DNA from: Caldifarciminota bacterium
GTDB lineage: Bacteria > Hydrothermota > UBA3073
Assembly: GCA_023129165.1 (NCBI GenBank)
Contig: JAGMCL010000056.1
Coordinates: forward strand, 1 to 64,000
Reading direction: 5' to 3'
DNA: 64,000 nt
The notes under the pieces were generated by a model, which was not told the origin of the DNA, made no database searches, and worked only from the letters and a program-made list of their open reading frames with translations. This document shows, one piece after another, positions 1 through 64,000 of the stretch. The position numbers and the translations under genes were made by a program. Positions within the stretch are counted from its first letter, which is position 1. Each line of letters begins with the position of its first letter.

Positions 1-18
1 ATTGTATTTACTGAAGAG

Positions 19-1143
19 ATGTCTGGAGCTATGATGGGTTTTACTGGCAGTGCTATAGAACTTGAGATATACGGAACTTCTTTTGACGAACTTGATAGGA
101 TTGCAAATGAGGTAGAGTCCATTGTAGAGGGCATCCCTGGCACAAGGGATGTGGAGATATCAAGAGAGGAGAAAAAACCAGAAATACAGCTGTTAATAAA
201 TAGAAAGGTTGCACAGAGTGTTGGAATACCTGTGTTTTTGATTGCAAACGCAATAAATGATAATGTGAGAGGGACAGTGGCAAGTATATTCAGGGAAGAG
301 GGTGAGGAGTATAAAATAAGGGTGAGACTTAGAGAAAAGGACAGGGAGACCATAGATGATATTTTGGCAATTCCTCTTCGTACACCATTTGGGAGTGTGG
401 TAAGGTTGCAGGAGCTTGTAGATGTAAATCCTGCATTTGGTCCCAGAGCTATTGAACATAAAGGGCAGCAGAGGGTAATTACTGTAATGTCAAATGTTAC
501 CGGAAGGGATATTGGAAGTGTAACAAGAGATATACAAAGGGAAATTAAAGATATAGTTCTTCCCAAAGGATATAGTATAAATCTTGGGGGTCAAGCAGAG
601 GAACAGAGGAAGTCATTTATGTGGCTGGCAATTGCTATGATTGGAGCAGTATTTCTCGTCTATATGGTAATGGCTTCGCTATTCGAATCATTTATAGACC
701 CATTTACCATTATGTTTACTGTACCATTAGCTATAATAGGTGTTATATGGTTGATGTTCTTAACGAATACAACATTCTCTGTAATGGCATTTGTGGGTGC
801 AATTGTTCTTGTTGGTATAGTGGTTAATAATGGGATAGTTCTAATACACTATATAAACCTTCTGCGGAGAGAGCAAAATGTGGAACTCAGAGAGGCAATA
901 GTACTTGGTGGTAGAAGAAGACTAAGACCCATCTTGATGACTGCTCTTACTACTATATTTGCGATGATTCCAATGGCTATAGGTATGGGAACAGCATCTG
1001 AGATGAGAACACCCATGGCAAGGGCAATAGTGGGCGGATTAACCACGTCTACATTTCTCACACTGGTCTTTTTACCTGTATTATACTTTGTATTTGAAAC
1101 GATAATACAGAGGATTAAGGCAAAGAGAGGTATTAGAAGTTAA
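19..1143 (+). CDS. RND-family efflux transporter (AcrB/HAE1-like) C-terminal part; 5' end outside window
   Basis: Multiple TM segments and RND motifs (GGQAEEQRKSF, FVGAIVLVGIVVNNGIVLIHYIN, RLRPILMTALTTIFAMIPMA). Confidence 0.93.
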   Translation: MSGAMMGFTGSAIELEIYGTSFDELDRIANEVESIVEGIPGTRDVEISREEKKPEIQLLINRKVAQSVGIPVFLIANAINDNVRGTVASIFREEGEEYKIRVRLREKDRETIDDILAIPLRTPFGSVVRLQELVDVNPAFGPRAIEHKGQQRVITVMSNVTGRDIGSVTRDIQREIKDIVLPKGYSINLGGQAEEQRKSFMWLAIAMIGAVFLVYMVMASLFESFIDPFTIMFTVPLAIIGVIWLMFLTNTTFSVMAFVGAIVLVGIVVNNGIVLIHYINLLRREQNVELREAIVLGGRRRLRPILMTALTTIFAMIPMAIGMGTASEMRTPMARAIVGGLTTSTFLTLVFLPVLYFVFETIIQRIKAKRGIRS

Positions 1144-1420
1144 TAATGTGATGAGATTGCTATGTCCCGATTGTTATCGGGACTCACAATGACAGCCACT
1201 AATTTCTGTCATTGTGAGGAGGCCACCGCACTTCTTGACGGATGAAGCAATCTCATATTGGGGAACTTAGTAGCCGCAGGCTTTATGCCTGCGTTCAACA
1301 TGTGATGAATATTGTCATTGCGAGGAGTGAGAGCGACGAAGCAATCGCATTTTTGGAAGAATTGGTATAGAGGTTGTAGGTACACCTGCCTGACGGCAGT
1401 TAGGGCAAACAAGTCCCTGT
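1144..1420. repeat. Cluster of REP-like palindromic repeats (GTCATTGCGAGGAGTGAGAGCGACGAAGCAATCGCAT family)
   Basis: Repeated words CATTGCGAG / GAAGCAATCKCAT; related copies at 12052, 34860-35100 and 43920-44060. Confidence 0.8.
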
Positions 1421-1437
1421 TAAAAAAGAAGTTTTAC

Positions 1438-1466
1438 TTGACAAAATATAAATTATATTGTATAAT
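1438..1466 (+). promoter_or_regulatory. Sigma70-type promoter upstream of glutaredoxin gene
   Basis: TTGACA (1438-1443), 17-nt spacer, TATAAT (1461-1466); inverted repeat ATTATA-TTG-TATAAT overlaps the -10. Confidence 0.7.
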
Positions 1467-1553
1467 CATTCAGGTTGTATTTTATAAAAACCTATAATTT
1501 ATAAAAAATATATTCGATTTTCTAAATTATTATAAGAAACGGGAGGCTAAGTA

Positions 1554-1799
1554 ATGGAAGAAAAAAAGAAGATAAAGGTATATTCGACACCATTCTGTCC
1601 ATATTGTTCTATGGTTAAGGATTTTCTAAAGAAAAAGGGTGTTGAATTTGAGGATATAGATGTATCTATTGATCAGGAAGCTGCCAGGAAAATGATTGAA
1701 AAATCTGGAAGTATGGGTGTTCCACAAATTGAAATAAATGATAAAATTATTGTAGGTTTCGACCAAAATGCTATAGAGAGAGAATTACAAAATGTTTGA
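1554..1799 (+). CDS. Glutaredoxin family protein
   Basis: KVYSTPFCPYCSMVKDFL CxxC motif, MGVPQIEIND cis-Pro region. Confidence 0.92.
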   Translation: MEEKKKIKVYSTPFCPYCSMVKDFLKKKGVEFEDIDVSIDQEAARKMIEKSGSMGVPQIEINDKIIVGFDQNAIERELQNV

Positions 1800-1842
1800 T
1801 ATAGTATGTTTAAATAAGGATTAGAAAATGAGGAAAATATAG

Positions 1843-2274
1843 ATGAACAATGAAAAAGAGTTAGCAATGAAAAAACTTAAGGAATATCTCGACAGAAAAA
1901 ATATCCATCCATCATATCATCGTCTGAAGATTTTGAAATATCTAATAAACCATAAAATACATCCAACAGTTGATATGATATACAAAAACCTCTCAAAAGA
2001 AATACCAACTCTATCTAAAACAACCGTTTATAATACCTTAAATCTTTTTCTAAGAAAGGGAATTGTATCAGGTTTAACAATCGATGAAAGTGAAATAAGG
2101 TATGACTATAATACAAAACCACACGTACACTTCAAATGTATTAAGTGCGGCTGCGTGTATGATATACACCTTAAGTGCCCTATATTCGATAAAGAAATTA
2201 TAGAGGGTCATAAAATTACAGAACACCATATATACCTCAAAGGCATTTGTAGTGAGTGCTTAGAAAAAGTATAA
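1843..2274 (+). CDS. Fur family transcriptional regulator (PerR-like)
   Basis: HPSYHRLKILKYL..HPTVDMIYKNL..LSKTTVYNTLNLF winged helix; HVHFKCIKCGCVYDI and CSEC metal-site cysteines. Confidence 0.92.
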   Translation: MNNEKELAMKKLKEYLDRKNIHPSYHRLKILKYLINHKIHPTVDMIYKNLSKEIPTLSKTTVYNTLNLFLRKGIVSGLTIDESEIRYDYNTKPHVHFKCIKCGCVYDIHLKCPIFDKEIIEGHKITEHHIYLKGICSECLEKV

Positions 2275-2288
2275 CTGCAATATTTTCC

Positions 2289-2325
2289 TTGACTTTTTTT
2301 ACAAAACGTGTTATAATTAGTATAT
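2289..2325 (+). promoter_or_regulatory. Promoter with overlapping PerR/Fur-box-like operator upstream of Hrb-FprA
   Basis: TTGACT (2289), 17-nt spacer, TATAAT (2312); TTATAATTAGTATAT (2311-2325) matches 12 of 14 specified positions of TTATAATNATTATAA. Confidence 0.6.
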
Positions 2326-2368
2326 GTTATCGTTACAAAGGTGTAATCATATCATCTCATACTAAAAA

Positions 2369-3070
2369 ATGGATATTACAACCTTTCGTAAGATAAATTA
2401 TGGTTTATATGTTATTAGCTCAAAGATGAATAAGAAAATCAATGGGCAGATAGCTAATACAGTTTTTCAGGTAACATCAAAACCACCAACCGTAGCCATT
2501 AGTATAAACAAAGACAATTATACACATAAGTTGATAAATAAAAGCAGGGTTTTCACTATATCTATTTTATCTGAAGAGACACCAATGCAGTTTATAGGTC
2601 GCTTTGGTTTTAAATGTGGAAGGAACATGAATAAGTTCCAGGATGTAAAATATAAATTGGGTACAACTGGTGCACCTATACTATTGGAATATACCATAGG
2701 TTACTTAGAGTGTGAGGTGATTGATAGTCTGGATGTTGGAACACACACGATTTTTGTAGGTAAGGTTTTGGATGCTGCAATCATAAGTGATAAAAATGCA
2801 ATGACCTATGATTATTACCATAAGGTAAAGAAAGGAAAGACACCGAAATCGGCACCTACATATATAAAAAAAGTAAAGGGGATAGAAAAACAAAAGGAGG
2901 TGGGTAAAATGGCAAGGTATAAATGTAAAGTCTGTGGCTATATATATGACCCTGAAAATGGTGACACTGATTCTGGTATCAAACCCGGAACACCCTTTGA
3001 AGAATTACCCGATGACTGGGTATGTCCTGTTTGCGGTGTAGGAAAAGACCAGTTTGAAAAGGAGGATTGA
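2369..3070 (+). CDS. High-molecular-weight rubredoxin: flavin reductase domain fused to C-terminal rubredoxin
   Basis: N-terminal flavin reductase-like domain; C-terminal [16 protein letters not shown]...[16 protein letters not shown] rubredoxin. Confidence 0.92.
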
Positions 3071-3071
3071 G

Positions 3072-4253
3072 ATGGCTTCAAGAGAAATACTAACCGGGGT
3101 TTATTCGGTTGGAGCAATAGACTGGGATAGAAGATTGTTTGATGAACTCATACCCCTTCCAGATGGAACAACTTATAATTCTTATCTGATAAAAGGCAGT
3201 GAAAAGACAGCGCTTATAGATACTGTAGATCCTACCAAAGAACATGTTCTCGTAGATAACCTTAAGGAATTAGGCATCAATGATATCGACTATATCGTTT
3301 CCAATCATGCTGAGCAGGACCATTCTGGAACAATACCAAAAATGCTTGAGCTTTTCCCAGAAGCAAGAGTTGTAACCAATCCGAAATGTAAGGGTTTACT
3401 TATAGAGTTTCTTCTAATCCCAGAGAGTAAGTTCATGACTGTAGATGATGGGGAGAACCTGTCTTTAGGAGACAAAACACTGGAGTTCATTTACGCACCC
3501 TGGGTACACTGGCCTGAGACAATGTTAACCTATTTAAAAGAGAAAAATATTTTATTCCCCTGTGACCTTTTTGGTTCTCATCTTGCTACAAGTGAACTCT
3601 ATGCCAGTGATGAAGCAAAGGTCTATGAATCAGCAAAGAGATATTATGCAGAGATAATGATGCCATTCAGAAACAGTATCAAAAGACATCTGGAAAGGAT
3701 AGATAATCTGGATATAGAGATAATAGCACCAAGCCACGGACCGATTCACGATAGACCTGAATTTATCCTTGAGGCTTACAAGGAATGGGTTTCTGAGGAA
3801 GTAAAGAATGAGGTACTCATACCCTATGTATCAATGCATGGAAGTACAGAAAAGATGGTCAGTTATCTTATAGATGCTCTTATGGAACGGGATATAATAG
3901 TAAAACCCTTTAATCTGACAAGAACAGATATTGGTGAGCTGGCAATGGCTCTTGTAGATGTCGCCACTATAGTGATTGCCTCACCTACAGTTTTGGTTGG
4001 TCCCCATCCAAGTGTCGTATATGCTACATATCTTGCAAATGCCCTGGGACCCAAGGTAAAATTTGCATCCATTATTGGTTCATATGGTTGGGGTGGAAAG
4101 ATGCTTGAACAGATTACCGGAATGCTTGGTAATCTCAAAGTGGAGATTATAGAGCCTGTTATTGTAAAGGGTTATCCCAGGGAGGAAGATTTCAGATCCC
4201 TGGATAGGTTGGCAGATGAAATCCTTAAAAAGCATAAAAAAATAATAATTTGA
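3072..4253 (+). CDS. FprA-type flavodiiron protein (beta-lactamase-like plus flavodoxin domains)
   Basis: SNHAEQDHSGTIP diiron motif, SMHGSTEKM flavodoxin P-loop; start set at 3072 after aaggaggattg. Confidence 0.94.
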   Translation: MASREILTGVYSVGAIDWDRRLFDELIPLPDGTTYNSYLIKGSEKTALIDTVDPTKEHVLVDNLKELGINDIDYIVSNHAEQDHSGTIPKMLELFPEARVVTNPKCKGLLIEFLLIPESKFMTVDDGENLSLGDKTLEFIYAPWVHWPETMLTYLKEKNILFPCDLFGSHLATSELYASDEAKVYESAKRYYAEIMMPFRNSIKRHLERIDNLDIEIIAPSHGPIHDRPEFILEAYKEWVSEEVKNEVLIPYVSMHGSTEKMVSYLIDALMERDIIVKPFNLTRTDIGELAMALVDVATIVIASPTVLVGPHPSVVYATYLANALGPKVKFASIIGSYGWGGKMLEQITGMLGNLKVEIIEPVIVKGYPREEDFRSLDRLADEILKKHKKIII

Positions 4254-4266
4254 GGAGTAAGCCTAA

Positions 4267-5424
4267 ATGAAGGAAAAATGTCCCATCTGTGGAATGGATG
4301 GTAAAATTAAGGCACATGGTCACTATTTTTGTTCTCAAGGATGTATTTTAAAATACGAGAAAGAGAATAATATCTCATCAGAAAAATGTATTTCGTGTGC
4401 AGTAAAAGTAGGAACATGGTATAGGGAAAGGGTATTCATAGTAGCAATGATTGCAATAATTCTTTTAGCTCTGGGGTATTTTTTACCGTTGCTAAAACCA
4501 TTCTCTTTTGCGTTTATAGATTATCTAAGGATGATCTGGTGGGCAATCCTTGCTGGATTTCTAATAGGCGGAATTATTGATTTCTTTGTCCCGAGACAGT
4601 ATATAGAAAAGTATCTATCCCGACACAGAAAACGGACGATAATTTATTCAATATTCTTTGGATTCATTATGACTGCCTGTTCCCATGGTATTTTGGCAAT
4701 TTCAATGGAGCTTTATAAAAAGGGAGCGAGTACACCTGCAGTTATAGCATTCCTGTTGGCATCTCCATGGGCTAATCTGCCCATAACGATTCTTCTATTT
4801 GGGTTCTTTGGATTGAAGGCAATATTCATCGTTTTATCAGCACTTGTAATTGCAATTACAACTGGGCTGATATACCAGGTGTTAGAAAGGAAGGGATTGG
4901 TGGAGTGTAATAAGTGTGAAATGGGAGAAGATATACCTGTATTGACCGATTTTTCAATTATAGATGATATCAAGAGAAGGTGGAGAGAATGCCAATTTTC
5001 ACCAGGGAGTGTTATAGAAGCCATAAAAGGAGTTTTAATTGGCTCCTGGTCTCTTACTAAGATGGTTTTGTGGTGGTTATTGATCGGTATGATAATAGCA
5101 GCATTTGCACGAGCGTATGTACCTCAACGTTTTTTTACGAATTTTATGGGACCAACCTTTATAGGATTGATGGTAACATTATTGTTTGCTACTATTATAG
5201 AGGTATGTTCAGAGGGAAGTTCTCCACTTGCATTTGAAATTTTTAGACAGACAGGAGCATTTGGAAACAGCTTTGTATTTTTAATGGCGGGAGTGGCAAC
5301 GGATTACACAGAGATAGGATTAATATGGTCAAACATTGGTAAGAGGGCTGCACTCTGGCTGCCAGTTATTACTGTTCCACAGATATTGGTATTAGCGTAT
5401 ATTTATAATAATATTTTTATATAG
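4267..5424 (+). CDS. Permease (SO_0444/ArsP-like metal efflux) with N-terminal Cys-rich metal-binding segment
   Basis: CPICGMDGKIKAHGHYFCSQGC N-terminus; polytopic permease with TACSHGILAISMELYKKG and EVCSEGSSPLAFEI. Confidence 0.82.
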   Translation: MKEKCPICGMDGKIKAHGHYFCSQGCILKYEKENNISSEKCISCAVKVGTWYRERVFIVAMIAIILLALGYFLPLLKPFSFAFIDYLRMIWWAILAGFLIGGIIDFFVPRQYIEKYLSRHRKRTIIYSIFFGFIMTACSHGILAISMELYKKGASTPAVIAFLLASPWANLPITILLFGFFGLKAIFIVLSALVIAITTGLIYQVLERKGLVECNKCEMGEDIPVLTDFSIIDDIKRRWRECQFSPGSVIEAIKGVLIGSWSLTKMVLWWLLIGMIIAAFARAYVPQRFFTNFMGPTFIGLMVTLLFATIIEVCSEGSSPLAFEIFRQTGAFGNSFVFLMAGVATDYTEIGLIWSNIGKRAALWLPVITVPQILVLAYIYNNIFI

Positions 5425-5451
5425 AGATAAAGCCACCAAAATTAATTAGAT

Positions 5452-5494
5452 GTGTTGTGTAGTTAACATCTGAGTAATCAGGTGTAGTGAATAT
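5452..5494 (+). repeat. Dispersed ~43-bp repeat, second copy inverted at 37200-37243
   Basis: TGTTGTGTAGTTAACATCTGAGTAATCAGGTGTAGTGAATATTA vs reverse complement of 37200-37243. Confidence 0.75.
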
Positions 5495-5536
5495 TAGATA
5501 CTATCAAAAATAATATGAAATAATATGAAAGCAAAA

Positions 5537-5600
5537 AGGTAGGGGTTCGATTTATCGAACCCAAAAAAGAAACGGGTCGGATAAATCCGACCCCTACAAG
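5537..5600. repeat. Two adjacent perfect hairpins flanked by GTAGG / CCTAC
   Basis: GGGTTCGAT-TT-ATCGAACCC and GGGTCGGAT-AA-ATCCGACCC. Confidence 0.75.
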
Positions 5601-5664
5601 AATTAGGGGATGAGCGTGGCAATCTCATTTCTTAACGTTAGTATTGGTATTTAGGAGGTAATAA

Positions 5665-5988
5665 ATGGATAAGAACGAAAAACTGGATATGTTCTGCTAT
5701 CAATGCTCACAGACTGCAAAGGGAACTGGTTGTACTATAAGAGGTGTATGTGGAAAGGAGGCTACAGTAGCACGTTTACAGGATAACCTGTTGCTTACAA
5801 CAAAAGGCTGTAGCTATCCTCTGGAGCCTTTTGGCAATTGGTGTAAAGGGTATTTATTTAGGACCAATACTTCCTGCCCCGCCGATGGCGGGGTGAATGA
5901 CGATATTCTTAAGGTATTAACAGAGAATTATGATTTGCGTCTTATAGGTAATCCGGAAGAAGACATCAAGCGAATGTTGGGTTCGTAA
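5665..5988 (+). pseudogene. Internally deleted hybrid-cluster protein (Hcp/hydroxylamine reductase) remnant with a palindromic insertion
   Basis: N-term [32 protein letters not shown]-term [25 protein letters not shown] in frame +1 from 5798, then [29 protein letters not shown] back in frame 0 after CCCCGCCGATGGCGGGG. Confidence 0.85.
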
Positions 5989-6068
5989 TCGTGAAGTTAG
6001 TAACATCACATATTTTAAAAGTCTTATAGAAATCTGTGAAATCAGTGGCTAAAAAAGGGGGTAAGAAA

Positions 6069-6533
6069 ATGATTAACTTCAAAGCAAGTGAAATATTTCA
6101 GTTCGCTATAAGGATAGAAGAAAATGGCGAAAGGTTTTACCGCAATATGGCTCAAAAGATTGAAAACACAAATATGGAAAGGGTTTTTACCTTTCTTGCA
6201 AATGAAGAGGTTAAACACAAGAAGACATTTGAAAATATGGTGTCAAAGATTGAGAAATATGAACCTCCTGAGAGTTATCCAGGAGAGTATTTTACGTATC
6301 TACGCGCCTATGCAGATAATATCATATTCAGCCAGAGAAAATTAGAAGAGGAGATGTCAAAAATCAAGGGCGCAATCTCTGCAGTTGATTTTGCTATACA
6401 GCGAGAGCTTGATTCTATTCTCTATTTTCTAGAAATGAAGAATTTCATTCCCGAGAGCCAGCGTAATTTAATCGATGGTATAATAGAGGAGGAACGGAGA
6501 CACTTTGTGAAATTATCCGAACTTAAAAAGTAA
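6069..6533 (+). CDS. Ferritin-like/rubrerythrin-domain protein
   Basis: FAIRIEENGERFYRNMA...LANEEVKHKKTFENM diiron helices; start after aagggggtaag. Confidence 0.85.
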   Translation: MINFKASEIFQFAIRIEENGERFYRNMAQKIENTNMERVFTFLANEEVKHKKTFENMVSKIEKYEPPESYPGEYFTYLRAYADNIIFSQRKLEEEMSKIKGAISAVDFAIQRELDSILYFLEMKNFIPESQRNLIDGIIEEERRHFVKLSELKK

Positions 6534-6564
6534 TGAAGTAATCCCAGATTATGCATTGAACACT

Positions 6565-6735
6565 TAATAACACTGAATAGTATATCAGACGATCAGAATA
6601 CCTGCCTGCGGTAGGCAGGTCAGTAGGAAGAAAATCAGGACATCAGTATATCAGGTTAGAGATGGTTTACTTCTGATACCCTGATAATCTGATACTCTGC
6701 ATGCTGATCTACTGGTATCCTGATATACTTTGAAA
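6565..6735 (+). repeat. Copy A of ~170-bp inverted repeat flanking the dfx-nifS-nifU-rbr gene block
   Basis: AATAACACTGAATAGTATATCAGACGATCAGAATACCTGCCTGCGGTAGGCAGGTCAGTAGGAAGAAAATCAG...; reverse complement of 10434-10603. Confidence 0.88.
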
Positions 6736-6821
6736 GTTACTGACTACAGATTACCAGTAACTATTAGGTGATTTCGGTGTTATTAACGTATAATTTAGCA
6801 CAGTAACTAAGGGGGTATAAG

Positions 6822-7199
6822 ATGACTAAGAAATTGCAGGTCTATAAGTGTGAGATATGTGGAAATATCGTGGAGGTTTTACACACAGGAGTGGGTGAAC
6901 TCGTCTGTTGTGGTCAGCCAATGAAACTCTTGGAAGAGCAGACTGAGGAACAGGGTAAAGAGAAGCATGTGCCAGTGATTGAGAGGATAGATAACAAAAT
7001 AAAAGTGAAAGTTGGTTCTATTCCTCATCCGATGGAAGAAAAACACTATATAGAATGGGTAGAGGTCGTAACAAGGGATGGCATTAGGAGAAAGTTCTTA
7101 AAACCAGGTGATGCACCTGAGATAGAATTTGAACCGATAGAAGAGATAGTTACTGTAAGAGAACATTGCAGCATCCATGGCTTGTGGGTATCGAGATAA
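6822..7199 (+). CDS. dfx: Desulfoferrodoxin (superoxide reductase)
   Basis: [27 protein letters not shown] and [17 protein letters not shown]. Confidence 0.96.
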
Positions 7200-7215
7200 A
7201 AACGGAGGTTTTGAC

Positions 7216-8370
7216 ATGGAGAGGATATATTTAGACCACGCATCGGCAATGCCCATTGATCCGAGGGTATTGGAGTTTGCTGAAAGATATCTTAAAAAAG
7301 ATTTCGGGAATCCTTCATCCCTCTATTCATTTGGATTGGAAGCAAAAAGTGCTATTGAAGAGGCAAGAGGGAAAATTACAGAACTTATTAATGCAGAGAA
7401 GGAGACTTGTATTATCTTCACTTGTGGTGCAACCGAATCGAACAATCTTGCTATCAAAGGAACAGCAATAAGGAACATGGCAAAAGGGAAAAAGGTTGCA
7501 GCAAGTGCCATAGAACATATGTCAGTTCTGAATCCAATGAAAGAGCTTCAAAAAGGCGGCTTCAAGTTGACTATCATACCGGTTGACTCAATGGGTATTG
7601 TCGATATTGATAAACTTGATAGTATCTTGAGCAAAGATACCACAGTAACCTCGATAATGTATGCAAACAACGACATAGGAACAATAGAACCTATAAAGGA
7701 GATAAGTGAAATAGTTCATGAAAAGGGCTTATATTTACATGTGGATGCAACAGCCGCTGCAGGTCGTATACCAATAGATGTTCAAAATGATGGAATAGAT
7801 CTGTTAACACTATCATCTAACGATATGTATGGACCTCAAGGTGCTGGTTCGTTGTATATAAAGCCGGGTATCAGACTACAGTCGATACTGCCGGGTGGTG
7901 GACAAGAACGTGGGCTGAGGTCAGGGACAGAGAACATATTTGCTATTAGTGGAATGGGAGAAGCGGCAAGGATAGCAAAGATTGAAATGTCTCAGGAAAG
8001 CAATCGATTAAAGGTAGTAAGAGATAAACTTGTCACTGAGATATTGAAAATAAACGAATCATATCTCACGGGTCACCCCACAAAACGGCTTCCACACCAT
8101 GCAAGTTTCCGATTTAGTCGTATAGAGGGTGAGAGCATACTTTTAAATATGGATACGCTGTACAATATACAGATATCCACCGGGTCAGCCTGCTATTCAA
8201 GAACATTGGAACCTTCAAATGTTCTATTGGCAATAGGTTTAAAACATGAAGAAGCACATGGTTCAATGGTTATAACTCTTGGACACTCGAACAAGATTGA
8301 ACAAATACCTATAATTACAAAGGCAGTAAAGGAGACGGTTGAAAAGTTGAGGAAACTTTCACCGCTATAA
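7216..8370 (+). CDS. Cysteine desulfurase (NifS/IscS-like)
   Basis: MERIYLDHASAMPIDPRVLEF, TSIMYANNDIGTIEPI, GSACYSRTLEPS active-site loop; the PLP-lysine position reads SSNDMYGPQG rather than SAHKxxGPKG. Confidence 0.88.
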   Translation: MERIYLDHASAMPIDPRVLEFAERYLKKDFGNPSSLYSFGLEAKSAIEEARGKITELINAEKETCIIFTCGATESNNLAIKGTAIRNMAKGKKVAASAIEHMSVLNPMKELQKGGFKLTIIPVDSMGIVDIDKLDSILSKDTTVTSIMYANNDIGTIEPIKEISEIVHEKGLYLHVDATAAAGRIPIDVQNDGIDLLTLSSNDMYGPQGAGSLYIKPGIRLQSILPGGGQERGLRSGTENIFAISGMGEAARIAKIEMSQESNRLKVVRDKLVTEILKINESYLTGHPTKRLPHHASFRFSRIEGESILLNMDTLYNIQISTGSACYSRTLEPSNVLLAIGLKHEEAHGSMVITLGHSNKIEQIPIITKAVKETVEKLRKLSPL

Positions 8371-8384
8371 GAGAGGTGATATAT

Positions 8385-8777
8385 ATGGTACAGATTGGCT
8401 ATAGTAAAAAAGTAATGGAACATTTTATGAATCCGAGGAACGTGGGTACAATAGAAAATCCTGACGGGTATGGAAAGGTAGGAAATCCTGTTTGTGGAGA
8501 CCTCATGGAGATGTATATAAAGGTAAAAGATGATATAATCATAGATATAAAGTTTAAAACATTCGGCTGCGGTTCTGCAATTGCAACGAGCAGCATGGTG
8601 ACTGAGATGGTGAAGGGGATGCATATCGGCGACGCTTTGAAGATAACACGTGATGATGTGGCTGAAGAGCTTGATGGTCTGCCACCACGGAAGATGCATT
8701 GTTCAAATCTGGCAGCAGATGCACTTCACGAGTCAATTAAAGATTATAAAAGAAAGAGGAAAAAGCAGTCTCCATAG
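8385..8777 (+). CDS. NifU/IscU-like Fe-S scaffold protein
   Basis: YSKKVMEHFMNPRNVGTIENPDGYGKVGNPVCGDLMEMYI, FKTFGCGSAIATSSMVTEM, KMHCSNLAADALHE. Confidence 0.94.
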   Translation: MVQIGYSKKVMEHFMNPRNVGTIENPDGYGKVGNPVCGDLMEMYIKVKDDIIIDIKFKTFGCGSAIATSSMVTEMVKGMHIGDALKITRDDVAEELDGLPPRKMHCSNLAADALHESIKDYKRKRKKQSP

Positions 8778-8817
8778 ACATGATAGAACCTGAACCTTAT
8801 GCTTTGATAAGAACTTC

Positions 8818-9132
8818 GTGAATTATAACAATCATAAAGAGATTGCAAATAAGGAGTTTGAAATAGAGGGGATAGAAAATTTGGGAAAAGCTGGAACAAT
8901 CATAATAGATAGACTAAAGGAGGTGAATCAAAATAGAGCAAAACTCATTGAGCAGAAAAAACTCATGGATAAAGTTGCGGACGAGAAAGAACTGACGGGA
9001 GAAGATTATAGCTTGATAGGTGACATTCTCTGCAGTCTGAGGTCGAGGAAAGAGAGAATAAATTATCTTTTTATATTTGGATTATCGGCTGTAGCCTTAC
9101 TTCTGGCTATATATTTTGATTTTTTAAGGTGA
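8818..9132 (+). CDS. Small protein with C-terminal TM anchor, unknown function
   Basis: GTG-start ORF, coiled acidic/basic N-part and YLFIFGLSAVALLLAIYFDFLR; no recognised family. Confidence 0.4.
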   Translation: MNYNNHKEIANKEFEIEGIENLGKAGTIIIDRLKEVNQNRAKLIEQKKLMDKVADEKELTGEDYSLIGDILCSLRSRKERINYLFIFGLSAVALLLAIYFDFLR

Positions 9133-9162
9133 AAGATGGCACCTTGTAGCGAAGGAGATATT

Positions 9163-9657
9163 ATGAATATAGAAATATATAACCTTGAGGATTTAATACT
9201 AACTGCAATTATGAGTGAAATAGAAAGCAAGAATGTTTATTCAAAAATCGCCAATACTGTGAAAAATTTTATGTTAAAGGATAGATTTCGATTTCTTGCA
9301 GGAGAGGAGGAAAAACACAGGAAATTTTTTGAATGGATGTTTAAGAAGAACTTTCCCGATAAAAAGATTGTGCTGCCAGAGAAGACTCCTGTTCCCTTAC
9401 CGGAAATAAAGATAGACACAGAGAATTTACCCTTGAGTGATATTATGGAAAGTGCAATGCAGGCTGAATGGGCAGCACATAATTATTATAATCGTATTGC
9501 TGCTAAATTTGACAAGAAACCTGAAGTAAAAAATATGCTTCTCTACATTGCATCGATGGAGATGAGTCATTACAGGATACTTGAGGTTGAGAGAGAAAAT
9601 GCCTTGAGGTTTGAGGATTTTGACGCTGAATGGCCCATGATGCATGTTGGACCATAA
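9163..9657 (+). CDS. Ferritin-like/rubrerythrin-domain protein
   Basis: AIMSEIESKNVYSKIA...AGEEEKHRKFFEWMF...AAHNYYNRIA...MEMSHYRILEVE; RBS gaaggag. Confidence 0.83.
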   Translation: MNIEIYNLEDLILTAIMSEIESKNVYSKIANTVKNFMLKDRFRFLAGEEEKHRKFFEWMFKKNFPDKKIVLPEKTPVPLPEIKIDTENLPLSDIMESAMQAEWAAHNYYNRIAAKFDKKPEVKNMLLYIASMEMSHYRILEVERENALRFEDFDAEWPMMHVGP

Positions 9658-9791
9658 ATTGAAGATAGGATTTGTAATTTTAATATTTGATTTTTAATAT
9701 TACATCTGTGGAACTAGATACTGATAAACGAGAGAGATAAGAAGATATTAGGTTAATTGAAGATATAACAAAAAAATAAGGGGGTAAAATT

Positions 9792-10367
9792 ATGATAAGT
9801 TTGAAAGGAACAAAAACAGAGAGGAATCTACTCACAGCCTTTGCCGGTGAATCACAAGCAAGAAACCGATATACCTACTTTGCATCACAGGCAAAGAAAG
9901 AGGGTTGTGAGCAGATAGCAGGAGTATTTCTTGAGACAGCTGATAATGAAAAGGAGCATGCAAAGAGGCTTTTTAAATTCCTTGAAGGTGGTGAGGTGGA
10001 GATATCCGCTTCATTTCCTGCCGGTATAATCGGTGAGACAAAAGATAATCTCAAGTCAGCGGCTGCTGGGGAGAATTACGAGCATACAAAGATGTATCCA
10101 GGGTTTGCTAAGATTGCAGAGGAAGAAGGTTTTTTGGAGATAGCAGCAGTGTTCAGGGCGATAGCAGTAGCAGAGAAACAGCACGAGAAACGATATCTTG
10201 TTTTGCTTGAAAACCTTGAGAAGGATAGGGTTTTCAAACGAGAAAAAGTTGTAAGGTGGAGATGCAGGAATTGCGGGTATATACATGAGGGAACTGAAGC
10301 ACCAGAGAAATGCCCTGCCTGTGCACATCCAAAGGCATATTTCGAGCTGTTAGGAGAGAATTATTAA
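9792..10367 (+). CDS. rbr: Rubrerythrin with C-terminal rubredoxin-like domain
   Basis: [22 protein letters not shown]...[46 protein letters not shown]. Confidence 0.96.
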
Positions 10368-10433
10368 GGAGAAAGGGGGAATAGTGAGAAGAACTTGTAG
10401 GGACAACCCTCGTGGTTGTCCGATTCTCCGTAT

Positions 10434-10603
10434 TTTCAAAGCATATCAGGGTACCAGTGGAGCAGTATGCAGAATATCAGATTATCAGAGTATCAGGTGT
10501 AAACTGTCCCTAATCTGATGTGCTGGTACTCTGATTTTCTTCCTACTGACCTGCCTGCCGCAGGCAGGTATTCTGATCATCTGATACACTATTCAATGTT
10601 ATT
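10434..10603 (-). repeat. Copy B of ~170-bp inverted repeat
   Basis: Reverse complement aligns along its length with 6565-6735. Confidence 0.88.
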
Positions 10604-10628
10604 CAGTATTTAATTCAATAACGAATAA

Positions 10629-11555
10629 ATGGTGAAGCTCTCTCATCACTTTGGTAGTAAACGATATTATCCGTTTAGCCAATTCTTAAGGGGGAGATTT
10701 GGTTACAGGGTTTATAAATTACCTGTAGATGCAGGTTTTACCTGCCCAAATAGAGATGGCAAAGTTGGCTATGGAGGATGTACCTATTGTTATAACCCCA
10801 GTTTTAGCCCACCCACCTTGAGGGAAGAAGTAAGTATCCTTGACCAGATACAGCTTGGAAAGAGGAAAAAGGGCGGAAAATTTCTGGTCTATTTCCAGCC
10901 ATTTACAAATACCTATGCAGATGTAGATACATTAAAAAGGTTATATGATGAAGCATTACAGGATGATGAAACAGTTGGTCTTTGCATAGGAACAAGACCT
11001 GATTGTATATCGGATGAAATTCTTTTGCTTATTGAGTCTTATGCAAAGAACTACCACGTATGGATTGAGTATGGTCTACAATCTGCCCACGACAAAACCC
11101 TTCGTCTTATAAATCGCTGTCATAGTTTTTCTCAGTTTGAGGATGCGGTTTATAGAACCCAGAATAGGAACATATTTATCTGTACTCATATAATTCTTGG
11201 TCTTCCTGGTGAGACGAGAGAAGATATGCTTGAAACTGCAAGTATATTATCACATCTGCCGATAGACGGAATCAAGATTCATCACTTACAGGTCATAGAA
11301 AATACAAAGATGGCTAAAGATTTCAAGAAGGGGAAATTTAATACACTTTCGTTTGATGAGTACCAATCTCTTGTAGTAGATGTACTTGAATTACTGCCTC
11401 AGAATATGGTTATTCAGCGGCTGATGGGTGATGTCCTGGACGAAAAAATACTCATATCTCCAAGGTGGAATCTTAAAAAACACGAGGTCTTAAACCTTAT
11501 TGACAAGGAACTTATCAGGAGAGATACATATCAGGGAGCAATGTATGAAGATTGA
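10629..11555 (+). CDS. Radical SAM protein, TIGR01212/YhcC-like
   Basis: GFTCPNRDGKVGYGGCTYCYNPSFSP, VYFQPFTNTYADVDTLK, WIEYGLQSAHDKTLRLINRCHS. Confidence 0.9.
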   Translation: MVKLSHHFGSKRYYPFSQFLRGRFGYRVYKLPVDAGFTCPNRDGKVGYGGCTYCYNPSFSPPTLREEVSILDQIQLGKRKKGGKFLVYFQPFTNTYADVDTLKRLYDEALQDDETVGLCIGTRPDCISDEILLLIESYAKNYHVWIEYGLQSAHDKTLRLINRCHSFSQFEDAVYRTQNRNIFICTHIILGLPGETREDMLETASILSHLPIDGIKIHHLQVIENTKMAKDFKKGKFNTLSFDEYQSLVVDVLELLPQNMVIQRLMGDVLDEKILISPRWNLKKHEVLNLIDKELIRRDTYQGAMYED

Positions 11556-11964
11556 TGAAGAAAAATTAACTGCGTTTCTCTATGGTACAAACCTGAAAGA
11601 ATTGAAGAAAATTTACTCTCGAGTTGTAATAGACCATCTTATAAATCCGGAACACTGGGGAATCCTTGGTGATGCAAATAGTTCTGTTAAATTAACAGGT
11701 CCCTGTGGTGATACAATGTATATTTCAATAAAAGTCAGAGATGAAAGAATAACCCGATGTACGTTTGATACCGATGGTTGTATAGCAAGTGTTGTATGTG
11801 GGGATATAGTATCTGAGCTTATAGAGGGTAGTGATATAAAAGAGGCTATGGAGATCAATCAGGATACAATCATAAAGTTCTGTAGTGGATTGCCTGAAGA
11901 AGATAAGCATTGTGTACTACTTGCATCAGATACCCTTAAAAAGGCGATAAAGAAGTTAACTTAA
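11545..11964 (+). CDS. NifU/IscU-like Fe-S scaffold (second paralogue)
   Basis: LINPEHWGILGDAN..GPCGDTMYISIKV..TDGCIASVVCGD..KHCVLLASDTL; overlaps upstream radical SAM gene by 11 bp. Confidence 0.85.
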   Translation: MKIDEEKLTAFLYGTNLKELKKIYSRVVIDHLINPEHWGILGDANSSVKLTGPCGDTMYISIKVRDERITRCTFDTDGCIASVVCGDIVSELIEGSDIKEAMEINQDTIIKFCSGLPEEDKHCVLLASDTLKKAIKKLT

Positions 11965-12051
11965 AATTAACCGCAGAGGTCGCAAAGGTAATATTAAAAA
12001 TCAAAAAGAACTACACTACAGTTGGCCGCTCGCAATTATACTTACCATCTG

Positions 12052-12124
12052 GTCATTGCGAATATAATGAAGCAATCTCATTACCTTTTTGTCATTGCGA
12101 ATATAATGAAGCAATCTCATTACC
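12052..12124 (+). repeat. Two tandem copies of GTCATTGCGAATATAATGAAGCAATCTCATTACC
   Basis: Identical 34-mers at 12052-12085 and 12091-12124. Confidence 0.92.
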
Positions 12125-12137
12125 TGGAGGTTTTATT

Positions 12138-12929
12138 ATGAATAAATTTCTTATATTTCTTTTATTGAGTATATTCACCAAACCATTAAGTGCAAATGAG
12201 AATGTTAGATTTACTATAGTCTATAACAATGTTCCCTATAATGAGAATTTGACTACTGCATGGGGTATGTCCTGCCTGATTGAGTTTAAAGATAAGTATT
12301 TATTGTTTGATACAGGAGGTGATGGCTCGATATTGCTTGATAATATGAAGAAATTGGAAATTGACCCAAAGATGATTGATATAGTTATTCTTTCTCATAT
12401 TCATGCAGACCATGTAGATGGTTTATGGAGTTTTCTTGAGGAAAACAAAAACATTGTTGTCTATTTACCCAAGTCCTTTCCAGAGGACTTCAAAAACAGA
12501 ATAACAACTACAGGAGCCATGTGTGTTTCAATAAAAAAAGATACAATGATTTATGAAGACATCTATTCAACAGGGGAGATGGGAGGGATTTGGTTGAAGG
12601 AACAGTCCTTGATAATTGATACTCCAAAAGGTCTTATTGTCGTTACTGGTTGTGCACATCCTGGAGTAGTAAATATTGTGAAGAAAGCAAAAGAAGTGTT
12701 GAATAAAAATGTATATATGGTATTGGGTGGTTTTCATTTAATGGCATATTCTGAGGCTGAGGTAAATGGGATTATCAAAGATTTAAAGGAATTGGATATT
12801 GAGAAAATCGCTCCAAGCCACTGCACAGGAGGAAGAGCAATAGAACTTTTTAGAGAGGCATGGGGAGAGAATTTTTATGACCTCGGCTGCGGCGCTGTAT
12901 TTGAGCTGGGAGATGGGGGGAAACCATAA
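12138..12929 (+). CDS. MBL-fold metallo-hydrolase with signal peptide
   Basis: MNKFLIFLLLSIFTKPLSA signal; LSHIHADHVDGLWSF HxHxDH; VTGCAHPGVVNI; LGGFHLM. Confidence 0.88.
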   Translation: MNKFLIFLLLSIFTKPLSANENVRFTIVYNNVPYNENLTTAWGMSCLIEFKDKYLLFDTGGDGSILLDNMKKLEIDPKMIDIVILSHIHADHVDGLWSFLEENKNIVVYLPKSFPEDFKNRITTTGAMCVSIKKDTMIYEDIYSTGEMGGIWLKEQSLIIDTPKGLIVVTGCAHPGVVNIVKKAKEVLNKNVYMVLGGFHLMAYSEAEVNGIIKDLKELDIEKIAPSHCTGGRAIELFREAWGENFYDLGCGAVFELGDGGKP

Positions 12930-12941
12930 AGAGCCTAAGAA

Positions 12942-13189
12942 TTTTTAACCACAGAGCACGTTCACCCCGTTAGATAATTCTATATCTAACAGGGCAGGAA
13001 GAACGCTGAGTTAAAATAAAATTAGAAGGGATTGAAAGAGAACTTAAGAGATAAAAAACAGGAAATAATAAAGAAAAACTCTTCAAATCCCTTCAAATCC
13101 CTGTTAATAAAGAAAAAATATAAAGGTTTTAAGTTCACTTAGAGGAAGAAAATAAATTATAATATCTCTGTGTACTCTGCGGTTTAAAA
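12942..13189. repeat. Inverted-repeat intergenic element, TTTAACCACAGAG...CTCTGCGGTTTAAA
   Basis: Ends are imperfect inverted repeats; contains a further hairpin insert at 12961-12998. Confidence 0.65.
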
Positions 13190-13190
13190 A

Positions 13191-13388
13191 ATGAAAAAAA
13201 TCACCGAAGATATGACTATTGAGGATGTCCTGGATAAATATCCAGAAACAGTAAAGGTGTTTATTAAGCTTAAAGTTCCCTGCCTTGTTTGTGGCGAACC
13301 CCTATGGGGAACAGTTAAAGAAACCGCTGAGAAGTACGATGTAAATCTCCCTCTACTTCTTAACCGTCTCAATGAGATTATTGGTTAA
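13191..13388 (+). CDS. DUF1858-domain small protein
   Basis: ITEDMTIEDVLDKYPETVKVFIKLKVPCLVCGEPLWGTVKETAEKYDVNLPLLLNRLNEII. Confidence 0.85.
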   Translation: MKKITEDMTIEDVLDKYPETVKVFIKLKVPCLVCGEPLWGTVKETAEKYDVNLPLLLNRLNEIIG

Positions 13389-13492
13389 GAAGCCCATCAC
13401 TGTTATACTGATATCCTGATACTCTTCCTTAGGAGCCCCGCCTTTGGCGGGGCGATTCTTCACCCCCCTTGATACATCTCACCAAAAAAAAC

Positions 13493-13521
13493 TTGACACC
13501 TATCTATTATTATGTTATAAT
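13493..13521 (+). promoter_or_regulatory. Sigma70-type promoter upstream of AbiE-like pair
   Basis: TTGACA (13493), 17-nt spacer, TATAAT (13516); TATTAT-GTT-ATAATA dyad over the -10. Confidence 0.7.
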
Positions 13522-13620
13522 ATAGAAACTAAAATTAACTATCAAACTCTTATATTCATTTCTTGGAATTTATAATTATATTTCGTATTAGTGCTGAAAA
13601 TAGCACTTTGGAGAAATAGA

Positions 13621-14241
13621 ATGCAGTACTTAGAATTAAAAGAGGCTTTAAAAGACTTTACAGTTTTTTCTCTTACTGATATTCAAAGAATTGAAAGTGA
13701 TTTCTATAGGAGAAGGCTAAATGAATGGCAGGATAAAGGCTATATAAAGAAGATTATCAAAGGTTATTACATCTTTTCTGATTTAAAACTTAATGAGAAT
13801 GTAATTTTTGAAATTGCAAATAGAATATATAGTCCCTCTTATATCTCCTTTGAAATGGCGCTCTCTTATTATCATTTGATTCCTGAAAGTGTATATGGTA
13901 TGACCTCTGCTTCAACCCGTCGAACTTATAACTTTAAAACTCCTATAGCGAAATTTACATATCGAACAATAAAACCTGATTTCTTTTTTGGCTATGACCT
14001 TATTAAGTATAACAATAAATACTTTAAGATAGCTACTATGGAGAAGGCAATATTGGACTATTTTTATCTAAATCCGAAGATAGAAAAAGAGTCAGATTTT
14101 GTTAGTTTACGGATTAATGAGGATTTATTTTTAAAACAGATAGATAAAGAGAAATTTTATAAATTTATAAACAAGTTTGAAAAGAAAACATTAAACAAAA
14201 GAATAAATTCTTTTCTGGAATTCTTATCTGCTGATTCATAA
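13621..14241 (+). CDS. AbiEi-like type IV antitoxin / transcriptional regulator
   Basis: N-term wHTH then KGYYIFSD..LYSPSYISFEMALSYYHLIPESVYGMTSAS..ATMEKAILDYFYL AbiEi-family layout. Confidence 0.82.
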   Translation: MQYLELKEALKDFTVFSLTDIQRIESDFYRRRLNEWQDKGYIKKIIKGYYIFSDLKLNENVIFEIANRIYSPSYISFEMALSYYHLIPESVYGMTSASTRRTYNFKTPIAKFTYRTIKPDFFFGYDLIKYNNKYFKIATMEKAILDYFYLNPKIEKESDFVSLRINEDLFLKQIDKEKFYKFINKFEKKTLNKRINSFLEFLSADS

Positions 14242-14268
14242 GAATCCTGTGAATAGAGAGGTTAAAAA

Positions 14269-15045
14269 ATGTTTGATATAAAACAAATAGAATCTTTTTA
14301 TCCAGAGTATTTAAGAGCTTTTAAGAAAAATCTTCTCCGTGAGTATATACAGTATAAAATACTCGAAATAATATATGATTCAAAGTTTGGGGAAAAGCTA
14401 TCTTTTATGGGTGGAACAGCCATCCGAGTTATACATTCACACACAAGGTTTTCAGAAGATTTAGATTTTGATAATTTAGGTTTGAATAAAGAAGACTTTA
14501 AGCAGTTGGTTGAGTTAATACAAAGGAAATTGAAGTTGGAAGGCTATACAGCAGAAATTAAAAATGTTTTTAAAGGTGCATACAGGAGTTACATAAGAAT
14601 TATTGATGTGCTTTTTGAATACGGACTATCCGGGCATAAAGAAGAAAAGTTATTAATACAATTTGATACTGAACCTCAGGAGTTTGAATATGAACCTGGA
14701 AAGGTAATCATCAATAAATTTGATGTATTTATACGGATAAATGTTGTGCCACTTGATATATTACTGGCTCAGAAAATATATGCTATTTTTAAACGTAGGC
14801 GTGCAATGGGCAGGGACTTCTACGATGCTGTCTTTCTTTTTGGCAAGACAAAACCAAACTTTGACTATCTGAAGTTAAAATTAAAAATCAAGAATATGGA
14901 TTATTTAAAGGCCAGACTTTTGTCGAAATGCGAGAGTTTAGATTTTAAACGCTTAGCAAAAGAAACTGAACCGTTTCTATTTACTCCCGGTGATTCAAAA
15001 AAGGTATTATATTTTTGTGATTACATAAAGGATATTAAACCTTGA
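14269..15045 (+). CDS. AbiEii-like nucleotidyltransferase toxin
   Basis: LSFMGGTAIRVIHSHTRFSEDLDFD (GGTALR..FSxDLDFD motif); LAQKIYAIFKRRRAMGRDFYDAVFL. Confidence 0.88.
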   Translation: MFDIKQIESFYPEYLRAFKKNLLREYIQYKILEIIYDSKFGEKLSFMGGTAIRVIHSHTRFSEDLDFDNLGLNKEDFKQLVELIQRKLKLEGYTAEIKNVFKGAYRSYIRIIDVLFEYGLSGHKEEKLLIQFDTEPQEFEYEPGKVIINKFDVFIRINVVPLDILLAQKIYAIFKRRRAMGRDFYDAVFLFGKTKPNFDYLKLKLKIKNMDYLKARLLSKCESLDFKRLAKETEPFLFTPGDSKKVLYFCDYIKDIKP

Positions 15046-15111
15046 ACACTAACTCCATTTAACTATTTGATATTGTAAACTCGTAGAGAATACAAAACTT
15101 GACGCTCTAAT

Positions 15112-15200
15112 GCAAATAGTTGAGCCTGAGTCCAATATTATAGCCCACGCCTGCCTGCCTGACGCCTGCCTGACGGTAGGCAGGCGTGGGAGAGAGTTCT
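15112..15200 (+). repeat. Dispersed repeat GTTGAGCCTGANTCCAATATTATAGCCCACG... with palindrome-rich centre
   Basis: Shares AATAGTTGAGCCTGA..CCAATATTATAGCCCACG with 31833-31867 and CGTGGGAGAGAGTTCT with 32124-32139; centre is CCTGCC/GGCAGG palindromes. Confidence 0.8.
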
Positions 15201-15216
15201 AATGAAGATGAAAATA

Positions 15217-16359
15217 ATGGCAAATAAAAAAGAGGGGATAGTAAAATCTGATTATCTTCAATTTCTGAAAGAGATAAAGGAAAAGATTATCTCTGCTCGT
15301 GTTAGTGCTTATCGTAAATTGAATAGAGAGCTAATAAGATTATATTGGGAGATTGGGAAAAATATTGTAGAAAGGCAGGAAAAATTTGGCTGGGGCAGAA
15401 GTGTTGTTGAGAGATTATCAAAAGACCTTATAGCTGAGTTTAAGGGAAGGGAAGGATTTTCGCCAAATAATCTTTGGCGGATGAGGAATTTCTATTTAAC
15501 TTATAAAGATAATCTAAAACTTGCACAGCTTGTGCAAGAAATTCCCTGGGGTCAGAATATAGTAATTATGCAGAGGGTTAAAATACCAGAAGTAAAGGAA
15601 TACTACATTAAAGCAACCATACAATTTGGTTGGAGTAGAAATGTTCTTGTTCATCAGATTGAGGCTGAAGCCTATAAACAAACAAAGATAAAAAAGATAC
15701 ATAACTTTCCTGAGACTCTTCCTGCCCATTTGGCTGAACAGGCAGATTTGACGATGAAAGATACTTACACTCTTGATTTTCTCGATATAGCCGAGCCAAT
15801 CTCTGAAAGAAAGCTGGAAAGAGAGCTTATTTCCAATCTAAAGAATTTCATTACTGAACTTGGTTTAGGATTCTGTTTTATAGGTAGTCAATATTCTCTG
15901 AGATTAAAGGACAAAGAATATTATATTGACCTTTTGTTCTTCCATCGGCACTTGAGCTGTTTGGTGGCATTTGATTTGAAAATAGGAGAATTTAAGCCCG
16001 AATATGCTGGCAAAATGAACTTTTATTTAAATTTACTTGATGATCTTGTTCGTTTGCCCGAGGAAAACCCATCTATAGGAATCATTCTTTGTAAAGACCG
16101 AGACCGTTTGGTGGTGGAATATGCCCTGCGTGGAATTAGAAAACCGATAGGAGTTTCAAAATATAGATTAACAAAGAAATTGCCTAAAAAGTTCGCTAAA
16201 TCACTTCCTTCACCAGAGGAGCTGAAAAAGGGACTAGAGGTACATCATGTTAAACCTGTTACTGAAGGCGGAAAAGATACACCCAAAAATATTAGAGTGA
16301 TATCGGCACGCAAGCATAAAATCATACATAAGAAGAGAAGAGAAAGAGGAAAAATTTAG
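15217..16359 (+). CDS. YhcG/DUF1016 PDDEXK-family nuclease with C-terminal HNH-like extension
   Basis: YRKLNRELIRLYWEIGKNIVERQEKFGWGRSVVERLSKDL; YYIDLLFFHRHLSCLVAFDLKIGEFKPEYAGKMNFYLN; C-term LEVHHVKPVTEGGKDTPKNIRVISARKHKIIHKK. Confidence 0.88.
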   Translation: MANKKEGIVKSDYLQFLKEIKEKIISARVSAYRKLNRELIRLYWEIGKNIVERQEKFGWGRSVVERLSKDLIAEFKGREGFSPNNLWRMRNFYLTYKDNLKLAQLVQEIPWGQNIVIMQRVKIPEVKEYYIKATIQFGWSRNVLVHQIEAEAYKQTKIKKIHNFPETLPAHLAEQADLTMKDTYTLDFLDIAEPISERKLERELISNLKNFITELGLGFCFIGSQYSLRLKDKEYYIDLLFFHRHLSCLVAFDLKIGEFKPEYAGKMNFYLNLLDDLVRLPEENPSIGIILCKDRDRLVVEYALRGIRKPIGVSKYRLTKKLPKKFAKSLPSPEELKKGLEVHHVKPVTEGGKDTPKNIRVISARKHKIIHKKRRERGKI

Positions 16360-16380
16360 ATCATATTAGTCCAAAAAAAT

Positions 16381-16440
16381 GGTATCGATTCTGTGTAAGA
16401 GTTTGAAATTAAACAAGTAATGAGTAAGCTTATTATTATA
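16381..16440 (+). repeat. Left copy of direct repeat flanking the radC-hsdM-HEPN-hsdS-DUF262 module
   Basis: GGTATCGATTCTGTGTAAGAGTTTGAAATTAAA... vs GGTGATAATTCTGTGTAAGAGTCTGGAATTAAA at 23359. Confidence 0.75.
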
Positions 16441-16559
16441 TAAAGTCTCGGCGTAATGCTATGAAATATAAGAACTTGCAGAGAATTAAAACCAATTGAC
16501 TACAATAGATTGATAATAAGGTAGATTTTAACAAGGAATTAATGAGATAGGGAGAAACA

Positions 16560-17240
16560 ATGACTATCCAAGTCAGAAAGAAAATTAAAGAGATGCCCAA
16601 AATAGAAAGACCGCGAGAGAAGCTTGTCAAATACGGTCCAGATAAGCTCACAGATTCTGAACTTTTGGCAATATTATTGGGCTCGGGCAAGAAGGGACTT
16701 AATGTAATTGAGTTGGCGAAAAGGATTTTGATGAAATTCGGCAAGGATAACCTGCCAAATGTTAGCTATGATAGTTTAAGACATACACTTGGTTTGGGGC
16801 AAGCAAAAACCTGCCAGATTGTTGCTTGTTTTGAATTAGGTAAGAGATTTCTTAAAGATAAAAAATCGCAAATTTACCTCATACCCGAAGATATTTGGAA
16901 GGAACTCAAAGATATAAGAAACCATAAAAAAGAACATTTTGTGGTTTTTTATCTTGACGCCCGAAATCAAGAAATCAAAAGAGAAATTATCTCGGTTGGC
17001 TCGCTGAACGCCAATTTAGTTCACCCTCGGGAAGTCTTTGAGCCCGCGGTCAGGAATTTAGCAGCGCAAATTATTTTAGCTCATAACCATCCTTCTGGCG
17101 ATCCTGAACCATCAGAAGATGATTTGGAGATTAATAAGAGGTTAGTGGAATCTGGTAAAATTTTAGGAATAGAAGTAGTTGACCATATTATCGTTGCAAA
17201 AAATGGATTTGTGAGTTTTAAGGAAAAAGGATTGATATGA
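16560..17240 (+). CDS. radC: RadC family JAB-domain protein
   Basis: RPREKLVKYGPDKLTDSELLAILLGSG; QIILAHNHPSGDPEPSEDDLEI. Confidence 0.95.
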   Translation: MTIQVRKKIKEMPKIERPREKLVKYGPDKLTDSELLAILLGSGKKGLNVIELAKRILMKFGKDNLPNVSYDSLRHTLGLGQAKTCQIVACFELGKRFLKDKKSQIYLIPEDIWKELKDIRNHKKEHFVVFYLDARNQEIKREIISVGSLNANLVHPREVFEPAVRNLAAQIILAHNHPSGDPEPSEDDLEINKRLVESGKILGIEVVDHIIVAKNGFVSFKEKGLI

Positions 17241-19225
17241 AAAAGATAGTTTATAAGCTGCCAAGAGAGAAAATTGGCACTGAAGAAGTTTTGGATTTAG
17301 TCTTTAAAGACGCTTCAGTTAAACATGGACTTAAAGAATTTCCGAAGGTAGCTATTGCCAACATCGCAAAGAAAATTTTTAAGAAGGAGAAAGGCAAATT
17401 TTATATTCGTTGTATAAAAAGGGATAAAGACATTTTAGTTTATTCCCCCGTTAAAGCTGCTCCTGAAGAAATAATCCGTCAACTCTGGCTTGAGAATTTA
17501 ATTAAAGAATACGGCTATCCAATAGAAAGAATAGAGGTAGAAAAATCTGTTCAATTTGGTCGGGAAATTCACAAAAAGGCAGCAGATGTTGTGGTTTATA
17601 AAAAGGATAGAATTACTCCCTATATTATTTTTGAGTTAAAAAATCCTGATGAGAGACGAGCCATTGAGCAATTAAAGGGCTATCTGAATGCTGAGGGATG
17701 CGAAATTGGTGTCTGGTCAAATGGTATTGATAAGGTGATTTTATACCGTCCTTATCCTAAGGAGTTTAGTGACACCCTTTCTGATATACCAAATGTAAAT
17801 CAGACCATTGATGACCTCTTTACAGAGAAAAAGACCCTTACTGATATTGATAAAAAGGGGGGAAGAAGCTTTAGCTTGAGACGGATTATTCAAGGAATGG
17901 AGGAATTAGTTTTGGCTAATGCTGGTGTAGATGTTTTTAGTGAAGTTTTCAAGTTAATCTATGCTAAACTTTATGATGAGAAGATGGCACAAGAACGTCG
18001 GGGTGGAGAGGTAAAATTCCGAAAATATAAGGACCCACAGAAGACTTATAGTGAAATCAATGAACTCTTTAAGAAATCAATTGACGAGTGGTATGGCACA
18101 TTCAATAAGATAGAAAAGATAGATATTTCTCCAGAGCATCTTCAAGTCTGTATCGGCCTTTTAGAAAATACAAGACTTTTTGGTTCTGATTTGGAAGTAA
18201 TTGATACTGCTTTTGAATATTTAATGCCCGAGGCGGCAAAGACCAAAAAAGGACAGTATTTTACCCCTCGTCATGTAATCAAAATGTGTGTTAAAATACT
18301 CAATCCCAGAGATGAAAAATATATTATTGACCCTGCTTGTGGTTCTGGAGGATTTTTGATTCATGCTATGTATTGGGTCTGGGAAAGAGATTATAAAAAT
18401 GCTACTCAAACTGCTAAATATTCCTATGCCAACAGATATCTCTTTGGATTAGATTTTGATGATAAGATGAAAAAGATTTCTCAAGCCTTAATGCTCATCG
18501 CAGGAGATGGACGTTCACATGTCTTTAAATTAAATTCACTTGATGCTCGGGATTGGCAGGGTGAAGAGCAAGAAAAAGAAAAGGCGCGGTCAGAACTCCG
18601 ACCGCTCTTGCATCACTTCGGCAATTCTGAACGAGAAAAAGATAATCAAAAGACTTTTCGTTATTTTGACTTTTCTTTACTTTTAACCAATCCCCCTTTT
18701 GCAGGGGAAATCAGAGACCAGGCAATGCTGAGACAGTATTTCTTTAGTAAGGATAAAAAGGGGCATCTAAAAAATAAAGTAGAGCGTCATATCCTTTTTA
18801 TTGAAAGATGCTTAGATTTTTTGGAGCATAGCGGCAGAATGGCAATCGTTTTACCTCAAGGGATTTTAAATAATACTAACACCGAATATATCCGCAACTG
18901 GCTTTTTGATAAAGCGAGGATTTTAGCAGTAGTTGGACTTCATGGAAACACCTTTAAACCGCATACAGGGACAAAAACCAGCATTTTATTTTTGCAAAAA
19001 TGGAATGAGAAAGAACAGCCTCTTGAAGACTATCCTATTTTTATGGCAGTTTCAAAAAAGCCTGGCAAAGATAATTCTGGAGAGTATATCTACAAAAAAG
19101 ATAGGTTTGGCAATCAAATTTTAGATGAAAAAGGCCATCCAATTCTTGAACACGACCTTGACGACATTGCCAAAGGATTTATAAAATTTGCAAAAGAGCA
19201 AGACTTAGATTTTTGGAGGGAATAA
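17237..19225 (+). CDS. hsdM: Type I-like N6-adenine DNA methyltransferase (HsdM) with N-terminal HSDR_N-like nuclease domain
   Basis: N-term KKAADVVVYKKDRITPYIIFELKNPDE (D..ExK); methylase KKGQYFTPRHVIKMCVKI, DPACGSGGFLIHAM, LLTNPPFAGE. Confidence 0.9.
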   Translation: MKKIVYKLPREKIGTEEVLDLVFKDASVKHGLKEFPKVAIANIAKKIFKKEKGKFYIRCIKRDKDILVYSPVKAAPEEIIRQLWLENLIKEYGYPIERIEVEKSVQFGREIHKKAADVVVYKKDRITPYIIFELKNPDERRAIEQLKGYLNAEGCEIGVWSNGIDKVILYRPYPKEFSDTLSDIPNVNQTIDDLFTEKKTLTDIDKKGGRSFSLRRIIQGMEELVLANAGVDVFSEVFKLIYAKLYDEKMAQERRGGEVKFRKYKDPQKTYSEINELFKKSIDEWYGTFNKIEKIDISPEHLQVCIGLLENTRLFGSDLEVIDTAFEYLMPEAAKTKKGQYFTPRHVIKMCVKILNPRDEKYIIDPACGSGGFLIHAMYWVWERDYKNATQTAKYSYANRYLFGLDFDDKMKKISQALMLIAGDGRSHVFKLNSLDARDWQGEEQEKEKARSELRPLLHHFGNSEREKDNQKTFRYFDFSLLLTNPPFAGEIRDQAMLRQYFFSKDKKGHLKNKVERHILFIERCLDFLEHSGRMAIVLPQGILNNTNTEYIRNWLFDKARILAVVGLHGNTFKPHTGTKTSILFLQKWNEKEQPLEDYPIFMAVSKKPGKDNSGEYIYKKDRFGNQILDEKGHPILEHDLDDIAKGFIKFAKEQDLDFWRE

Positions 19226-19226
19226 T

Positions 19227-19994
19227 ATGAAATTTACTAACGACCAGATTAAAAAGATTAAAGATACCTACTTTTTTGTTTCCGATTTCAAGAGAACACT
19301 TGAAATGTGGAGAAAGAAACAAATAGTTGTTGGAAATAGCGTAGTTAGAGAATATGAGAAAACTATTGAGATATTCAATAGAGAAATTCCTGGTGTTTTA
19401 GATGAATTTGATGCTTCAAGTTATATACCTCTTGGTTCAATATTTAAGGGGTTGTTAAACCAAGAGATGTCTTTTGGAATTGATGGTTTATTGATTAGAG
19501 CGATAAAAGACATCGCAGCTTTAAAAACGAAACTTGACTTTGAAGAAACTTCACCAATAGTACCTACTAAAGATTTTTCTTCTGTAAGTGATAGCAATCT
19601 AAGAAAAATCATAGAAAGAGACTACATAGGGCTCAATAAATGTTTAGCAGTAAAAGTATGGAAAGCGGTGATTATTTTGGCTGGCGGTTTAATAGAAGCT
19701 TTATTATTAGATTCATTATTGAAAGATGAAAACAAAGCAAGATCTTCATCAAAAGCGATTTCTCTAAAAAGCAACCTTAAAAAATGGGATTTAGGTGCGT
19801 TATTAGATGTAGCAGTAGATATAGAATTGATAAATCCGGGTGCAGAGAAGCTTTCGGATACCGTCAGAAAATATCGAAATTTAGTTCATCCTGGCAACGA
19901 GTTAAGATCAAGTTTAAAAATCGAACCAGAAGAAGCAAAAATTGCAGTTGAAGTTTTAAATATGATTATTAGAGATTTGCAAGATAAAAAATGA
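19227..19994 (+). CDS. HEPN-like protein encoded between hsdM and hsdS
   Basis: C-term AVIILAGGLIEALLLDSLL...AEKLSDTVRKYRNLVHPGNELRSSLKI: helical, Rx6H (RKYRNLVH) HEPN-type motif. Confidence 0.6.
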   Translation: MKFTNDQIKKIKDTYFFVSDFKRTLEMWRKKQIVVGNSVVREYEKTIEIFNREIPGVLDEFDASSYIPLGSIFKGLLNQEMSFGIDGLLIRAIKDIAALKTKLDFEETSPIVPTKDFSSVSDSNLRKIIERDYIGLNKCLAVKVWKAVIILAGGLIEALLLDSLLKDENKARSSSKAISLKSNLKKWDLGALLDVAVDIELINPGAEKLSDTVRKYRNLVHPGNELRSSLKIEPEEAKIAVEVLNMIIRDLQDKK

Positions 19995-21367
19995 CTATTT
20001 ACTCTATTATCAAGAAATCAAAACTTGAAGGTGCACATCGGCTGGATGCAGAATATTACCAGCCAGAGTATTTGGAATTAGAGAAGGAATTATACAGAAC
20101 TGGTACATATAAACTCTGGGAAAATATTAACGGAAAATTTATTACGGGACCATTTGGTTCACAATTCAATGTTGAAAATTATGTCTCTGATACTGAATAT
20201 AGATATATCCGTGGTAAAGATGTTAAAGAATTCTTTTTACTTGATGACGATAATGTCTATATACCAGATAAAGATTTTGAAAGACTTAAAAAATATTCGT
20301 TACGAAAAGATGACATTCTAATTTCAGTTGTTGGAACGCTCGGAAACTCCGCTATCGTCGATAAACCTGCGATACCAGCAATCTTTAGTTGTAAAAGTAC
20401 CGCTTTTCGCACTAATGCAATCGATCCTCATTATTTTATTGCTTATCTTAACTCGCTCTATGGACAGAATCTATTGAAGCGCTGTGTCCGTGGTACTGTT
20501 CAAACAGGGCTTAATATTGACGACCTTAAGTCACTCCCGATTTTTATCCCCTCACAAAAGAAACAAGAAGTTATAACCTCAATTGTTCTCAAAGCAAAAC
20601 AATCACGTTACAATTCTAAATCTCTTTACTCTCAAGCCGAGCAATTGCTTTTAGAAGAATTAAGAATAAGGAATTTGGATTTAGGCGAAGACCTTTTTTA
20701 TACAGTCTCCTCCAAAGAGGCAAAAGAAAAACAGCGTTTTGATGCTGAATACTGGCAACCTAAGTATGAGAGATTAACAGATCTCTTTGTTCAAAAATTT
20801 AAGGGGAAAAAAATAAAAAGTTTAGAATTTATCAAAGTTACTACTGGTCAATATTGCGATAAGTATGAAGAAAAAGGTAAACCTTATATCAGAGGAACTG
20901 ATATTTCTAATGGAACTATTGAAACCAATAATCTTGTCTATATATCAGAAAATAAGCAAATAGAAACTAAAAAAGCTAAAGAAGGTGATGTTGTGGTTAC
21001 AAGGGTGGGTACAATAGGTATATCTGCAAGACTTCCCAAAGAAATTGAAGGAGGAACTTTCAGTGACAACTTGATTCGATTAAATTTTCCTTCAGAAAAA
21101 TTGAATCCCTATTACTTAACATTGTTTTTTAATGGAATCGGTTCAAAATTAATGATTAGAGAAAGTAGAGGAAGTGTTCAACCAAGATTAAACCAAGAAA
21201 CACTGAAAGAAATAGTAATTCCTCTTTTATCTCTCTCTATCCAACAAGAAATTGCTGATTTGGTCCAACGTTCCCACTCTGCTCGAAAGGAAGCGAAGCG
21301 ACTTTTAAAAGAAGCAAAAAGAAAAGTTGAGGGAATGATAGAAAAAGGAGCTAACAAGAGAAGATAG
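19991..21367 (+). CDS. hsdS: Type I restriction specificity subunit HsdS (two TRDs)
   Basis: ITGPFGSQF...RGKDV..GTLGNSAIV...RGTVQTGLNIDDLKSLPIFIPS; second half RGTDIS..TRVGTIGISARLP..RGSVQPRLNQETLKEIVIPL. Confidence 0.92.
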   Translation: MTIYSIIKKSKLEGAHRLDAEYYQPEYLELEKELYRTGTYKLWENINGKFITGPFGSQFNVENYVSDTEYRYIRGKDVKEFFLLDDDNVYIPDKDFERLKKYSLRKDDILISVVGTLGNSAIVDKPAIPAIFSCKSTAFRTNAIDPHYFIAYLNSLYGQNLLKRCVRGTVQTGLNIDDLKSLPIFIPSQKKQEVITSIVLKAKQSRYNSKSLYSQAEQLLLEELRIRNLDLGEDLFYTVSSKEAKEKQRFDAEYWQPKYERLTDLFVQKFKGKKIKSLEFIKVTTGQYCDKYEEKGKPYIRGTDISNGTIETNNLVYISENKQIETKKAKEGDVVVTRVGTIGISARLPKEIEGGTFSDNLIRLNFPSEKLNPYYLTLFFNGIGSKLMIRESRGSVQPRLNQETLKEIVIPLLSLSIQQEIADLVQRSHSARKEAKRLLKEAKRKVEGMIEKGANKRR

Positions 21368-21433
21368 ATGATCCTGATTATGTTTTAAACTTGGAAGCTG
21401 AACTTGATGCAATGAAGAGAATATAAAAGCAAA

Positions 21434-23338
21434 ATGTCAACAAAAAATGAAATATTATCGATTGGTGAGTTGCTTGAGCATTTAGGTGTGTATAGCAAAA
21501 AACAAGACAGTATTACTTGGAAACTTGCCATACCCCAGCGTTCATTTGAATGGGACGAAACACACGTAACAAACTTAGTAGACTCACTTCTTCGCGGGTT
21601 TCCAATAGGAACAATTTTAATTTGTGACACCAAAGAAGCCTATTATGAATTAAATAGTCGAGATAAATTACGTAAGGCAATACTAAAAGGCGAAAAAATT
21701 ACAAGACAAATTTTAGATGGTCAACAACGTTGTGTTTCAATCCTTTCTACTTTTACAAATGGGGGACTCCATGATCAAGAATCAGGTAAGAAAAAGCATT
21801 TATGGATAAACGTCTTACTAAGAAACCCTGAGGCGAAAGAATTCGATGAAAAGCGGGGTCAACGATACTTGTTTCATTGGAGTAGCATTAGTAATCTTAA
21901 TAAATTAAGCTTTGACCAGAAAAGAAACGAAAAATTACCAATCAAATCACTTGATGATGGTTGGGTTTGTTTTTACAAATTAGTTTCTTTTGTTACGGGA
22001 AAATCTTCTGAGTTTTTCAAACAAGACGACTTTTTTGAGAAAACCGTATTACATTTTAATATACAGGCAACTCCAGAACAAACTGAAGTATTTAAACAAA
22101 TTTTGAAAAGAATCCGCAAGACACTTAATGAAAAGACAATACCAATTCATTCATTGCATGACGATGATATAGAAGACTTACATCAAGTTTTCATTCGCAT
22201 TAATGCAGCTGGAATGCCTCTTGGTCCAGTAGATGCTTTCTTTGCAGGTGTCAAGAAATACTGGTCTCATGCGGAAGAACATCTACGCCGAATTGTTGGT
22301 AAAGCATCCATATTTAAGAGAGAACATGCCATCACTCTTTTGGCACGTTGTGCTGGCATGTCGCTCAATGAGAAAGATAATCCTTTCGATCCATATCGTA
22401 TAGGATTAAGGCAATTGACACATGGTGCAACGAATAGACACTATCCACTTATTGTCAGAATGGGAGAACTAACACCCATGAGGGGAACAAATTCGTTCAT
22501 TAACGCTGTCAAATGGATAACAAAAGTTGCAAGGGAACAATTGTTTTTTACTTCAACTTTAATTCATCCTTCTATACTTATGCCAGTTGTGGCATGGGCA
22601 TATCGTTATGATCAAAATTATGGATTACCTTCGCGTAAAAATAGTAGACTTGAGAGGCCAATTATCGCTTTCTTATTTTGGACACAAGTATTTGGAAGTC
22701 ATCAATATGGGAGAGGAAAATTTGACCGCGAGACATTCAAATTAGGATGGGATACAGGAGAGAATGGAGATGCTTTTCCATGGTTTGTTGAAGATTTACA
22801 GCAAATATGCTTTGATTACGATAGGATAAAACCCAAACTGCCGCAAAACCCTCATATCCAGTTTCTCAAATCTGGGTCCACCAATGCCCAAAAAATATTT
22901 GATTTGACAGCTGGCAATAAGTCCTTGTTTCTTAGTTTGTGCCAAAAAATTCCTTTTAATCAATTAAATATCGACTGGGATCATTTAATAGCATATAATT
23001 TTGCTAGGAATAGATTTAAGATAGGTCGGAAGGTGAATTGGGACCATATGTATTGGGTTAGCCAAATAGGCAATTTTTCTGGAATTGATGCACATGCAAA
23101 TCGGATGTTTGGAGACAAACCACCTTCTGAAAAATTCCCTTATTATACAAAAAACATAATACGAGCCAATCCCTTTTTAAATGAAGAAGATATAATAAAA
23201 TGCCAAAAAGTTGAGCAGCTTTTAAAAGAGAAAAAAAAGGATACAGCAGCAGAAGTTCTCTATAGCTTTGTTGCTAATAGAACATTTAGAATATGGAGAG
23301 AGACTTTAAGGCAAATTGGAGCACCACCGCAAAGGTAA
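21434..23338 (+). CDS. DUF262 (GmrSD-like) protein with possible C-terminal DUF1524/HNH-like region
   Basis: IPQRSFEWDETHVTNLVDSLLRGFPIGTILI, RQILDGQQRCVSIL; C-term DWDHLIAYN...WVSQIGNFSGIDAHANRMFGDKPPSEKF. Confidence 0.85.
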   Translation: MSTKNEILSIGELLEHLGVYSKKQDSITWKLAIPQRSFEWDETHVTNLVDSLLRGFPIGTILICDTKEAYYELNSRDKLRKAILKGEKITRQILDGQQRCVSILSTFTNGGLHDQESGKKKHLWINVLLRNPEAKEFDEKRGQRYLFHWSSISNLNKLSFDQKRNEKLPIKSLDDGWVCFYKLVSFVTGKSSEFFKQDDFFEKTVLHFNIQATPEQTEVFKQILKRIRKTLNEKTIPIHSLHDDDIEDLHQVFIRINAAGMPLGPVDAFFAGVKKYWSHAEEHLRRIVGKASIFKREHAITLLARCAGMSLNEKDNPFDPYRIGLRQLTHGATNRHYPLIVRMGELTPMRGTNSFINAVKWITKVAREQLFFTSTLIHPSILMPVVAWAYRYDQNYGLPSRKNSRLERPIIAFLFWTQVFGSHQYGRGKFDRETFKLGWDTGENGDAFPWFVEDLQQICFDYDRIKPKLPQNPHIQFLKSGSTNAQKIFDLTAGNKSLFLSLCQKIPFNQLNIDWDHLIAYNFARNRFKIGRKVNWDHMYWVSQIGNFSGIDAHANRMFGDKPPSEKFPYYTKNIIRANPFLNEEDIIKCQKVEQLLKEKKKDTAAEVLYSFVANRTFRIWRETLRQIGAPPQR

Positions 23339-23358
23339 TCACATCTGGAGAGAAAAAA

Positions 23359-23420
23359 GGTGATAATTCTGTGTAAGAGTCTGGAATTAAATGGGTTATC
23401 AGTATGCTTTTTATAATAAA
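23359..23420 (+). repeat. Right copy of direct repeat flanking the R-M-like module
   Basis: See 16381-16440. Confidence 0.75.
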
Positions 23421-23484
23421 TATTTTGTTAATCGCAATTTTACTAAGTGGGTGTTATAAAGCAAGAAATTAAAGTAACAATGAT

Positions 23485-24672
23485 ATGGGTATAAATTTAG
23501 ATATAAATAGGTATATTCAAGAAAGCGATTTCAATAGGGAGATGAAATCCAAGATAAATGATTATCTCCTACAAAGTTCAGATTGTAATTCAAAAAAACT
23601 GTTTGAATATTTAGGTAAACATTATCAAAAACAGGGTTTGTTCAAACTTCTTGACAAGTTAAAAAGTTATGAGGAAAAAGTGGGATTTTTACTTTTCGAT
23701 TATAAAAATCACTATAAACACTCTGCAAATGTTTTTTTATTAGGACTTGTTCTTTATTCTAAATTGGATAAACTAAGAAAAAACTTAGAAAGATTTCCTA
23801 AATTTTCAAAGTTGTCTTCTGAAGAAAAGAGAAATAAATTTCTACTTAGATGGTGTATTGCTGCATGTCTACATGATGTTGCCTATCCAATAGAAATGTC
23901 AATAATAAGTTTCAAGCAATTAATTGATAAATATGCTAAGCGGAAAGAACCTATAATACCTTTGAGATTAAACTTTCATACGATAGTCCCGCTTAACATC
24001 ATTCCGAAGCTTCCTTCCTTGGATGGATTCTGTCTACAAGAGGACTATGTAAAAGATACTGCCTTGAAATTAATCGCTAATTCTTTAACCAATACCCAAG
24101 GGCGACCATCGATACCTTCGATACTGACTTGCGATACAATGCATGAAGTTCTCTTTGAATATGTAAAAGAGTGTTTTGAAAGGGGTATTGTTGACCATGG
24201 TTTATTTGGTGCATTGATTATACTAAAAGAAGCATATATAATGTACAAAAACAATAACTGGAATCCAAGAGGTTTTTACTATCATATTGTAGAAGCAGCA
24301 ACAGCTATATTTTTACACAATACTTATGAGCATCTATTTGTTAAAGAATCTTTCTACGGTTATGGTAAATTAAAGCTTAAATATCCTTGCTCGCTTGGAT
24401 ATCTTCTAATCTTATGCGACCATATAGCTGACTGGGATAAGGTACTTCCCAAGCCAGAAGATGAGAAGATTAATAAGCTTCTTATACAAGAGAATTTTTC
24501 CCTTCACATTGAAAAAGACAAAATAGTATTAAATGTACCACACTATGTATATGAAAAGGGAAAGTATAAAGGAAAAACATATGCCAATCGATTTGGGAAA
24601 AAATTAAACAATATTTTTGATATGAGAGAATTAAAAATAGAGGTTTCTGACGTGGGTTCGTCAGATGCCTAA
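23485..24672 (+). CDS. Hypothetical protein with HD-hydrolase-like signature
   Basis: HYKHSANVFLLGLVLY / CIAACLHDVAYPIEMSII / GIVDHGLFGALIIL / YLLILCDHIADWDK spacing resembles H..HD..H..D. Confidence 0.55.
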   Translation: MGINLDINRYIQESDFNREMKSKINDYLLQSSDCNSKKLFEYLGKHYQKQGLFKLLDKLKSYEEKVGFLLFDYKNHYKHSANVFLLGLVLYSKLDKLRKNLERFPKFSKLSSEEKRNKFLLRWCIAACLHDVAYPIEMSIISFKQLIDKYAKRKEPIIPLRLNFHTIVPLNIIPKLPSLDGFCLQEDYVKDTALKLIANSLTNTQGRPSIPSILTCDTMHEVLFEYVKECFERGIVDHGLFGALIILKEAYIMYKNNNWNPRGFYYHIVEAATAIFLHNTYEHLFVKESFYGYGKLKLKYPCSLGYLLILCDHIADWDKVLPKPEDEKINKLLIQENFSLHIEKDKIVLNVPHYVYEKGKYKGKTYANRFGKKLNNIFDMRELKIEVSDVGSSDA

Positions 24673-24709
24673 GAGCAAATTAGTCTGTGATAAAAAAACA
24701 AATAAGGAA

Positions 24710-24731
24710 TTGGGGTCAGGCTCAACTATTT
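24710..24731 (-). repeat. Inverted copy of TTGAGCCTGACCCCAA repeat end
   Basis: TTGGGGTCAGGCTCAACTATTT is reverse complement of AAATAGTTGAGCCTGACCCCAA at 31832-31853. Confidence 0.85.
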
Positions 24732-24926
24732 GACTTTTTAATAGATTAAATGGTCATTGAAAGGAGAGAATTTCGATTGTCAGGGGCGGAATAGTACAAT
24801 TAGAATTATTTAAGAAGTTAGATTATAATTGAACTAAGCACTTTGTCTCTCCGTCGAGAATGGTGGTGTTGGGGTGAGAAATATTAAACATTTTCGAAAG
24901 TGATATTAGAAAAGAGGGGGTGTAAA

Positions 24927-25910
24927 ATGGGAGAGGAAAGAATACTTATGGATGGTGTAAAATATAAGTTGTGGACTCCTGAAGATGAGGTAAAAGAATT
25001 TGAACCAATTGTAGTGGAACACATAGCAGATATTTTGGGGAGTGAAAACGCGATCTTCTTCACAAAACAGAAAATAAGAACACCGAGAGGTATTGGTTCA
25101 ATACCAGATGGCTTTGCCATAGTATTGGATAATACTCCACATTGGTATGTTATAGAGGTGGAACTTTCCCGCCATTCGCCCTATGACCACGCAGAACCTC
25201 AAGCAAAAAAGTTTAAGAATGCGATACAAAGTTCTGAAACACGAAAACAACTTGTTGATGCTATGTATGATGAGGTTAAGAGAGACATGATCAAGGAGAA
25301 ATTGATCAAAGATAAAATTGGCTCCGGTGAGATCCATAAATTTCTATCAGACCTAATTACCATTGATAATCTTACACTGCTAATAGTGCTTGAAGAGGTA
25401 ACTGGAGACTGGAGAGAGGCTTTTGATGATTTTCCCGATGTTAAGATTGTTGAGTTTAAAACCTTTAGAAGGGAAGGTGCTTCAACTGTTCACGCTCATC
25501 TATTTAAACCTTTATACGAGATCAAAATTTCACCTGAGATGAGACCATCGCTGGAAAAAGTTGAACTACAGGAATTACCTGGTAAAGTGCTGCTGGTAAG
25601 ATCGCCTAAAGGACGAATATCTTGGGAGCAAAATCAGCCTTTTTTCAAAAAATACATTAGGCCTTTATACATTAGAGCCATAGAAATGAGAATTAAGGGT
25701 AAAATTTCGGATGTTAATAAAACTATAAGGAAAATTGTGAAAGAGCAGACTGGAATAGAACTCACAAAAGGTTGTATTTCTGGTTTAACATACAAGGGCA
25801 AACAACTTGATAGGGAAATTGGTTCTGTAACGTATTGGAAAAAGCAGGGATTGAGTGAATTTTTAAAAGCAAAAGATAGATGGCAAAATAAAGGATGGAT
25901 ATCTGAGTAA
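24927..25910 (+). CDS. Hypothetical protein, putative PDDEXK-like nuclease fold
   Basis: GIGSIPDGFAIVLDNTPHWYVIEVELSRHSPYDHAEPQAKKF; start after agaggggg. Confidence 0.5.
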   Translation: MGEERILMDGVKYKLWTPEDEVKEFEPIVVEHIADILGSENAIFFTKQKIRTPRGIGSIPDGFAIVLDNTPHWYVIEVELSRHSPYDHAEPQAKKFKNAIQSSETRKQLVDAMYDEVKRDMIKEKLIKDKIGSGEIHKFLSDLITIDNLTLLIVLEEVTGDWREAFDDFPDVKIVEFKTFRREGASTVHAHLFKPLYEIKISPEMRPSLEKVELQELPGKVLLVRSPKGRISWEQNQPFFKKYIRPLYIRAIEMRIKGKISDVNKTIRKIVKEQTGIELTKGCISGLTYKGKQLDREIGSVTYWKKQGLSEFLKAKDRWQNKGWISE

Positions 25911-25925
25911 TATCAGTAATGTTGG

Positions 25926-26070
25926 GTCTTCAGATTTCAGTTTTTAAGGTAGGAACGGGTTTTATAACTTTCTGCCAATTCATAAGAATTCTGTGAACAG
26001 ATAGATTGGATATTTTTTTGTAAGCATTGATGTTGAGCTTGAGTGATTTATTCCTATTAGGTTTTGTTTT
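25926..26070 (+). repeat. Cassette-border repeat copy 1
   Basis: GTCTTCAGATTTCAGTTTTTAAGGTRGGAACGGGT...ATTCATAAGAATTCTGTGAACAGATAGATTGGATATTTTTTTGTAAGCATT...TTGAGCTTGAGT..TTTATTCCTATTAGGTTTT. Confidence 0.88.
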
Positions 26071-26195
26071 GTACGGAAAGAAATTCTTATGTATTTAGTT
26101 TGAAAGATGATGAACATTATCAATTCATTGTAATGCTATAAAATACGAGGTATCAATGAGAAGCTACATTAACTATATATTATAGGAGAAGAAAA

Positions 26196-27290
26196 ATGAC
26201 TACTGAAGATACATTTTTTAAAGGTAAACGACCCTGGTCTAACATTAAAGATACAACTCAAGTAAATACAAATAATCATATAATTAGAGAATCAATTTCT
26301 CTCTATCCACAAGTGAAAAAGAGAACATATAGAAAAAAGATAAATGTGCGTTTTGAAAAGTATAAGATGTTAGATAGTTGTTCAAGAACCTTAGTAAAGC
26401 AAGTTGCAGATGGTTCAATTATCAAACGATTTGATAAAACTCCTTACCCTGAAAAACCTACTAATGTGGTTTGTCCCCATTTCCTTGAACTAAAATGGGC
26501 ATATGGGTGTCCATTTGATTGTTCCTGGTGTTATCTAAAAGGAACCTTTCGATTCAGACCTGAAGGTATAAAACCTGCATATAAGCCTCTTGAAAAGATT
26601 AAATTGCATACTGAAACATTTCTACAAGAAATAGAAACACCAGAAATACTTAACACCGGAGAAATTGCTGATTCTTTAATGAATGAAAATGGAGATAGCC
26701 CATTTTCTAAGTTTATTATTCCAATGTTCGAAATACAGAGCAAACATAAGGTTTTATTTGTTACAAAATCGACAAATGTAAAAAATCTTTTAGAAACACC
26801 CTCTCATAAACAGGTTATAATGAGTTTCAGTCTCAATGCATTTCCAGTAGCAGAAAGGTGGGAAAAAAGAGCACCTCCTGTTAAAAAGCGAATAGAGGCA
26901 GCAAAGAAAATTGCTGATGAAGGTTATGAGATTAGAATAAGGATTGACCCAATGGTTCCAATCGAAGGTTGGGAAGAATACTACACACATCTTATAGATG
27001 AGTTATTCTCAAAAATTATCCCCGAGAGAATTACTTTAGGTTCTCTAAGAGGACTTCAGAGCACAATCAATGGCACAAATGATACCACCTGGGTTAAGTA
27101 CTTAAAAGAAAGTTCTAACTGGGGTAAAAAAATAGAATTTACCACAAGATACAGAATTTATAAAACCATAATTAAATACCTGAAAAATAAATATTCTTAC
27201 AATAATATTGCCCTATGTAAAGAAACAAGAGCAATGTGGGAAAAATTAGGAATGGACTGGAAACAAATCAGGTGCAATTGTGTATGGTAA
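26196..27290 (+). CDS. Radical SAM protein, spore-photoproduct-lyase-like
   Basis: CPHFLELKWAYGCPFDCSWCYLKGTFRFRPEG (CX3CX2C); KVLFVTKSTNVKNLL; ITLGSLRGLQST. Confidence 0.82.
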   Translation: MTTEDTFFKGKRPWSNIKDTTQVNTNNHIIRESISLYPQVKKRTYRKKINVRFEKYKMLDSCSRTLVKQVADGSIIKRFDKTPYPEKPTNVVCPHFLELKWAYGCPFDCSWCYLKGTFRFRPEGIKPAYKPLEKIKLHTETFLQEIETPEILNTGEIADSLMNENGDSPFSKFIIPMFEIQSKHKVLFVTKSTNVKNLLETPSHKQVIMSFSLNAFPVAERWEKRAPPVKKRIEAAKKIADEGYEIRIRIDPMVPIEGWEEYYTHLIDELFSKIIPERITLGSLRGLQSTINGTNDTTWVKYLKESSNWGKKIEFTTRYRIYKTIIKYLKNKYSYNNIALCKETRAMWEKLGMDWKQIRCNCVW

Positions 27291-27344
27291 AAAGTGAAAT
27301 ATAGCACATGGCAGGCATTGGACTTTTTTCTTGGTGAGGAAAAG

Positions 27345-28421
27345 ATGGCTAAAGAGAAAGAAATAGATATGTCAAGAAAGCAGCAACAGGTTTACGAGAA
27401 ATCACTTTCTTCAATTATCAAGAAGGTCGAAGAAAGTAAACATAAGGCAATTACTACCGTCAATAAACTGCTCATTGAACTTTACTGGTATATTGGCGAA
27501 AGTATTACAGAACTTCAGGAAAAAAGTAAATGGGGGGATGGTGTTGTTGAAAAACTCTCACAGGATTTGAGGATGCAATATCCCAATCAAAGTGGATTTT
27601 CTGTACGTAATCTCTGGAATATGAAACGATTTTATAGAACTTACCGAAGATGTGAAAAACTGCAGGCACTGCCTGCAGAAATTAGTTGGACAAATAATGT
27701 GGTTATTTTAGATAAGACCAAAACGATTGAAGAAAAAGAATTCTATCTAAAAATGTGTCTTAAAGAACGATGGTCTTCCCGGGAGTTACTACGACAGATT
27801 GATTCTGCCTACTATGAACGATTTATGTTATCACAGAAACCAGAAAAACTTATGGAAATAGAACAGAGTAAACTACCTGTGATAGCTCAAGATATTCATA
27901 AACATTTGAGAGATGAGTATGTTTTGGAATTTTTGGATTTATCAGAGACATTCTCAGAAAAGGAACTTCGTAAGGCAATTCTTGATAACCTGCGTGATTT
28001 TTTTCTGGAATTTGGCAAAAACCTATCATTTGTGGGTGAGGAATATCCTCTTGTTATAGATAATGAAGAATTTAGAGTTGATTTACTCTTTTTTCACAGA
28101 GAACTTAAATGTCTTATACCTATTGAATTAAAAATTGGTGAATTCAAACCTGAATATATAGGTAAGATGCAGTTCTATCTTGCTGCTCTCGATGAATTAA
28201 TAAAACTACCTAAGGAAAATCCATCTGTTGGTCTAATTCTATGTCGCTCCAAAAAACAAGGAATTGTCCGTTTTGCTCTAAGTAAGGCGTATAAACCTAT
28301 AAAAATATCTTCTTTTACTACAAAATTGCCCGATAAAAAACTAATTCAGCGGAGATTGGAAATGATTAAAATACCCGAAAAATTCTTAATACAAAAGGAT
28401 AACGGGAAAAAAGAAAGTTAG
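27345..28421 (+). CDS. YhcG/DUF1016 PDDEXK-family nuclease (no HNH tail)
   Basis: LLIELYWYIGESITELQEKSKWGDGVVEKLSQDL; FRVDLLFFHRELKCLIPIELKIGEFKPEYIGKMQFYL. Confidence 0.9.
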   Translation: MAKEKEIDMSRKQQQVYEKSLSSIIKKVEESKHKAITTVNKLLIELYWYIGESITELQEKSKWGDGVVEKLSQDLRMQYPNQSGFSVRNLWNMKRFYRTYRRCEKLQALPAEISWTNNVVILDKTKTIEEKEFYLKMCLKERWSSRELLRQIDSAYYERFMLSQKPEKLMEIEQSKLPVIAQDIHKHLRDEYVLEFLDLSETFSEKELRKAILDNLRDFFLEFGKNLSFVGEEYPLVIDNEEFRVDLLFFHRELKCLIPIELKIGEFKPEYIGKMQFYLAALDELIKLPKENPSVGLILCRSKKQGIVRFALSKAYKPIKISSFTTKLPDKKLIQRRLEMIKIPEKFLIQKDNGKKES

Positions 28422-28427
28422 GTTTAT

Positions 28428-28530
28428 GTCTTCAGATTTCAGTTTTTAAGGTGGGAACGGGTCTTACACCTGTTTTATGATTCATACGAATCCTGTGGAT
28501 ATGTAGATTGGAATTTTAACAAGAAAAAAA
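28428..28530 (+). repeat. Cassette-border repeat copy 2
   Basis: GTCTTCAGATTTCAGTTTTTAAGGTGGGAACGGGTCTT...ATTCATACGAATCCTGTGGATATGTAGATTGGAATTT. Confidence 0.88.
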
Positions 28531-29574
28531 ATGTTTGAACCAAAATTCTTTATTACCAACAACATAAATAATTCTCTTCTTGAGATTGAGAGGGCAAGGG
28601 GATTTCTTGATGCTGCTCAATTAAAAAAAAGTTGGATAAGAAATATGCAGGGCAAGGCTCTTATTCTTGAATCCCATGCATCAACACATATTGAAGGAAC
28701 ACGACTTACCTTATCTCAAGCAAGAAAAATACTCACCGGTAAAAAGGTCGCAGGTGTTAATCCAGATGATAGGAAAGAACTCCTTAATTACAAAGAAGCA
28801 ATCGACTTTGTCTCTAAATACTTAGGAAAAGAGGATTTCATAACTGAAAATCTTATTTGTGATATTCATAAAATCCTTGTAAAAGGAGTAAGAGGTAATT
28901 CAGCAGGACCTGGAAATTATAGGAAAGTTCAGAATTATATAATCAATTCTATATCAGGAGAAATTATATATACTCCACCTCCTCCAGAAAGAGTTTCTTC
29001 TTTAATGAAGGAATTTGTTGTTTGGTTGAATAAGAAATCTAATATTTCACCCGTGCTTAGAGCGGGAATTAACCAGTTCCAATTTGTCCATATACACCCA
29101 TTTCTTGACGGAAATGGAAGGACTGCTCGTCTTCTTTGTACGCTCATTTTATATAAGAATGGATATGATTTTAAAAGACTTTTTTCCTTTTCTGAGTTTT
29201 ATAATAAAAAAAGAAGAAAATACTATGATGCTATTCAATCAGTTAGAAAAAATAATATGGATATGACTGAATGGCTTGGGTATTTTACTGATGGATTGAA
29301 AAGTCAAATGTTAGAGGTGAAAAACAAAGGTGAAATGGTGATTAAAAAGGATATCTTATTAGATAGGGCATTAAAATTTGGACTCGGTAAAAGACAATTA
29401 AGAGGAATCAAATTCCTTATCAGGCAGGGACAGATGCAACCTGCTGAATATATGAAAATTAATCCAGATATAACCCACAGAACCGCACAGCGAGATATAA
29501 AAGAATTATTGGAAAAGGAGTTCATTATAAGGAAAGGTGCAACAAACAAATTGGTTTACTTTCTAAAGATATAA
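28531..29574 (+). CDS. Fic family protein
   Basis: FVHIHPFLDGNGRTARLLCTLILYKNGY Fic motif; N-term ESHASTHIEGTRLTL (S/TxxxExG-like); C-term wHTH. Confidence 0.95.
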   Translation: MFEPKFFITNNINNSLLEIERARGFLDAAQLKKSWIRNMQGKALILESHASTHIEGTRLTLSQARKILTGKKVAGVNPDDRKELLNYKEAIDFVSKYLGKEDFITENLICDIHKILVKGVRGNSAGPGNYRKVQNYIINSISGEIIYTPPPPERVSSLMKEFVVWLNKKSNISPVLRAGINQFQFVHIHPFLDGNGRTARLLCTLILYKNGYDFKRLFSFSEFYNKKRRKYYDAIQSVRKNNMDMTEWLGYFTDGLKSQMLEVKNKGEMVIKKDILLDRALKFGLGKRQLRGIKFLIRQGQMQPAEYMKINPDITHRTAQRDIKELLEKEFIIRKGATNKLVYFLKI

Positions 29575-29934
29575 ATTTGCGACATATCTTACGACAAACT
29601 TGCGACATATCTTACGACAGTGTGGAAAGGAGGAGACTGGGATTGGACTGAAAAATAAGAATTATTTGTGAGAAATTGGTGGTATAACGGAATAATACCT
29701 GCCTACCGGCAGGCAGGTTTGTCGATGGCGAGAAGGAAGAAAAGAGATTTAATGTGGCGTTATCAAAAAAGAGTACAGACTACAGTATAAAAGGCAATCG
29801 CCGCCTGGAAAAATCCAAACGGCGAAAGAGCTCTTTCTACCATTGGTAGATGAGACATATCAATTATACAATAAAATTTACTAAAAGTCAAGAAAAAAAT
29901 AAAAAAATATGAACCCATGATTATAAGGTGAAAT

Positions 29935-30102
29935 ATGTCAGAAGGAAAACGAGTAAGATATAGAGATTATATTATAGATTCTTGTCCATGGAAATCTAGA
30001 GGTGAAAAAGAGTGGTCACCAAAAGATAAAGATATCTCTTTGTCTCTTTGTCTCTTAAGAGTCTCTTACAAGTCACTGTTTGAGAAAATAGAAAAAAAAA
30101 TA
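29935..30102 (+). pseudogene. 5' fragment of a small ORF cut by cassette-border repeat copy 3
   Basis: MSEGKRVRYRDYIIDSCPWKSRGEKEWSPKDKDISLSLC...FEKIEKK then runs into repeat-encoded GSGLQISVFKG. Confidence 0.45.
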
Positions 30103-30255
30103 GGGTCAGGTCTTCAGATTTCAGTTTTTAAGGGAAAATTGTGTTTTAGCAGCTGTTTGACAATTCATACGAATTCTATGGATAGGTAGATTGGATATTT
30201 TTTTGTAAGCATTAAAGTTGAGCTTGAGTTATTTATTCCTATTAGGTTTTTTATG
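30103..30255 (+). repeat. Cassette-border repeat copy 3
   Basis: GGGTCAGGTCTTCAGATTTCAGTTTTTAAGG...TTGGATATTTTTTTGTAAGCATTAAAGTTGAGCTTGAGTTATTTATTCCTATTAGG. Confidence 0.88.
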
Positions 30256-30265
30256 AGAGAGAAAC

Positions 30266-31621
30266 ATGACAAAATTCATTGATAAGAAAGAATCAGAAAA
30301 CCTCGAGTTTAAAAAATCTGTCGGAGAGTGGAAAGAGATTGTAAAAACAGTTGCTGCATTCTCTAACACAAATGGTGGACGGATAATTGTTGGCGTATCA
30401 AAGTCTGGAAAGATTGTTGGAATGGAAATAGGGAAAAGTACAATTGAAGATTTAACTAATAAAATTGTAGTTAATACCGACCCAAAAGTTTATCCCAAAA
30501 TTGCAGCAGAAAAAATTGGAGAGAAAAATGTTATCGTAATAGAAGTTAATGAATCTACTGATAAACTGGTTTTGGCATTCGGTAGACCTTTCAAAAGGGT
30601 GGGCAAATCTACTATCAGGATGTCCAAAGATGAATATGAGAGAATAATTATAGAAAAGCATAAAGAAGAATTGAGATTTGACAACAGAATCTGTAAGGAA
30701 GCTTGTTGGGAAGATATTGATGATAAGAAAGTTAAGCAGTTTTTAAAAAGAGCTGAAACAGAGAGAAACTATGATATTAAACCTGGAATCGCAGTTAAAG
30801 AGGCATTGGATAGGTTAGATTTGGCTAAAAATGGAAGTTTAACAAATGCTGCTATTCTTTTATTTGCTAAAAAACCTCAGAGATTTTTTTTGCAAGCAGA
30901 AACAAGGTGTGCTCGTTTTAAAGGGACAGAGCCAGTAAAACCGTTTTTAGACATGAAAATTTTTGATGGAGATATAATTGAACAAGTAGACAAAGCTTTG
31001 TATTTTGTATTGGAACACATACCTATGAAGGTTTATCTTGTTGGAAAGGCTGAAAGAGAAGAAAAATATGAGTATCCACCAGATGCTATCAGAGAAGCAA
31101 TAGTAAATGCTATTTGTCATAGAGATTATGAGCCATCCAGTAATGTTCAGATTAGAGTTTTTGACGATAGAATAGAAGTTTGGGGCTGTGGCGCTTTACC
31201 TGAGCCTTTGATCCCAGATGATTTGAAGAAGAAACACAAATCGATTTTGAGAAATCCTTTGATAGGCAATTGTTTCTTTTTGATAAAATTTATTGAAAAA
31301 TGGGGAACAGGAACTAATGATATAATTAATATGTGTCTAGATTTTGGATTACCAGAACCTATATTTGAATATATAGCAGGAGATTTTGTTGTAACATTTA
31401 GGAAATACCACGTTTCTGAAGAAATGTTAGAAAAACTTAGCGAAAGGCAGAAGAAAATAGTAGACTATTTGAAGCAACATAAAGAGATAAACAGAAAGGA
31501 TTGTATTAACCTATTAGGTGTATCAAAAAACACTGTAATTAGAGAAATTTCTGATTTGCAACAGAGGGGAATAGTTAAAAGGATTGGAAGAGGTAAAAGT
31601 ATTCGTTATATTCTTAAATGA
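30266..31621 (+). CDS. AlbA_2 (Schlafen-like) domain, ATP-binding C-terminal, wHTH protein
   Basis: ESENLEFKKSVGEWKEIVKTVAAFSNTNGGRIIVGV; PPDAIREAIVNAICHRDY; RNPLIGNCFFLIKFIEKWGTG. Confidence 0.92.
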   Translation: MTKFIDKKESENLEFKKSVGEWKEIVKTVAAFSNTNGGRIIVGVSKSGKIVGMEIGKSTIEDLTNKIVVNTDPKVYPKIAAEKIGEKNVIVIEVNESTDKLVLAFGRPFKRVGKSTIRMSKDEYERIIIEKHKEELRFDNRICKEACWEDIDDKKVKQFLKRAETERNYDIKPGIAVKEALDRLDLAKNGSLTNAAILLFAKKPQRFFLQAETRCARFKGTEPVKPFLDMKIFDGDIIEQVDKALYFVLEHIPMKVYLVGKAEREEKYEYPPDAIREAIVNAICHRDYEPSSNVQIRVFDDRIEVWGCGALPEPLIPDDLKKKHKSILRNPLIGNCFFLIKFIEKWGTGTNDIINMCLDFGLPEPIFEYIAGDFVVTFRKYHVSEEMLEKLSERQKKIVDYLKQHKEINRKDCINLLGVSKNTVIREISDLQQRGIVKRIGRGKSIRYILK

Positions 31622-31718
31622 GACAATTGGGACGAATATGGGACGAATATGGGACGAATATAAATTTAAATGTTGTCCCATAGATCGGTTTCAAAAAGAC
31701 CAAAAACAAAAAGAATCA

Positions 31719-31850
31719 GGGTCAGGTCTTCAGATTTCAGTTTTTAAGGTGGGAACGGGTCTTAACCTCGGTGAAATAGCTCATCTTGTAGTAGATTGCT
31801 TACTATACCTTGATGAAGATGAAAATAATGTAAATAGTTGAGCCTGACCC
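31719..31850 (+). repeat. 132-bp element with terminal inverted repeat GGGTCAGG...CCTGACCC (border repeat copy 4 joined to TTGAGCCTGACCCC end)
   Basis: GGGTCAGG at 31719-31726 and CCTGACCC at 31843-31850. Confidence 0.75.
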
Positions 31851-31860
31851 CAATATTATA

Positions 31861-31940
31861 GCCCACGAAGTACACGGAATACACTAAATAAATAAAAATA
31901 GAACTTTCGTGAACTTTGTGTCTTTCGTGGGAGTGAGTTC
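31861..31940 (+). repeat. Hairpin element CCCACGAAGTACACGG...TTTCGTGGG, uninterrupted copy
   Basis: GCCCACGAAGTACACGGAATACACTAAATAAATAAAAATAGAACTTTCGTGAACTTTGTGTCTTTCGTGGGAGTGAGTTCTC. Confidence 0.88.
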
Positions 31941-32009
31941 TCAATATTACCACAGTAGGTAGTAGGCCTAAAGAGTAGAGTATGAGGCTATGCGAAAATG
32001 ATTAAAATA

Positions 32010-32139
32010 GCCCACGCATGCCTGCCGGTAGGCAGGAAGTACACCCTGATACAGTCGTTCCTCCATACGGGGCAGGCGGAATACACTAAATAAAATAGAA
32101 CTTTCGTGACCTTCGTGTCTTTCGTGGGAGAGAGTTCTC
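32010..32139 (+). repeat. Same hairpin element, copy interrupted by two GC-rich inserts
   Basis: Inserts 32017-32036 (CATGCCTGCCGGTAGGCAGG) and 32045-32077 (CCTGATACAGTCGTTCCTCCATACGGGGCAGGC). Confidence 0.88.
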
Positions 32140-32169
32140 TGTAATCTGTGGTTAATTTTTCTTTTATAT

Positions 32170-33051
32170 ATGAAGACTTATCTTGATTGTTTTCCATGTT
32201 TTCTCAGGCAGACACTTCAAACTGCTCGTGTTGCCACAAAGGATGAGGTATTAATAAGAAAGGCTCTTGATGAGGTTTGCCACATTCTTACTGAAATTTC
32301 TCTTGACGCTTCACCACCTGAGATAGGGAGAGAGGTTTATAAGACTATAAACAGGGTAATGGGCAACGAGGACTTATTTTATTACATAAAAAAGGAGCAT
32401 ACAAGGTATATGCTAAGACTTTATCATGATATAAAGAAAAGGGTAAAATCCTCTTCTGACCCTCTACTTTCAGCGATAAGGCTTGCAATAGCAGGAAATG
32501 TTATAGATTTTGGTTCCAATCCAGATTTTGATATTATTGGGATAAAAGAAGAGATAGAAAAGGCATTCGATTATCAATTCGCAATATTCGATTATGATAA
32601 ATTAAAAAGTACATTAAAGAATACAGACTATATTCTTTACCTTGCTGATAATGCAGGCGAAACGGTGATGGATAAAATATTAATAGAAGAGCTTAAAAAA
32701 CCTGTAAAGTATGCAGTGAAGGGTAAATCAATTATAAATGATGCAACAATTGAAGATGCTCAAGACGCAGGTATTCATGAGGTAGCTGAGATTATATCAA
32801 CCGGAAGTGATGCTCCTGGAACCATTCTCAAATACTGTTTGAAAGAGTTTATTAGTATCTACAGAGAAGCTAAAATAATAATATCCAAGGGGCAGGGAAA
32901 CTATGAGGTTTTATCAAAAGAAGACCGACCTATATTTTTCCTCCTAAAGGTAAAATGTCCAATAGTAGCAAGAGATTTGGGAGTCAAGAATGGGGATATA
33001 ATATTGAAAGGAACGGATAACAGACAACAGACCATAGACAAAGAACAGTAG
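32170..33051 (+). CDS. DUF89/ARMT1-like damage-control phosphatase family protein
   Basis: YLDCFPCFLRQTLQTAR; ILYLADNAGETVMDKILIEEL; IISKGQGNYEVL. Confidence 0.92.
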   Translation: MKTYLDCFPCFLRQTLQTARVATKDEVLIRKALDEVCHILTEISLDASPPEIGREVYKTINRVMGNEDLFYYIKKEHTRYMLRLYHDIKKRVKSSSDPLLSAIRLAIAGNVIDFGSNPDFDIIGIKEEIEKAFDYQFAIFDYDKLKSTLKNTDYILYLADNAGETVMDKILIEELKKPVKYAVKGKSIINDATIEDAQDAGIHEVAEIISTGSDAPGTILKYCLKEFISIYREAKIIISKGQGNYEVLSKEDRPIFFLLKVKCPIVARDLGVKNGDIILKGTDNRQQTIDKEQ

Positions 33052-33145
33052 GGCGTCCCAGTGAAATATGCTTCGCATTTCACGGGATAAATAGGGCGTC
33101 CCAGTGAAATATGCTTCGCATTTCACGGGATAAATAGGGCGTCCC
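33049..33145 (+). repeat. Tandem 43-bp repeat (2 full copies + partial third) encoding a hairpin
   Basis: TAGGGCGTCCCAGTGAAATATGCTTCGCATTTCACGGGATAAA at 33049-33091 and 33092-33134; TAGGGCGTCCC at 33135. Confidence 0.95.
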
Positions 33146-33416
33146 GATAGAATAGTTGAAACATTCCACCCCGTACATTGTTACTACAGGGCAGGCCACG
33201 ATGTAATATGAACAAAATAATTACATATGGCAAGCGGGATAAATAGGACGAGAAACGGGGAATTGAAACATTACACATGGCAAGCATAGTAAGCCCAGTA
33301 TGCTACACTACAGGACAGGTAGGGTAAACAAATAACTGATAACCAATAACAAATAACTAATAACCAATGACAAATAACTCAATGACTAAATAACTTATTT
33401 TCTGGGGGGAATTAAT

Positions 33417-34349
33417 ATGTCAATAAACAAGAGTTATATATATGGTCCTGTTCCATCAAGGAGGCTTGGGTTTTCCCTGGGATTAGACCTCGTACCGTAT
33501 AAAACCTGTTCCTATGACTGTATATACTGTCAGTTGGGTAAAACCACTAACAAAACTGTAGAAAGGAAGGAATATGTGAATAAGGATATTATACTTTCAC
33601 AGCTTGATGAAGTACTCAAGTGCGACGAACAAATCGATTACATCACATTCTCTGGTTCTGGAGAACCAACACTAAATTCATCGATCGGGGATTTAATAAA
33701 AGAGATTAAAAAGATGACACAGATAAAGGTTGCAGTACTTACCAACGGTTCTTTACTGAGTGATGGAAAGATAAGATATGAACTAAATCCTGCAGACCTT
33801 GTTGTCCCTTCCCTTGATGCTGCATTACAAACGACCTTTGAGAGAATTAATCGTTCTGATTCCTCTATTGAATTTGACAGGATGGTAAATGGATTGCTAA
33901 AATTCAGAGAAGAGTTCAAGGGATTAATCTGGCTTGAGGTGATGCTTATCAAAGGTATAAACGATACCATCAAAGAGATAGGTCTCTTCAAATCAATTAT
34001 ATCCAAGATAGTACCTGATAAAATTCACTTGAATACTGTAGTACGCCCACCAACTGAAAAGTATTGTCTACCAGTACCAGAAGATGAATTGACAAGGTTT
34101 AAGAGCTTTTTCGGTAAGAACTGTGAGATTATTGCAGAATCCAGGATAAGTTCAAAGAGACGTAAACGAAAAGATCTTGGAAATAAAATACTTGGACTCA
34201 TAGGAAGACGTCCCTGCACCCTTTCGGATATTTCTACATCTTTAAGCGTCCATCCAAACGAGGTAATAAAATACCTGGATATACTTCAAAAAGATAATAA
34301 GATAATATATGTTGAATTCGGGGAAAAAGGATATTATAAACCAGTGTAG
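33417..34349 (+). CDS. Radical SAM protein (MoaA/wyosine-like superfamily)
   Basis: YGPVPSRRLGFSLGLDLVPYKTCSYDCIYCQLG; ITFSGSGEPTLN. Confidence 0.9.
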   Translation: MSINKSYIYGPVPSRRLGFSLGLDLVPYKTCSYDCIYCQLGKTTNKTVERKEYVNKDIILSQLDEVLKCDEQIDYITFSGSGEPTLNSSIGDLIKEIKKMTQIKVAVLTNGSLLSDGKIRYELNPADLVVPSLDAALQTTFERINRSDSSIEFDRMVNGLLKFREEFKGLIWLEVMLIKGINDTIKEIGLFKSIISKIVPDKIHLNTVVRPPTEKYCLPVPEDELTRFKSFFGKNCEIIAESRISSKRRKRKDLGNKILGLIGRRPCTLSDISTSLSVHPNEVIKYLDILQKDNKIIYVEFGEKGYYKPV

Positions 34350-34755
34350 AACATATATACTTTTTATATACCTTGATACAGATAGCAACATTGTTATTGG
34401 TCAACTTGGAAGTTACCATTTTTTTAAAGGCAGCTATACATATGTGGGTTCTGGTAAGAAAAATATAAACAAAAGGATAGAAAGACACTTGAAAAAGGAG
34501 AAGAAATTTTTCTGGCATATAGATTATTTTCTACAACGCGCAGAGGTAAAAGATATATGGGTGGGCGAGAAAGAAGAGAGTGAGGTTGCAAGGATTTTAG
34601 TGACTGAACTTGAGATTCCTGTATATGGTTTTGGTTCAACAGATAAGGTGAGAGATAAATCCCATCTTTTCTTTGGTAACCCATCGAAGAAGCTTCTAAG
34701 AGATATGGGTTTTTTAAAGTTTTTTGTATGCGAGAATAAAGGACAAGATTACTGA
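34309..34755 (+). CDS. GIY-YIG (DUF123) family protein
   Basis: YLDTDSNIVIGQLGSYHFFKGSYTYVGSGKKNINKRIERHLKKEKKFFWHIDYFL. Confidence 0.85.
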   Translation: MLNSGKKDIINQCRTYILFIYLDTDSNIVIGQLGSYHFFKGSYTYVGSGKKNINKRIERHLKKEKKFFWHIDYFLQRAEVKDIWVGEKEESEVARILVTELEIPVYGFGSTDKVRDKSHLFFGNPSKKLLRDMGFLKFFVCENKGQDY

Positions 34756-34854
34756 ATAGTATTACCGAGGTAATGCCTATCCAGCCTACTGTCAGGCTGG
34801 TGGTATATTTAGATGTCGGAGGACAGGCAATCTATAGTGTCGGGACTGGGAAGT

Positions 34855-35145
34855 CCCTCCTACAATAAAAAGAAGAGATTGCTTCGCTAACACTCGCAAT
34901 GACAGATCGTGGGAAGAGATTGCTTCGCTCATTACATTTGCTCGCAATGAAAGAGGACTACTCATGTCATTGCGAGGAGACCGTCGCACTTCTTGACGGA
35001 CGACGAAGCAATCGCATATAACGATAATTGTTAACAAAGAATGAGATTGCCACGCTCATCCCCAATTCCAGAAGGACAGGGGGATTCACTCGCAATGACA
35101 TCTTCTATCCTGTCAAGGCAAACAAAAGTTGAAATAATCGCATGT
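34855..35145. repeat. Dense cluster of REP-like GATTGCTTCGCT..CGCAATGACA repeats in both orientations
   Basis: At least five CGCAATGA / TCATTGCGAG words within 290 bp. Confidence 0.82.
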
Positions 35146-35158
35146 TGAAGGGGAAATA

Positions 35159-36289
35159 ATGTTAATTACATTTCAAATATTAATTCTCACTTGTTTAATT
35201 TGTTTGTTATTAAATTTAGTATACAATTTAAAGACAATGGAAAAACCTGCAAATTTTAAGATTGAAGATAAAGATTATCCTCTAATCTCTGTATTAGTTC
35301 CGGCTAGAAATGAAGAGAGAAAGATAAAAGATTGTATTTTATCCCTTCTTAAACAGGATTATCCGAATCTGGAGATTATTGTACTCGATGATAACTCAAA
35401 AGATAGAACATATGAGATAGTAAAAGAGATTTCAAAGGCTAATAAAAAATTAAAAGTTTTAAAAGGAAAGGTACTCCCTGAGCACTGGACAGGTAAGAAT
35501 TGGGCATGTTACCAGCTTTTTCAGGCATCTAAAGGAGAATGGCTTGCTTTTACTGATGCAGATACAATTCATAAACCGAATTCCATTTCTTCAGCTCATA
35601 GAGTAGCCATAAAAAATGATTCTCAGTTTGTTACATATATCCCGGGTTTAATTACGAAAAAACTGTCAGAGGGATTAATTTTGCCAATCATGCACTTTTC
35701 ATTTCTGTGTTTGTTTCCATTAGGATTAATAAACAGGTTAAAAGACCCAAGGATATCCCTGGGAATAGGTCCCTTTATGTTTTTCAGAAAAGATTTTTAT
35801 TATAAAATTGGTGGTCATAAATACATTAAGAATGAGATTGTGGATGATATTATATTAGCCAGGAATGTTAAAAAGAGTATGGGAAAAATTTCAATTGTAG
35901 ATGGTTCTGATACTTTAGAGGTTAGATTTTATAGAGGATTTAAAGAGATATGGAAAGGTTTTTCGAAAAATGCATATGGTGTGTTTGAAAATTCCCCCTT
36001 TAGAGTTTTAATCACTATTACAGTAAATTACTTTCTATTTATATATCCGTATTTCTTATTTATAAAATCATTGAATACCAAAAATTTTATTTCTATATCA
36101 GCCTTCCAAGTGACGATTATTTCAGCAATGAAAATCTTATTAGCCATAAGATTTAATACAAGCATATTTTTAGGGCTATTACATCCTTTGTCGTGTATAA
36201 TATTTCTTTTAATTCTTATAAATTCGTTTAGACTCTGGGTAGTAGAAAAGGGAGTAGAGTGGAAGGATAGATATTATCCCATAGAATAA
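35159..36289 (+). CDS. Membrane-associated family 2 glycosyltransferase
   Basis: ISVLVPARNEERKIKDCILSLLKQDYPNLEIIVLDDNSKDRT; WLAFTDADTIHK; TM segments. Confidence 0.93.
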   Translation: MLITFQILILTCLICLLLNLVYNLKTMEKPANFKIEDKDYPLISVLVPARNEERKIKDCILSLLKQDYPNLEIIVLDDNSKDRTYEIVKEISKANKKLKVLKGKVLPEHWTGKNWACYQLFQASKGEWLAFTDADTIHKPNSISSAHRVAIKNDSQFVTYIPGLITKKLSEGLILPIMHFSFLCLFPLGLINRLKDPRISLGIGPFMFFRKDFYYKIGGHKYIKNEIVDDIILARNVKKSMGKISIVDGSDTLEVRFYRGFKEIWKGFSKNAYGVFENSPFRVLITITVNYFLFIYPYFLFIKSLNTKNFISISAFQVTIISAMKILLAIRFNTSIFLGLLHPLSCIIFLLILINSFRLWVVEKGVEWKDRYYPIE

Positions 36290-36334
36290 TAACTAATAAT
36301 TTAGTGTTGGATCTTTTATAATTACATAAAATTA

Positions 36335-37186
36335 TTATTCTGGTAAGAGATGATATGCTATATCCCATGCCTTCGGTCCTATATGCGTTCCTGTTACAAC
36401 ACTCATTCTTGTTCTGATTAATTCTACTATATCAAATTCATCTCTCAACCTCTCTTCTGCCTTATTAGCCCATTCATCGTTTAATGCATCCTCAATTATC
36501 GCAAAAACCTTTTTTCTTCCAGTATTTTCTATTTCCTTTTTTATTTTCTCGATTATCCAGTTTAATCCCTGAGCAGGTGTTCTTACCTTACACACAGGTG
36601 TAGTTAGACCTTCTTGTGTAGTTAGAATTGGTTTTATTGAGAGCAATCCTCCTACAAGTGCCTGTGCTTTTCCAATTCTCCCTCCTTTTGCCAGATATTT
36701 AAGTGTATCAAATACCGCAAAAATATCTATATATTCTTCCTCACTCTTTACGCCATCTATGATCTCTTGCATCCCTTCTCCACGATCTCTTCTCTGTGCC
36801 GCCTCCATTGCAAGTAGAGTTTGCTTACCAAGTACAGTTAGCGAATCATATACATAAATCTTATCTTTACCGAATCTTTCACTAACTTTTTTGGCGTTAC
36901 CGTATCCCTTACTCAACTTGTTTGATATCGTGAAATGTATTACATTATCATGAGTTTTCAGAACCTCTTCATAAATTTTTGCAAAGTCCTCAGTTGATGG
37001 TTGAGAGGTTGTTGGTAACACATCTTTAATCATGATATTTTGATAGTAATCAGTATAATCGAAGCCAAAATCTTCTTTATATGACCGACCACCGTATATT
37101 ACATAATATGGTACTAAGATTATACCATACTTATTTGCCATCTCTTTTGTCAAACTTCCTGTACTATCACTGAGAACTGCAATCAT
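36335..37186 (-). CDS. DegV family protein
   Basis: IAVLSDSTGSLTKEMANKYGIILVPYYVIYGGRSYKE; TSQPSTEDFAKIY; VVTGTHIGPKAWDIAY. Confidence 0.94.
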   Translation of the reverse strand: MIAVLSDSTGSLTKEMANKYGIILVPYYVIYGGRSYKEDFGFDYTDYYQNIMIKDVLPTTSQPSTEDFAKIYEEVLKTHDNVIHFTISNKLSKGYGNAKKVSERFGKDKIYVYDSLTVLGKQTLLAMEAAQRRDRGEGMQEIIDGVKSEEEYIDIFAVFDTLKYLAKGGRIGKAQALVGGLLSIKPILTTQEGLTTPVCKVRTPAQGLNWIIEKIKKEIENTGRKKVFAIIEDALNDEWANKAEERLRDEFDIVELIRTRMSVVTGTHIGPKAWDIAYHLLPE

Positions 37187-37199
37187 ATTACCCCCCTGG

Positions 37200-37243
37200 T
37201 ATAATGTTCATTATACCTGATTACCCAGATATTAACTACACAA
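37200..37243 (-). repeat. Inverted copy of repeat at 5452-5494
   Basis: Reverse complement TGTTGTGTAGTTAATATCTGGGTAATCAGGTATAATGAACATTAT. Confidence 0.75.
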
Positions 37244-37416
37244 CACCTTTAGTTAAGAAAAAATTACTCAGATTAATTTACAAATCTCTTTACCTGACAA
37301 CTTTTATTACCAATCCGTTAGCTAACGGATAACTAATAATCCAGTATGAAGTTTAGAAGCCTTTAAATATGAAAGTAATTGATTTCCACCATCCTAATCT
37401 TTATAGGATGTCTTTT

Positions 37417-38295
37417 TTATTCACTTTTTCTAAAATAATCTCTTATCTTGGGCTCTGGAATTATAGGTTCAATTGCTGGTCTTTCTGATTTTATTGGTTT
37501 TTCTATCTTTACCCTGGGAGCAGTTGGGGGTCGTAGAACTTCTTCAGATGCTCCGTCTTCTATTATGAATACATATTCGACTACAGATGGAACAAATGCA
37601 CTGACACTTGCTATATAAAATAGCATATCTTGTGATTTTTTTATATCTTTTATCGTTCCTATAGGTAAACCTTTTGGGAAAATGCCACCGAGACCAGAGG
37701 TAATTATAGTGTCACCGGAATTTATTGATGAGCTTAGAGGTACATTATAAAGGTAGAGTCCGTTTTTCTGACGTAGTATACCAACAGCACTTGTACGGGA
37801 GTCCATAGCAGATGCTGTAAAACCCTGTTCATTAAGTGTTTCAATTTCAGAAATATCTTTATCTCCACCTGTTACTACACCCAGGAGACCCTTAGCAGTT
37901 ATACAAACCATTCCTTTTGTAATGCCATCATTATAGCCTTTATTTATAAGAATAATGCCCTCGTTTGGATATGGGGAAATACTTATTACCTCAGCAGCTA
38001 TAACATCATTAGATGAGTTGTTTTTGAAAGAAAGAAGCTCTTTAAGTTTTACAATTTCTACCTTGTACGATTTGAGTAATTCTTTCTCTATTGTTACCTC
38101 TACGAGCTTTTTTCTTAAAGTAATGTTTTCCCTTCTGGCATCTAATATTGATATGGAATAGAATATTGGTCTCTGTAAAAGTGATATTATTCTGGCTGAA
38201 GCAAGTTGAAATCTTTCACCGGATGTTGTGCTACCCCATATTATTAAGAGTATCGATATAAATATAAGAGTCAAAAATAATCTGTTTGAACTCAC
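37417..38295 (-). CDS. mreC: Rod shape-determining protein MreC
   Basis: AEVISISPYPNEGIILINKGYNDGITKGMVCITAKGLLGVV; TIITSGLGGIFPKGLPIGTIKDI. Confidence 0.92.
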   Translation of the reverse strand: MSSNRLFLTLIFISILLIIWGSTTSGERFQLASARIISLLQRPIFYSISILDARRENITLRKKLVEVTIEKELLKSYKVEIVKLKELLSFKNNSSNDVIAAEVISISPYPNEGIILINKGYNDGITKGMVCITAKGLLGVVTGGDKDISEIETLNEQGFTASAMDSRTSAVGILRQKNGLYLYNVPLSSSINSGDTIITSGLGGIFPKGLPIGTIKDIKKSQDMLFYIASVSAFVPSVVEYVFIIEDGASEEVLRPPTAPRVKIEKPIKSERPAIEPIIPEPKIRDYFRKSE

Positions 38296-38297
38296 TT

Positions 38298-39317
38298 TTA
38301 CTTTCCTCCCCTTGAAAGTATTTTGTAGTAGTGTTCAAAGTTATCTAATATCTTACCTGTGCCTATAACTACACACTCTACTGGACTCTCGGCAAGTTTT
38401 ACTGGAAGACCTGTCTCTTTTGAAACGAGTTCTGAAAGACCTCGAAGTAAGGCACCCCCTCCTGTCATTATAATCCCCGAATCTACGATATCTGATGCAA
38501 GCTCTGGTGGCGTTTTTTCTAACGCATCTCTAACAGATGCGATTATTCTGCTCAATGGTTCCTGTAGTGCAGACCTTACCTCCTCAGCATTTACCTTAAC
38601 AATTCTTGGTAATCCTGCAACCAGGTCTATTCCCTTAACCTGCGTTTCATCGTCTGCAGAGGTTGGGAGTGCAGAACCTATGGTTATTTTTACCTCTTCG
38701 GCAGTTGTCTCTCCTATAAGCAGATTATACCTTTTCTTTAAATATTGCACGACAGCATCGTTCATTTCATCGCCTGCTACCCTTACAGAGACTTGAGTTA
38801 CGATATCTGATAAGGCGATAACTGCTATTTCAGTTGTACCCCCACCAACATCTATAATCATATTTCCAGAGGGAGCTTCAATAGGCAAGGCAACACCGAT
38901 TGCTGCAGCAAGTGGTTCGGGAACAAGATAAACCTCTCTTGCGCCAGCATGTTCTAAAGAATCTCTAACTGCACGGCGTTCCACAGCTGTTATACCTGAA
39001 GGAACTGACACAACAACCCTTGGTCTAATAAGGAGTCTTCTTGCTTGAACCTTTGATAACAGCACTCTTAATAATTCCTCAACCATCTCAAAATCAGCAA
39101 TAACACCATCTTTCATAGGTCTTACGGCATTTATGCTGTCTGGTGTTCTACCGAGCATTCTTTTTGCCTCGAGACCAATTGCTATTGATTTATTTGTGGA
39201 TACATCGATTGCTACAACTGTTGGCTCGTTTAAAACAATTCCTTTTCCTTTAACATATATCAAGGTTGTTGCCGTACCCAGGTCTATACCGATATCATTA
39301 CTAACGAGCCATCTCAT
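38298..39317 (-). CDS. mreB: Rod shape-determining protein MreB
   Basis: DIGIDLGTATTLIYVKGKGIVLNEPTVVAID; MIIDVGGGTTEIAVIAL; GIIMTGGGALLRGL. Confidence 0.97.
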   Translation of the reverse strand: MRWLVSNDIGIDLGTATTLIYVKGKGIVLNEPTVVAIDVSTNKSIAIGLEAKRMLGRTPDSINAVRPMKDGVIADFEMVEELLRVLLSKVQARRLLIRPRVVVSVPSGITAVERRAVRDSLEHAGAREVYLVPEPLAAAIGVALPIEAPSGNMIIDVGGGTTEIAVIALSDIVTQVSVRVAGDEMNDAVVQYLKKRYNLLIGETTAEEVKITIGSALPTSADDETQVKGIDLVAGLPRIVKVNAEEVRSALQEPLSRIIASVRDALEKTPPELASDIVDSGIIMTGGGALLRGLSELVSKETGLPVKLAESPVECVVIGTGKILDNFEHYYKILSRGGK

Positions 39318-39375
39318 ATGTCCCCCCCAAAAATGCATCATAATTAATTAAAAATCAAAAATTAAAATATAAATT

Positions 39376-40605
39376 TTAAAATAGTGATAATTGCTTCTCT
39401 TCATTTATTTCTTCTTCTACAATCTTTACCTCGCCATATACTCCATCGTATCCTGGTAAGACTGTAACCTTACCATCTCTAACTCTGATTATTGCTTCAG
39501 CAAGTCTTTCTCCCACAAGAGAATCAAGTTCCTCATATTGAGCATCAATCAGACATGAAAATTCATTACCAAATTTGTTAATAAGCTTACGATATTCTCT
39601 TTCTACAGTCAATGTTTCAGTGCCAACGGAAAGTACCTTGCTTATTATCTCTCTCAACGGAACTAAATGCTTGAATGGAATTGCGTTTTCAGGTATTTGA
39701 TTCTCTTTTCTATCAGATAACTGATATATACGATGAAGCACTCCTATAGTAATCTTTCTACCACACTTTGGACATATGTTATTGTGGTTTATTGCCTCGT
39801 CAGGTGCTATCCTTACATTACACTTTCTGTGTCCATCATAGTGGTATTTGCCCTCCTCAGGAAAAAATTCTATAGTATAGAGTAATCGCTTTTTATCTTT
39901 ATTCTTCAGAGTATCCATAATTTCGAAATAGTCTATATTACAATCGAAGCAATTTGCCTCTCTTCCAAGGTTGTGCGGTGAATGTGCATCAGAGTTTGAT
40001 ATTAGTGTAAATCTGTCAAGTTTTGAATTGCGCCAATTCATCTGGGGATCTGATGAGAGACCTGTTTCAAGAGCGAATATTTCATCTGTATAGTCTTCGA
40101 AGCATTCTTCGATACTATCGAAGCCCGAAAAGGCACCAAAGAGTGAGAAATGTGGAGTCCATATATGTGCAGGCACAATAAAGGCATCTTTCGATACCTG
40201 ACGTATTATATCAACCATATCCCTTGAATCGAGGGAAAGAATCGGTCTGCCATTTGATTCAAGTTTCCCGTATTTATAAAGCGCTTCTGATACCCTATCT
40301 GCATCATCAAACGATGGCACAAAAACTATATTGTGTATTTTTCTAAACTTACCCTTTTTTGCATACATATTACAAACCTCGACTTCAAGAATAAAATATA
40401 AACCATTATAAGGGAAAAGTCCATTTTGATTTTGGGTAAGTTCAGATTTGAGATGTTCTCTCCAGAGCGTATGTGTAAAGTCACTGGTAGCGACAATAGT
40501 TAACCCTTTATTTTTTGCTGCTTCTGCTATATTTGGTAGTATCATCTCTTTTGAGGTTGCCCTTGAGTACTTAGAATGTATATGTAGGTCTGCGTAAAAT
40601 CTCAT
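39376..40605 (-). CDS. Endonuclease Q family (PHP-domain) protein
   Basis: FYADLHIHSKYSRATSKEM; PAHIWTPHFSLFG; LISNSDAHSP; CPKCGRKITIGVLHRI zinc region. Confidence 0.88.
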   Translation of the reverse strand: MRFYADLHIHSKYSRATSKEMILPNIAEAAKNKGLTIVATSDFTHTLWREHLKSELTQNQNGLFPYNGLYFILEVEVCNMYAKKGKFRKIHNIVFVPSFDDADRVSEALYKYGKLESNGRPILSLDSRDMVDIIRQVSKDAFIVPAHIWTPHFSLFGAFSGFDSIEECFEDYTDEIFALETGLSSDPQMNWRNSKLDRFTLISNSDAHSPHNLGREANCFDCNIDYFEIMDTLKNKDKKRLLYTIEFFPEEGKYHYDGHRKCNVRIAPDEAINHNNICPKCGRKITIGVLHRIYQLSDRKENQIPENAIPFKHLVPLREIISKVLSVGTETLTVEREYRKLINKFGNEFSCLIDAQYEELDSLVGERLAEAIIRVRDGKVTVLPGYDGVYGEVKIVEEEINEEKQLSLF

Positions 40606-40606
40606 A

Positions 40607-42154
40607 TTATCTCCCAAATCTCCTTGCAAGTTCCTCCAGGCTCCATTTTATCATTATAGGTCTTCCATGTGGACAGAAGTAGGGATTTTCTGTAGCAAAG
40701 AGTTTGTCTATTAGTGTATTCATTTCCTCAGGAGTTAACTTATCACTCTGTTTGATTGCTCCTCTGCAGGAGAGTATCTTGGCTACATCGGAAAACGGTT
40801 TTGCATCCTTTATCTCATAGAGTATTTCTTTGAATTCATATTCAGAAAGGTCTTTTATAAATGAAGAGATACTTATTATTCTGACGGTTCTTTCTCCAAA
40901 TTCCTCTATTTCAAATCCAAATTTTGTAAGAGTACTCTGCACCTTTTTAAAAATCTCATATTCGTTTGGAGAGAGAGTGATAATCAAAGGAAAGAGAAGC
41001 TTCTGAGACGAGGGTTTTCCTCTCATAATCTTTTCATATAATATTCTCTCATGAGCAGCATGTTGATCGATAATAAGGACACCGCTCTTTGTTTGTGCAA
41101 GTATATAGGAATTATGTAATTGCCAGAAGGCTGTGGGTTCCATCTCCCACTCATAACCAGTCTCTTTTATAAACATACCAGTTCCTATACCTAACCTTTT
41201 CCTTATTGTATCAAATATAGCTCCATATATTAAATTCTCATCAGAAAATCTGACCTCTTCTTTTCTTGGGTGAACGTTTACATCCACTGTTTCTCTGTTA
41301 AGAGAGAGATTTAAGACGAATGACGGTGACCTATCTTTTATTGGTATTCCATAACCATTCCTGATAGCGCTTCGAATGAGGTAATTCCGCACTGGTCGTC
41401 TGTTGATAGATATGTATTCAATTCTCCCTTTCTCTTTCATATATTCTGGCATTGAAACATAACCATTGAGATTTATACCATTTTTCTGAAAATCTATGTA
41501 TACCATCTCCTTTGTAATCTCCTCTCCAAAAATCTCTTTTATCCTGTCCTGAGGACTATTTTTTTCAAAGTGAATGGTTAATGTCTGATCATGAAAAAGA
41601 GAAAATGAAATTTCAGGATATACAATAGCAAGGTTAATTATAGTTTTTTTTATTTTATCTCCCTCAATATAATCGGATTTAAGGAATTTTCTCCTCGCTG
41701 GTACATTGAAAAAGAGGTTTCTTATAATTATTGTTGTTCCTCTTTCACGTGGTTTTGGCATAATCTCCTCGAGGTTTCCTCCTCTTATTCTCAAGTAGAT
41801 GGCATCATCTTCCTCAGTTTTTGTATGTATTTCCATTATTGATACTCTTGCTATACTTGAGAGTGCTTCACCCCTGAATCCGAGTGTATTAAAATTTTTC
41901 AAGTCATCAATACTTTCTATCTTGCTTGTTGTGTGTGAATTAAAAGATAATTTTGCATCTTCCTCAGCCATACCTTCACCGTCATCTGTTACAGAGATAT
42001 AGTTCTTGCCACCCCTTGAAAAGGATACAGTTATCTTCTTTGCCCCAGCATCTATGGAGTTCTCAATGAGTTCTTTTACAACGGACGATGGTCTTTCAAC
42101 GACCTCACCAGCGGCAATCTTCTGTATGGTATCTTCATCAAGTATTTTTATCAT
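40607..42154 (-). CDS. mutL: DNA mismatch repair protein MutL (endonuclease type)
   Basis: IAAGEVVERPSSVVKELIENSIDAGA; TLGFRGEALSSIA; DQHAAHERILYE; CPHGRP. Confidence 0.97.
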   Translation of the reverse strand: MIKILDEDTIQKIAAGEVVERPSSVVKELIENSIDAGAKKITVSFSRGGKNYISVTDDGEGMAEEDAKLSFNSHTTSKIESIDDLKNFNTLGFRGEALSSIARVSIMEIHTKTEEDDAIYLRIRGGNLEEIMPKPRERGTTIIIRNLFFNVPARRKFLKSDYIEGDKIKKTIINLAIVYPEISFSLFHDQTLTIHFEKNSPQDRIKEIFGEEITKEMVYIDFQKNGINLNGYVSMPEYMKEKGRIEYISINRRPVRNYLIRSAIRNGYGIPIKDRSPSFVLNLSLNRETVDVNVHPRKEEVRFSDENLIYGAIFDTIRKRLGIGTGMFIKETGYEWEMEPTAFWQLHNSYILAQTKSGVLIIDQHAAHERILYEKIMRGKPSSQKLLFPLIITLSPNEYEIFKKVQSTLTKFGFEIEEFGERTVRIISISSFIKDLSEYEFKEILYEIKDAKPFSDVAKILSCRGAIKQSDKLTPEEMNTLIDKLFATENPYFCPHGRPIMIKWSLEELARRFGR

Positions 42155-42545
42155 AAATCGTAATGATTTTTGGTTTAAATGTTTTCTTATCTCTTTGAAT
42201 CTTATCAATCCATTTTAGAGCTATAAACCACGCAATAAGTAGTATTAATCCAATGAGACCAGCTATCCCTTCGCCAAGCAGACGATAAAAGATAATAAAT
42301 CCACCAAAAAGTAGTACTATTGGGATGATGAATATAAGGGATAAAGATAGATAGAAGCCTCTGCGTGGTATCTTTAGTGTTACCTTATCGCCTAATTTAG
42401 CTCTTATTTTATTCTCAGCTTTTACTATCCTTTTTTCTCCACCACTACAGAAAGCCTTTGCTGTGCAGGTTATACAGCCTTCAGGATTTACCTCTACAAG
42501 AGCATCCTGTCCATCTATTTTAATTATAATCCCATCTTCCTGCAT
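42138..42545 (-). CDS. SoxR-reducing system RseC/MucC-like membrane protein
   Basis: VEVNPEGCITCTAKAFCSGGEKRIVKAENKIRAKLGDKVTLKIPRRGFYLSLSLIFIIPIVLLFGGFII. Confidence 0.85.
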   Translation of the reverse strand: MQEDGIIIKIDGQDALVEVNPEGCITCTAKAFCSGGEKRIVKAENKIRAKLGDKVTLKIPRRGFYLSLSLIFIIPIVLLFGGFIIFYRLLGEGIAGLIGLILLIAWFIALKWIDKIQRDKKTFKPKIITIYDKNT

Positions 42546-42557
42546 AAATGTTTTTTA

Positions 42558-42586
42558 ATTATACCACAATTTTTCGAAAAAATCAA
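42558..42586 (-). promoter_or_regulatory. Sigma70-type promoter for the rseC-mutL-endoQ-mreBC block
   Basis: On minus strand TTGATT, 17-nt spacer, TATAAT. Confidence 0.6.
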
Positions 42587-42702
42587 GATAAAAAACTTAT
42601 TATCAATTCGATGAACTTGGATAGAAAATATTTCTTAAACAGGGATTTAAAGAGATTTAAAGAGATATTTATTTCTTTTTAAGTAGATTTCTTAAGATAA
42701 GT

Positions 42703-43872
42703 CTAAGAAATATTATTTTCAGAGAATGCACCCCTGGAAGGAGTTACTTCGTAGAATTGAGGGGTTAACCCGGTCTTATTCATATAATCTTTAAAAATTT
42801 TATCCTTCAATGGTTTCATACTGCTCTCTTTTAACAAAAAGAGAACACAACCACCAAATCCAGCACCTGTTAACCTTGCTCCAAAGACTCCATCTACACT
42901 CTTACCAGTTTCAACCAGAAAGTCAAGTTCTTCTGAGCTAACCTGGTAAAGTTCTTTCAAGCTTTGATGAGACTGGTTCATTAGCTCTCCAAATGTTATT
43001 GTTTTCCTATGTTCAAGTTCTACTACAGCCTTTATAACTCTTTCATTCTCTGAGACAACATGCATAACTCTTTTTATTAAAGTAGGGGGAAGGTAAGAGC
43101 CATATTTCTTTATATCATCAGTTGTCACATCTCGTAACGCATTTATCTTTGGTAAATAAGTCTGTAGGAATTTTAAAGCCTCGCTGCACTCTTTTCGCCT
43201 TTCATTATAGGCAGAATTTGCTAATTCTCTCTTTACCATTGAATTACAGACAAGAAATGAAAAACCCGGAAGAGATACTCGAACATTGCTATAATCTAAT
43301 GTTCTACAATCAATAAAAAGGGCATATCCCTTTCTTGAAAGGAGGGATGCATACTGATCCATAATTCCACATTCAACGCCAACAAACTCGTTCTCTGCCC
43401 TTTTCGCAAGTTTTATTATCTCCAGTGGTTGTATATTAATCCCATATAATTCTTTAAAAGACAGAAGGGTGGCAATTTCTACTGATGCGGATGACGAAAG
43501 ACCTGCACTCTCTGGCACCTCTCCATATATCACTGCGTCTATACCGCCTATTCTATACCCTTCATCGATAAGAACCTTTGCAATACCCCTCTGGTAGTTA
43601 CTCCATCTATTTATCTCCACATATTCAATGGAGTCAAGGTTAAATTCGTCACCCTCTCCATATTTCAAGTCAAAGAGTCTTACCTTTTTATCTTCTCTCT
43701 TGGAGGCTAATATAGTGGTACATTTATCGATGGCTATGGGAAGCACAAAACCCTCATTGTAGTCTGTATGCTCACCAATGAGATTCACCCTTCCAGGAGC
43801 CTTAACAATGATTGAAGGCTTATTCAAGAAAAATTCTTCAAACTTATTTATTAACTGGTTGTCGGTTATCAT
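42703..43872 (-). CDS. galK: Galactokinase
   Basis: APGRVNLIGEHTDYNEGFVLPIAID; GEVPESAGLSSSASVEIA; GARLTGAGFGGC. Confidence 0.97.
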   Translation of the reverse strand: MITDNQLINKFEEFFLNKPSIIVKAPGRVNLIGEHTDYNEGFVLPIAIDKCTTILASKREDKKVRLFDLKYGEGDEFNLDSIEYVEINRWSNYQRGIAKVLIDEGYRIGGIDAVIYGEVPESAGLSSSASVEIATLLSFKELYGINIQPLEIIKLAKRAENEFVGVECGIMDQYASLLSRKGYALFIDCRTLDYSNVRVSLPGFSFLVCNSMVKRELANSAYNERRKECSEALKFLQTYLPKINALRDVTTDDIKKYGSYLPPTLIKRVMHVVSENERVIKAVVELEHRKTITFGELMNQSHQSLKELYQVSSEELDFLVETGKSVDGVFGARLTGAGFGGCVLFLLKESSMKPLKDKIFKDYMNKTGLTPQFYEVTPSRGAFSENNIS

Positions 43873-43914
43873 GAAGATTACTCCTATAAATAATAAAACG
43901 ATGTCCTAAACACT

Positions 43915-44065
43915 GGTCTATTCCGTCATTGCGAGGAGTCTGTTGTATTTCTTGACGGACGAGGAAGCAATCGCATTTAAGCAAAGATAGTTATAGAAAT
44001 ATGAGATTGCCACGCTCCTGTTATTCGCTCGCAATGACAGATTGTCAGTATGGGATTGCTTTGCA
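43915..44065. repeat. REP-like repeat cluster
   Basis: GTCATTGCGAGGAGTC..GACGAGGAAGCAATCGCAT and GAGATTGCCACGCTCC..CTCGCAATGACAG. Confidence 0.8.
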
Positions 44066-44092
44066 ATGTAACTATTGACTTTGAAAATTAAT

Positions 44093-45574
44093 TTAGGATG
44101 ATGATTTTATGGATTTTATGTAGTCATCAGGTCCAAAGGGTTTACCTGTAATTTTCTCGATCTTCTCAAACCAGGGAGTTAGACATCCGTCACTGTACAG
44201 ATTTTTTGTGATGTAATTTATAACATCAGGATTTCCAAGAATCATACCAAATTTTTTTCTTAAAGAGGTGTATAACTGCTCCTTTATCAAACCAGAAATA
44301 ACATAGCTATGTGAATACATGGGATATGTAAGTACAAAATAGTTGGATGCCCAGCTCTTACCATTCGCTTCGATGAGTAGATATTTTTTGAACATTCTAT
44401 TCCAAAGTTCATTCAGGTCAGATTCGGGATTTTTATAAACCTCAATCTCAAAATTTGACCACATAATTATATTCCTCATTCCCTGTATTAGATTAGTTAT
44501 ACGAGATTCCATAAAATTCTTAATTTCAGCATGGCGGAGAGTTGTGTGTGATTTAAGCCACTCAGGAAGAGAAGGAATGACTCCCCATATATCTGCCATG
44601 CCTTCTGAGAAAGCTCCTTCACATTGTCTTAGGAGAAAGGAATCCTGTTTAATAGAGGCACCATGTATAGCATGTCCAAATTCGTGGTATGTGGCACCAT
44701 ACCATACATGTCCATCCTTTGGATTTAACAATATCCTCATATCATCTGGAATTTTAATACCGAAACAGAGACCACCATAGGGTATATCAGCAAATCTAAT
44801 GTTTATTTTCAAGAGGTCAAAGTTTAAACCAAAGCCCTCAACTGTTTTTTTAAGAGACGGGATTATATTATTTCTTGGGAAGTATTTATCCGGTAGGGAG
44901 GTCATTCTTTGCAGCATGAAAGAAATATCCCATGGCATAATTTCCTTAACACTCAGTTCTTGCCTGGCAGAAATTAAAAAATTTTTGTATTGTTTCTCTG
45001 TATTCTCTCTTATCTCCTCGAAAATCGAAAGAAGTCTATCGAGTGGAATTCCTAAAAGTGAAAGAATGCATTGGGGATAATTTTCAAACCCTAATTCTTT
45101 CGCAAGATTATTTCTTATCGAGAATAATTTTCTTCCTTCATCTTCTAATAATTCACCAAGGGGGTTGTCACAGAGATAAGCTTCTCTTCGCACATCTCTA
45201 TCTTCGTCCTTCCGCATCACTTCTCTAACTTCAGTTCGCTGCATCTCTTTTCTTGCTATGTTTGGCTTGAATTTCATTAATTTATCATTAAGATTGTTAT
45301 TTCTTTTTGATACTTCAGGATTTAAGTCTATATATGCTCTTAGTAATAATTTTGAGAGGACTTCTCCTCTTCTCTTAACTATAGAATTTGTAGAAGACTC
45401 TGCTACTTTTTGACTGTATTTAAGAAGACCAGGTTCGAAGAGCTTTTCTCTCAACTCATCATCAAATTTGTTCATATCCCAGTCTTTTATCTTGATATAT
45501 TTCTCATAACTGGCAAGTGATGCCTTCTCACTATGAGATTCTAACCATTTATCGATTGCGTCAATTCTTTCCAT
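44093..45574 (-). CDS. M3-like zinc metallopeptidase (oligoendopeptidase-type)
   Basis: YGATYHEFGHAIHGASIKQ HExxH; downstream E in EGMADIWG. Confidence 0.82.
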   Translation of the reverse strand: MERIDAIDKWLESHSEKASLASYEKYIKIKDWDMNKFDDELREKLFEPGLLKYSQKVAESSTNSIVKRRGEVLSKLLLRAYIDLNPEVSKRNNNLNDKLMKFKPNIARKEMQRTEVREVMRKDEDRDVRREAYLCDNPLGELLEDEGRKLFSIRNNLAKELGFENYPQCILSLLGIPLDRLLSIFEEIRENTEKQYKNFLISARQELSVKEIMPWDISFMLQRMTSLPDKYFPRNNIIPSLKKTVEGFGLNFDLLKINIRFADIPYGGLCFGIKIPDDMRILLNPKDGHVWYGATYHEFGHAIHGASIKQDSFLLRQCEGAFSEGMADIWGVIPSLPEWLKSHTTLRHAEIKNFMESRITNLIQGMRNIIMWSNFEIEVYKNPESDLNELWNRMFKKYLLIEANGKSWASNYFVLTYPMYSHSYVISGLIKEQLYTSLRKKFGMILGNPDVINYITKNLYSDGCLTPWFEKIEKITGKPFGPDDYIKSIKSSS

Positions 45575-45575
45575 A

Positions 45576-46193
45576 TTACCCCCCGATTTTCAACCACTCT
45601 CTCAAGAGAAATTGTATCCTGTCAATGAAGACAGCAAATCTTGTCATTACTGTATTGCCAAAAAATGCTCCAAAGGAAATCATAAGTAGAATCCTACCAA
45701 GTTCGGATACCTTTTTAATGGGACGAAACTTATATTGAAAGGAAAAGAAGAAATAAGAGAGAACACATAGTAGAGTAATAACAAAAAATATATTGTTGAA
45801 CGAGTTTAATGGCTTGAAGGAAGAAGTAATCTGGGGCATCATAACAACAAATACACCCTTGAATGTCATACCTGCTCCTGCACCTATTGTGAAACCAATC
45901 ACAATTCTTGAGAGCCAATGATATCGTTTTGAATACTGGAAATACCAGAGGAGACCACCCAATAGTGCAAATACCCACAGCCAACCATAGGGTGTTACTC
46001 CCTGAAATCCGGCAATCATTGGGTCCCACCATTTCGGCTTAAGGACATCTATCCAGGTCTTTGAAACAGTAAATCCTATAGCAAGACCAAGGAAGATGTG
46101 CTCAAAGAGGCGATAGAAAGGATTTTCCTTAATAAGAAATGAAAATATCGCCAGGGTGCATATAGCAGCTATCCAGACTTCAAATGTTTCCAT
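45576..46193 (-). CDS. Uncharacterised integral membrane protein
   Basis: Multiple TM helices; cotranscribed-looking with 46438-48892 block. Confidence 0.7.
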   Translation of the reverse strand: METFEVWIAAICTLAIFSFLIKENPFYRLFEHIFLGLAIGFTVSKTWIDVLKPKWWDPMIAGFQGVTPYGWLWVFALLGGLLWYFQYSKRYHWLSRIVIGFTIGAGAGMTFKGVFVVMMPQITSSFKPLNSFNNIFFVITLLCVLSYFFFSFQYKFRPIKKVSELGRILLMISFGAFFGNTVMTRFAVFIDRIQFLLREWLKIGG

Positions 46194-46204
46194 AATAGAT
46201 TACG

Positions 46205-46436
46205 TTTGCCACTGATTACACAGATTTATTTAATCAGTAAAATCACTTAAAACCAGTGCAATCTGTGTTTCCAGAAAACTCGGGCTTAGTTCTCTGTATA
46301 TTTTCATCCCAATACCAATGATCTTATAAGTTAGCTCTTCATAAAGAAATTCTTTTTTCCTTTGCCTCATAGTTTTTGATTACACGGATTTAATAAGTCA
46401 ATTCAATCAGTGTAATCTGTGTAATCTGTGGCTTCA
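46205..46436. repeat. Intergenic inverted-repeat words GATTACACRGATT...AATCTGTGTAATC
   Basis: TGATTACACAGATTTATTTAATCAG..CAGTGCAATCTGTG and TGATTACACGGATTTAATAAGTC..CAGTGTAATCTGTGTAATCTGTGG. Confidence 0.7.
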
Positions 46437-46437
46437 A

Positions 46438-47271
46438 CTATTTAGAGATTATTTTCTTCTCCCTTCTCTCAGCCCAGAATCCTATATTTGCCAGGATTAT
46501 TAAGATAACAATAAGAAGGTGAACCATAGACTGGGGAACGATGAGTTCTGTACCAAGCTCCTTAATATTTAGAAGTCGTTCATACTCTGCTGCCCCTCTC
46601 ACACCTACAAGTAATCCACAGAGCTGTTTAGAATCGAGAAAGGGATACATAGCAGAAGAGACTATTGCAGAAGAGCAGAATCCTATATAGGTCCCGTAGA
46701 CACCCTGTACAAATCTAAGCCAGTCTTCAGATGGCCAATAGGCAATTGCGCAAACCATATAGATATCATGGATATCCTCTATATCTTTCATTACCGGGAT
46801 GCTGTCAATTGGAGTTCCTTTTATATCCTTTTTTACTACACCTTCGATATCCCTTGCCAGTGCCTGTATCATAGCTGCTTCACCAGGAAGGTATCCAAAA
46901 TTACACCAGTCTATTCCATATTCCTTCTTATATTTCTTTGCTACCTTCTGTGCAACTTCTCTACCAAATCCTGTGCCCTGGGGAATTCTTGACATAATAG
47001 CAAATTTAGTACCCTTCCTCATAAGGTGTTCCATTACCGCCTCTGTTTGTGGCCAGTTCTCTCCTCTGTTTCCTGCATCCCAGGTACAGTCAAGGAGAAT
47101 GATTTTGTCCTCAGGGCATTGCTCAATTATTGTATATACACCATTCGTTTCCCGACTTATAAATATTGGAAAGTGAATCTTAACAATGAATGGTAAAACT
47201 ACTGCAATAACGACCAGAAGGTATATAAGCCTTCTGTCGATTTTACCAAGTATTACAAGGAATTTTCTCAT
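46438..47271 (-). CDS. Uncharacterised membrane-anchored protein with large extracytoplasmic domain
   Basis: N- and C-terminal TM; ILLDCTWDAGNRGENWPQTEAVMEHLMRKGTKFAIMS...YLPGEAAMIQALARDIEGV; start in ATGA overlap with 47268. Confidence 0.7.
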   Translation of the reverse strand: MRKFLVILGKIDRRLIYLLVVIAVVLPFIVKIHFPIFISRETNGVYTIIEQCPEDKIILLDCTWDAGNRGENWPQTEAVMEHLMRKGTKFAIMSRIPQGTGFGREVAQKVAKKYKKEYGIDWCNFGYLPGEAAMIQALARDIEGVVKKDIKGTPIDSIPVMKDIEDIHDIYMVCAIAYWPSEDWLRFVQGVYGTYIGFCSSAIVSSAMYPFLDSKQLCGLLVGVRGAAEYERLLNIKELGTELIVPQSMVHLLIVILIILANIGFWAERREKKIISK

Positions 47272-47933
47272 TTCAGTTCCATACCTTTCTCTAAAGATAA
47301 CCATATACGCAAAGCCATTGCAATCATTCCCATATATATGCCGAACATAACAGCACGATATGCTGCAGTATTGGCTATCCAGAGAAGCCATGCAGATACC
47401 CTTGGAAGTTGGATAACAGGTGGTAAGGCTTTTGTCATCCACAATCCGATGGGGACCTGTCCCAACATTATTATACAGGCAGAAACTACCATCACTGTTG
47501 CTTCCAAGGTTTTTACTCTCATTGCTCTATATGCAGAAGTAACCATGAAAAGGGCAAGCAATGAGAATATTGTGGCACCTATAGGCATATACATATAAGT
47601 GAAAAGAATTCCATAAAAACGCTTTACTAGAGATGTGGGGTGATAAGTATCTGTAAAGCAAGCAATAATCATTGCGAACATCGCAATAAAGAACGCTGCA
47701 CTATATATCCAACCTGGTTTCAGTTTCTTAATCTTTTTACCATGAGATATAGAAAGGTTAATAAGACCCAACCCAACGGCAAATGCACCTAATACCATGA
47801 TGAGATTTCCCATAGGAACTATGAAGGAAGAGAGATATGTGGAATGACCATTAATCTGTTCGGGTAGCACAAACTCCAGGAAGTAGTACAGTCCTCCTAA
47901 AAAGGTGATTATTTTTACTATTTTCACTTTCAT
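47268..47933 (-). CDS. Uncharacterised polytopic membrane protein
   Basis: Six or so hydrophobic segments; overlaps next gene by 4 bp. Confidence 0.7.
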   Translation of the reverse strand: MKVKIVKIITFLGGLYYFLEFVLPEQINGHSTYLSSFIVPMGNLIMVLGAFAVGLGLINLSISHGKKIKKLKPGWIYSAAFFIAMFAMIIACFTDTYHPTSLVKRFYGILFTYMYMPIGATIFSLLALFMVTSAYRAMRVKTLEATVMVVSACIIMLGQVPIGLWMTKALPPVIQLPRVSAWLLWIANTAAYRAVMFGIYMGMIAMALRIWLSLEKGMELK

Positions 47934-47947
47934 ATTTTATCTTTTCA

Positions 47948-48105
47948 GGACGCAGATTTTCGCAGATTATTAAGATTTTTTATATTTCTTAAAATTTATT
48001 ATATACTATATTTACAATTATAAAAAAAAAGAGGCAATTATGTTTTTTATAGTTAATTATTTATAGTTAAATTTTTATCCTGTATATCTGCGTTCATCTG
48101 CGTCC
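47948..48105. repeat. Inverted-repeat element GGACGCAGATNNNNGCAGAT...ATCTGCNNNNATCTGCGTCC, uninterrupted copy
   Basis: Left GGACGCAGATTTTCGCAGAT; right ATCTGCGTTCATCTGCGTCC. Confidence 0.88.
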
Positions 48106-48112
48106 AACATAT

Positions 48113-48892
48113 TTACAAAGATAGCAATTTTACAAACCATCCAGAACTAATTGTTGCAAATATGATTCCTATAACCAGAAGTATAAATACAACGATCTTT
48201 CCTATATCCTGTCCCACTACACTTCCTTTTATAATAGGTTCGTCAGAAAGATATGCAGATGCAGCATACAATTCTTCGCCTATAAGTGTATAATCACAGG
48301 TTACAAGGAAGAAAGGGATTTGGAAATATGAGTCAGATGCAGCTATCTGGATTGCTCCTAAATTTCTACCTGTTTCAGCAATAATAAGAGATTCAAAGCC
48401 ATACATGCCAAAGAAAAAGTGTGCTCCTGTATTCTCTCTTATCATAGTGCCTGCCACTGCAGAGCCCCATGTTGATTGGTTATCTGAGTAGAATCTGATG
48501 TTAGTCGCATCGAATAAATCAGGTCTACCACCTAATTCGTAAGCATCCCTTACATACTCCTCAACAACCGGATAGATTTCGGGTCTGAATATTGGAACAA
48601 TGGTTTTGATACCATAACTTGCCGCAAGTTTAACCACACGCGATAGAACAGAGAGAGAGGCAAGGGTGGGGGCATCGAAACTTCCAAGACCAAGACTGAA
48701 TAAAATAGGACTTCCGAGTTCTGTTGCTCGACCTACTGCCTCATCAACTGCCTCAAGCCCTGGAAGTCGACGTAAAAAGAGTTTGCGTCCTATTTTAGCG
48801 GAAAATATCTTATAGAGTATGGCAAAACATATTCCAAATAAGAGTATTCTTACTGTCCAGGTTGCATGCTCCATAGTAATATTAAGAATCAA
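48113..48892 (-). CDS. DUF6754-like membrane protein
   Basis: LPGLEAVDEAVGRATELGSPILFSLGLGSFDAPTLASLSVLSRVVKLAASYGIKTIVPIFRPEIYPVVEEYVRDAY. Confidence 0.72.
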   Translation of the reverse strand: MILNITMEHATWTVRILLFGICFAILYKIFSAKIGRKLFLRRLPGLEAVDEAVGRATELGSPILFSLGLGSFDAPTLASLSVLSRVVKLAASYGIKTIVPIFRPEIYPVVEEYVRDAYELGGRPDLFDATNIRFYSDNQSTWGSAVAGTMIRENTGAHFFFGMYGFESLIIAETGRNLGAIQIAASDSYFQIPFFLVTCDYTLIGEELYAASAYLSDEPIIKGSVVGQDIGKIVVFILLVIGIIFATISSGWFVKLLSL

Positions 48893-48904
48893 AAATGTTC
48901 TTTA

Positions 48905-49106
48905 GGACGTCCCGCCGATGGCGGGATCCCGCCAGAGGCGGTGACAGATTTTCGAAGATTATTAAGATTTTTTTTCTTTTTTTTAATTATTTAAAAATGT
49001 ATTAATTTTTTTATCCTGTATATCTGCGTTTACCCTGTTAAATATGCTGCTACCAATAATCGCTTAATCAAATTCTACATTTATTTAACAGGGTGAATCT
49101 GCGTCC
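48905..49106. repeat. Second copy of the GGACGCAGAT inverted-repeat element, interrupted at both ends by palindromic inserts
   Basis: Insert 48910-48944 (TCCCGCCGATGGCGGGATCCCGCCAGAGGCGGTGA) and insert 49031-49096 with CCCTGTTAAATA/TATTTAACAGGG stem. Confidence 0.88.
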
Positions 49107-50620
49107 AAAATTTTTACAAATCCTCCCTGCTCTACCTGAACAGGATTTGAGAACTTTTTCTTAGATTTGAGGGTGAAATCTCTATTATATACCTCCATAA
49201 CCTTTAAATCGTCTGGAATTTCGAGATAGATTTTATTTGCCTCTGTTCCATTGAGAATATAAAGTTCTTTTAAATTTACGAATTTCAATGATACTGGTTT
49301 GTAAAGGGCATAGATTGCCTTCTTTCCTTTCCTTGCTCCAAGATATGAACCATCTATGGACGCATCAAAATCACCAAATAGTATATCCCTGTATTGTCTG
49401 TGGAAACCAACCCAGTTTTTGATAATATTTTTTACCTCTCCGGTGAGTTTCTCAAGATCTATGGATATAGTGGGTACGAAAAATACAGAAAATATCATAT
49501 GCTTAGCTATATTTTCTAATTTTTCGTCCTTATGCCAGTAAATATAGTCTGTATGCGTGGGAACATCTGGTGTAAATGCTCTAAGGCGTATACAGTTTTC
49601 AAGGTTTTTCTCGAAGTCTAGTGGTGTATCAAACCCACGATATACTGCGCCTACTTGTAGACCGAAAAGATTTGCGTAATTCTGTCTGAATTCAAATAGG
49701 AGATTCTTTCCAATTTTCGGAAGTCCCTTATAAAAATCTAAAAGCCCATCTCCAACTGGTAGGGCATCTACGAAGTCTATTTTAAACCCATCCAGTTTAT
49801 TCTCGTTATATAAAGAATTCATTTTGTCAAGGATGTAATTCAGCGCCTTTTTCTTGGCAGGGGAGAGCCATTTTACTCCATAACTCTCCTTACCAATGAG
49901 ATGAGAGCCTAAATTATTATATGTCTTCGATTGTTTTCCCACCATAAACGGTGCAATCCACAGAAGGAGTCTCATGTCCATATCCCTGAGTTCTCTTGCA
50001 AGTTTAATCATCTGGGGGAATTTTTTCTTTGATACCATCCAGTCGCCTGTTTGAGCGTAACTTCCCCATTTTCCCCTTTTATCAAAAAACCATCCATCAT
50101 CTATAATAAAGGTAGTTAGTCCAAGTTCCTTTGCGATTTTTGCATTTTTAAGGCACCAATTCTGATTTACTGTATGATGAATACCATACCAGCTGCAAAA
50201 GACAGGTTCATAAGCTTCTTTTGGAAATTGAGGTGGATTCATTCCTACAGCTTCTCTATATTCTTTAATAGAGTAAATCCAGGAGTTTCTGTCTTCTGTT
50301 TTGTATATGTGAATTTTATCCTTTTTCCTCATATTCATCTCAATTTTATAGTTACCATTCTCCTCATTTAGAGATATTTTTACCTTAAGATGTCTGTCCT
50401 GTTCAATAAGTCCAATAGCAAATCTTACCCTTTCATCTCGTGAAAGGAAAAGTATGAGAGGAATACCCTTATGAGGTCCTGTTTCAAATTCATATCCCCA
50501 GGGAAGTCTCTTATAACCAGAAGATGTGAATATTATAGCAACATCCAGTATAGGAACCTCGAAAATGAATTTCTTCCCTTCTATTAAATTTATTCCATCC
50601 TTAAGATTTTTCAATTCCAT
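49085..50620 (-). CDS. Alpha-galactosidase, GH36-like
   Basis: PVFCSWYGIHHTVNQNW..LGLTTFIIDDGWFFDKRGKWGSYAQTGDWMVSKKKFP; LDGFKIDFVDALP. Confidence 0.85.
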   Translation of the reverse strand: MELKNLKDGINLIEGKKFIFEVPILDVAIIFTSSGYKRLPWGYEFETGPHKGIPLILFLSRDERVRFAIGLIEQDRHLKVKISLNEENGNYKIEMNMRKKDKIHIYKTEDRNSWIYSIKEYREAVGMNPPQFPKEAYEPVFCSWYGIHHTVNQNWCLKNAKIAKELGLTTFIIDDGWFFDKRGKWGSYAQTGDWMVSKKKFPQMIKLARELRDMDMRLLLWIAPFMVGKQSKTYNNLGSHLIGKESYGVKWLSPAKKKALNYILDKMNSLYNENKLDGFKIDFVDALPVGDGLLDFYKGLPKIGKNLLFEFRQNYANLFGLQVGAVYRGFDTPLDFEKNLENCIRLRAFTPDVPTHTDYIYWHKDEKLENIAKHMIFSVFFVPTISIDLEKLTGEVKNIIKNWVGFHRQYRDILFGDFDASIDGSYLGARKGKKAIYALYKPVSLKFVNLKELYILNGTEANKIYLEIPDDLKVMEVYNRDFTLKSKKKFSNPVQVEQGGFVKILDADSPC

Positions 50621-50745
50621 CAGGGCCTCCTGAGTTATATTGAGATTTAGAATTCTCTATATATATATTATACCAAGAAATACTGCTTGTCAACTAAAAT
50701 GTGAGAAAATAACATCTTCTCTGAAGATGTGTTAACTGGTTACAA

Positions 50746-51354
50746 TCATCTCTGGTGAGCGGAGATTGTATGTGTTTTGTTTTTTAGAACGCGGTTAATC
50801 CCCGTTAAATATCTCTTCGCTTCGGATTTGCAATCGTCGCAGAGGTTCAGATTAAATACACCGGATGTCCAGAAGAATGGTATCGACTTATTCATAACAC
50901 ATCTTGTTCCGTTCTTGTGGTCTTTCGCACCGAGGTTATGGCAGATCTCATGCTTGGTAATATTTGCCTCGGGCCAATCGCAAAGCCACCATTTTGGGTT
51001 TGGATCTATAAGGCAATACTTACCCCCAAGATAGGCTATGCCATTGTGTTCATCATATATATCGGTTATTCCAAGGACTATTCCCTTGGGGTCCGGGAAT
51101 TGTCTCGATAGGTCCGCAAGTAGGTCGGTGGTGTCTGAAACGACCCACCTGCACCCTTTAAGCTCTATATTGACTACGATGCCCAATTCATCCTCGAGGG
51201 AAGAGTCTACCCTACTCATAAATTTGTCCGTATACACAAATGCATTCTCATCACGCCCCTCACACCAGACCTTATAGCTCTGATCCCAGACAACATCTAT
51301 CCTAATCTCTCCCTCACGATAGAATGTTACTAGTATGAGAAGAAAAAGAACCAT
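50746..51354 (-). CDS. Secreted zinc metalloprotease-like protein (metzincin/archaemetzincin-like motif)
   Basis: ITKHEICHNLGAKDHKNGTRCVMN HExxHxxGxxDH; N-terminal hydrophobic segment. Confidence 0.7.
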   Translation of the reverse strand: MVLFLLILVTFYREGEIRIDVVWDQSYKVWCEGRDENAFVYTDKFMSRVDSSLEDELGIVVNIELKGCRWVVSDTTDLLADLSRQFPDPKGIVLGITDIYDEHNGIAYLGGKYCLIDPNPKWWLCDWPEANITKHEICHNLGAKDHKNGTRCVMNKSIPFFWTSGVFNLNLCDDCKSEAKRYLTGINRVLKNKTHTISAHQR

Positions 51355-51363
51355 AATTTAATG

Positions 51364-51579
51364 TTATCTATGTAAAAGGTCACATGCCATCAGCAAAAAG
51401 ACACTCGATGTCCAGGTAAAAGCGGGGTCACAATATCCTTCACCGGTAATGGCGTCGTAGTTTTCGTATATTCCCTCCTTTCCATTCACCATATTGCAGA
51501 AACTCAGCAGCTTGCTACTGCATGCATCACCAAGGTAATGTCTACCTGACGGTAGGCAGGCACTCCAGTTTTGGCCCAC
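51364..51579 (-). pseudogene. C-terminal remnant of a glycoside hydrolase (GH63/mannosylglycerate-hydrolase-like tail)
   Basis: KEGIYENYDAITGEGYCDPAFTWTSSVFLLMACDLL; no upstream catalytic domain, 5' part is repeat sequence. Confidence 0.6.
51515..51565. repeat. GCACTCC hairpin element (copy with GGTAGGCAGG hairpin)
   Basis: CAGCTTGCTACTGCATGCATCACCAAGGTAATGTCTACCTGACGGTAGGCAGGCACTCCAG. Confidence 0.7.
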
Positions 51580-51591
51580 TTTGTTTAATTG

Positions 51592-53868
51592 CTACTGCGA
51601 CTGACATAAGGGTGTCGTGATTTTTTCTCCTGTGATTTTCTTCATACTTCCTCTAACACCAATTTCTACTTCTTCTCCATCTTTTGTCCATGCTGTCAAG
51701 GTCTTGTGAGTTATTTCCACAATTATCCCTTTACCTTGCCATCTTATGCCAAATTTGAGTTTTTGCCATTCCTTAGGTAGGTGAGGGTCGAAATATAAAT
51801 GTCCACCTTGAATACGCATACCAGCAAATCCGTTTACTACCGCCTGCCATGTGCCCCCTGCAGAGGCTGCATGAAAGCCAGATGCAGTGTTTCCATGGGA
51901 ATCATCTAAATCGATACGGGCACTCTTAAGAAAATGTTGATATGCAATATCTGGGTATCCAATCTTACTCGCCACTATGGAAGAGACACTTGGACCCAAC
52001 GATGAGCGGTAAGCTGTGTATGGCTCATAAAAATCGAAGTTTCTTTTCTTCTCATCAGTAGAGAATCGATCGCCCAAAAGATAGTGTAGTAAGACCACAT
52101 CAGGTTGTTTTATTACTCTCGTCCTTTGTAATTTTCCCCAATCCCTCCACTCGGATGGAATTTTGGGAAATCCCTTTCGGGATGGTTCTAACTGTAGCTC
52201 TTTTAGATTGAAATAACCCTCAAATTGCTCATAGATTCCGCTTTTCTCATCATAAAGAATCAAAATTTTATCCGCAATTTCATGCCATCTTTCCACTTCA
52301 TTTGATGTCACTTTGAGTTTCTTCACAACATCAGAGGCCTTGAATTTCTTTGCATAATCTGCCGCAGTCTTCAGGTTCCACTTAGCCATAAAATTGGTAT
52401 AAGCCTCATTATTACAGTGCTCGTGAATCTCATCCGGGCCTATCACCCTTTCGATAACATACCTTTTTATCTTTTTGTCAAAATGGGCTCGTGAAGCCCA
52501 AAATCTGGCAGTTTCAACTAAAATCTCAAGTCCATAATGTAGTAAAAATTCTCTATCCTGTGTAGCTTTATAATAATACTCAACTCCATAAGTTACATCA
52601 GCCACCACATGATGTTCCTCTTCTGGTATATGAATTGTAATGGTTTCACCAAATGGAGATCCGAGTTCCTTTGGACAAACTTCAGTTCCCTCATCAGCAC
52701 TCTGCCAAGCAAATTGTGCTCCTCCGAAACCACTGAGTTTAGCATTCTTTCGTGCGCCATCCAATGTATTATATCTATACATCAAAAGTGCTTTTGCAGT
52801 AGTAGGATCTGTGTAGATAAAGAACGGCAACATATAAATTTCAGTATCCCAGAAAGCATGACCCCAATACCCTTCTCCATGTAAGCCTTTGGCTCCAATA
52901 CTCACTTTTTCATCTTCAGGATTTGCACATTGAATAAGATGAAATAGGTTAAATCTTAGAGACTTTTGCGCAAGTTCATTCCCTTCAATCTCTATAGATA
53001 CGTTCTCCCATTTCTTCCACCATGCAAGAACATGTGTACTTTCAATCTCTCTGTATCCACGAACCACAATCTCTTCCAATTTATCTAACGCTGACTTTCT
53101 TACATCCTTTGTATCACGTGAGGTATAAAAGGTAGCATATTTACAAAACTCATATTCTTTTCCCATTTCTGCATGAAAAGTCAGCACATTGGATATGTAA
53201 TCCCTATCATATTTTACATCTTGTCTGTAGGTCGTATTCAAGCTAATATTTGTAGCTTCTCCAACAATGATATTACTGCCATGGGTCTTCATCTCAAGGT
53301 ATATGCTATGACCTGCTTCCTCTCGCTTCACAAGTTCAAAATGCTTATTTTTGAGCTGATTGGTAAACCCAGTGGAGCTGAAGACATATCCATTGATTCC
53401 TCCCTCCATGATTATATTGCCACTGTAGTTTTCTGGCATCAATCTCCCATAAACGAGACCCTCGTGTTTTTCTTCAAGATGTACAAGCCTCACCGTTTCA
53501 ACCCTTGTGATTTTCCTTTTCGGGCTTTTCCATCTTATCCTTTCGTACAGGATTCCCTGGCGCATATCCAATGTCCTCTTATATTCTAAAAGTTTTCCTT
53601 TCTCAAAACTGATTGTCTCGTTATCGGCCGTTAATTTCAGGTTGGTCCAATCTGGGGCATTAGCAAGGGAAGTCTTTACCTCCAATGTTCGATCGAAGAC
53701 ACCCGCAAAATATGTTACTGGATGACCATATCGTGTCTCCCATACCAAATTTCCACGCACCCCAATATAGCCATTAGCAAGAGTAAAGAGAGTCTCGTAG
53801 AATTGCGTCTTCTCGGGTTCATATCTTTCTTGGGTAATACACCATGAATCATAGGATAGTCCCAACAT
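51592..53868 (-). CDS. Family 65 glycoside hydrolase/phosphorylase (maltose/kojibiose/trehalose phosphorylase type)
   Basis: YETLFTLANGYIGVRGN; GYWGHAFWDTEIYMLPFFIYTDP; VIGPDEIHEHCNNEAYTNFMAKW; KQPDVVLLHYLL. Confidence 0.95.
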   Translation of the reverse strand: MLGLSYDSWCITQERYEPEKTQFYETLFTLANGYIGVRGNLVWETRYGHPVTYFAGVFDRTLEVKTSLANAPDWTNLKLTADNETISFEKGKLLEYKRTLDMRQGILYERIRWKSPKRKITRVETVRLVHLEEKHEGLVYGRLMPENYSGNIIMEGGINGYVFSSTGFTNQLKNKHFELVKREEAGHSIYLEMKTHGSNIIVGEATNISLNTTYRQDVKYDRDYISNVLTFHAEMGKEYEFCKYATFYTSRDTKDVRKSALDKLEEIVVRGYREIESTHVLAWWKKWENVSIEIEGNELAQKSLRFNLFHLIQCANPEDEKVSIGAKGLHGEGYWGHAFWDTEIYMLPFFIYTDPTTAKALLMYRYNTLDGARKNAKLSGFGGAQFAWQSADEGTEVCPKELGSPFGETITIHIPEEEHHVVADVTYGVEYYYKATQDREFLLHYGLEILVETARFWASRAHFDKKIKRYVIERVIGPDEIHEHCNNEAYTNFMAKWNLKTAADYAKKFKASDVVKKLKVTSNEVERWHEIADKILILYDEKSGIYEQFEGYFNLKELQLEPSRKGFPKIPSEWRDWGKLQRTRVIKQPDVVLLHYLLGDRFSTDEKKRNFDFYEPYTAYRSSLGPSVSSIVASKIGYPDIAYQHFLKSARIDLDDSHGNTASGFHAASAGGTWQAVVNGFAGMRIQGGHLYFDPHLPKEWQKLKFGIRWQGKGIIVEITHKTLTAWTKDGEEVEIGVRGSMKKITGEKITTPLCQSQ

Positions 53869-54643
53869 CTACACCTCCCTTTTCGATAAATCTCCGTTTT
53901 AGATCTTCATATGTTAGTTCATTTAGATTGTTTACTATCACATCGGCACCAGCTTCTAATAAATCCTGAAATCTACCCATCCTTATTACTCCCACGGCAA
54001 ACATCCCAATATTCTTTGCTGAAATAATCCCGATGGGTGCATCTTCGAAGACAATGAAATGTTTTGTACTGTAACTTTCTTTCAATCTTGTCGAAGCATA
54101 CTTGAGTAATTCCATTTTATTGTCTTTTAAACCGCAGATATCTACATCAAATATAGAGTATAGTGTATCAATAGAAGCAATAAAATCATATCTTTTACCT
54201 ATCTTTTCCTGTAAGGTTTTAAGATCAATATTTACAAGCATCGACTTTGCGTTTTTTGAGGATGAGGCAGCCGCCTGCCTTATTCCGTGTGCTTTGCTTT
54301 CCAGAATTAATTTCACTGCATCGTAAAATACGCCAAATTGCTTTTTTGCTATCAATTGTCTTATGAGCTTGTTCTTTTGCGAGCAGAAGTGTTCCAGAAT
54401 CTCCTTACGCTCCTTTTCTGTTCCGGCTCCGAGTTTCTCATAGATGCCGTAGTGTTCAAGTATGTTGTTACCACCTTCATAGCGTGGGCGGGATGCAACC
54501 CAATTCATATAAAACTCTGAAGTAAAGTCCTTTATACCCCACTCATGAGATCTGAGAGTCTCACGCCACGCTTCTTCGTGTGGAGAATCAGCAACCACAC
54601 CGTCTATATCCCAAATAAATCCTACTTCCTTTTCGAAACGCAT
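53849..54643 (-). CDS. HAD-family hydrolase, beta-phosphoglucomutase-like
   Basis: GFIWDIDGVVADSPHEEAW; QAAASSSKNAKSML; FIVFEDAPIGIISAKNIGMFAVGV. Confidence 0.88.
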   Translation of the reverse strand: MRFEKEVGFIWDIDGVVADSPHEEAWRETLRSHEWGIKDFTSEFYMNWVASRPRYEGGNNILEHYGIYEKLGAGTEKERKEILEHFCSQKNKLIRQLIAKKQFGVFYDAVKLILESKAHGIRQAAASSSKNAKSMLVNIDLKTLQEKIGKRYDFIASIDTLYSIFDVDICGLKDNKMELLKYASTRLKESYSTKHFIVFEDAPIGIISAKNIGMFAVGVIRMGRFQDLLEAGADVIVNNLNELTYEDLKRRFIEKGGVDVGTIL

Positions 54644-54676
54644 ATCCAGAATCTCCTTTGAAAAATTTTTAGCACG

Positions 54677-54710
54677 TTCACCCCGCACCTATGCATAGGT
54701 GCGGGGCAGG
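54677..54710. repeat. TTCACCCC...GGGGCAGG hairpin insert with perfect 26-bp palindrome
   Basis: CCCCGCACCTATGCATAGGTGCGGGG at 54681-54706. Confidence 0.92.
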
Positions 54711-54864
54711 GATTTTCGCAGATTGCCAGGATTTTTATAATTTCTTTCGCTCATGTTTGCGGATCTAAAACCTAAGCAAGAGTTCGGAGTACAGTAGCTT
54801 GTTACTGCCTACTTAAATTTTGAACCTTTTCAGACTTCATTTGTAAAAACGCCAATAAGAGCGT

Positions 54865-54930
54865 TGATGAAAATGCATTACCAAGGTAATGCATTTCAAG
54901 CCAAGGTATCAGCAAGCTGATGCACTCCAG
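54865..54930. repeat. GCACTCC hairpin element
   Basis: ATGCATTACCAAGGTAATGCAT and ATCAGCAAGCTGAT hairpins followed by GCACTCCAG. Confidence 0.75.
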
Positions 54931-57900
54931 TTATATTGTCTCCAATAATACCCAGAATTTTCTTGTTTTGTTGCTTTCAAACCTATAATCTTTTTCCTTC
55001 CGCATATCGATTCTCTCATCTTCGTCTAAATCAACGAGAGTGATTTTGTATCCTCCCGGAAGATTATGGGATTTCCATTTAAGTATGCAATCTCCCTCAA
55101 CCTTGTTAGTCCTTAGTATAAAACTCCAAACCATCCTCCCTGTAGATTTTCCTCTTATATCGTATGCATAATTACCTTCCTCATGTCCCCATTCAGGGTG
55201 GGGAAAGAAGGAATAGACAAAGGCAAGGGATGTATCTGGAAGAGGTGGTTTTTCAACATCAAGGAAATCAAACCCATCATTAGCATTTGAAGATACCCCA
55301 ATAAAGTTCTCATTGTCTTCTATTCCTCCAGCTTTACAGATAAGCTGAATATACCACCCATCTCTCTTTGCAGTGGCAAGTTTACCCCGTCTCTGGCGGG
55401 GCCACTGCACTCCTATCTTCTCTTCCCTCTTCTCAATTGGGACAGGGGGGATTTTTAGTGTATGGTTATAGTAACCCCACGATTTCGCAGCCTTGACAAA
55501 GTAACCTTGCCAGGGTAGGAATCTGTCTGTGAGTTTATAACTTCCATCTTTGAATTCCCAGAGCCACGGTTCCATCCACCTATTTTCCTGTGCTGAGGAA
55601 AGGTCTGCTTCCCTCGAGAAGACTGCCCAGTCAATCCATTTACAATATGCTTGACTCCAGTCTACAGGAAAGTCGAATGGGTTTCCTATCATATTCCAGC
55701 CATTCTGGAGGTCAATAGTGAACGACATATTGGATGGCGGAGGTACACCCGTTATCTCCAGTTCAACAAGGGTATCAGCTAAATAGCTTTTACCAGGCAA
55801 AAGACTCGTTACCTCCTCATAATTGTCATTCTTCCATGTCTTAAGTTTCAGGGATTCCACCTCTTCTGACTCAAGATAAAAGGGGATAGAAAATACCCCT
55901 TTAAAGGGTTTGATAAACCTCTTTTGCAATACAATGTTTATAGACGGACTATAAGTGGATGTAACCTCAATTATTTCTTCTTTTATTTCATATCCCTCTT
56001 TTGATGCCATGAAGGTATATCTTCCTGGTGAAAGATTATAGTCAAAGATTCCATTTTCATCCGTTGTTTTTACATCTATGAGTTTATTGGTTTTTGTAAG
56101 GATTTCAATTTCTACATTCTCAATTGGTTCATACCAGTAGGGAGAAGTAACCATTCCCTTGCCGGGCAGTCTTAAAGGAGCAATGAATGGATTGCCAAAT
56201 AGTGTTATACTTACGATTAGAGTTGTCGGTTCTTCTTTTGTCCATATCTTATGTATTTGATCTCTGTTGTAAGCCTCCTTTTTATACTCAAGATAACTTT
56301 TACCTAAGGTCATTCCCTTCTCAAAACCTGTATAAATGTATTCATGATCACCTGTTCCCATAGGTCTTGTTACAGCAAGTACGCATTGTGACATAGAATT
56401 ACCAAACAGATATGCAGCTGGAAGGGAATATTCCTTACCTACCTCAACAAAATTTCCAGCACTACATCCCCATATAAATATCATTAATCCACCCTGTGGT
56501 ATCTCTCTTATCCTCCAGGAATAAATGTTCCTGTTCGGGTCTTTGTTTGTCTGATGGAAGAGACTTGAGGCGTGTGTGAATATCTCCACAACCTCATATC
56601 CTTCACGCAATCTTTTGAGATAGTCTTCTCCAGGGGCAAAAAGCCATCTTGAGCCAATAGTCTCTACATTCTCATTCCCATAGAAAGAGGCAAGCACCTT
56701 ACCTGTTATAAGTGCAGAGCCACTGAAGTCATTATCACACCAAACTAATGCCCTATGTGGAGGGACAAGTTGTCCTATATAATATTTATGACATTTATCA
56801 AAAAACCTTTTCAGATTTTCTATTTTATCTCCTGGGGGTCTTATCCATGAAACCCAGATCTGTGGTTCTCCCTTTTTACCCCAGAAATGATGGTCAAGAT
56901 ACCCATCACCAGTCGAATCAGTAAAGGTTCCCTCTAAATCCTCATAATAAAGTGAAATAGGAAACTTACCATAAGATGCCTTAAACATTGGTGTCGGTAT
57001 ATCACCCACAAGGACTGCGCCTGTTATTGAATCCTCTGTATAGCAGGTTTTTAGGAATTCACGTACCTCCTCTGGTTCTCTCCATTCCCCGTAGTAAATT
57101 CTTAGATGTGCTGGGAACTGGGATTCTACATCAGTTTTATATTCTCTTAATTTTATATCAAGGGAATCTTTTAATGAGATATCAGCGAGTATGACAACAT
57201 TTTCCTCAAAAGAGGTATCTTTATATGCAAAGTAAGGAGTATATAAATAGGCACCAAGGAATGGTTTATTTTTTAAAGTTTCAGGCTCTACTGTTACCTT
57301 TTTAAATAATGGGTTTGATACCTCCTTTCCTTTCTGTAGTTCTATTATGAGTGAGTAGTCACCTGGAATCTCTGGTGGTTTTAAAGTGAGTTTTATTTCT
57401 ATTGTATCTCTTTGAACAACATCCGATGATAAGGAAAATGTGTCTTTCTTTACATTAAGTTTACGATTATCCATCCATGAGCAAACAATCTCCATTTTTT
57501 CTTTTAGCCATTTCTTTTTTCCTGTATTCTTTAAAGTAAGTGATATAGGTGTTAAACCTTTTATTGTCTCATTTATTTCTACATCATTATAATCGATACT
57601 ATAAAGTGGTTGTTTACTTGAGAATGCATACAGATAACCATCATCTGCAGTAATATATAGAAAGCCATCAGCAACAACCGGAGAACCATTGACGAATTCT
57701 CCTATCTCATAGCTCCACAGAGAATCTCCCTTGAGGGCATCCAACCCATATACCTTTTTATCCCTTGAACCCACAAAGACTATGTCTCCTGCAACGATAG
57801 GAGATGAGGTGACTATATCCTCTGTCTTGTATCTCCATATAGTCTCACCCGTCTTCTTATCGATTGCATAGATATACCCCTCATCACACCCCACATACAC

Positions 57901-58710
57901 CATTCCGTGAGCAACTGCAGGAGATGTATTCACGATACTCCCTAAATCACTTTTCCATAACAGAATTCCATCTTTTGCATCTACAGCGTATACTTTATCA
58001 GAACAGACAAAAACAGTATTATCTGATACTGCAGGAGTATCCATAATTCGAAATCTGGTTTTATATCTCCATATCTCCTTTCCAGTGGAAAGCTCAAAAG
58101 AATACAAAATACCATCAGTTGCTCCCACAAACAGGTTATTCTTTGATATGGCAGGTGATGAACAAATGCGTCCACTCAAATTACTATTTTTCCAGATTAG
58201 ATTTCCATTTTGAGATAGGCAGTATATACAATCTTCAGCAGTAAAATAAAGCCTATCTTTAATTTTTAGAATTGACGAACTAATGCCAATTTCCGTTTTG
58301 TATACCCACACCAGACTATCTTTGTGAAAATGATATACATTCCCATCATAAGCTGATACATATATATTATCTTTATCTATTGTAGGGCAACCAAACCCCT
58401 CGTACCATCTATCTCCACACTTATATCTCCATTCGAGGTCACCAGTTTTTGCATCTATACAGGAAAGCCATTTTGAGCCTATATATAATTTATTTCTCGA
58501 AACTGCGATAGATGCTGAACCTTCTTCAGATTCCTCTTTCTGTGGATATTTATATCTTAAAAATAGAGGTAGTTGTAATTTTTCCTTTGTATAGGCTATA
58601 TTCTGGATATCCTTCCTCGGCATAGACCAATCCGATGAAAAGGCGTTAGATGCTATCAGTAAGGTGATTATTCCAAAAAGTATCTTAATTATTGACTTCA
58701 TATTGTTCAT
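54931..58710 (-). CDS. Large secreted protein: PQQ/WD-like beta-propeller + C25-type (gingipain-like) cysteine-peptidase domain + carboxypeptidase-regulatory-like domain
   Basis: Repeated GDLEWRYKCGDRW/GKEIWRYKT/GETIWRYKTEDIVTSSPIVAGDIVFVGS propeller repeats; TGAVLVGDIPTPMF, EIFTHASSLFHQ, IFIWGCSAGNFVEV; NGIFDYNLSPGRYTFMASKEGYE. Confidence 0.82.
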   Translation of the reverse strand: MNNMKSIIKILFGIITLLIASNAFSSDWSMPRKDIQNIAYTKEKLQLPLFLRYKYPQKEESEEGSASIAVSRNKLYIGSKWLSCIDAKTGDLEWRYKCGDRWYEGFGCPTIDKDNIYVSAYDGNVYHFHKDSLVWVYKTEIGISSSILKIKDRLYFTAEDCIYCLSQNGNLIWKNSNLSGRICSSPAISKNNLFVGATDGILYSFELSTGKEIWRYKTRFRIMDTPAVSDNTVFVCSDKVYAVDAKDGILLWKSDLGSIVNTSPAVAHGMVYVGCDEGYIYAIDKKTGETIWRYKTEDIVTSSPIVAGDIVFVGSRDKKVYGLDALKGDSLWSYEIGEFVNGSPVVADGFLYITADDGYLYAFSSKQPLYSIDYNDVEINETIKGLTPISLTLKNTGKKKWLKEKMEIVCSWMDNRKLNVKKDTFSLSSDVVQRDTIEIKLTLKPPEIPGDYSLIIELQKGKEVSNPLFKKVTVEPETLKNKPFLGAYLYTPYFAYKDTSFEENVVILADISLKDSLDIKLREYKTDVESQFPAHLRIYYGEWREPEEVREFLKTCYTEDSITGAVLVGDIPTPMFKASYGKFPISLYYEDLEGTFTDSTGDGYLDHHFWGKKGEPQIWVSWIRPPGDKIENLKRFFDKCHKYYIGQLVPPHRALVWCDNDFSGSALITGKVLASFYGNENVETIGSRWLFAPGEDYLKRLREGYEVVEIFTHASSLFHQTNKDPNRNIYSWRIREIPQGGLMIFIWGCSAGNFVEVGKEYSLPAAYLFGNSMSQCVLAVTRPMGTGDHEYIYTGFEKGMTLGKSYLEYKKEAYNRDQIHKIWTKEEPTTLIVSITLFGNPFIAPLRLPGKGMVTSPYWYEPIENVEIEILTKTNKLIDVKTTDENGIFDYNLSPGRYTFMASKEGYEIKEEIIEVTSTYSPSINIVLQKRFIKPFKGVFSIPFYLESEEVESLKLKTWKNDNYEEVTSLLPGKSYLADTLVELEITGVPPPSNMSFTIDLQNGWNMIGNPFDFPVDWSQAYCKWIDWAVFSREADLSSAQENRWMEPWLWEFKDGSYKLTDRFLPWQGYFVKAAKSWGYYNHTLKIPPVPIEKREEKIGVQWPRQRRGKLATAKRDGWYIQLICKAGGIEDNENFIGVSSNANDGFDFLDVEKPPLPDTSLAFVYSFFPHPEWGHEEGNYAYDIRGKSTGRMVWSFILRTNKVEGDCILKWKSHNLPGGYKITLVDLDEDERIDMRKEKDYRFESNKTRKFWVLLETI

Positions 58711-59059
58711 AGGCTTATCATTTATATTAAGTATCTAACCACAGAGCATATAAAGCTAAATTAAAAATCAAAATGTAAATATCAAAATTACATATAAAAA
58801 TGTAAAAATTAAGGATGAGTCCATGAGAGCACAAAGATTATAAAAATATTATTTATCTCAAAACTAATAGAATGTCCTACTTCCTTATATCCATAACTGC
58901 TGATAGGTTTTATCTTAGTTGTAAATATTTATTAATTAACAACTTTTATCCGATATAGTAAAATATTGAAGTCTTTTAAAAATATTTGATTTTTGCATTG
59001 TATATTTAATATTTGATGTTTGATATTTAATATTTAATATGACATATACGTTTACACAT

Positions 59060-60955
59060 TCATTTTTCCAGTCTTGCATCTGCCCAGTTTGCCCAGTCCC
59101 AACTTTTCTCCCCATCACCGTCAGTAACGATGAGTTTCAATTCATCCACTTCAATAACATCTATCTCCACTGGTTTTGGTTTATCACTCCCATTCATTGT
59201 ATTGCTTTCAAATACATTTTTTTTATCCACAAATACCTCAAATACACAACTTCCCTTGCCATTCGTTGCATCATCTATCCCAATTATGGTTTTGAATGTC
59301 TTATAGCATTTATCTAATTTGTAAATTACAGTAGAATTAGAGTGCACTCCAATACCTCTCTCATAAGTTTTTTTATCAAGATGTATAAGTTGATTACGAC
59401 AGTTCCTATCAGGCTCGAAACTTCCCTCTACCTCTATAGGAATGAGGTCGCTTAAGAATGTTATACCTGGAGGAGAGATTCTCAAGAAAGAGGTTTTATA
59501 GATTGTATATGGACTCCTATGTGCCTTTATAAGAATACGATGTTTCCCGGGGATAAGACCATCCAGTTTTCCCCTGTATATCCCATTTTCTGGAGCCAGC
59601 ATAATATCCTTGTCTCCTATACTTGCTGTTATCTCAACAGGAAGATTACAGACACGCTTGAGGGTCAGGGGATTATTATCGACGCTTTTGTCAAATCCAA
59701 GTTCTCCCCATTCCTGACTACTCTTTACAGGCTCGATTTCACTCAGGTATATAGCAGAACCGTCTTTTCGTATTATCTTTGCATCAGCCCAATCGGCGTG
59801 GTCACAGGTTATACCATTACCCCCATCCTTTACCACCAGTTTTAATTCCTTTCTACTAAAAAGAGAGATGCTTATAGTTTTTGCTGGTTCTCCTCCATGC
59901 ATGATTCCGCTACTGTATCTTTTCTTGCCATCTATATAAATTAGAAATTCGATACTTCCATTATTCCCTGTCTCACAATCCACTCCAATAAATGACTCAA
60001 ATCCGTCAAATTCTCCACCAAGTTTGTAAATAATCTCTGACTTTGCATGGGTACCCAGTCCCCTTTCATAAGAGGTATCTCCAATGACACTGCATAAAAT
60101 ATTTTCTCCCTCGATTTCCACAGTAATATCCCAGTCAAGTTTATTAAGAGCAACAAGGTATTCAGAATCCTGGATATCTATTATAGGGTATCCCCATTCT
60201 ACAAATCTTGGATTTAAATTCTTACCTGAAAAGACGGATAGATAGTATATAAAAAGGTTAAACTTTTTCTCGGGTGACTTCGGAACTTCCTCTTCCTTAA
60301 GTTCAGTAAACATTCTAAATGTCCTTTTTACTGGCTCCCAGCCAATATCCTGTTTGACCTTTAAGAATTTATCAAGTGAGGGGTCATTGTGATGGAACCA
60401 GTCCTCGACGTATACTTCCTCACCAGCAAGTTTAGCCTGTTCCTCATAGTAGTCATCGAGTGTTAAACCTTTAATATCCGTATAATCATACCATTTATCC
60501 CTCTGAAGAATCTTTGATTTCAGCTTCTCAGCAGCATACACCATCTTGTAGTTTGCAAAGAATTCAGCTTCCCAGACCCATTGATAATCGAGGTCGAAGT
60601 CATGGCTTATCTCATGGATGATACCAAAACTCCAGTTTCCTTTATTTATATCCTTAAACTCTTTTGCTACCCAGGGACTATGCCATTTAATTGGATTTCC
60701 CGCAACTGCCCATCCTCCTGGATACTCATCTACAGATTCGATTGTTATCTTCTCACCATTATACGGCGCATCACCGACCAAATCAGTATAAGATTCGTAA
60801 ACCATATCCAGTTTATCTATCCAGGCATCTGGATCTTTAAGGACCTTAAGTTCTTCACTCTTTACCTTAAGAATGATATTGTTTCCTTCAATTGTAACCA
60901 TTGTATCCTGTGGACTAAGTAGTAGAATTGTAATAAGGATTGATTGTAAAATCAT
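59060..60955 (-). CDS. Secreted protein with M60-like HExxH region and two NPCBM-like domains
   Basis: GIIHEISHDFDLDYQWVWEAEFFANYKMVYAAEKL; two repeats YERGLGTHAKSEIIYKLGGEFDGFESFIGVD and YERGIGVHSNSTVIYKLDKCYKTFKTIIGID. Confidence 0.8.
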   Translation of the reverse strand: MILQSILITILLLSPQDTMVTIEGNNIILKVKSEELKVLKDPDAWIDKLDMVYESYTDLVGDAPYNGEKITIESVDEYPGGWAVAGNPIKWHSPWVAKEFKDINKGNWSFGIIHEISHDFDLDYQWVWEAEFFANYKMVYAAEKLKSKILQRDKWYDYTDIKGLTLDDYYEEQAKLAGEEVYVEDWFHHNDPSLDKFLKVKQDIGWEPVKRTFRMFTELKEEEVPKSPEKKFNLFIYYLSVFSGKNLNPRFVEWGYPIIDIQDSEYLVALNKLDWDITVEIEGENILCSVIGDTSYERGLGTHAKSEIIYKLGGEFDGFESFIGVDCETGNNGSIEFLIYIDGKKRYSSGIMHGGEPAKTISISLFSRKELKLVVKDGGNGITCDHADWADAKIIRKDGSAIYLSEIEPVKSSQEWGELGFDKSVDNNPLTLKRVCNLPVEITASIGDKDIMLAPENGIYRGKLDGLIPGKHRILIKAHRSPYTIYKTSFLRISPPGITFLSDLIPIEVEGSFEPDRNCRNQLIHLDKKTYERGIGVHSNSTVIYKLDKCYKTFKTIIGIDDATNGKGSCVFEVFVDKKNVFESNTMNGSDKPKPVEIDVIEVDELKLIVTDGDGEKSWDWANWADARLEK

Positions 60956-61015
60956 TTTAACTCCTAAAATCTTAAAAATGAAATAAAACAATAATTCATA
61001 AAATTTCATTCCTTT

Positions 61016-61083
61016 GGAGTGCAATAGCTTGCTATTGCATGCATTACCAAGGTGATGTCTACATCGCCTTGGCGAGGCACTCC
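61016..61083. repeat. GGAGTGC...GCACTCC element containing three internal hairpins
   Basis: GCAATAGC-TT-GCTATTGC, TTACCAAGGTGA, TCGCCTTGGCGA inside GGAGTGC/GCACTCC ends. Confidence 0.85.
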
Positions 61084-61114
61084 ATATTCTTAAATGTATG
61101 AATTGAATTTGTGC

Positions 61115-62356
61115 CTACATTTCTTCTTCAAGTAGTTTATTCACCTTTGGGACTATCTCTCTACATACCTCTTCTGCACTCTTATGGTTTAACCAGACCT
61201 GGTCAAGTTCAGTACTTATTATATTCGCCATCTCACGCCACTGAGGAACAGTGGGTTCCAGTCGTCCATATTTGACTGTTTTCAAGAATACCTCACCATT
61301 ATCTGGAGGCTTATCAGGGGTAAGGAAGTCTTCCGAATAGGCTATCGATTTAATAGAAGGGACACCAAGTCCCATCTTTGCAATTATTCTATTCCCCTCT
61401 TCACTAGATAAAAACTTGGCTAACATATATGCTTCTTTGGGATATTTGCATTGAGCTGATATAACAAAGGCTACTGTGGCAATCGAAGTTGCTCTACATT
61501 TGTTCTTTGGTATTGGTGCAACATCCCAAACAAAGTCCTCTATTGTTCTGAAGATTGGAACGCGCCATCGACCTGTTATTATCATAGCCACTTTTCCTGT
61601 AGTGAATAAATCTCTTTGTGCAATTTGTGCAGGAGTAGGAGCAACACCATACTTCCACCGCATATCAGCAAGAAACTGCAGAGCTTCTACTGTTTCTGGT
61701 GCGTCAATAACACATTTCTTTCTATCCTCGGATAATATCCTTCCTCCATTTGACCATATCCAGGGAAAGAGTGGGAATATCCATGATGTATGAAAGTAAA
61801 TGCCAAATTGCTCTGGTTCACCATCTCCATTCAAATCTTTTGTTAAACTCTGTGCAGCCCCCAAAAGAATTTGCCAATCCCATGACTCATCGGGATAAGG
61901 AATTCCTGACTCATCAAATAGATCTTTGTTATAGTAAAGTACAAGTGGAGTCCAATCCTTTGGGAAACCATAAAATTTCCCCTTATATTCAAAACCTTCG
62001 AGAAGCACTTTAAAATAATCACCGGAATTCCAGAGAGTATCATCATTTAAGAATGGATTTATGTCTACAAGTGTGTTGGCATAGGCGGGTATGTCCACTG
62101 CCTCAAGGTAGAAGACATCTGGAGGTATACCTCCACCTATCATAACCTGTAGTTTATCCTGGTAATTGTTTGCGTGGATGAGTTTGACGCTAATTCCTGG
62201 GTTTTCTTCTTCGAATGCTTCTGCCATCCTGTCCATTATCTTTATCTCCTCTGCATCACCCCAGTAGAGTAAACTCAGTTCTATTCCTTGCTTCTCTTTT
62301 TTGGCACAACCAAGAAGTAGAATAAATATAAGAATAAATAAGTGTGCTTTATTCAT
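61115..62356 (-). CDS. ABC transporter sugar-binding lipoprotein
   Basis: MNKAHLFILIFILLLGCAKKEKQ lipobox; LLYWGDAEEIKIMDRMAEAFEEENPGISVKLIHANNYQDKLQVMIGGGIPPDVFYLEA. Confidence 0.93.
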   Translation of the reverse strand: MNKAHLFILIFILLLGCAKKEKQGIELSLLYWGDAEEIKIMDRMAEAFEEENPGISVKLIHANNYQDKLQVMIGGGIPPDVFYLEAVDIPAYANTLVDINPFLNDDTLWNSGDYFKVLLEGFEYKGKFYGFPKDWTPLVLYYNKDLFDESGIPYPDESWDWQILLGAAQSLTKDLNGDGEPEQFGIYFHTSWIFPLFPWIWSNGGRILSEDRKKCVIDAPETVEALQFLADMRWKYGVAPTPAQIAQRDLFTTGKVAMIITGRWRVPIFRTIEDFVWDVAPIPKNKCRATSIATVAFVISAQCKYPKEAYMLAKFLSSEEGNRIIAKMGLGVPSIKSIAYSEDFLTPDKPPDNGEVFLKTVKYGRLEPTVPQWREMANIISTELDQVWLNHKSAEEVCREIVPKVNKLLEEEM

Positions 62357-62394
62357 TTTTTATCCTCCTTGTAGAATAGGTAGTATGCAAAATC

Positions 62395-62634
62395 TAACCA
62401 CAGAGGGCATTTTGCGAAAAGCGAAGAGGGAAAAGCGAAAGGTGATAAACCTCTATTCCTTCTATATTCTCGCAAGGCTAAAGCCTTGCCCTACATTTCA
62501 ATTCCTCGTCTATCTTCTATTGTCGTAACGAGGACGTTGTTCCTACCACCTAACTACTACAACCTATAATATTAAACTTTCCGATTTCATTTAACATTTT
62601 ACATTGTTCTATTACTCTGTGTCCTCTGTGGTTA
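62395..62634. repeat. Inverted-repeat intergenic element TAACCACAGAGG...CCTCTGTGGTTA
   Basis: Perfect 12-bp terminal inverted repeats at 62395-62406 and 62623-62634. Confidence 0.85.
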
Positions 62635-62697
62635 ATTTTAGTCTTTTGTCCCACACCTATTCTTTTTAATACTCCAATTAAGAGCGGTTATCCCATT

Positions 62698-63999
62698 CTA
62701 TTTGATTTTTACTATCTTTCGAGTAGTTTTAGACTTATCAGTAGAGAGTAAGCAGAAATATATTCCAGCTGGAACCGTTCGTTTGTATTTATCCCTTCCA
62801 TGCCAGGTGATTGGTGAATGTTCATTAGTTATGTTTTCAAATGTTCTTATTAGTCTACCTGATATATCATATATTTTGAGATTGGCCTTTATATTATTCG
62901 GCAGTGAATATGCTATATTGACCTCTGACCTCATGGGACTGGGATATGCTGGAAGGACATCAAGTCTCATCGGTATTTCCTCAACACCGGTCTCAAGAAT
63001 AACAAGGATACAGGGCTCATTATATACAGGTTCATCGGGGTCATTGGACGTTATCCGTAGGGTATCATAGTAGACACCACCAGTAAGACCTTCATTTGAA
63101 GCAATTACAGTGACCTGAACAGAATCTCCCTGAGGGACATTAAAGGACTCGGGAGTCACTTCCTTTATCCATGATTCATTCCATGTTATGTCTGTAACTG
63201 ACAATATCCCGCTCTCAATATTTTTTACCCACATAAAGGAGGTATCATGAATTATTCCGACTCCACCAATAACAGCCCTTACTCCAAATGCATATCCATA
63301 TCCATAGTCAGACATCGAGGTCCAGTCCCCTGGTTCACCACCAAGATTCCCAAATGTATGAGTATCTACAGTATTCTCGTCATAACCAATTCGCCAATCA
63401 GGGGAACCAGTTGGACCGATAATATTATATATTACTCCAATCCAGAATGGGTCTGGCACAGGGATTGTGTCCAGAGAAAGAGAAAACCATTCATCTGCTG
63501 TAGGGGCTGCTAAATTCATATCAACCCATATTGGTGTTTCCCCGGAATTGGGTAAACCACTATTGTCTTCCCAGACATACAACCTGAAGGAAGAACCTGC
63601 AAACTCAGGAAAATAGAGCATCGTACTATAAAGATTTGTAGGGGTATGGGAAAACTTCGTTGCAAAACCATAGATCTCACTATCATCCGGGGTAAATCCA
63701 CCTGAACTTGTCAATCCTATACTATTTTCAAAGCTGCCATCATCATAATATAAGGTCTCTGGATCAGAGATTGAGGGAATTGGGTGATAGGAGTTCTTTG
63801 TTAGACTTATAGAACTCGTTACAGGACTTGCCTCTATTTTCACATCCACAACTCTCTTTGCTTCTTTTACGTATTGTGGAGAGGACCCAATATATTTTAT
63901 ATTTTTATCTTTACTTCCAAGAATCTCAAAATAGAGCGAATCAGGATATACAAAGATGTCTGGTTCTGCACCTGTTGGAATAACAAGGGCTCGTATCAT
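62698..63999 (-). CDS. Secreted protein with C-terminal sorting/FlgD-like Ig domain; N-terminus outside window
   Basis: ANLKIYDISGRLIRTFENI...WHGRDKYKRTVPAGIYFCLLSTDKSKTTRKIVKIK (T9SS type A-like tail). Confidence 0.8.
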   Translation of the reverse strand: MIRALVIPTGAEPDIFVYPDSLYFEILGSKDKNIKYIGSSPQYVKEAKRVVDVKIEASPVTSSISLTKNSYHPIPSISDPETLYYDDGSFENSIGLTSSGGFTPDDSEIYGFATKFSHTPTNLYSTMLYFPEFAGSSFRLYVWEDNSGLPNSGETPIWVDMNLAAPTADEWFSLSLDTIPVPDPFWIGVIYNIIGPTGSPDWRIGYDENTVDTHTFGNLGGEPGDWTSMSDYGYGYAFGVRAVIGGVGIIHDTSFMWVKNIESGILSVTDITWNESWIKEVTPESFNVPQGDSVQVTVIASNEGLTGGVYYDTLRITSNDPDEPVYNEPCILVILETGVEEIPMRLDVLPAYPSPMRSEVNIAYSLPNNIKANLKIYDISGRLIRTFENITNEHSPITWHGRDKYKRTVPAGIYFCLLSTDKSKTTRKIVKIK

Positions 64000-64000
64000 C

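Follow-up and report, generated by a model that had tools for sequence, protein, structure and literature searches.

The inserts that interrupt an intergenic repeat in the DNA analyzed here are probably very small, non-autonomous mobile palindromes that settled in GxxExxY element ends. The analyzed DNA (the window, 64,000 nucleotides) is contig C106 of genome G000 (3.03 Mb, 153 contigs), and it was compared with the sister genome G001, which belongs to the same WOR-3 genus, and with genomes of other phyla. In the labels below, G denotes a genome, C a contig, L an extracted locus, and g a genus. Presence or absence of the palindromes was observed directly in the window genus. Duplication of 4 bp and the polarity of gain were observed in other phyla and would be expected to apply to the window genus as well.

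The interrupted repeat and its host element

The first-pass annotation had described two copies of one repeat, one of them carrying two inserts, and direct reading together with a repeat search found both copies and both inserts to the base as claimed (Table 1). At the left junction, GGACG (48905-48909) is followed by the 35-nt TCCCGCCGATGGCGGGATCCCGCCAGAGGCGGTGA (48910-48944) and then CAGATTTTCG; at the right junction, CTGCGTT (49024-49030) is followed by TA, the 61-nt palindrome (49033-49093), TGA, and ATCTGCGTCC. These two places are referred to as slot 1 and slot 2. The slot-2 palindrome has a perfect 12-bp stem (CCCTGTTAAATA/TATTTAACAGGG) and, with four flanking nucleotides (TA...TG, 49031-49095), represents 65 nt added at a TT^AA site. 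The single C that had been reported as replaced at the right insert is no longer a replacement if the recipient read CTGCGTTAATCTGCGTCC, because TA-palindrome-TG then fits TT^AA exactly. The CTGCGTTAATCTGCGTCC variant exists in the window genome (C69, C91). Within the window, ATCTGCGTNNATCTGCGTCC has 3 matches versus 0.01 expected, and CCCGCCNNNGGCGGG has 6 versus 0.16 expected, both well beyond what chance would give.

Table 1. Positions of the repeat copies, inserts, and related features (window coordinates unless a locus is named)
Feature	Position	Strand	Description or basis
GGACGCAGAT element, uninterrupted, 158 bp	47948-48105	-	MITE-like, internally deleted derivative of GxxExxY-encoding element
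Interrupted copy of GGACGCAGAT element with two palindromic inserts	48905-49106	-	Direct reading and repeat search
Slot-1 insert, 35 nt, GC-rich double hairpin between GGACG and CAGAT	48910-48944		Repeat comparison
Slot-2 insert, 61-nt palindrome, CCCTGTTAAATA-37 nt-TATTTAACAGGG	49033-49093		Member of genome-wide 61-63-nt family
30-nt relative CCCCGTTAGATAATTCTATATCTAACAGGG nested in AACCACAGAG-type repeat	12965-12994		Repeat search
GxxExxY-remnant element, CCACTGATTACACAG ends	46199-46448		Sister comparison
Melibiase-like ORF (PF02065)	49085-50620	-	C-terminus and stop codon (LDADSPC, stop) in repeat end and palindromic insert
In-frame Omnitrophota palindromes	L211:1662-1716, L211:2967-3021, L196:474-528

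The annotation had also treated the two copies as an empty site and a filled site. It was right about which copy is interrupted, but the copies are paralogues of one genome rather than a strict empty/filled pair, and their comparison alone therefore could not show acquisition. The G001 ortholog of the interrupted copy has both inserts, in a region that is ~97% identical, so that the window locus provides no empty site. In genus g2 (L423) the region differs from the window locus, with assembly gaps and an extra gene. The melibiase-like ORF obtains its last residues and stop codon from the repeat end and palindrome (49085-49106). Elsewhere in the window (33056-33130), CCCAGTGAAATATGCTTCGCATTTCACGGGA is present in tandem, apparently representing a further CCC...GGG palindrome family, and the adjoining region differs in the sister.

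Both ends of the uninterrupted copy match a full-length GxxExxY copy at G000:C152:2580-3031 (87% over 68 nt and 86% over 49 nt, both on the minus strand). This 0.45-kb unit encodes a 148-amino-acid GxxExxY protein (TIGR04256, E = 2.5e-39), which places a TIGR04256/PF13366 protein between the same inverted ends as those of the window repeat. In the full-length element, the GxxExxY nuclease-like (PDDEXK_3) gene lies between inverted arrays of the ~10-bp unit GGACGCAGATNAACGCAGAT. Because its ends are shared with the full-length unit, the 0.16-kb repeat is a MITE-like remnant, an internally deleted derivative of a mobile GxxExxY element. PF13366 has 19 matches in the window genome and 13 in its sister. 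Inverted ends of the GGACGCAGAT type surround at least six of these, and ends of the AACCACAGAG type surround one.

At the orthologs of three intergenic sites (46199-46448, 47935-48113, and a site on G000:C74, L070:1115), the sisters carry different GxxExxY-type elements, with GGACGCAGAT ends versus CCACTGATT-type ends. The sister has a full-length GGACGCAGAT GxxExxY element at the 46199-46448 site, with its GxxExxY match at G001:C43:13417-13758. It is as if elements had been swapped at these three sites, or as if the sites were hot spots. Judged from these differences between sisters, GxxExxY elements look mobile. A literature search for GxxExxY mobility found no paper.

Empty and filled sites in the window genus

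The CCCYGTTARATA arm motif was found at 143 sites in the window genome and 167 in the sister, and the reversed motif at 5 and 1. Among the 57 palindromes extracted, 47 were 61 to 63 nt long. The extracted copies have 12-bp arms as terminal inverted repeats and diverse interiors, several of which look unrelated. Most palindromes have CAGAT on one side and AACGCAG on the other, within a repeat end, or occupy the equivalent place in CCACAG-type ends. In the DNA examined, slot 2 was empty, with just one nucleotide (A, G, or T), in 16 cases and was filled with 66 to 67 nt in about 10. In other copies slot 1 holds TCCCGCCTTTGGCGGGATCCCGAAGAAAGCGGGA, and it is empty in the orthologs of those copies. 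Thus positions are fixed and ends recur, rather than positions being random and ends non-recurring. The flanks are usually TTCA/TAAA (13 of 55) or similar, including composite flanks, rather than perfect direct duplications.

Two ortholog pairs provide clean empty and filled sites. One site on G000:C20 (L119:2570) reads CTGCGTT-[palindrome]-ATCTG-[GC double hairpin]-CGTCC and is empty on G001:C16 (CTGCGTTCATCTGCGTCC). The reverse case is filled on G001:C42 (L171) and empty on G000:C152 (L067:2585), which reads GGACG-CAGAT-G-AACGCAG. The empty sites that the first-pass annotation hoped to find in sister genomes therefore exist at C20/C16 and C152/C42, but not at the window locus.

Each pair differs at both slots at once, in the same two places and with an identical GC insert; the same 34-nt GC insert is also present at C71. 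Such a joint change with an identical insert is an indication of gene conversion by a composite donor. One reading takes conversion to be the whole explanation: the palindromes would have invaded a GxxExxY end a single time in the distant past, and the present copies in the genus would be products of conversion or co-amplification with no recent movement of their own. The palindrome subfamily that is always co-linear with AACCACAGATTCA...GARCCACAG fits this reading as well. However, the slot-2 interiors are very diverse, and in the window copy the GC insert and the 61-nt unit sit at opposite ends, so that the slot-1 and slot-2 inserts can occur separately. Copies in other phyla occupy unrelated contexts with 4-bp duplications, including an in-frame insertion in a gene and a solitary copy (below). 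We therefore regard conversion as the sole process as rather unlikely, although it deserves more weight than the other alternatives considered here. The GC-rich double hairpins of slot 1 make up a second family, placed independently of the slot-2 palindromes. Because both inserts arrive jointly, gene conversion is likely to have had a part in their spread from one repeat end to another. Once in a repeat end, inserts could pass to other ends by ectopic gene conversion, which would explain both joint arrival and constant position.

Other small units also differ between the sisters. An extra 67-nt unit is present or absent at L134/L145, and 20-nt GC-rich palindromes (e.g., CCTGCCTGCCGGTAGGCAGG) are present or absent without duplication at L067:7986, L124:1318, L149:2370, and L184 (minus) 16669. 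Two of these 20-nt palindromes sit at the center of another palindrome (GGTCGGAT^ATCCGACC), and in one sister genome a 33-nt hairpin is inserted in the middle of a hairpin. The slot GTCATTCA^CAGGGAG of AACCACAGAG repeats (L149:5192, L123:2220-2356) holds hairpins of 17, 29, 62, and 110 nt. The longer ones contain a 33-nt TCCC...GGGA hairpin, single or repeated, a pattern of growth by nesting.

Copies in other phyla

When one genome per species was scanned, the matches listed placed the palindrome in at least 10 groups (Cloacimonadota, Bacteroidota, Calditrichota, Patescibacteria, Omnitrophota, Nitrospinota, Desulfobacterota, Planctomycetota, Armatimonadota, and Thermodesulfovibrionales). Within the WOR-3 phylum its distribution is patchy: 12 of 147 genomes have it, including all five of the window genome's family. 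Flanks were evaluated in 63 non-redundant copies from other phyla, in which arm position 9 is paired in 62. Direct 4-bp flank matches were found in 18 of the 63, whereas 10,000 shuffles gave 5.0 on average and never more than 13 (p<1e-4); inverted 4-nt matches were not enriched (10 versus 13 expected). The foreign flanks are of two kinds: direct duplications of TNNA, and TTYA/TRAA pairs that are mostly TTCA/TAAA (19 of 63). In the TTCA/TAAA class, here as in the window genus, the flanks are not direct repeats, yet the insert still adds its own length plus 4 bases. Similar repeat arrays in Omnitrophota, Nitrospinota, and Stahlbacteria carry copies in one and the same slot, with perfect TGAA, TTAA, and TTTA duplications.

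A conserved 1,130-amino-acid Omnitrophota protein with no Pfam match has two 47-nt palindromes in its gene, each of which, with a TTTA duplication, makes 51 nt, or 17 codons in frame. Both 17-codon inserts are absent from all 29 homologues examined, and the polarity is thus a gain in the Omnitrophota gene. These results bear on the idea that the long repeat copy came first and gave rise to the short one by losing its palindromes. Replication slippage can remove palindromes, and an outgroup state is lacking at the window locus. However, the insert is derived in the sole case for which many outgroups are available, and the short state agrees with full-length GxxExxY elements at their ends, which leaves deletion quite improbable. 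Nor did the sister genomes show the long copy to be ancestral. The earlier proposal that an older repeat took up the palindromes as discrete units is borne out by the orthologous empty/filled pairs, the recurrent length and position, the 4-bp duplications in other phyla, and the Omnitrophota polarity.

A function as RNA or transcription structures, such as terminators or riboregulators, instead of as mobile DNA would account for the stability of the hairpins. Their location in repeats, and even within a coding gene, does not suit such a role; the interiors have little extra structure (mean z of -0.35 and -0.48), and Rfam gave no significant match for the palindromes. We consider this explanation very improbable.

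Genus g54 (G273-G276) has ~14 near-identical 64-nt copies in G275, the mark of a recent amplification. In this genus (L401-L420) the 64-nt unit lies mostly inside a GTAG...CTAC palindrome and a second small hairpin is present in one arm, so that nesting is three deep. The solitary copy, on G273:C72, is flanked by a TAAA/TAAA duplication.

Possible movement and known relatives

The proposed guest unit, with conserved 12-bp CCCYGTTARATA arms and a variable interior, would enter TNNA tetranucleotides and add its length plus 4 bp. The units might be moved by an enzyme acting in trans, or they might spread through copying directed by the hairpin. No longer element with palindrome ends was found in a non-exhaustive survey of ~1.1 Mb of the two genomes and 80 foreign loci. 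Viral contigs had 0 palindrome matches and thus gave no sign of phage carriage. A resemblance of GTTARAT/RYYYAAC to integron attC and Xer/dif sites was dropped because the motif orientation is the reverse of that of attC.

GxxExxY was considered as the mobilizer and rejected. PF13366 occurs in 81 of the 147 genomes of the phylum versus 12 for the palindrome, and G275, with its fresh copies, is not among the PF13366 genomes listed. Because the distributions do not match, GxxExxY is not sufficient, and perhaps not necessary.

A further candidate is a Y1 (HUH) REP-associated transposase (RAYT), which would move the units as REP sequences without target duplication. Like REP/BIME sequences (PMC2817692, PMC3733652), the palindromes are abundant small hairpins that are often in composite palindromes. 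Y1_Tnp genes are present (8 and 5 matches in the two genomes), and both the GTAG...CTAC setting of the g54 unit and the TTYA/TRAA flanks, which are not direct duplications, are in keeping with this possibility. Nevertheless, no such palindromes were found near any Y1_Tnp gene of either genome, and thus there is no linked flanking transposase. The unit itself has no GTAG or CGTC tag by the hairpin, its flanks are TNNA, and the 18 copies with direct 4-bp duplications are unlike REP/BIME. Mobilization by RAYT therefore seems improbable.

A broader conjecture, toward which we are doubtful, is that these are cross-phylum mobile hairpins directed by structure: stem sequence would be interchangeable as long as it is paired, palindromes would refill slots in the centers and arms of others, as in the GTCATTCA^CAGGGAG slot and the hairpin within a hairpin described above, and the enzyme would read hairpin geometry plus TNNA rather than a transposon end.

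Typical MITEs are longer than the palindromes found here. The palindromes resemble prokaryotic MITEs (PMC10969869) in being short, non-coding, and nested, with inverted ends, many copies, and 4-bp duplications in a subset. In contrast to MITEs, the interior is not conserved, so that the arms are most of the conserved part; no autonomous partner was found; and one arm motif is common to ~10 phyla among the matches listed. Terminal inverted repeats and presence/absence at orthologous sites were both found, and the palindromes mostly qualify as MITEs, although no autonomous partner turned up in the DNA surveyed. Rickettsia palindromic elements (RPE; summarized in PMC10969869) likewise occur in frame in protein genes, a situation seen here in Omnitrophota only; the window copy supplies just a stop codon to an ORF end. 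In contrast to RPE of ~150 bp, the Omnitrophota unit is 47 nt with a clear TTTA duplication, the hosts are unrelated, and the palindromes are mostly nested in repeats. Thus the palindromes are MITE-like and RPE-like. The GC clusters of yeast mitochondrial DNA (PMC4478555) are also mobile palindromes of ~40 nt that are present or absent at homologous sites, with units that merge and are shuffled and with co-conversion, and their mobilizing enzyme is likewise unknown. The palindromes described here differ in residing in bacterial chromosomes, in having TNNA 4-nt rather than AG targets, and in their conserved CCCYGTTARATA arms. A literature search found no description of the palindrome family, which is not proof that none exists.

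The palindromes look like a widespread and apparently undescribed class of very small mobile DNA. Units of 40 to 65 nt that share just a 12-bp arm motif over ~10 phyla, with more than 100 arm-motif sites per genome and the ability to insert in frame into coding genes, would rank among the smallest mobile DNAs known. Sites that are polymorphic between the sisters make the mobility of the palindromes directly testable. The palindromes also tie GxxExxY genes, which are common but of obscure function, to mobile repeats that act as landing sites.
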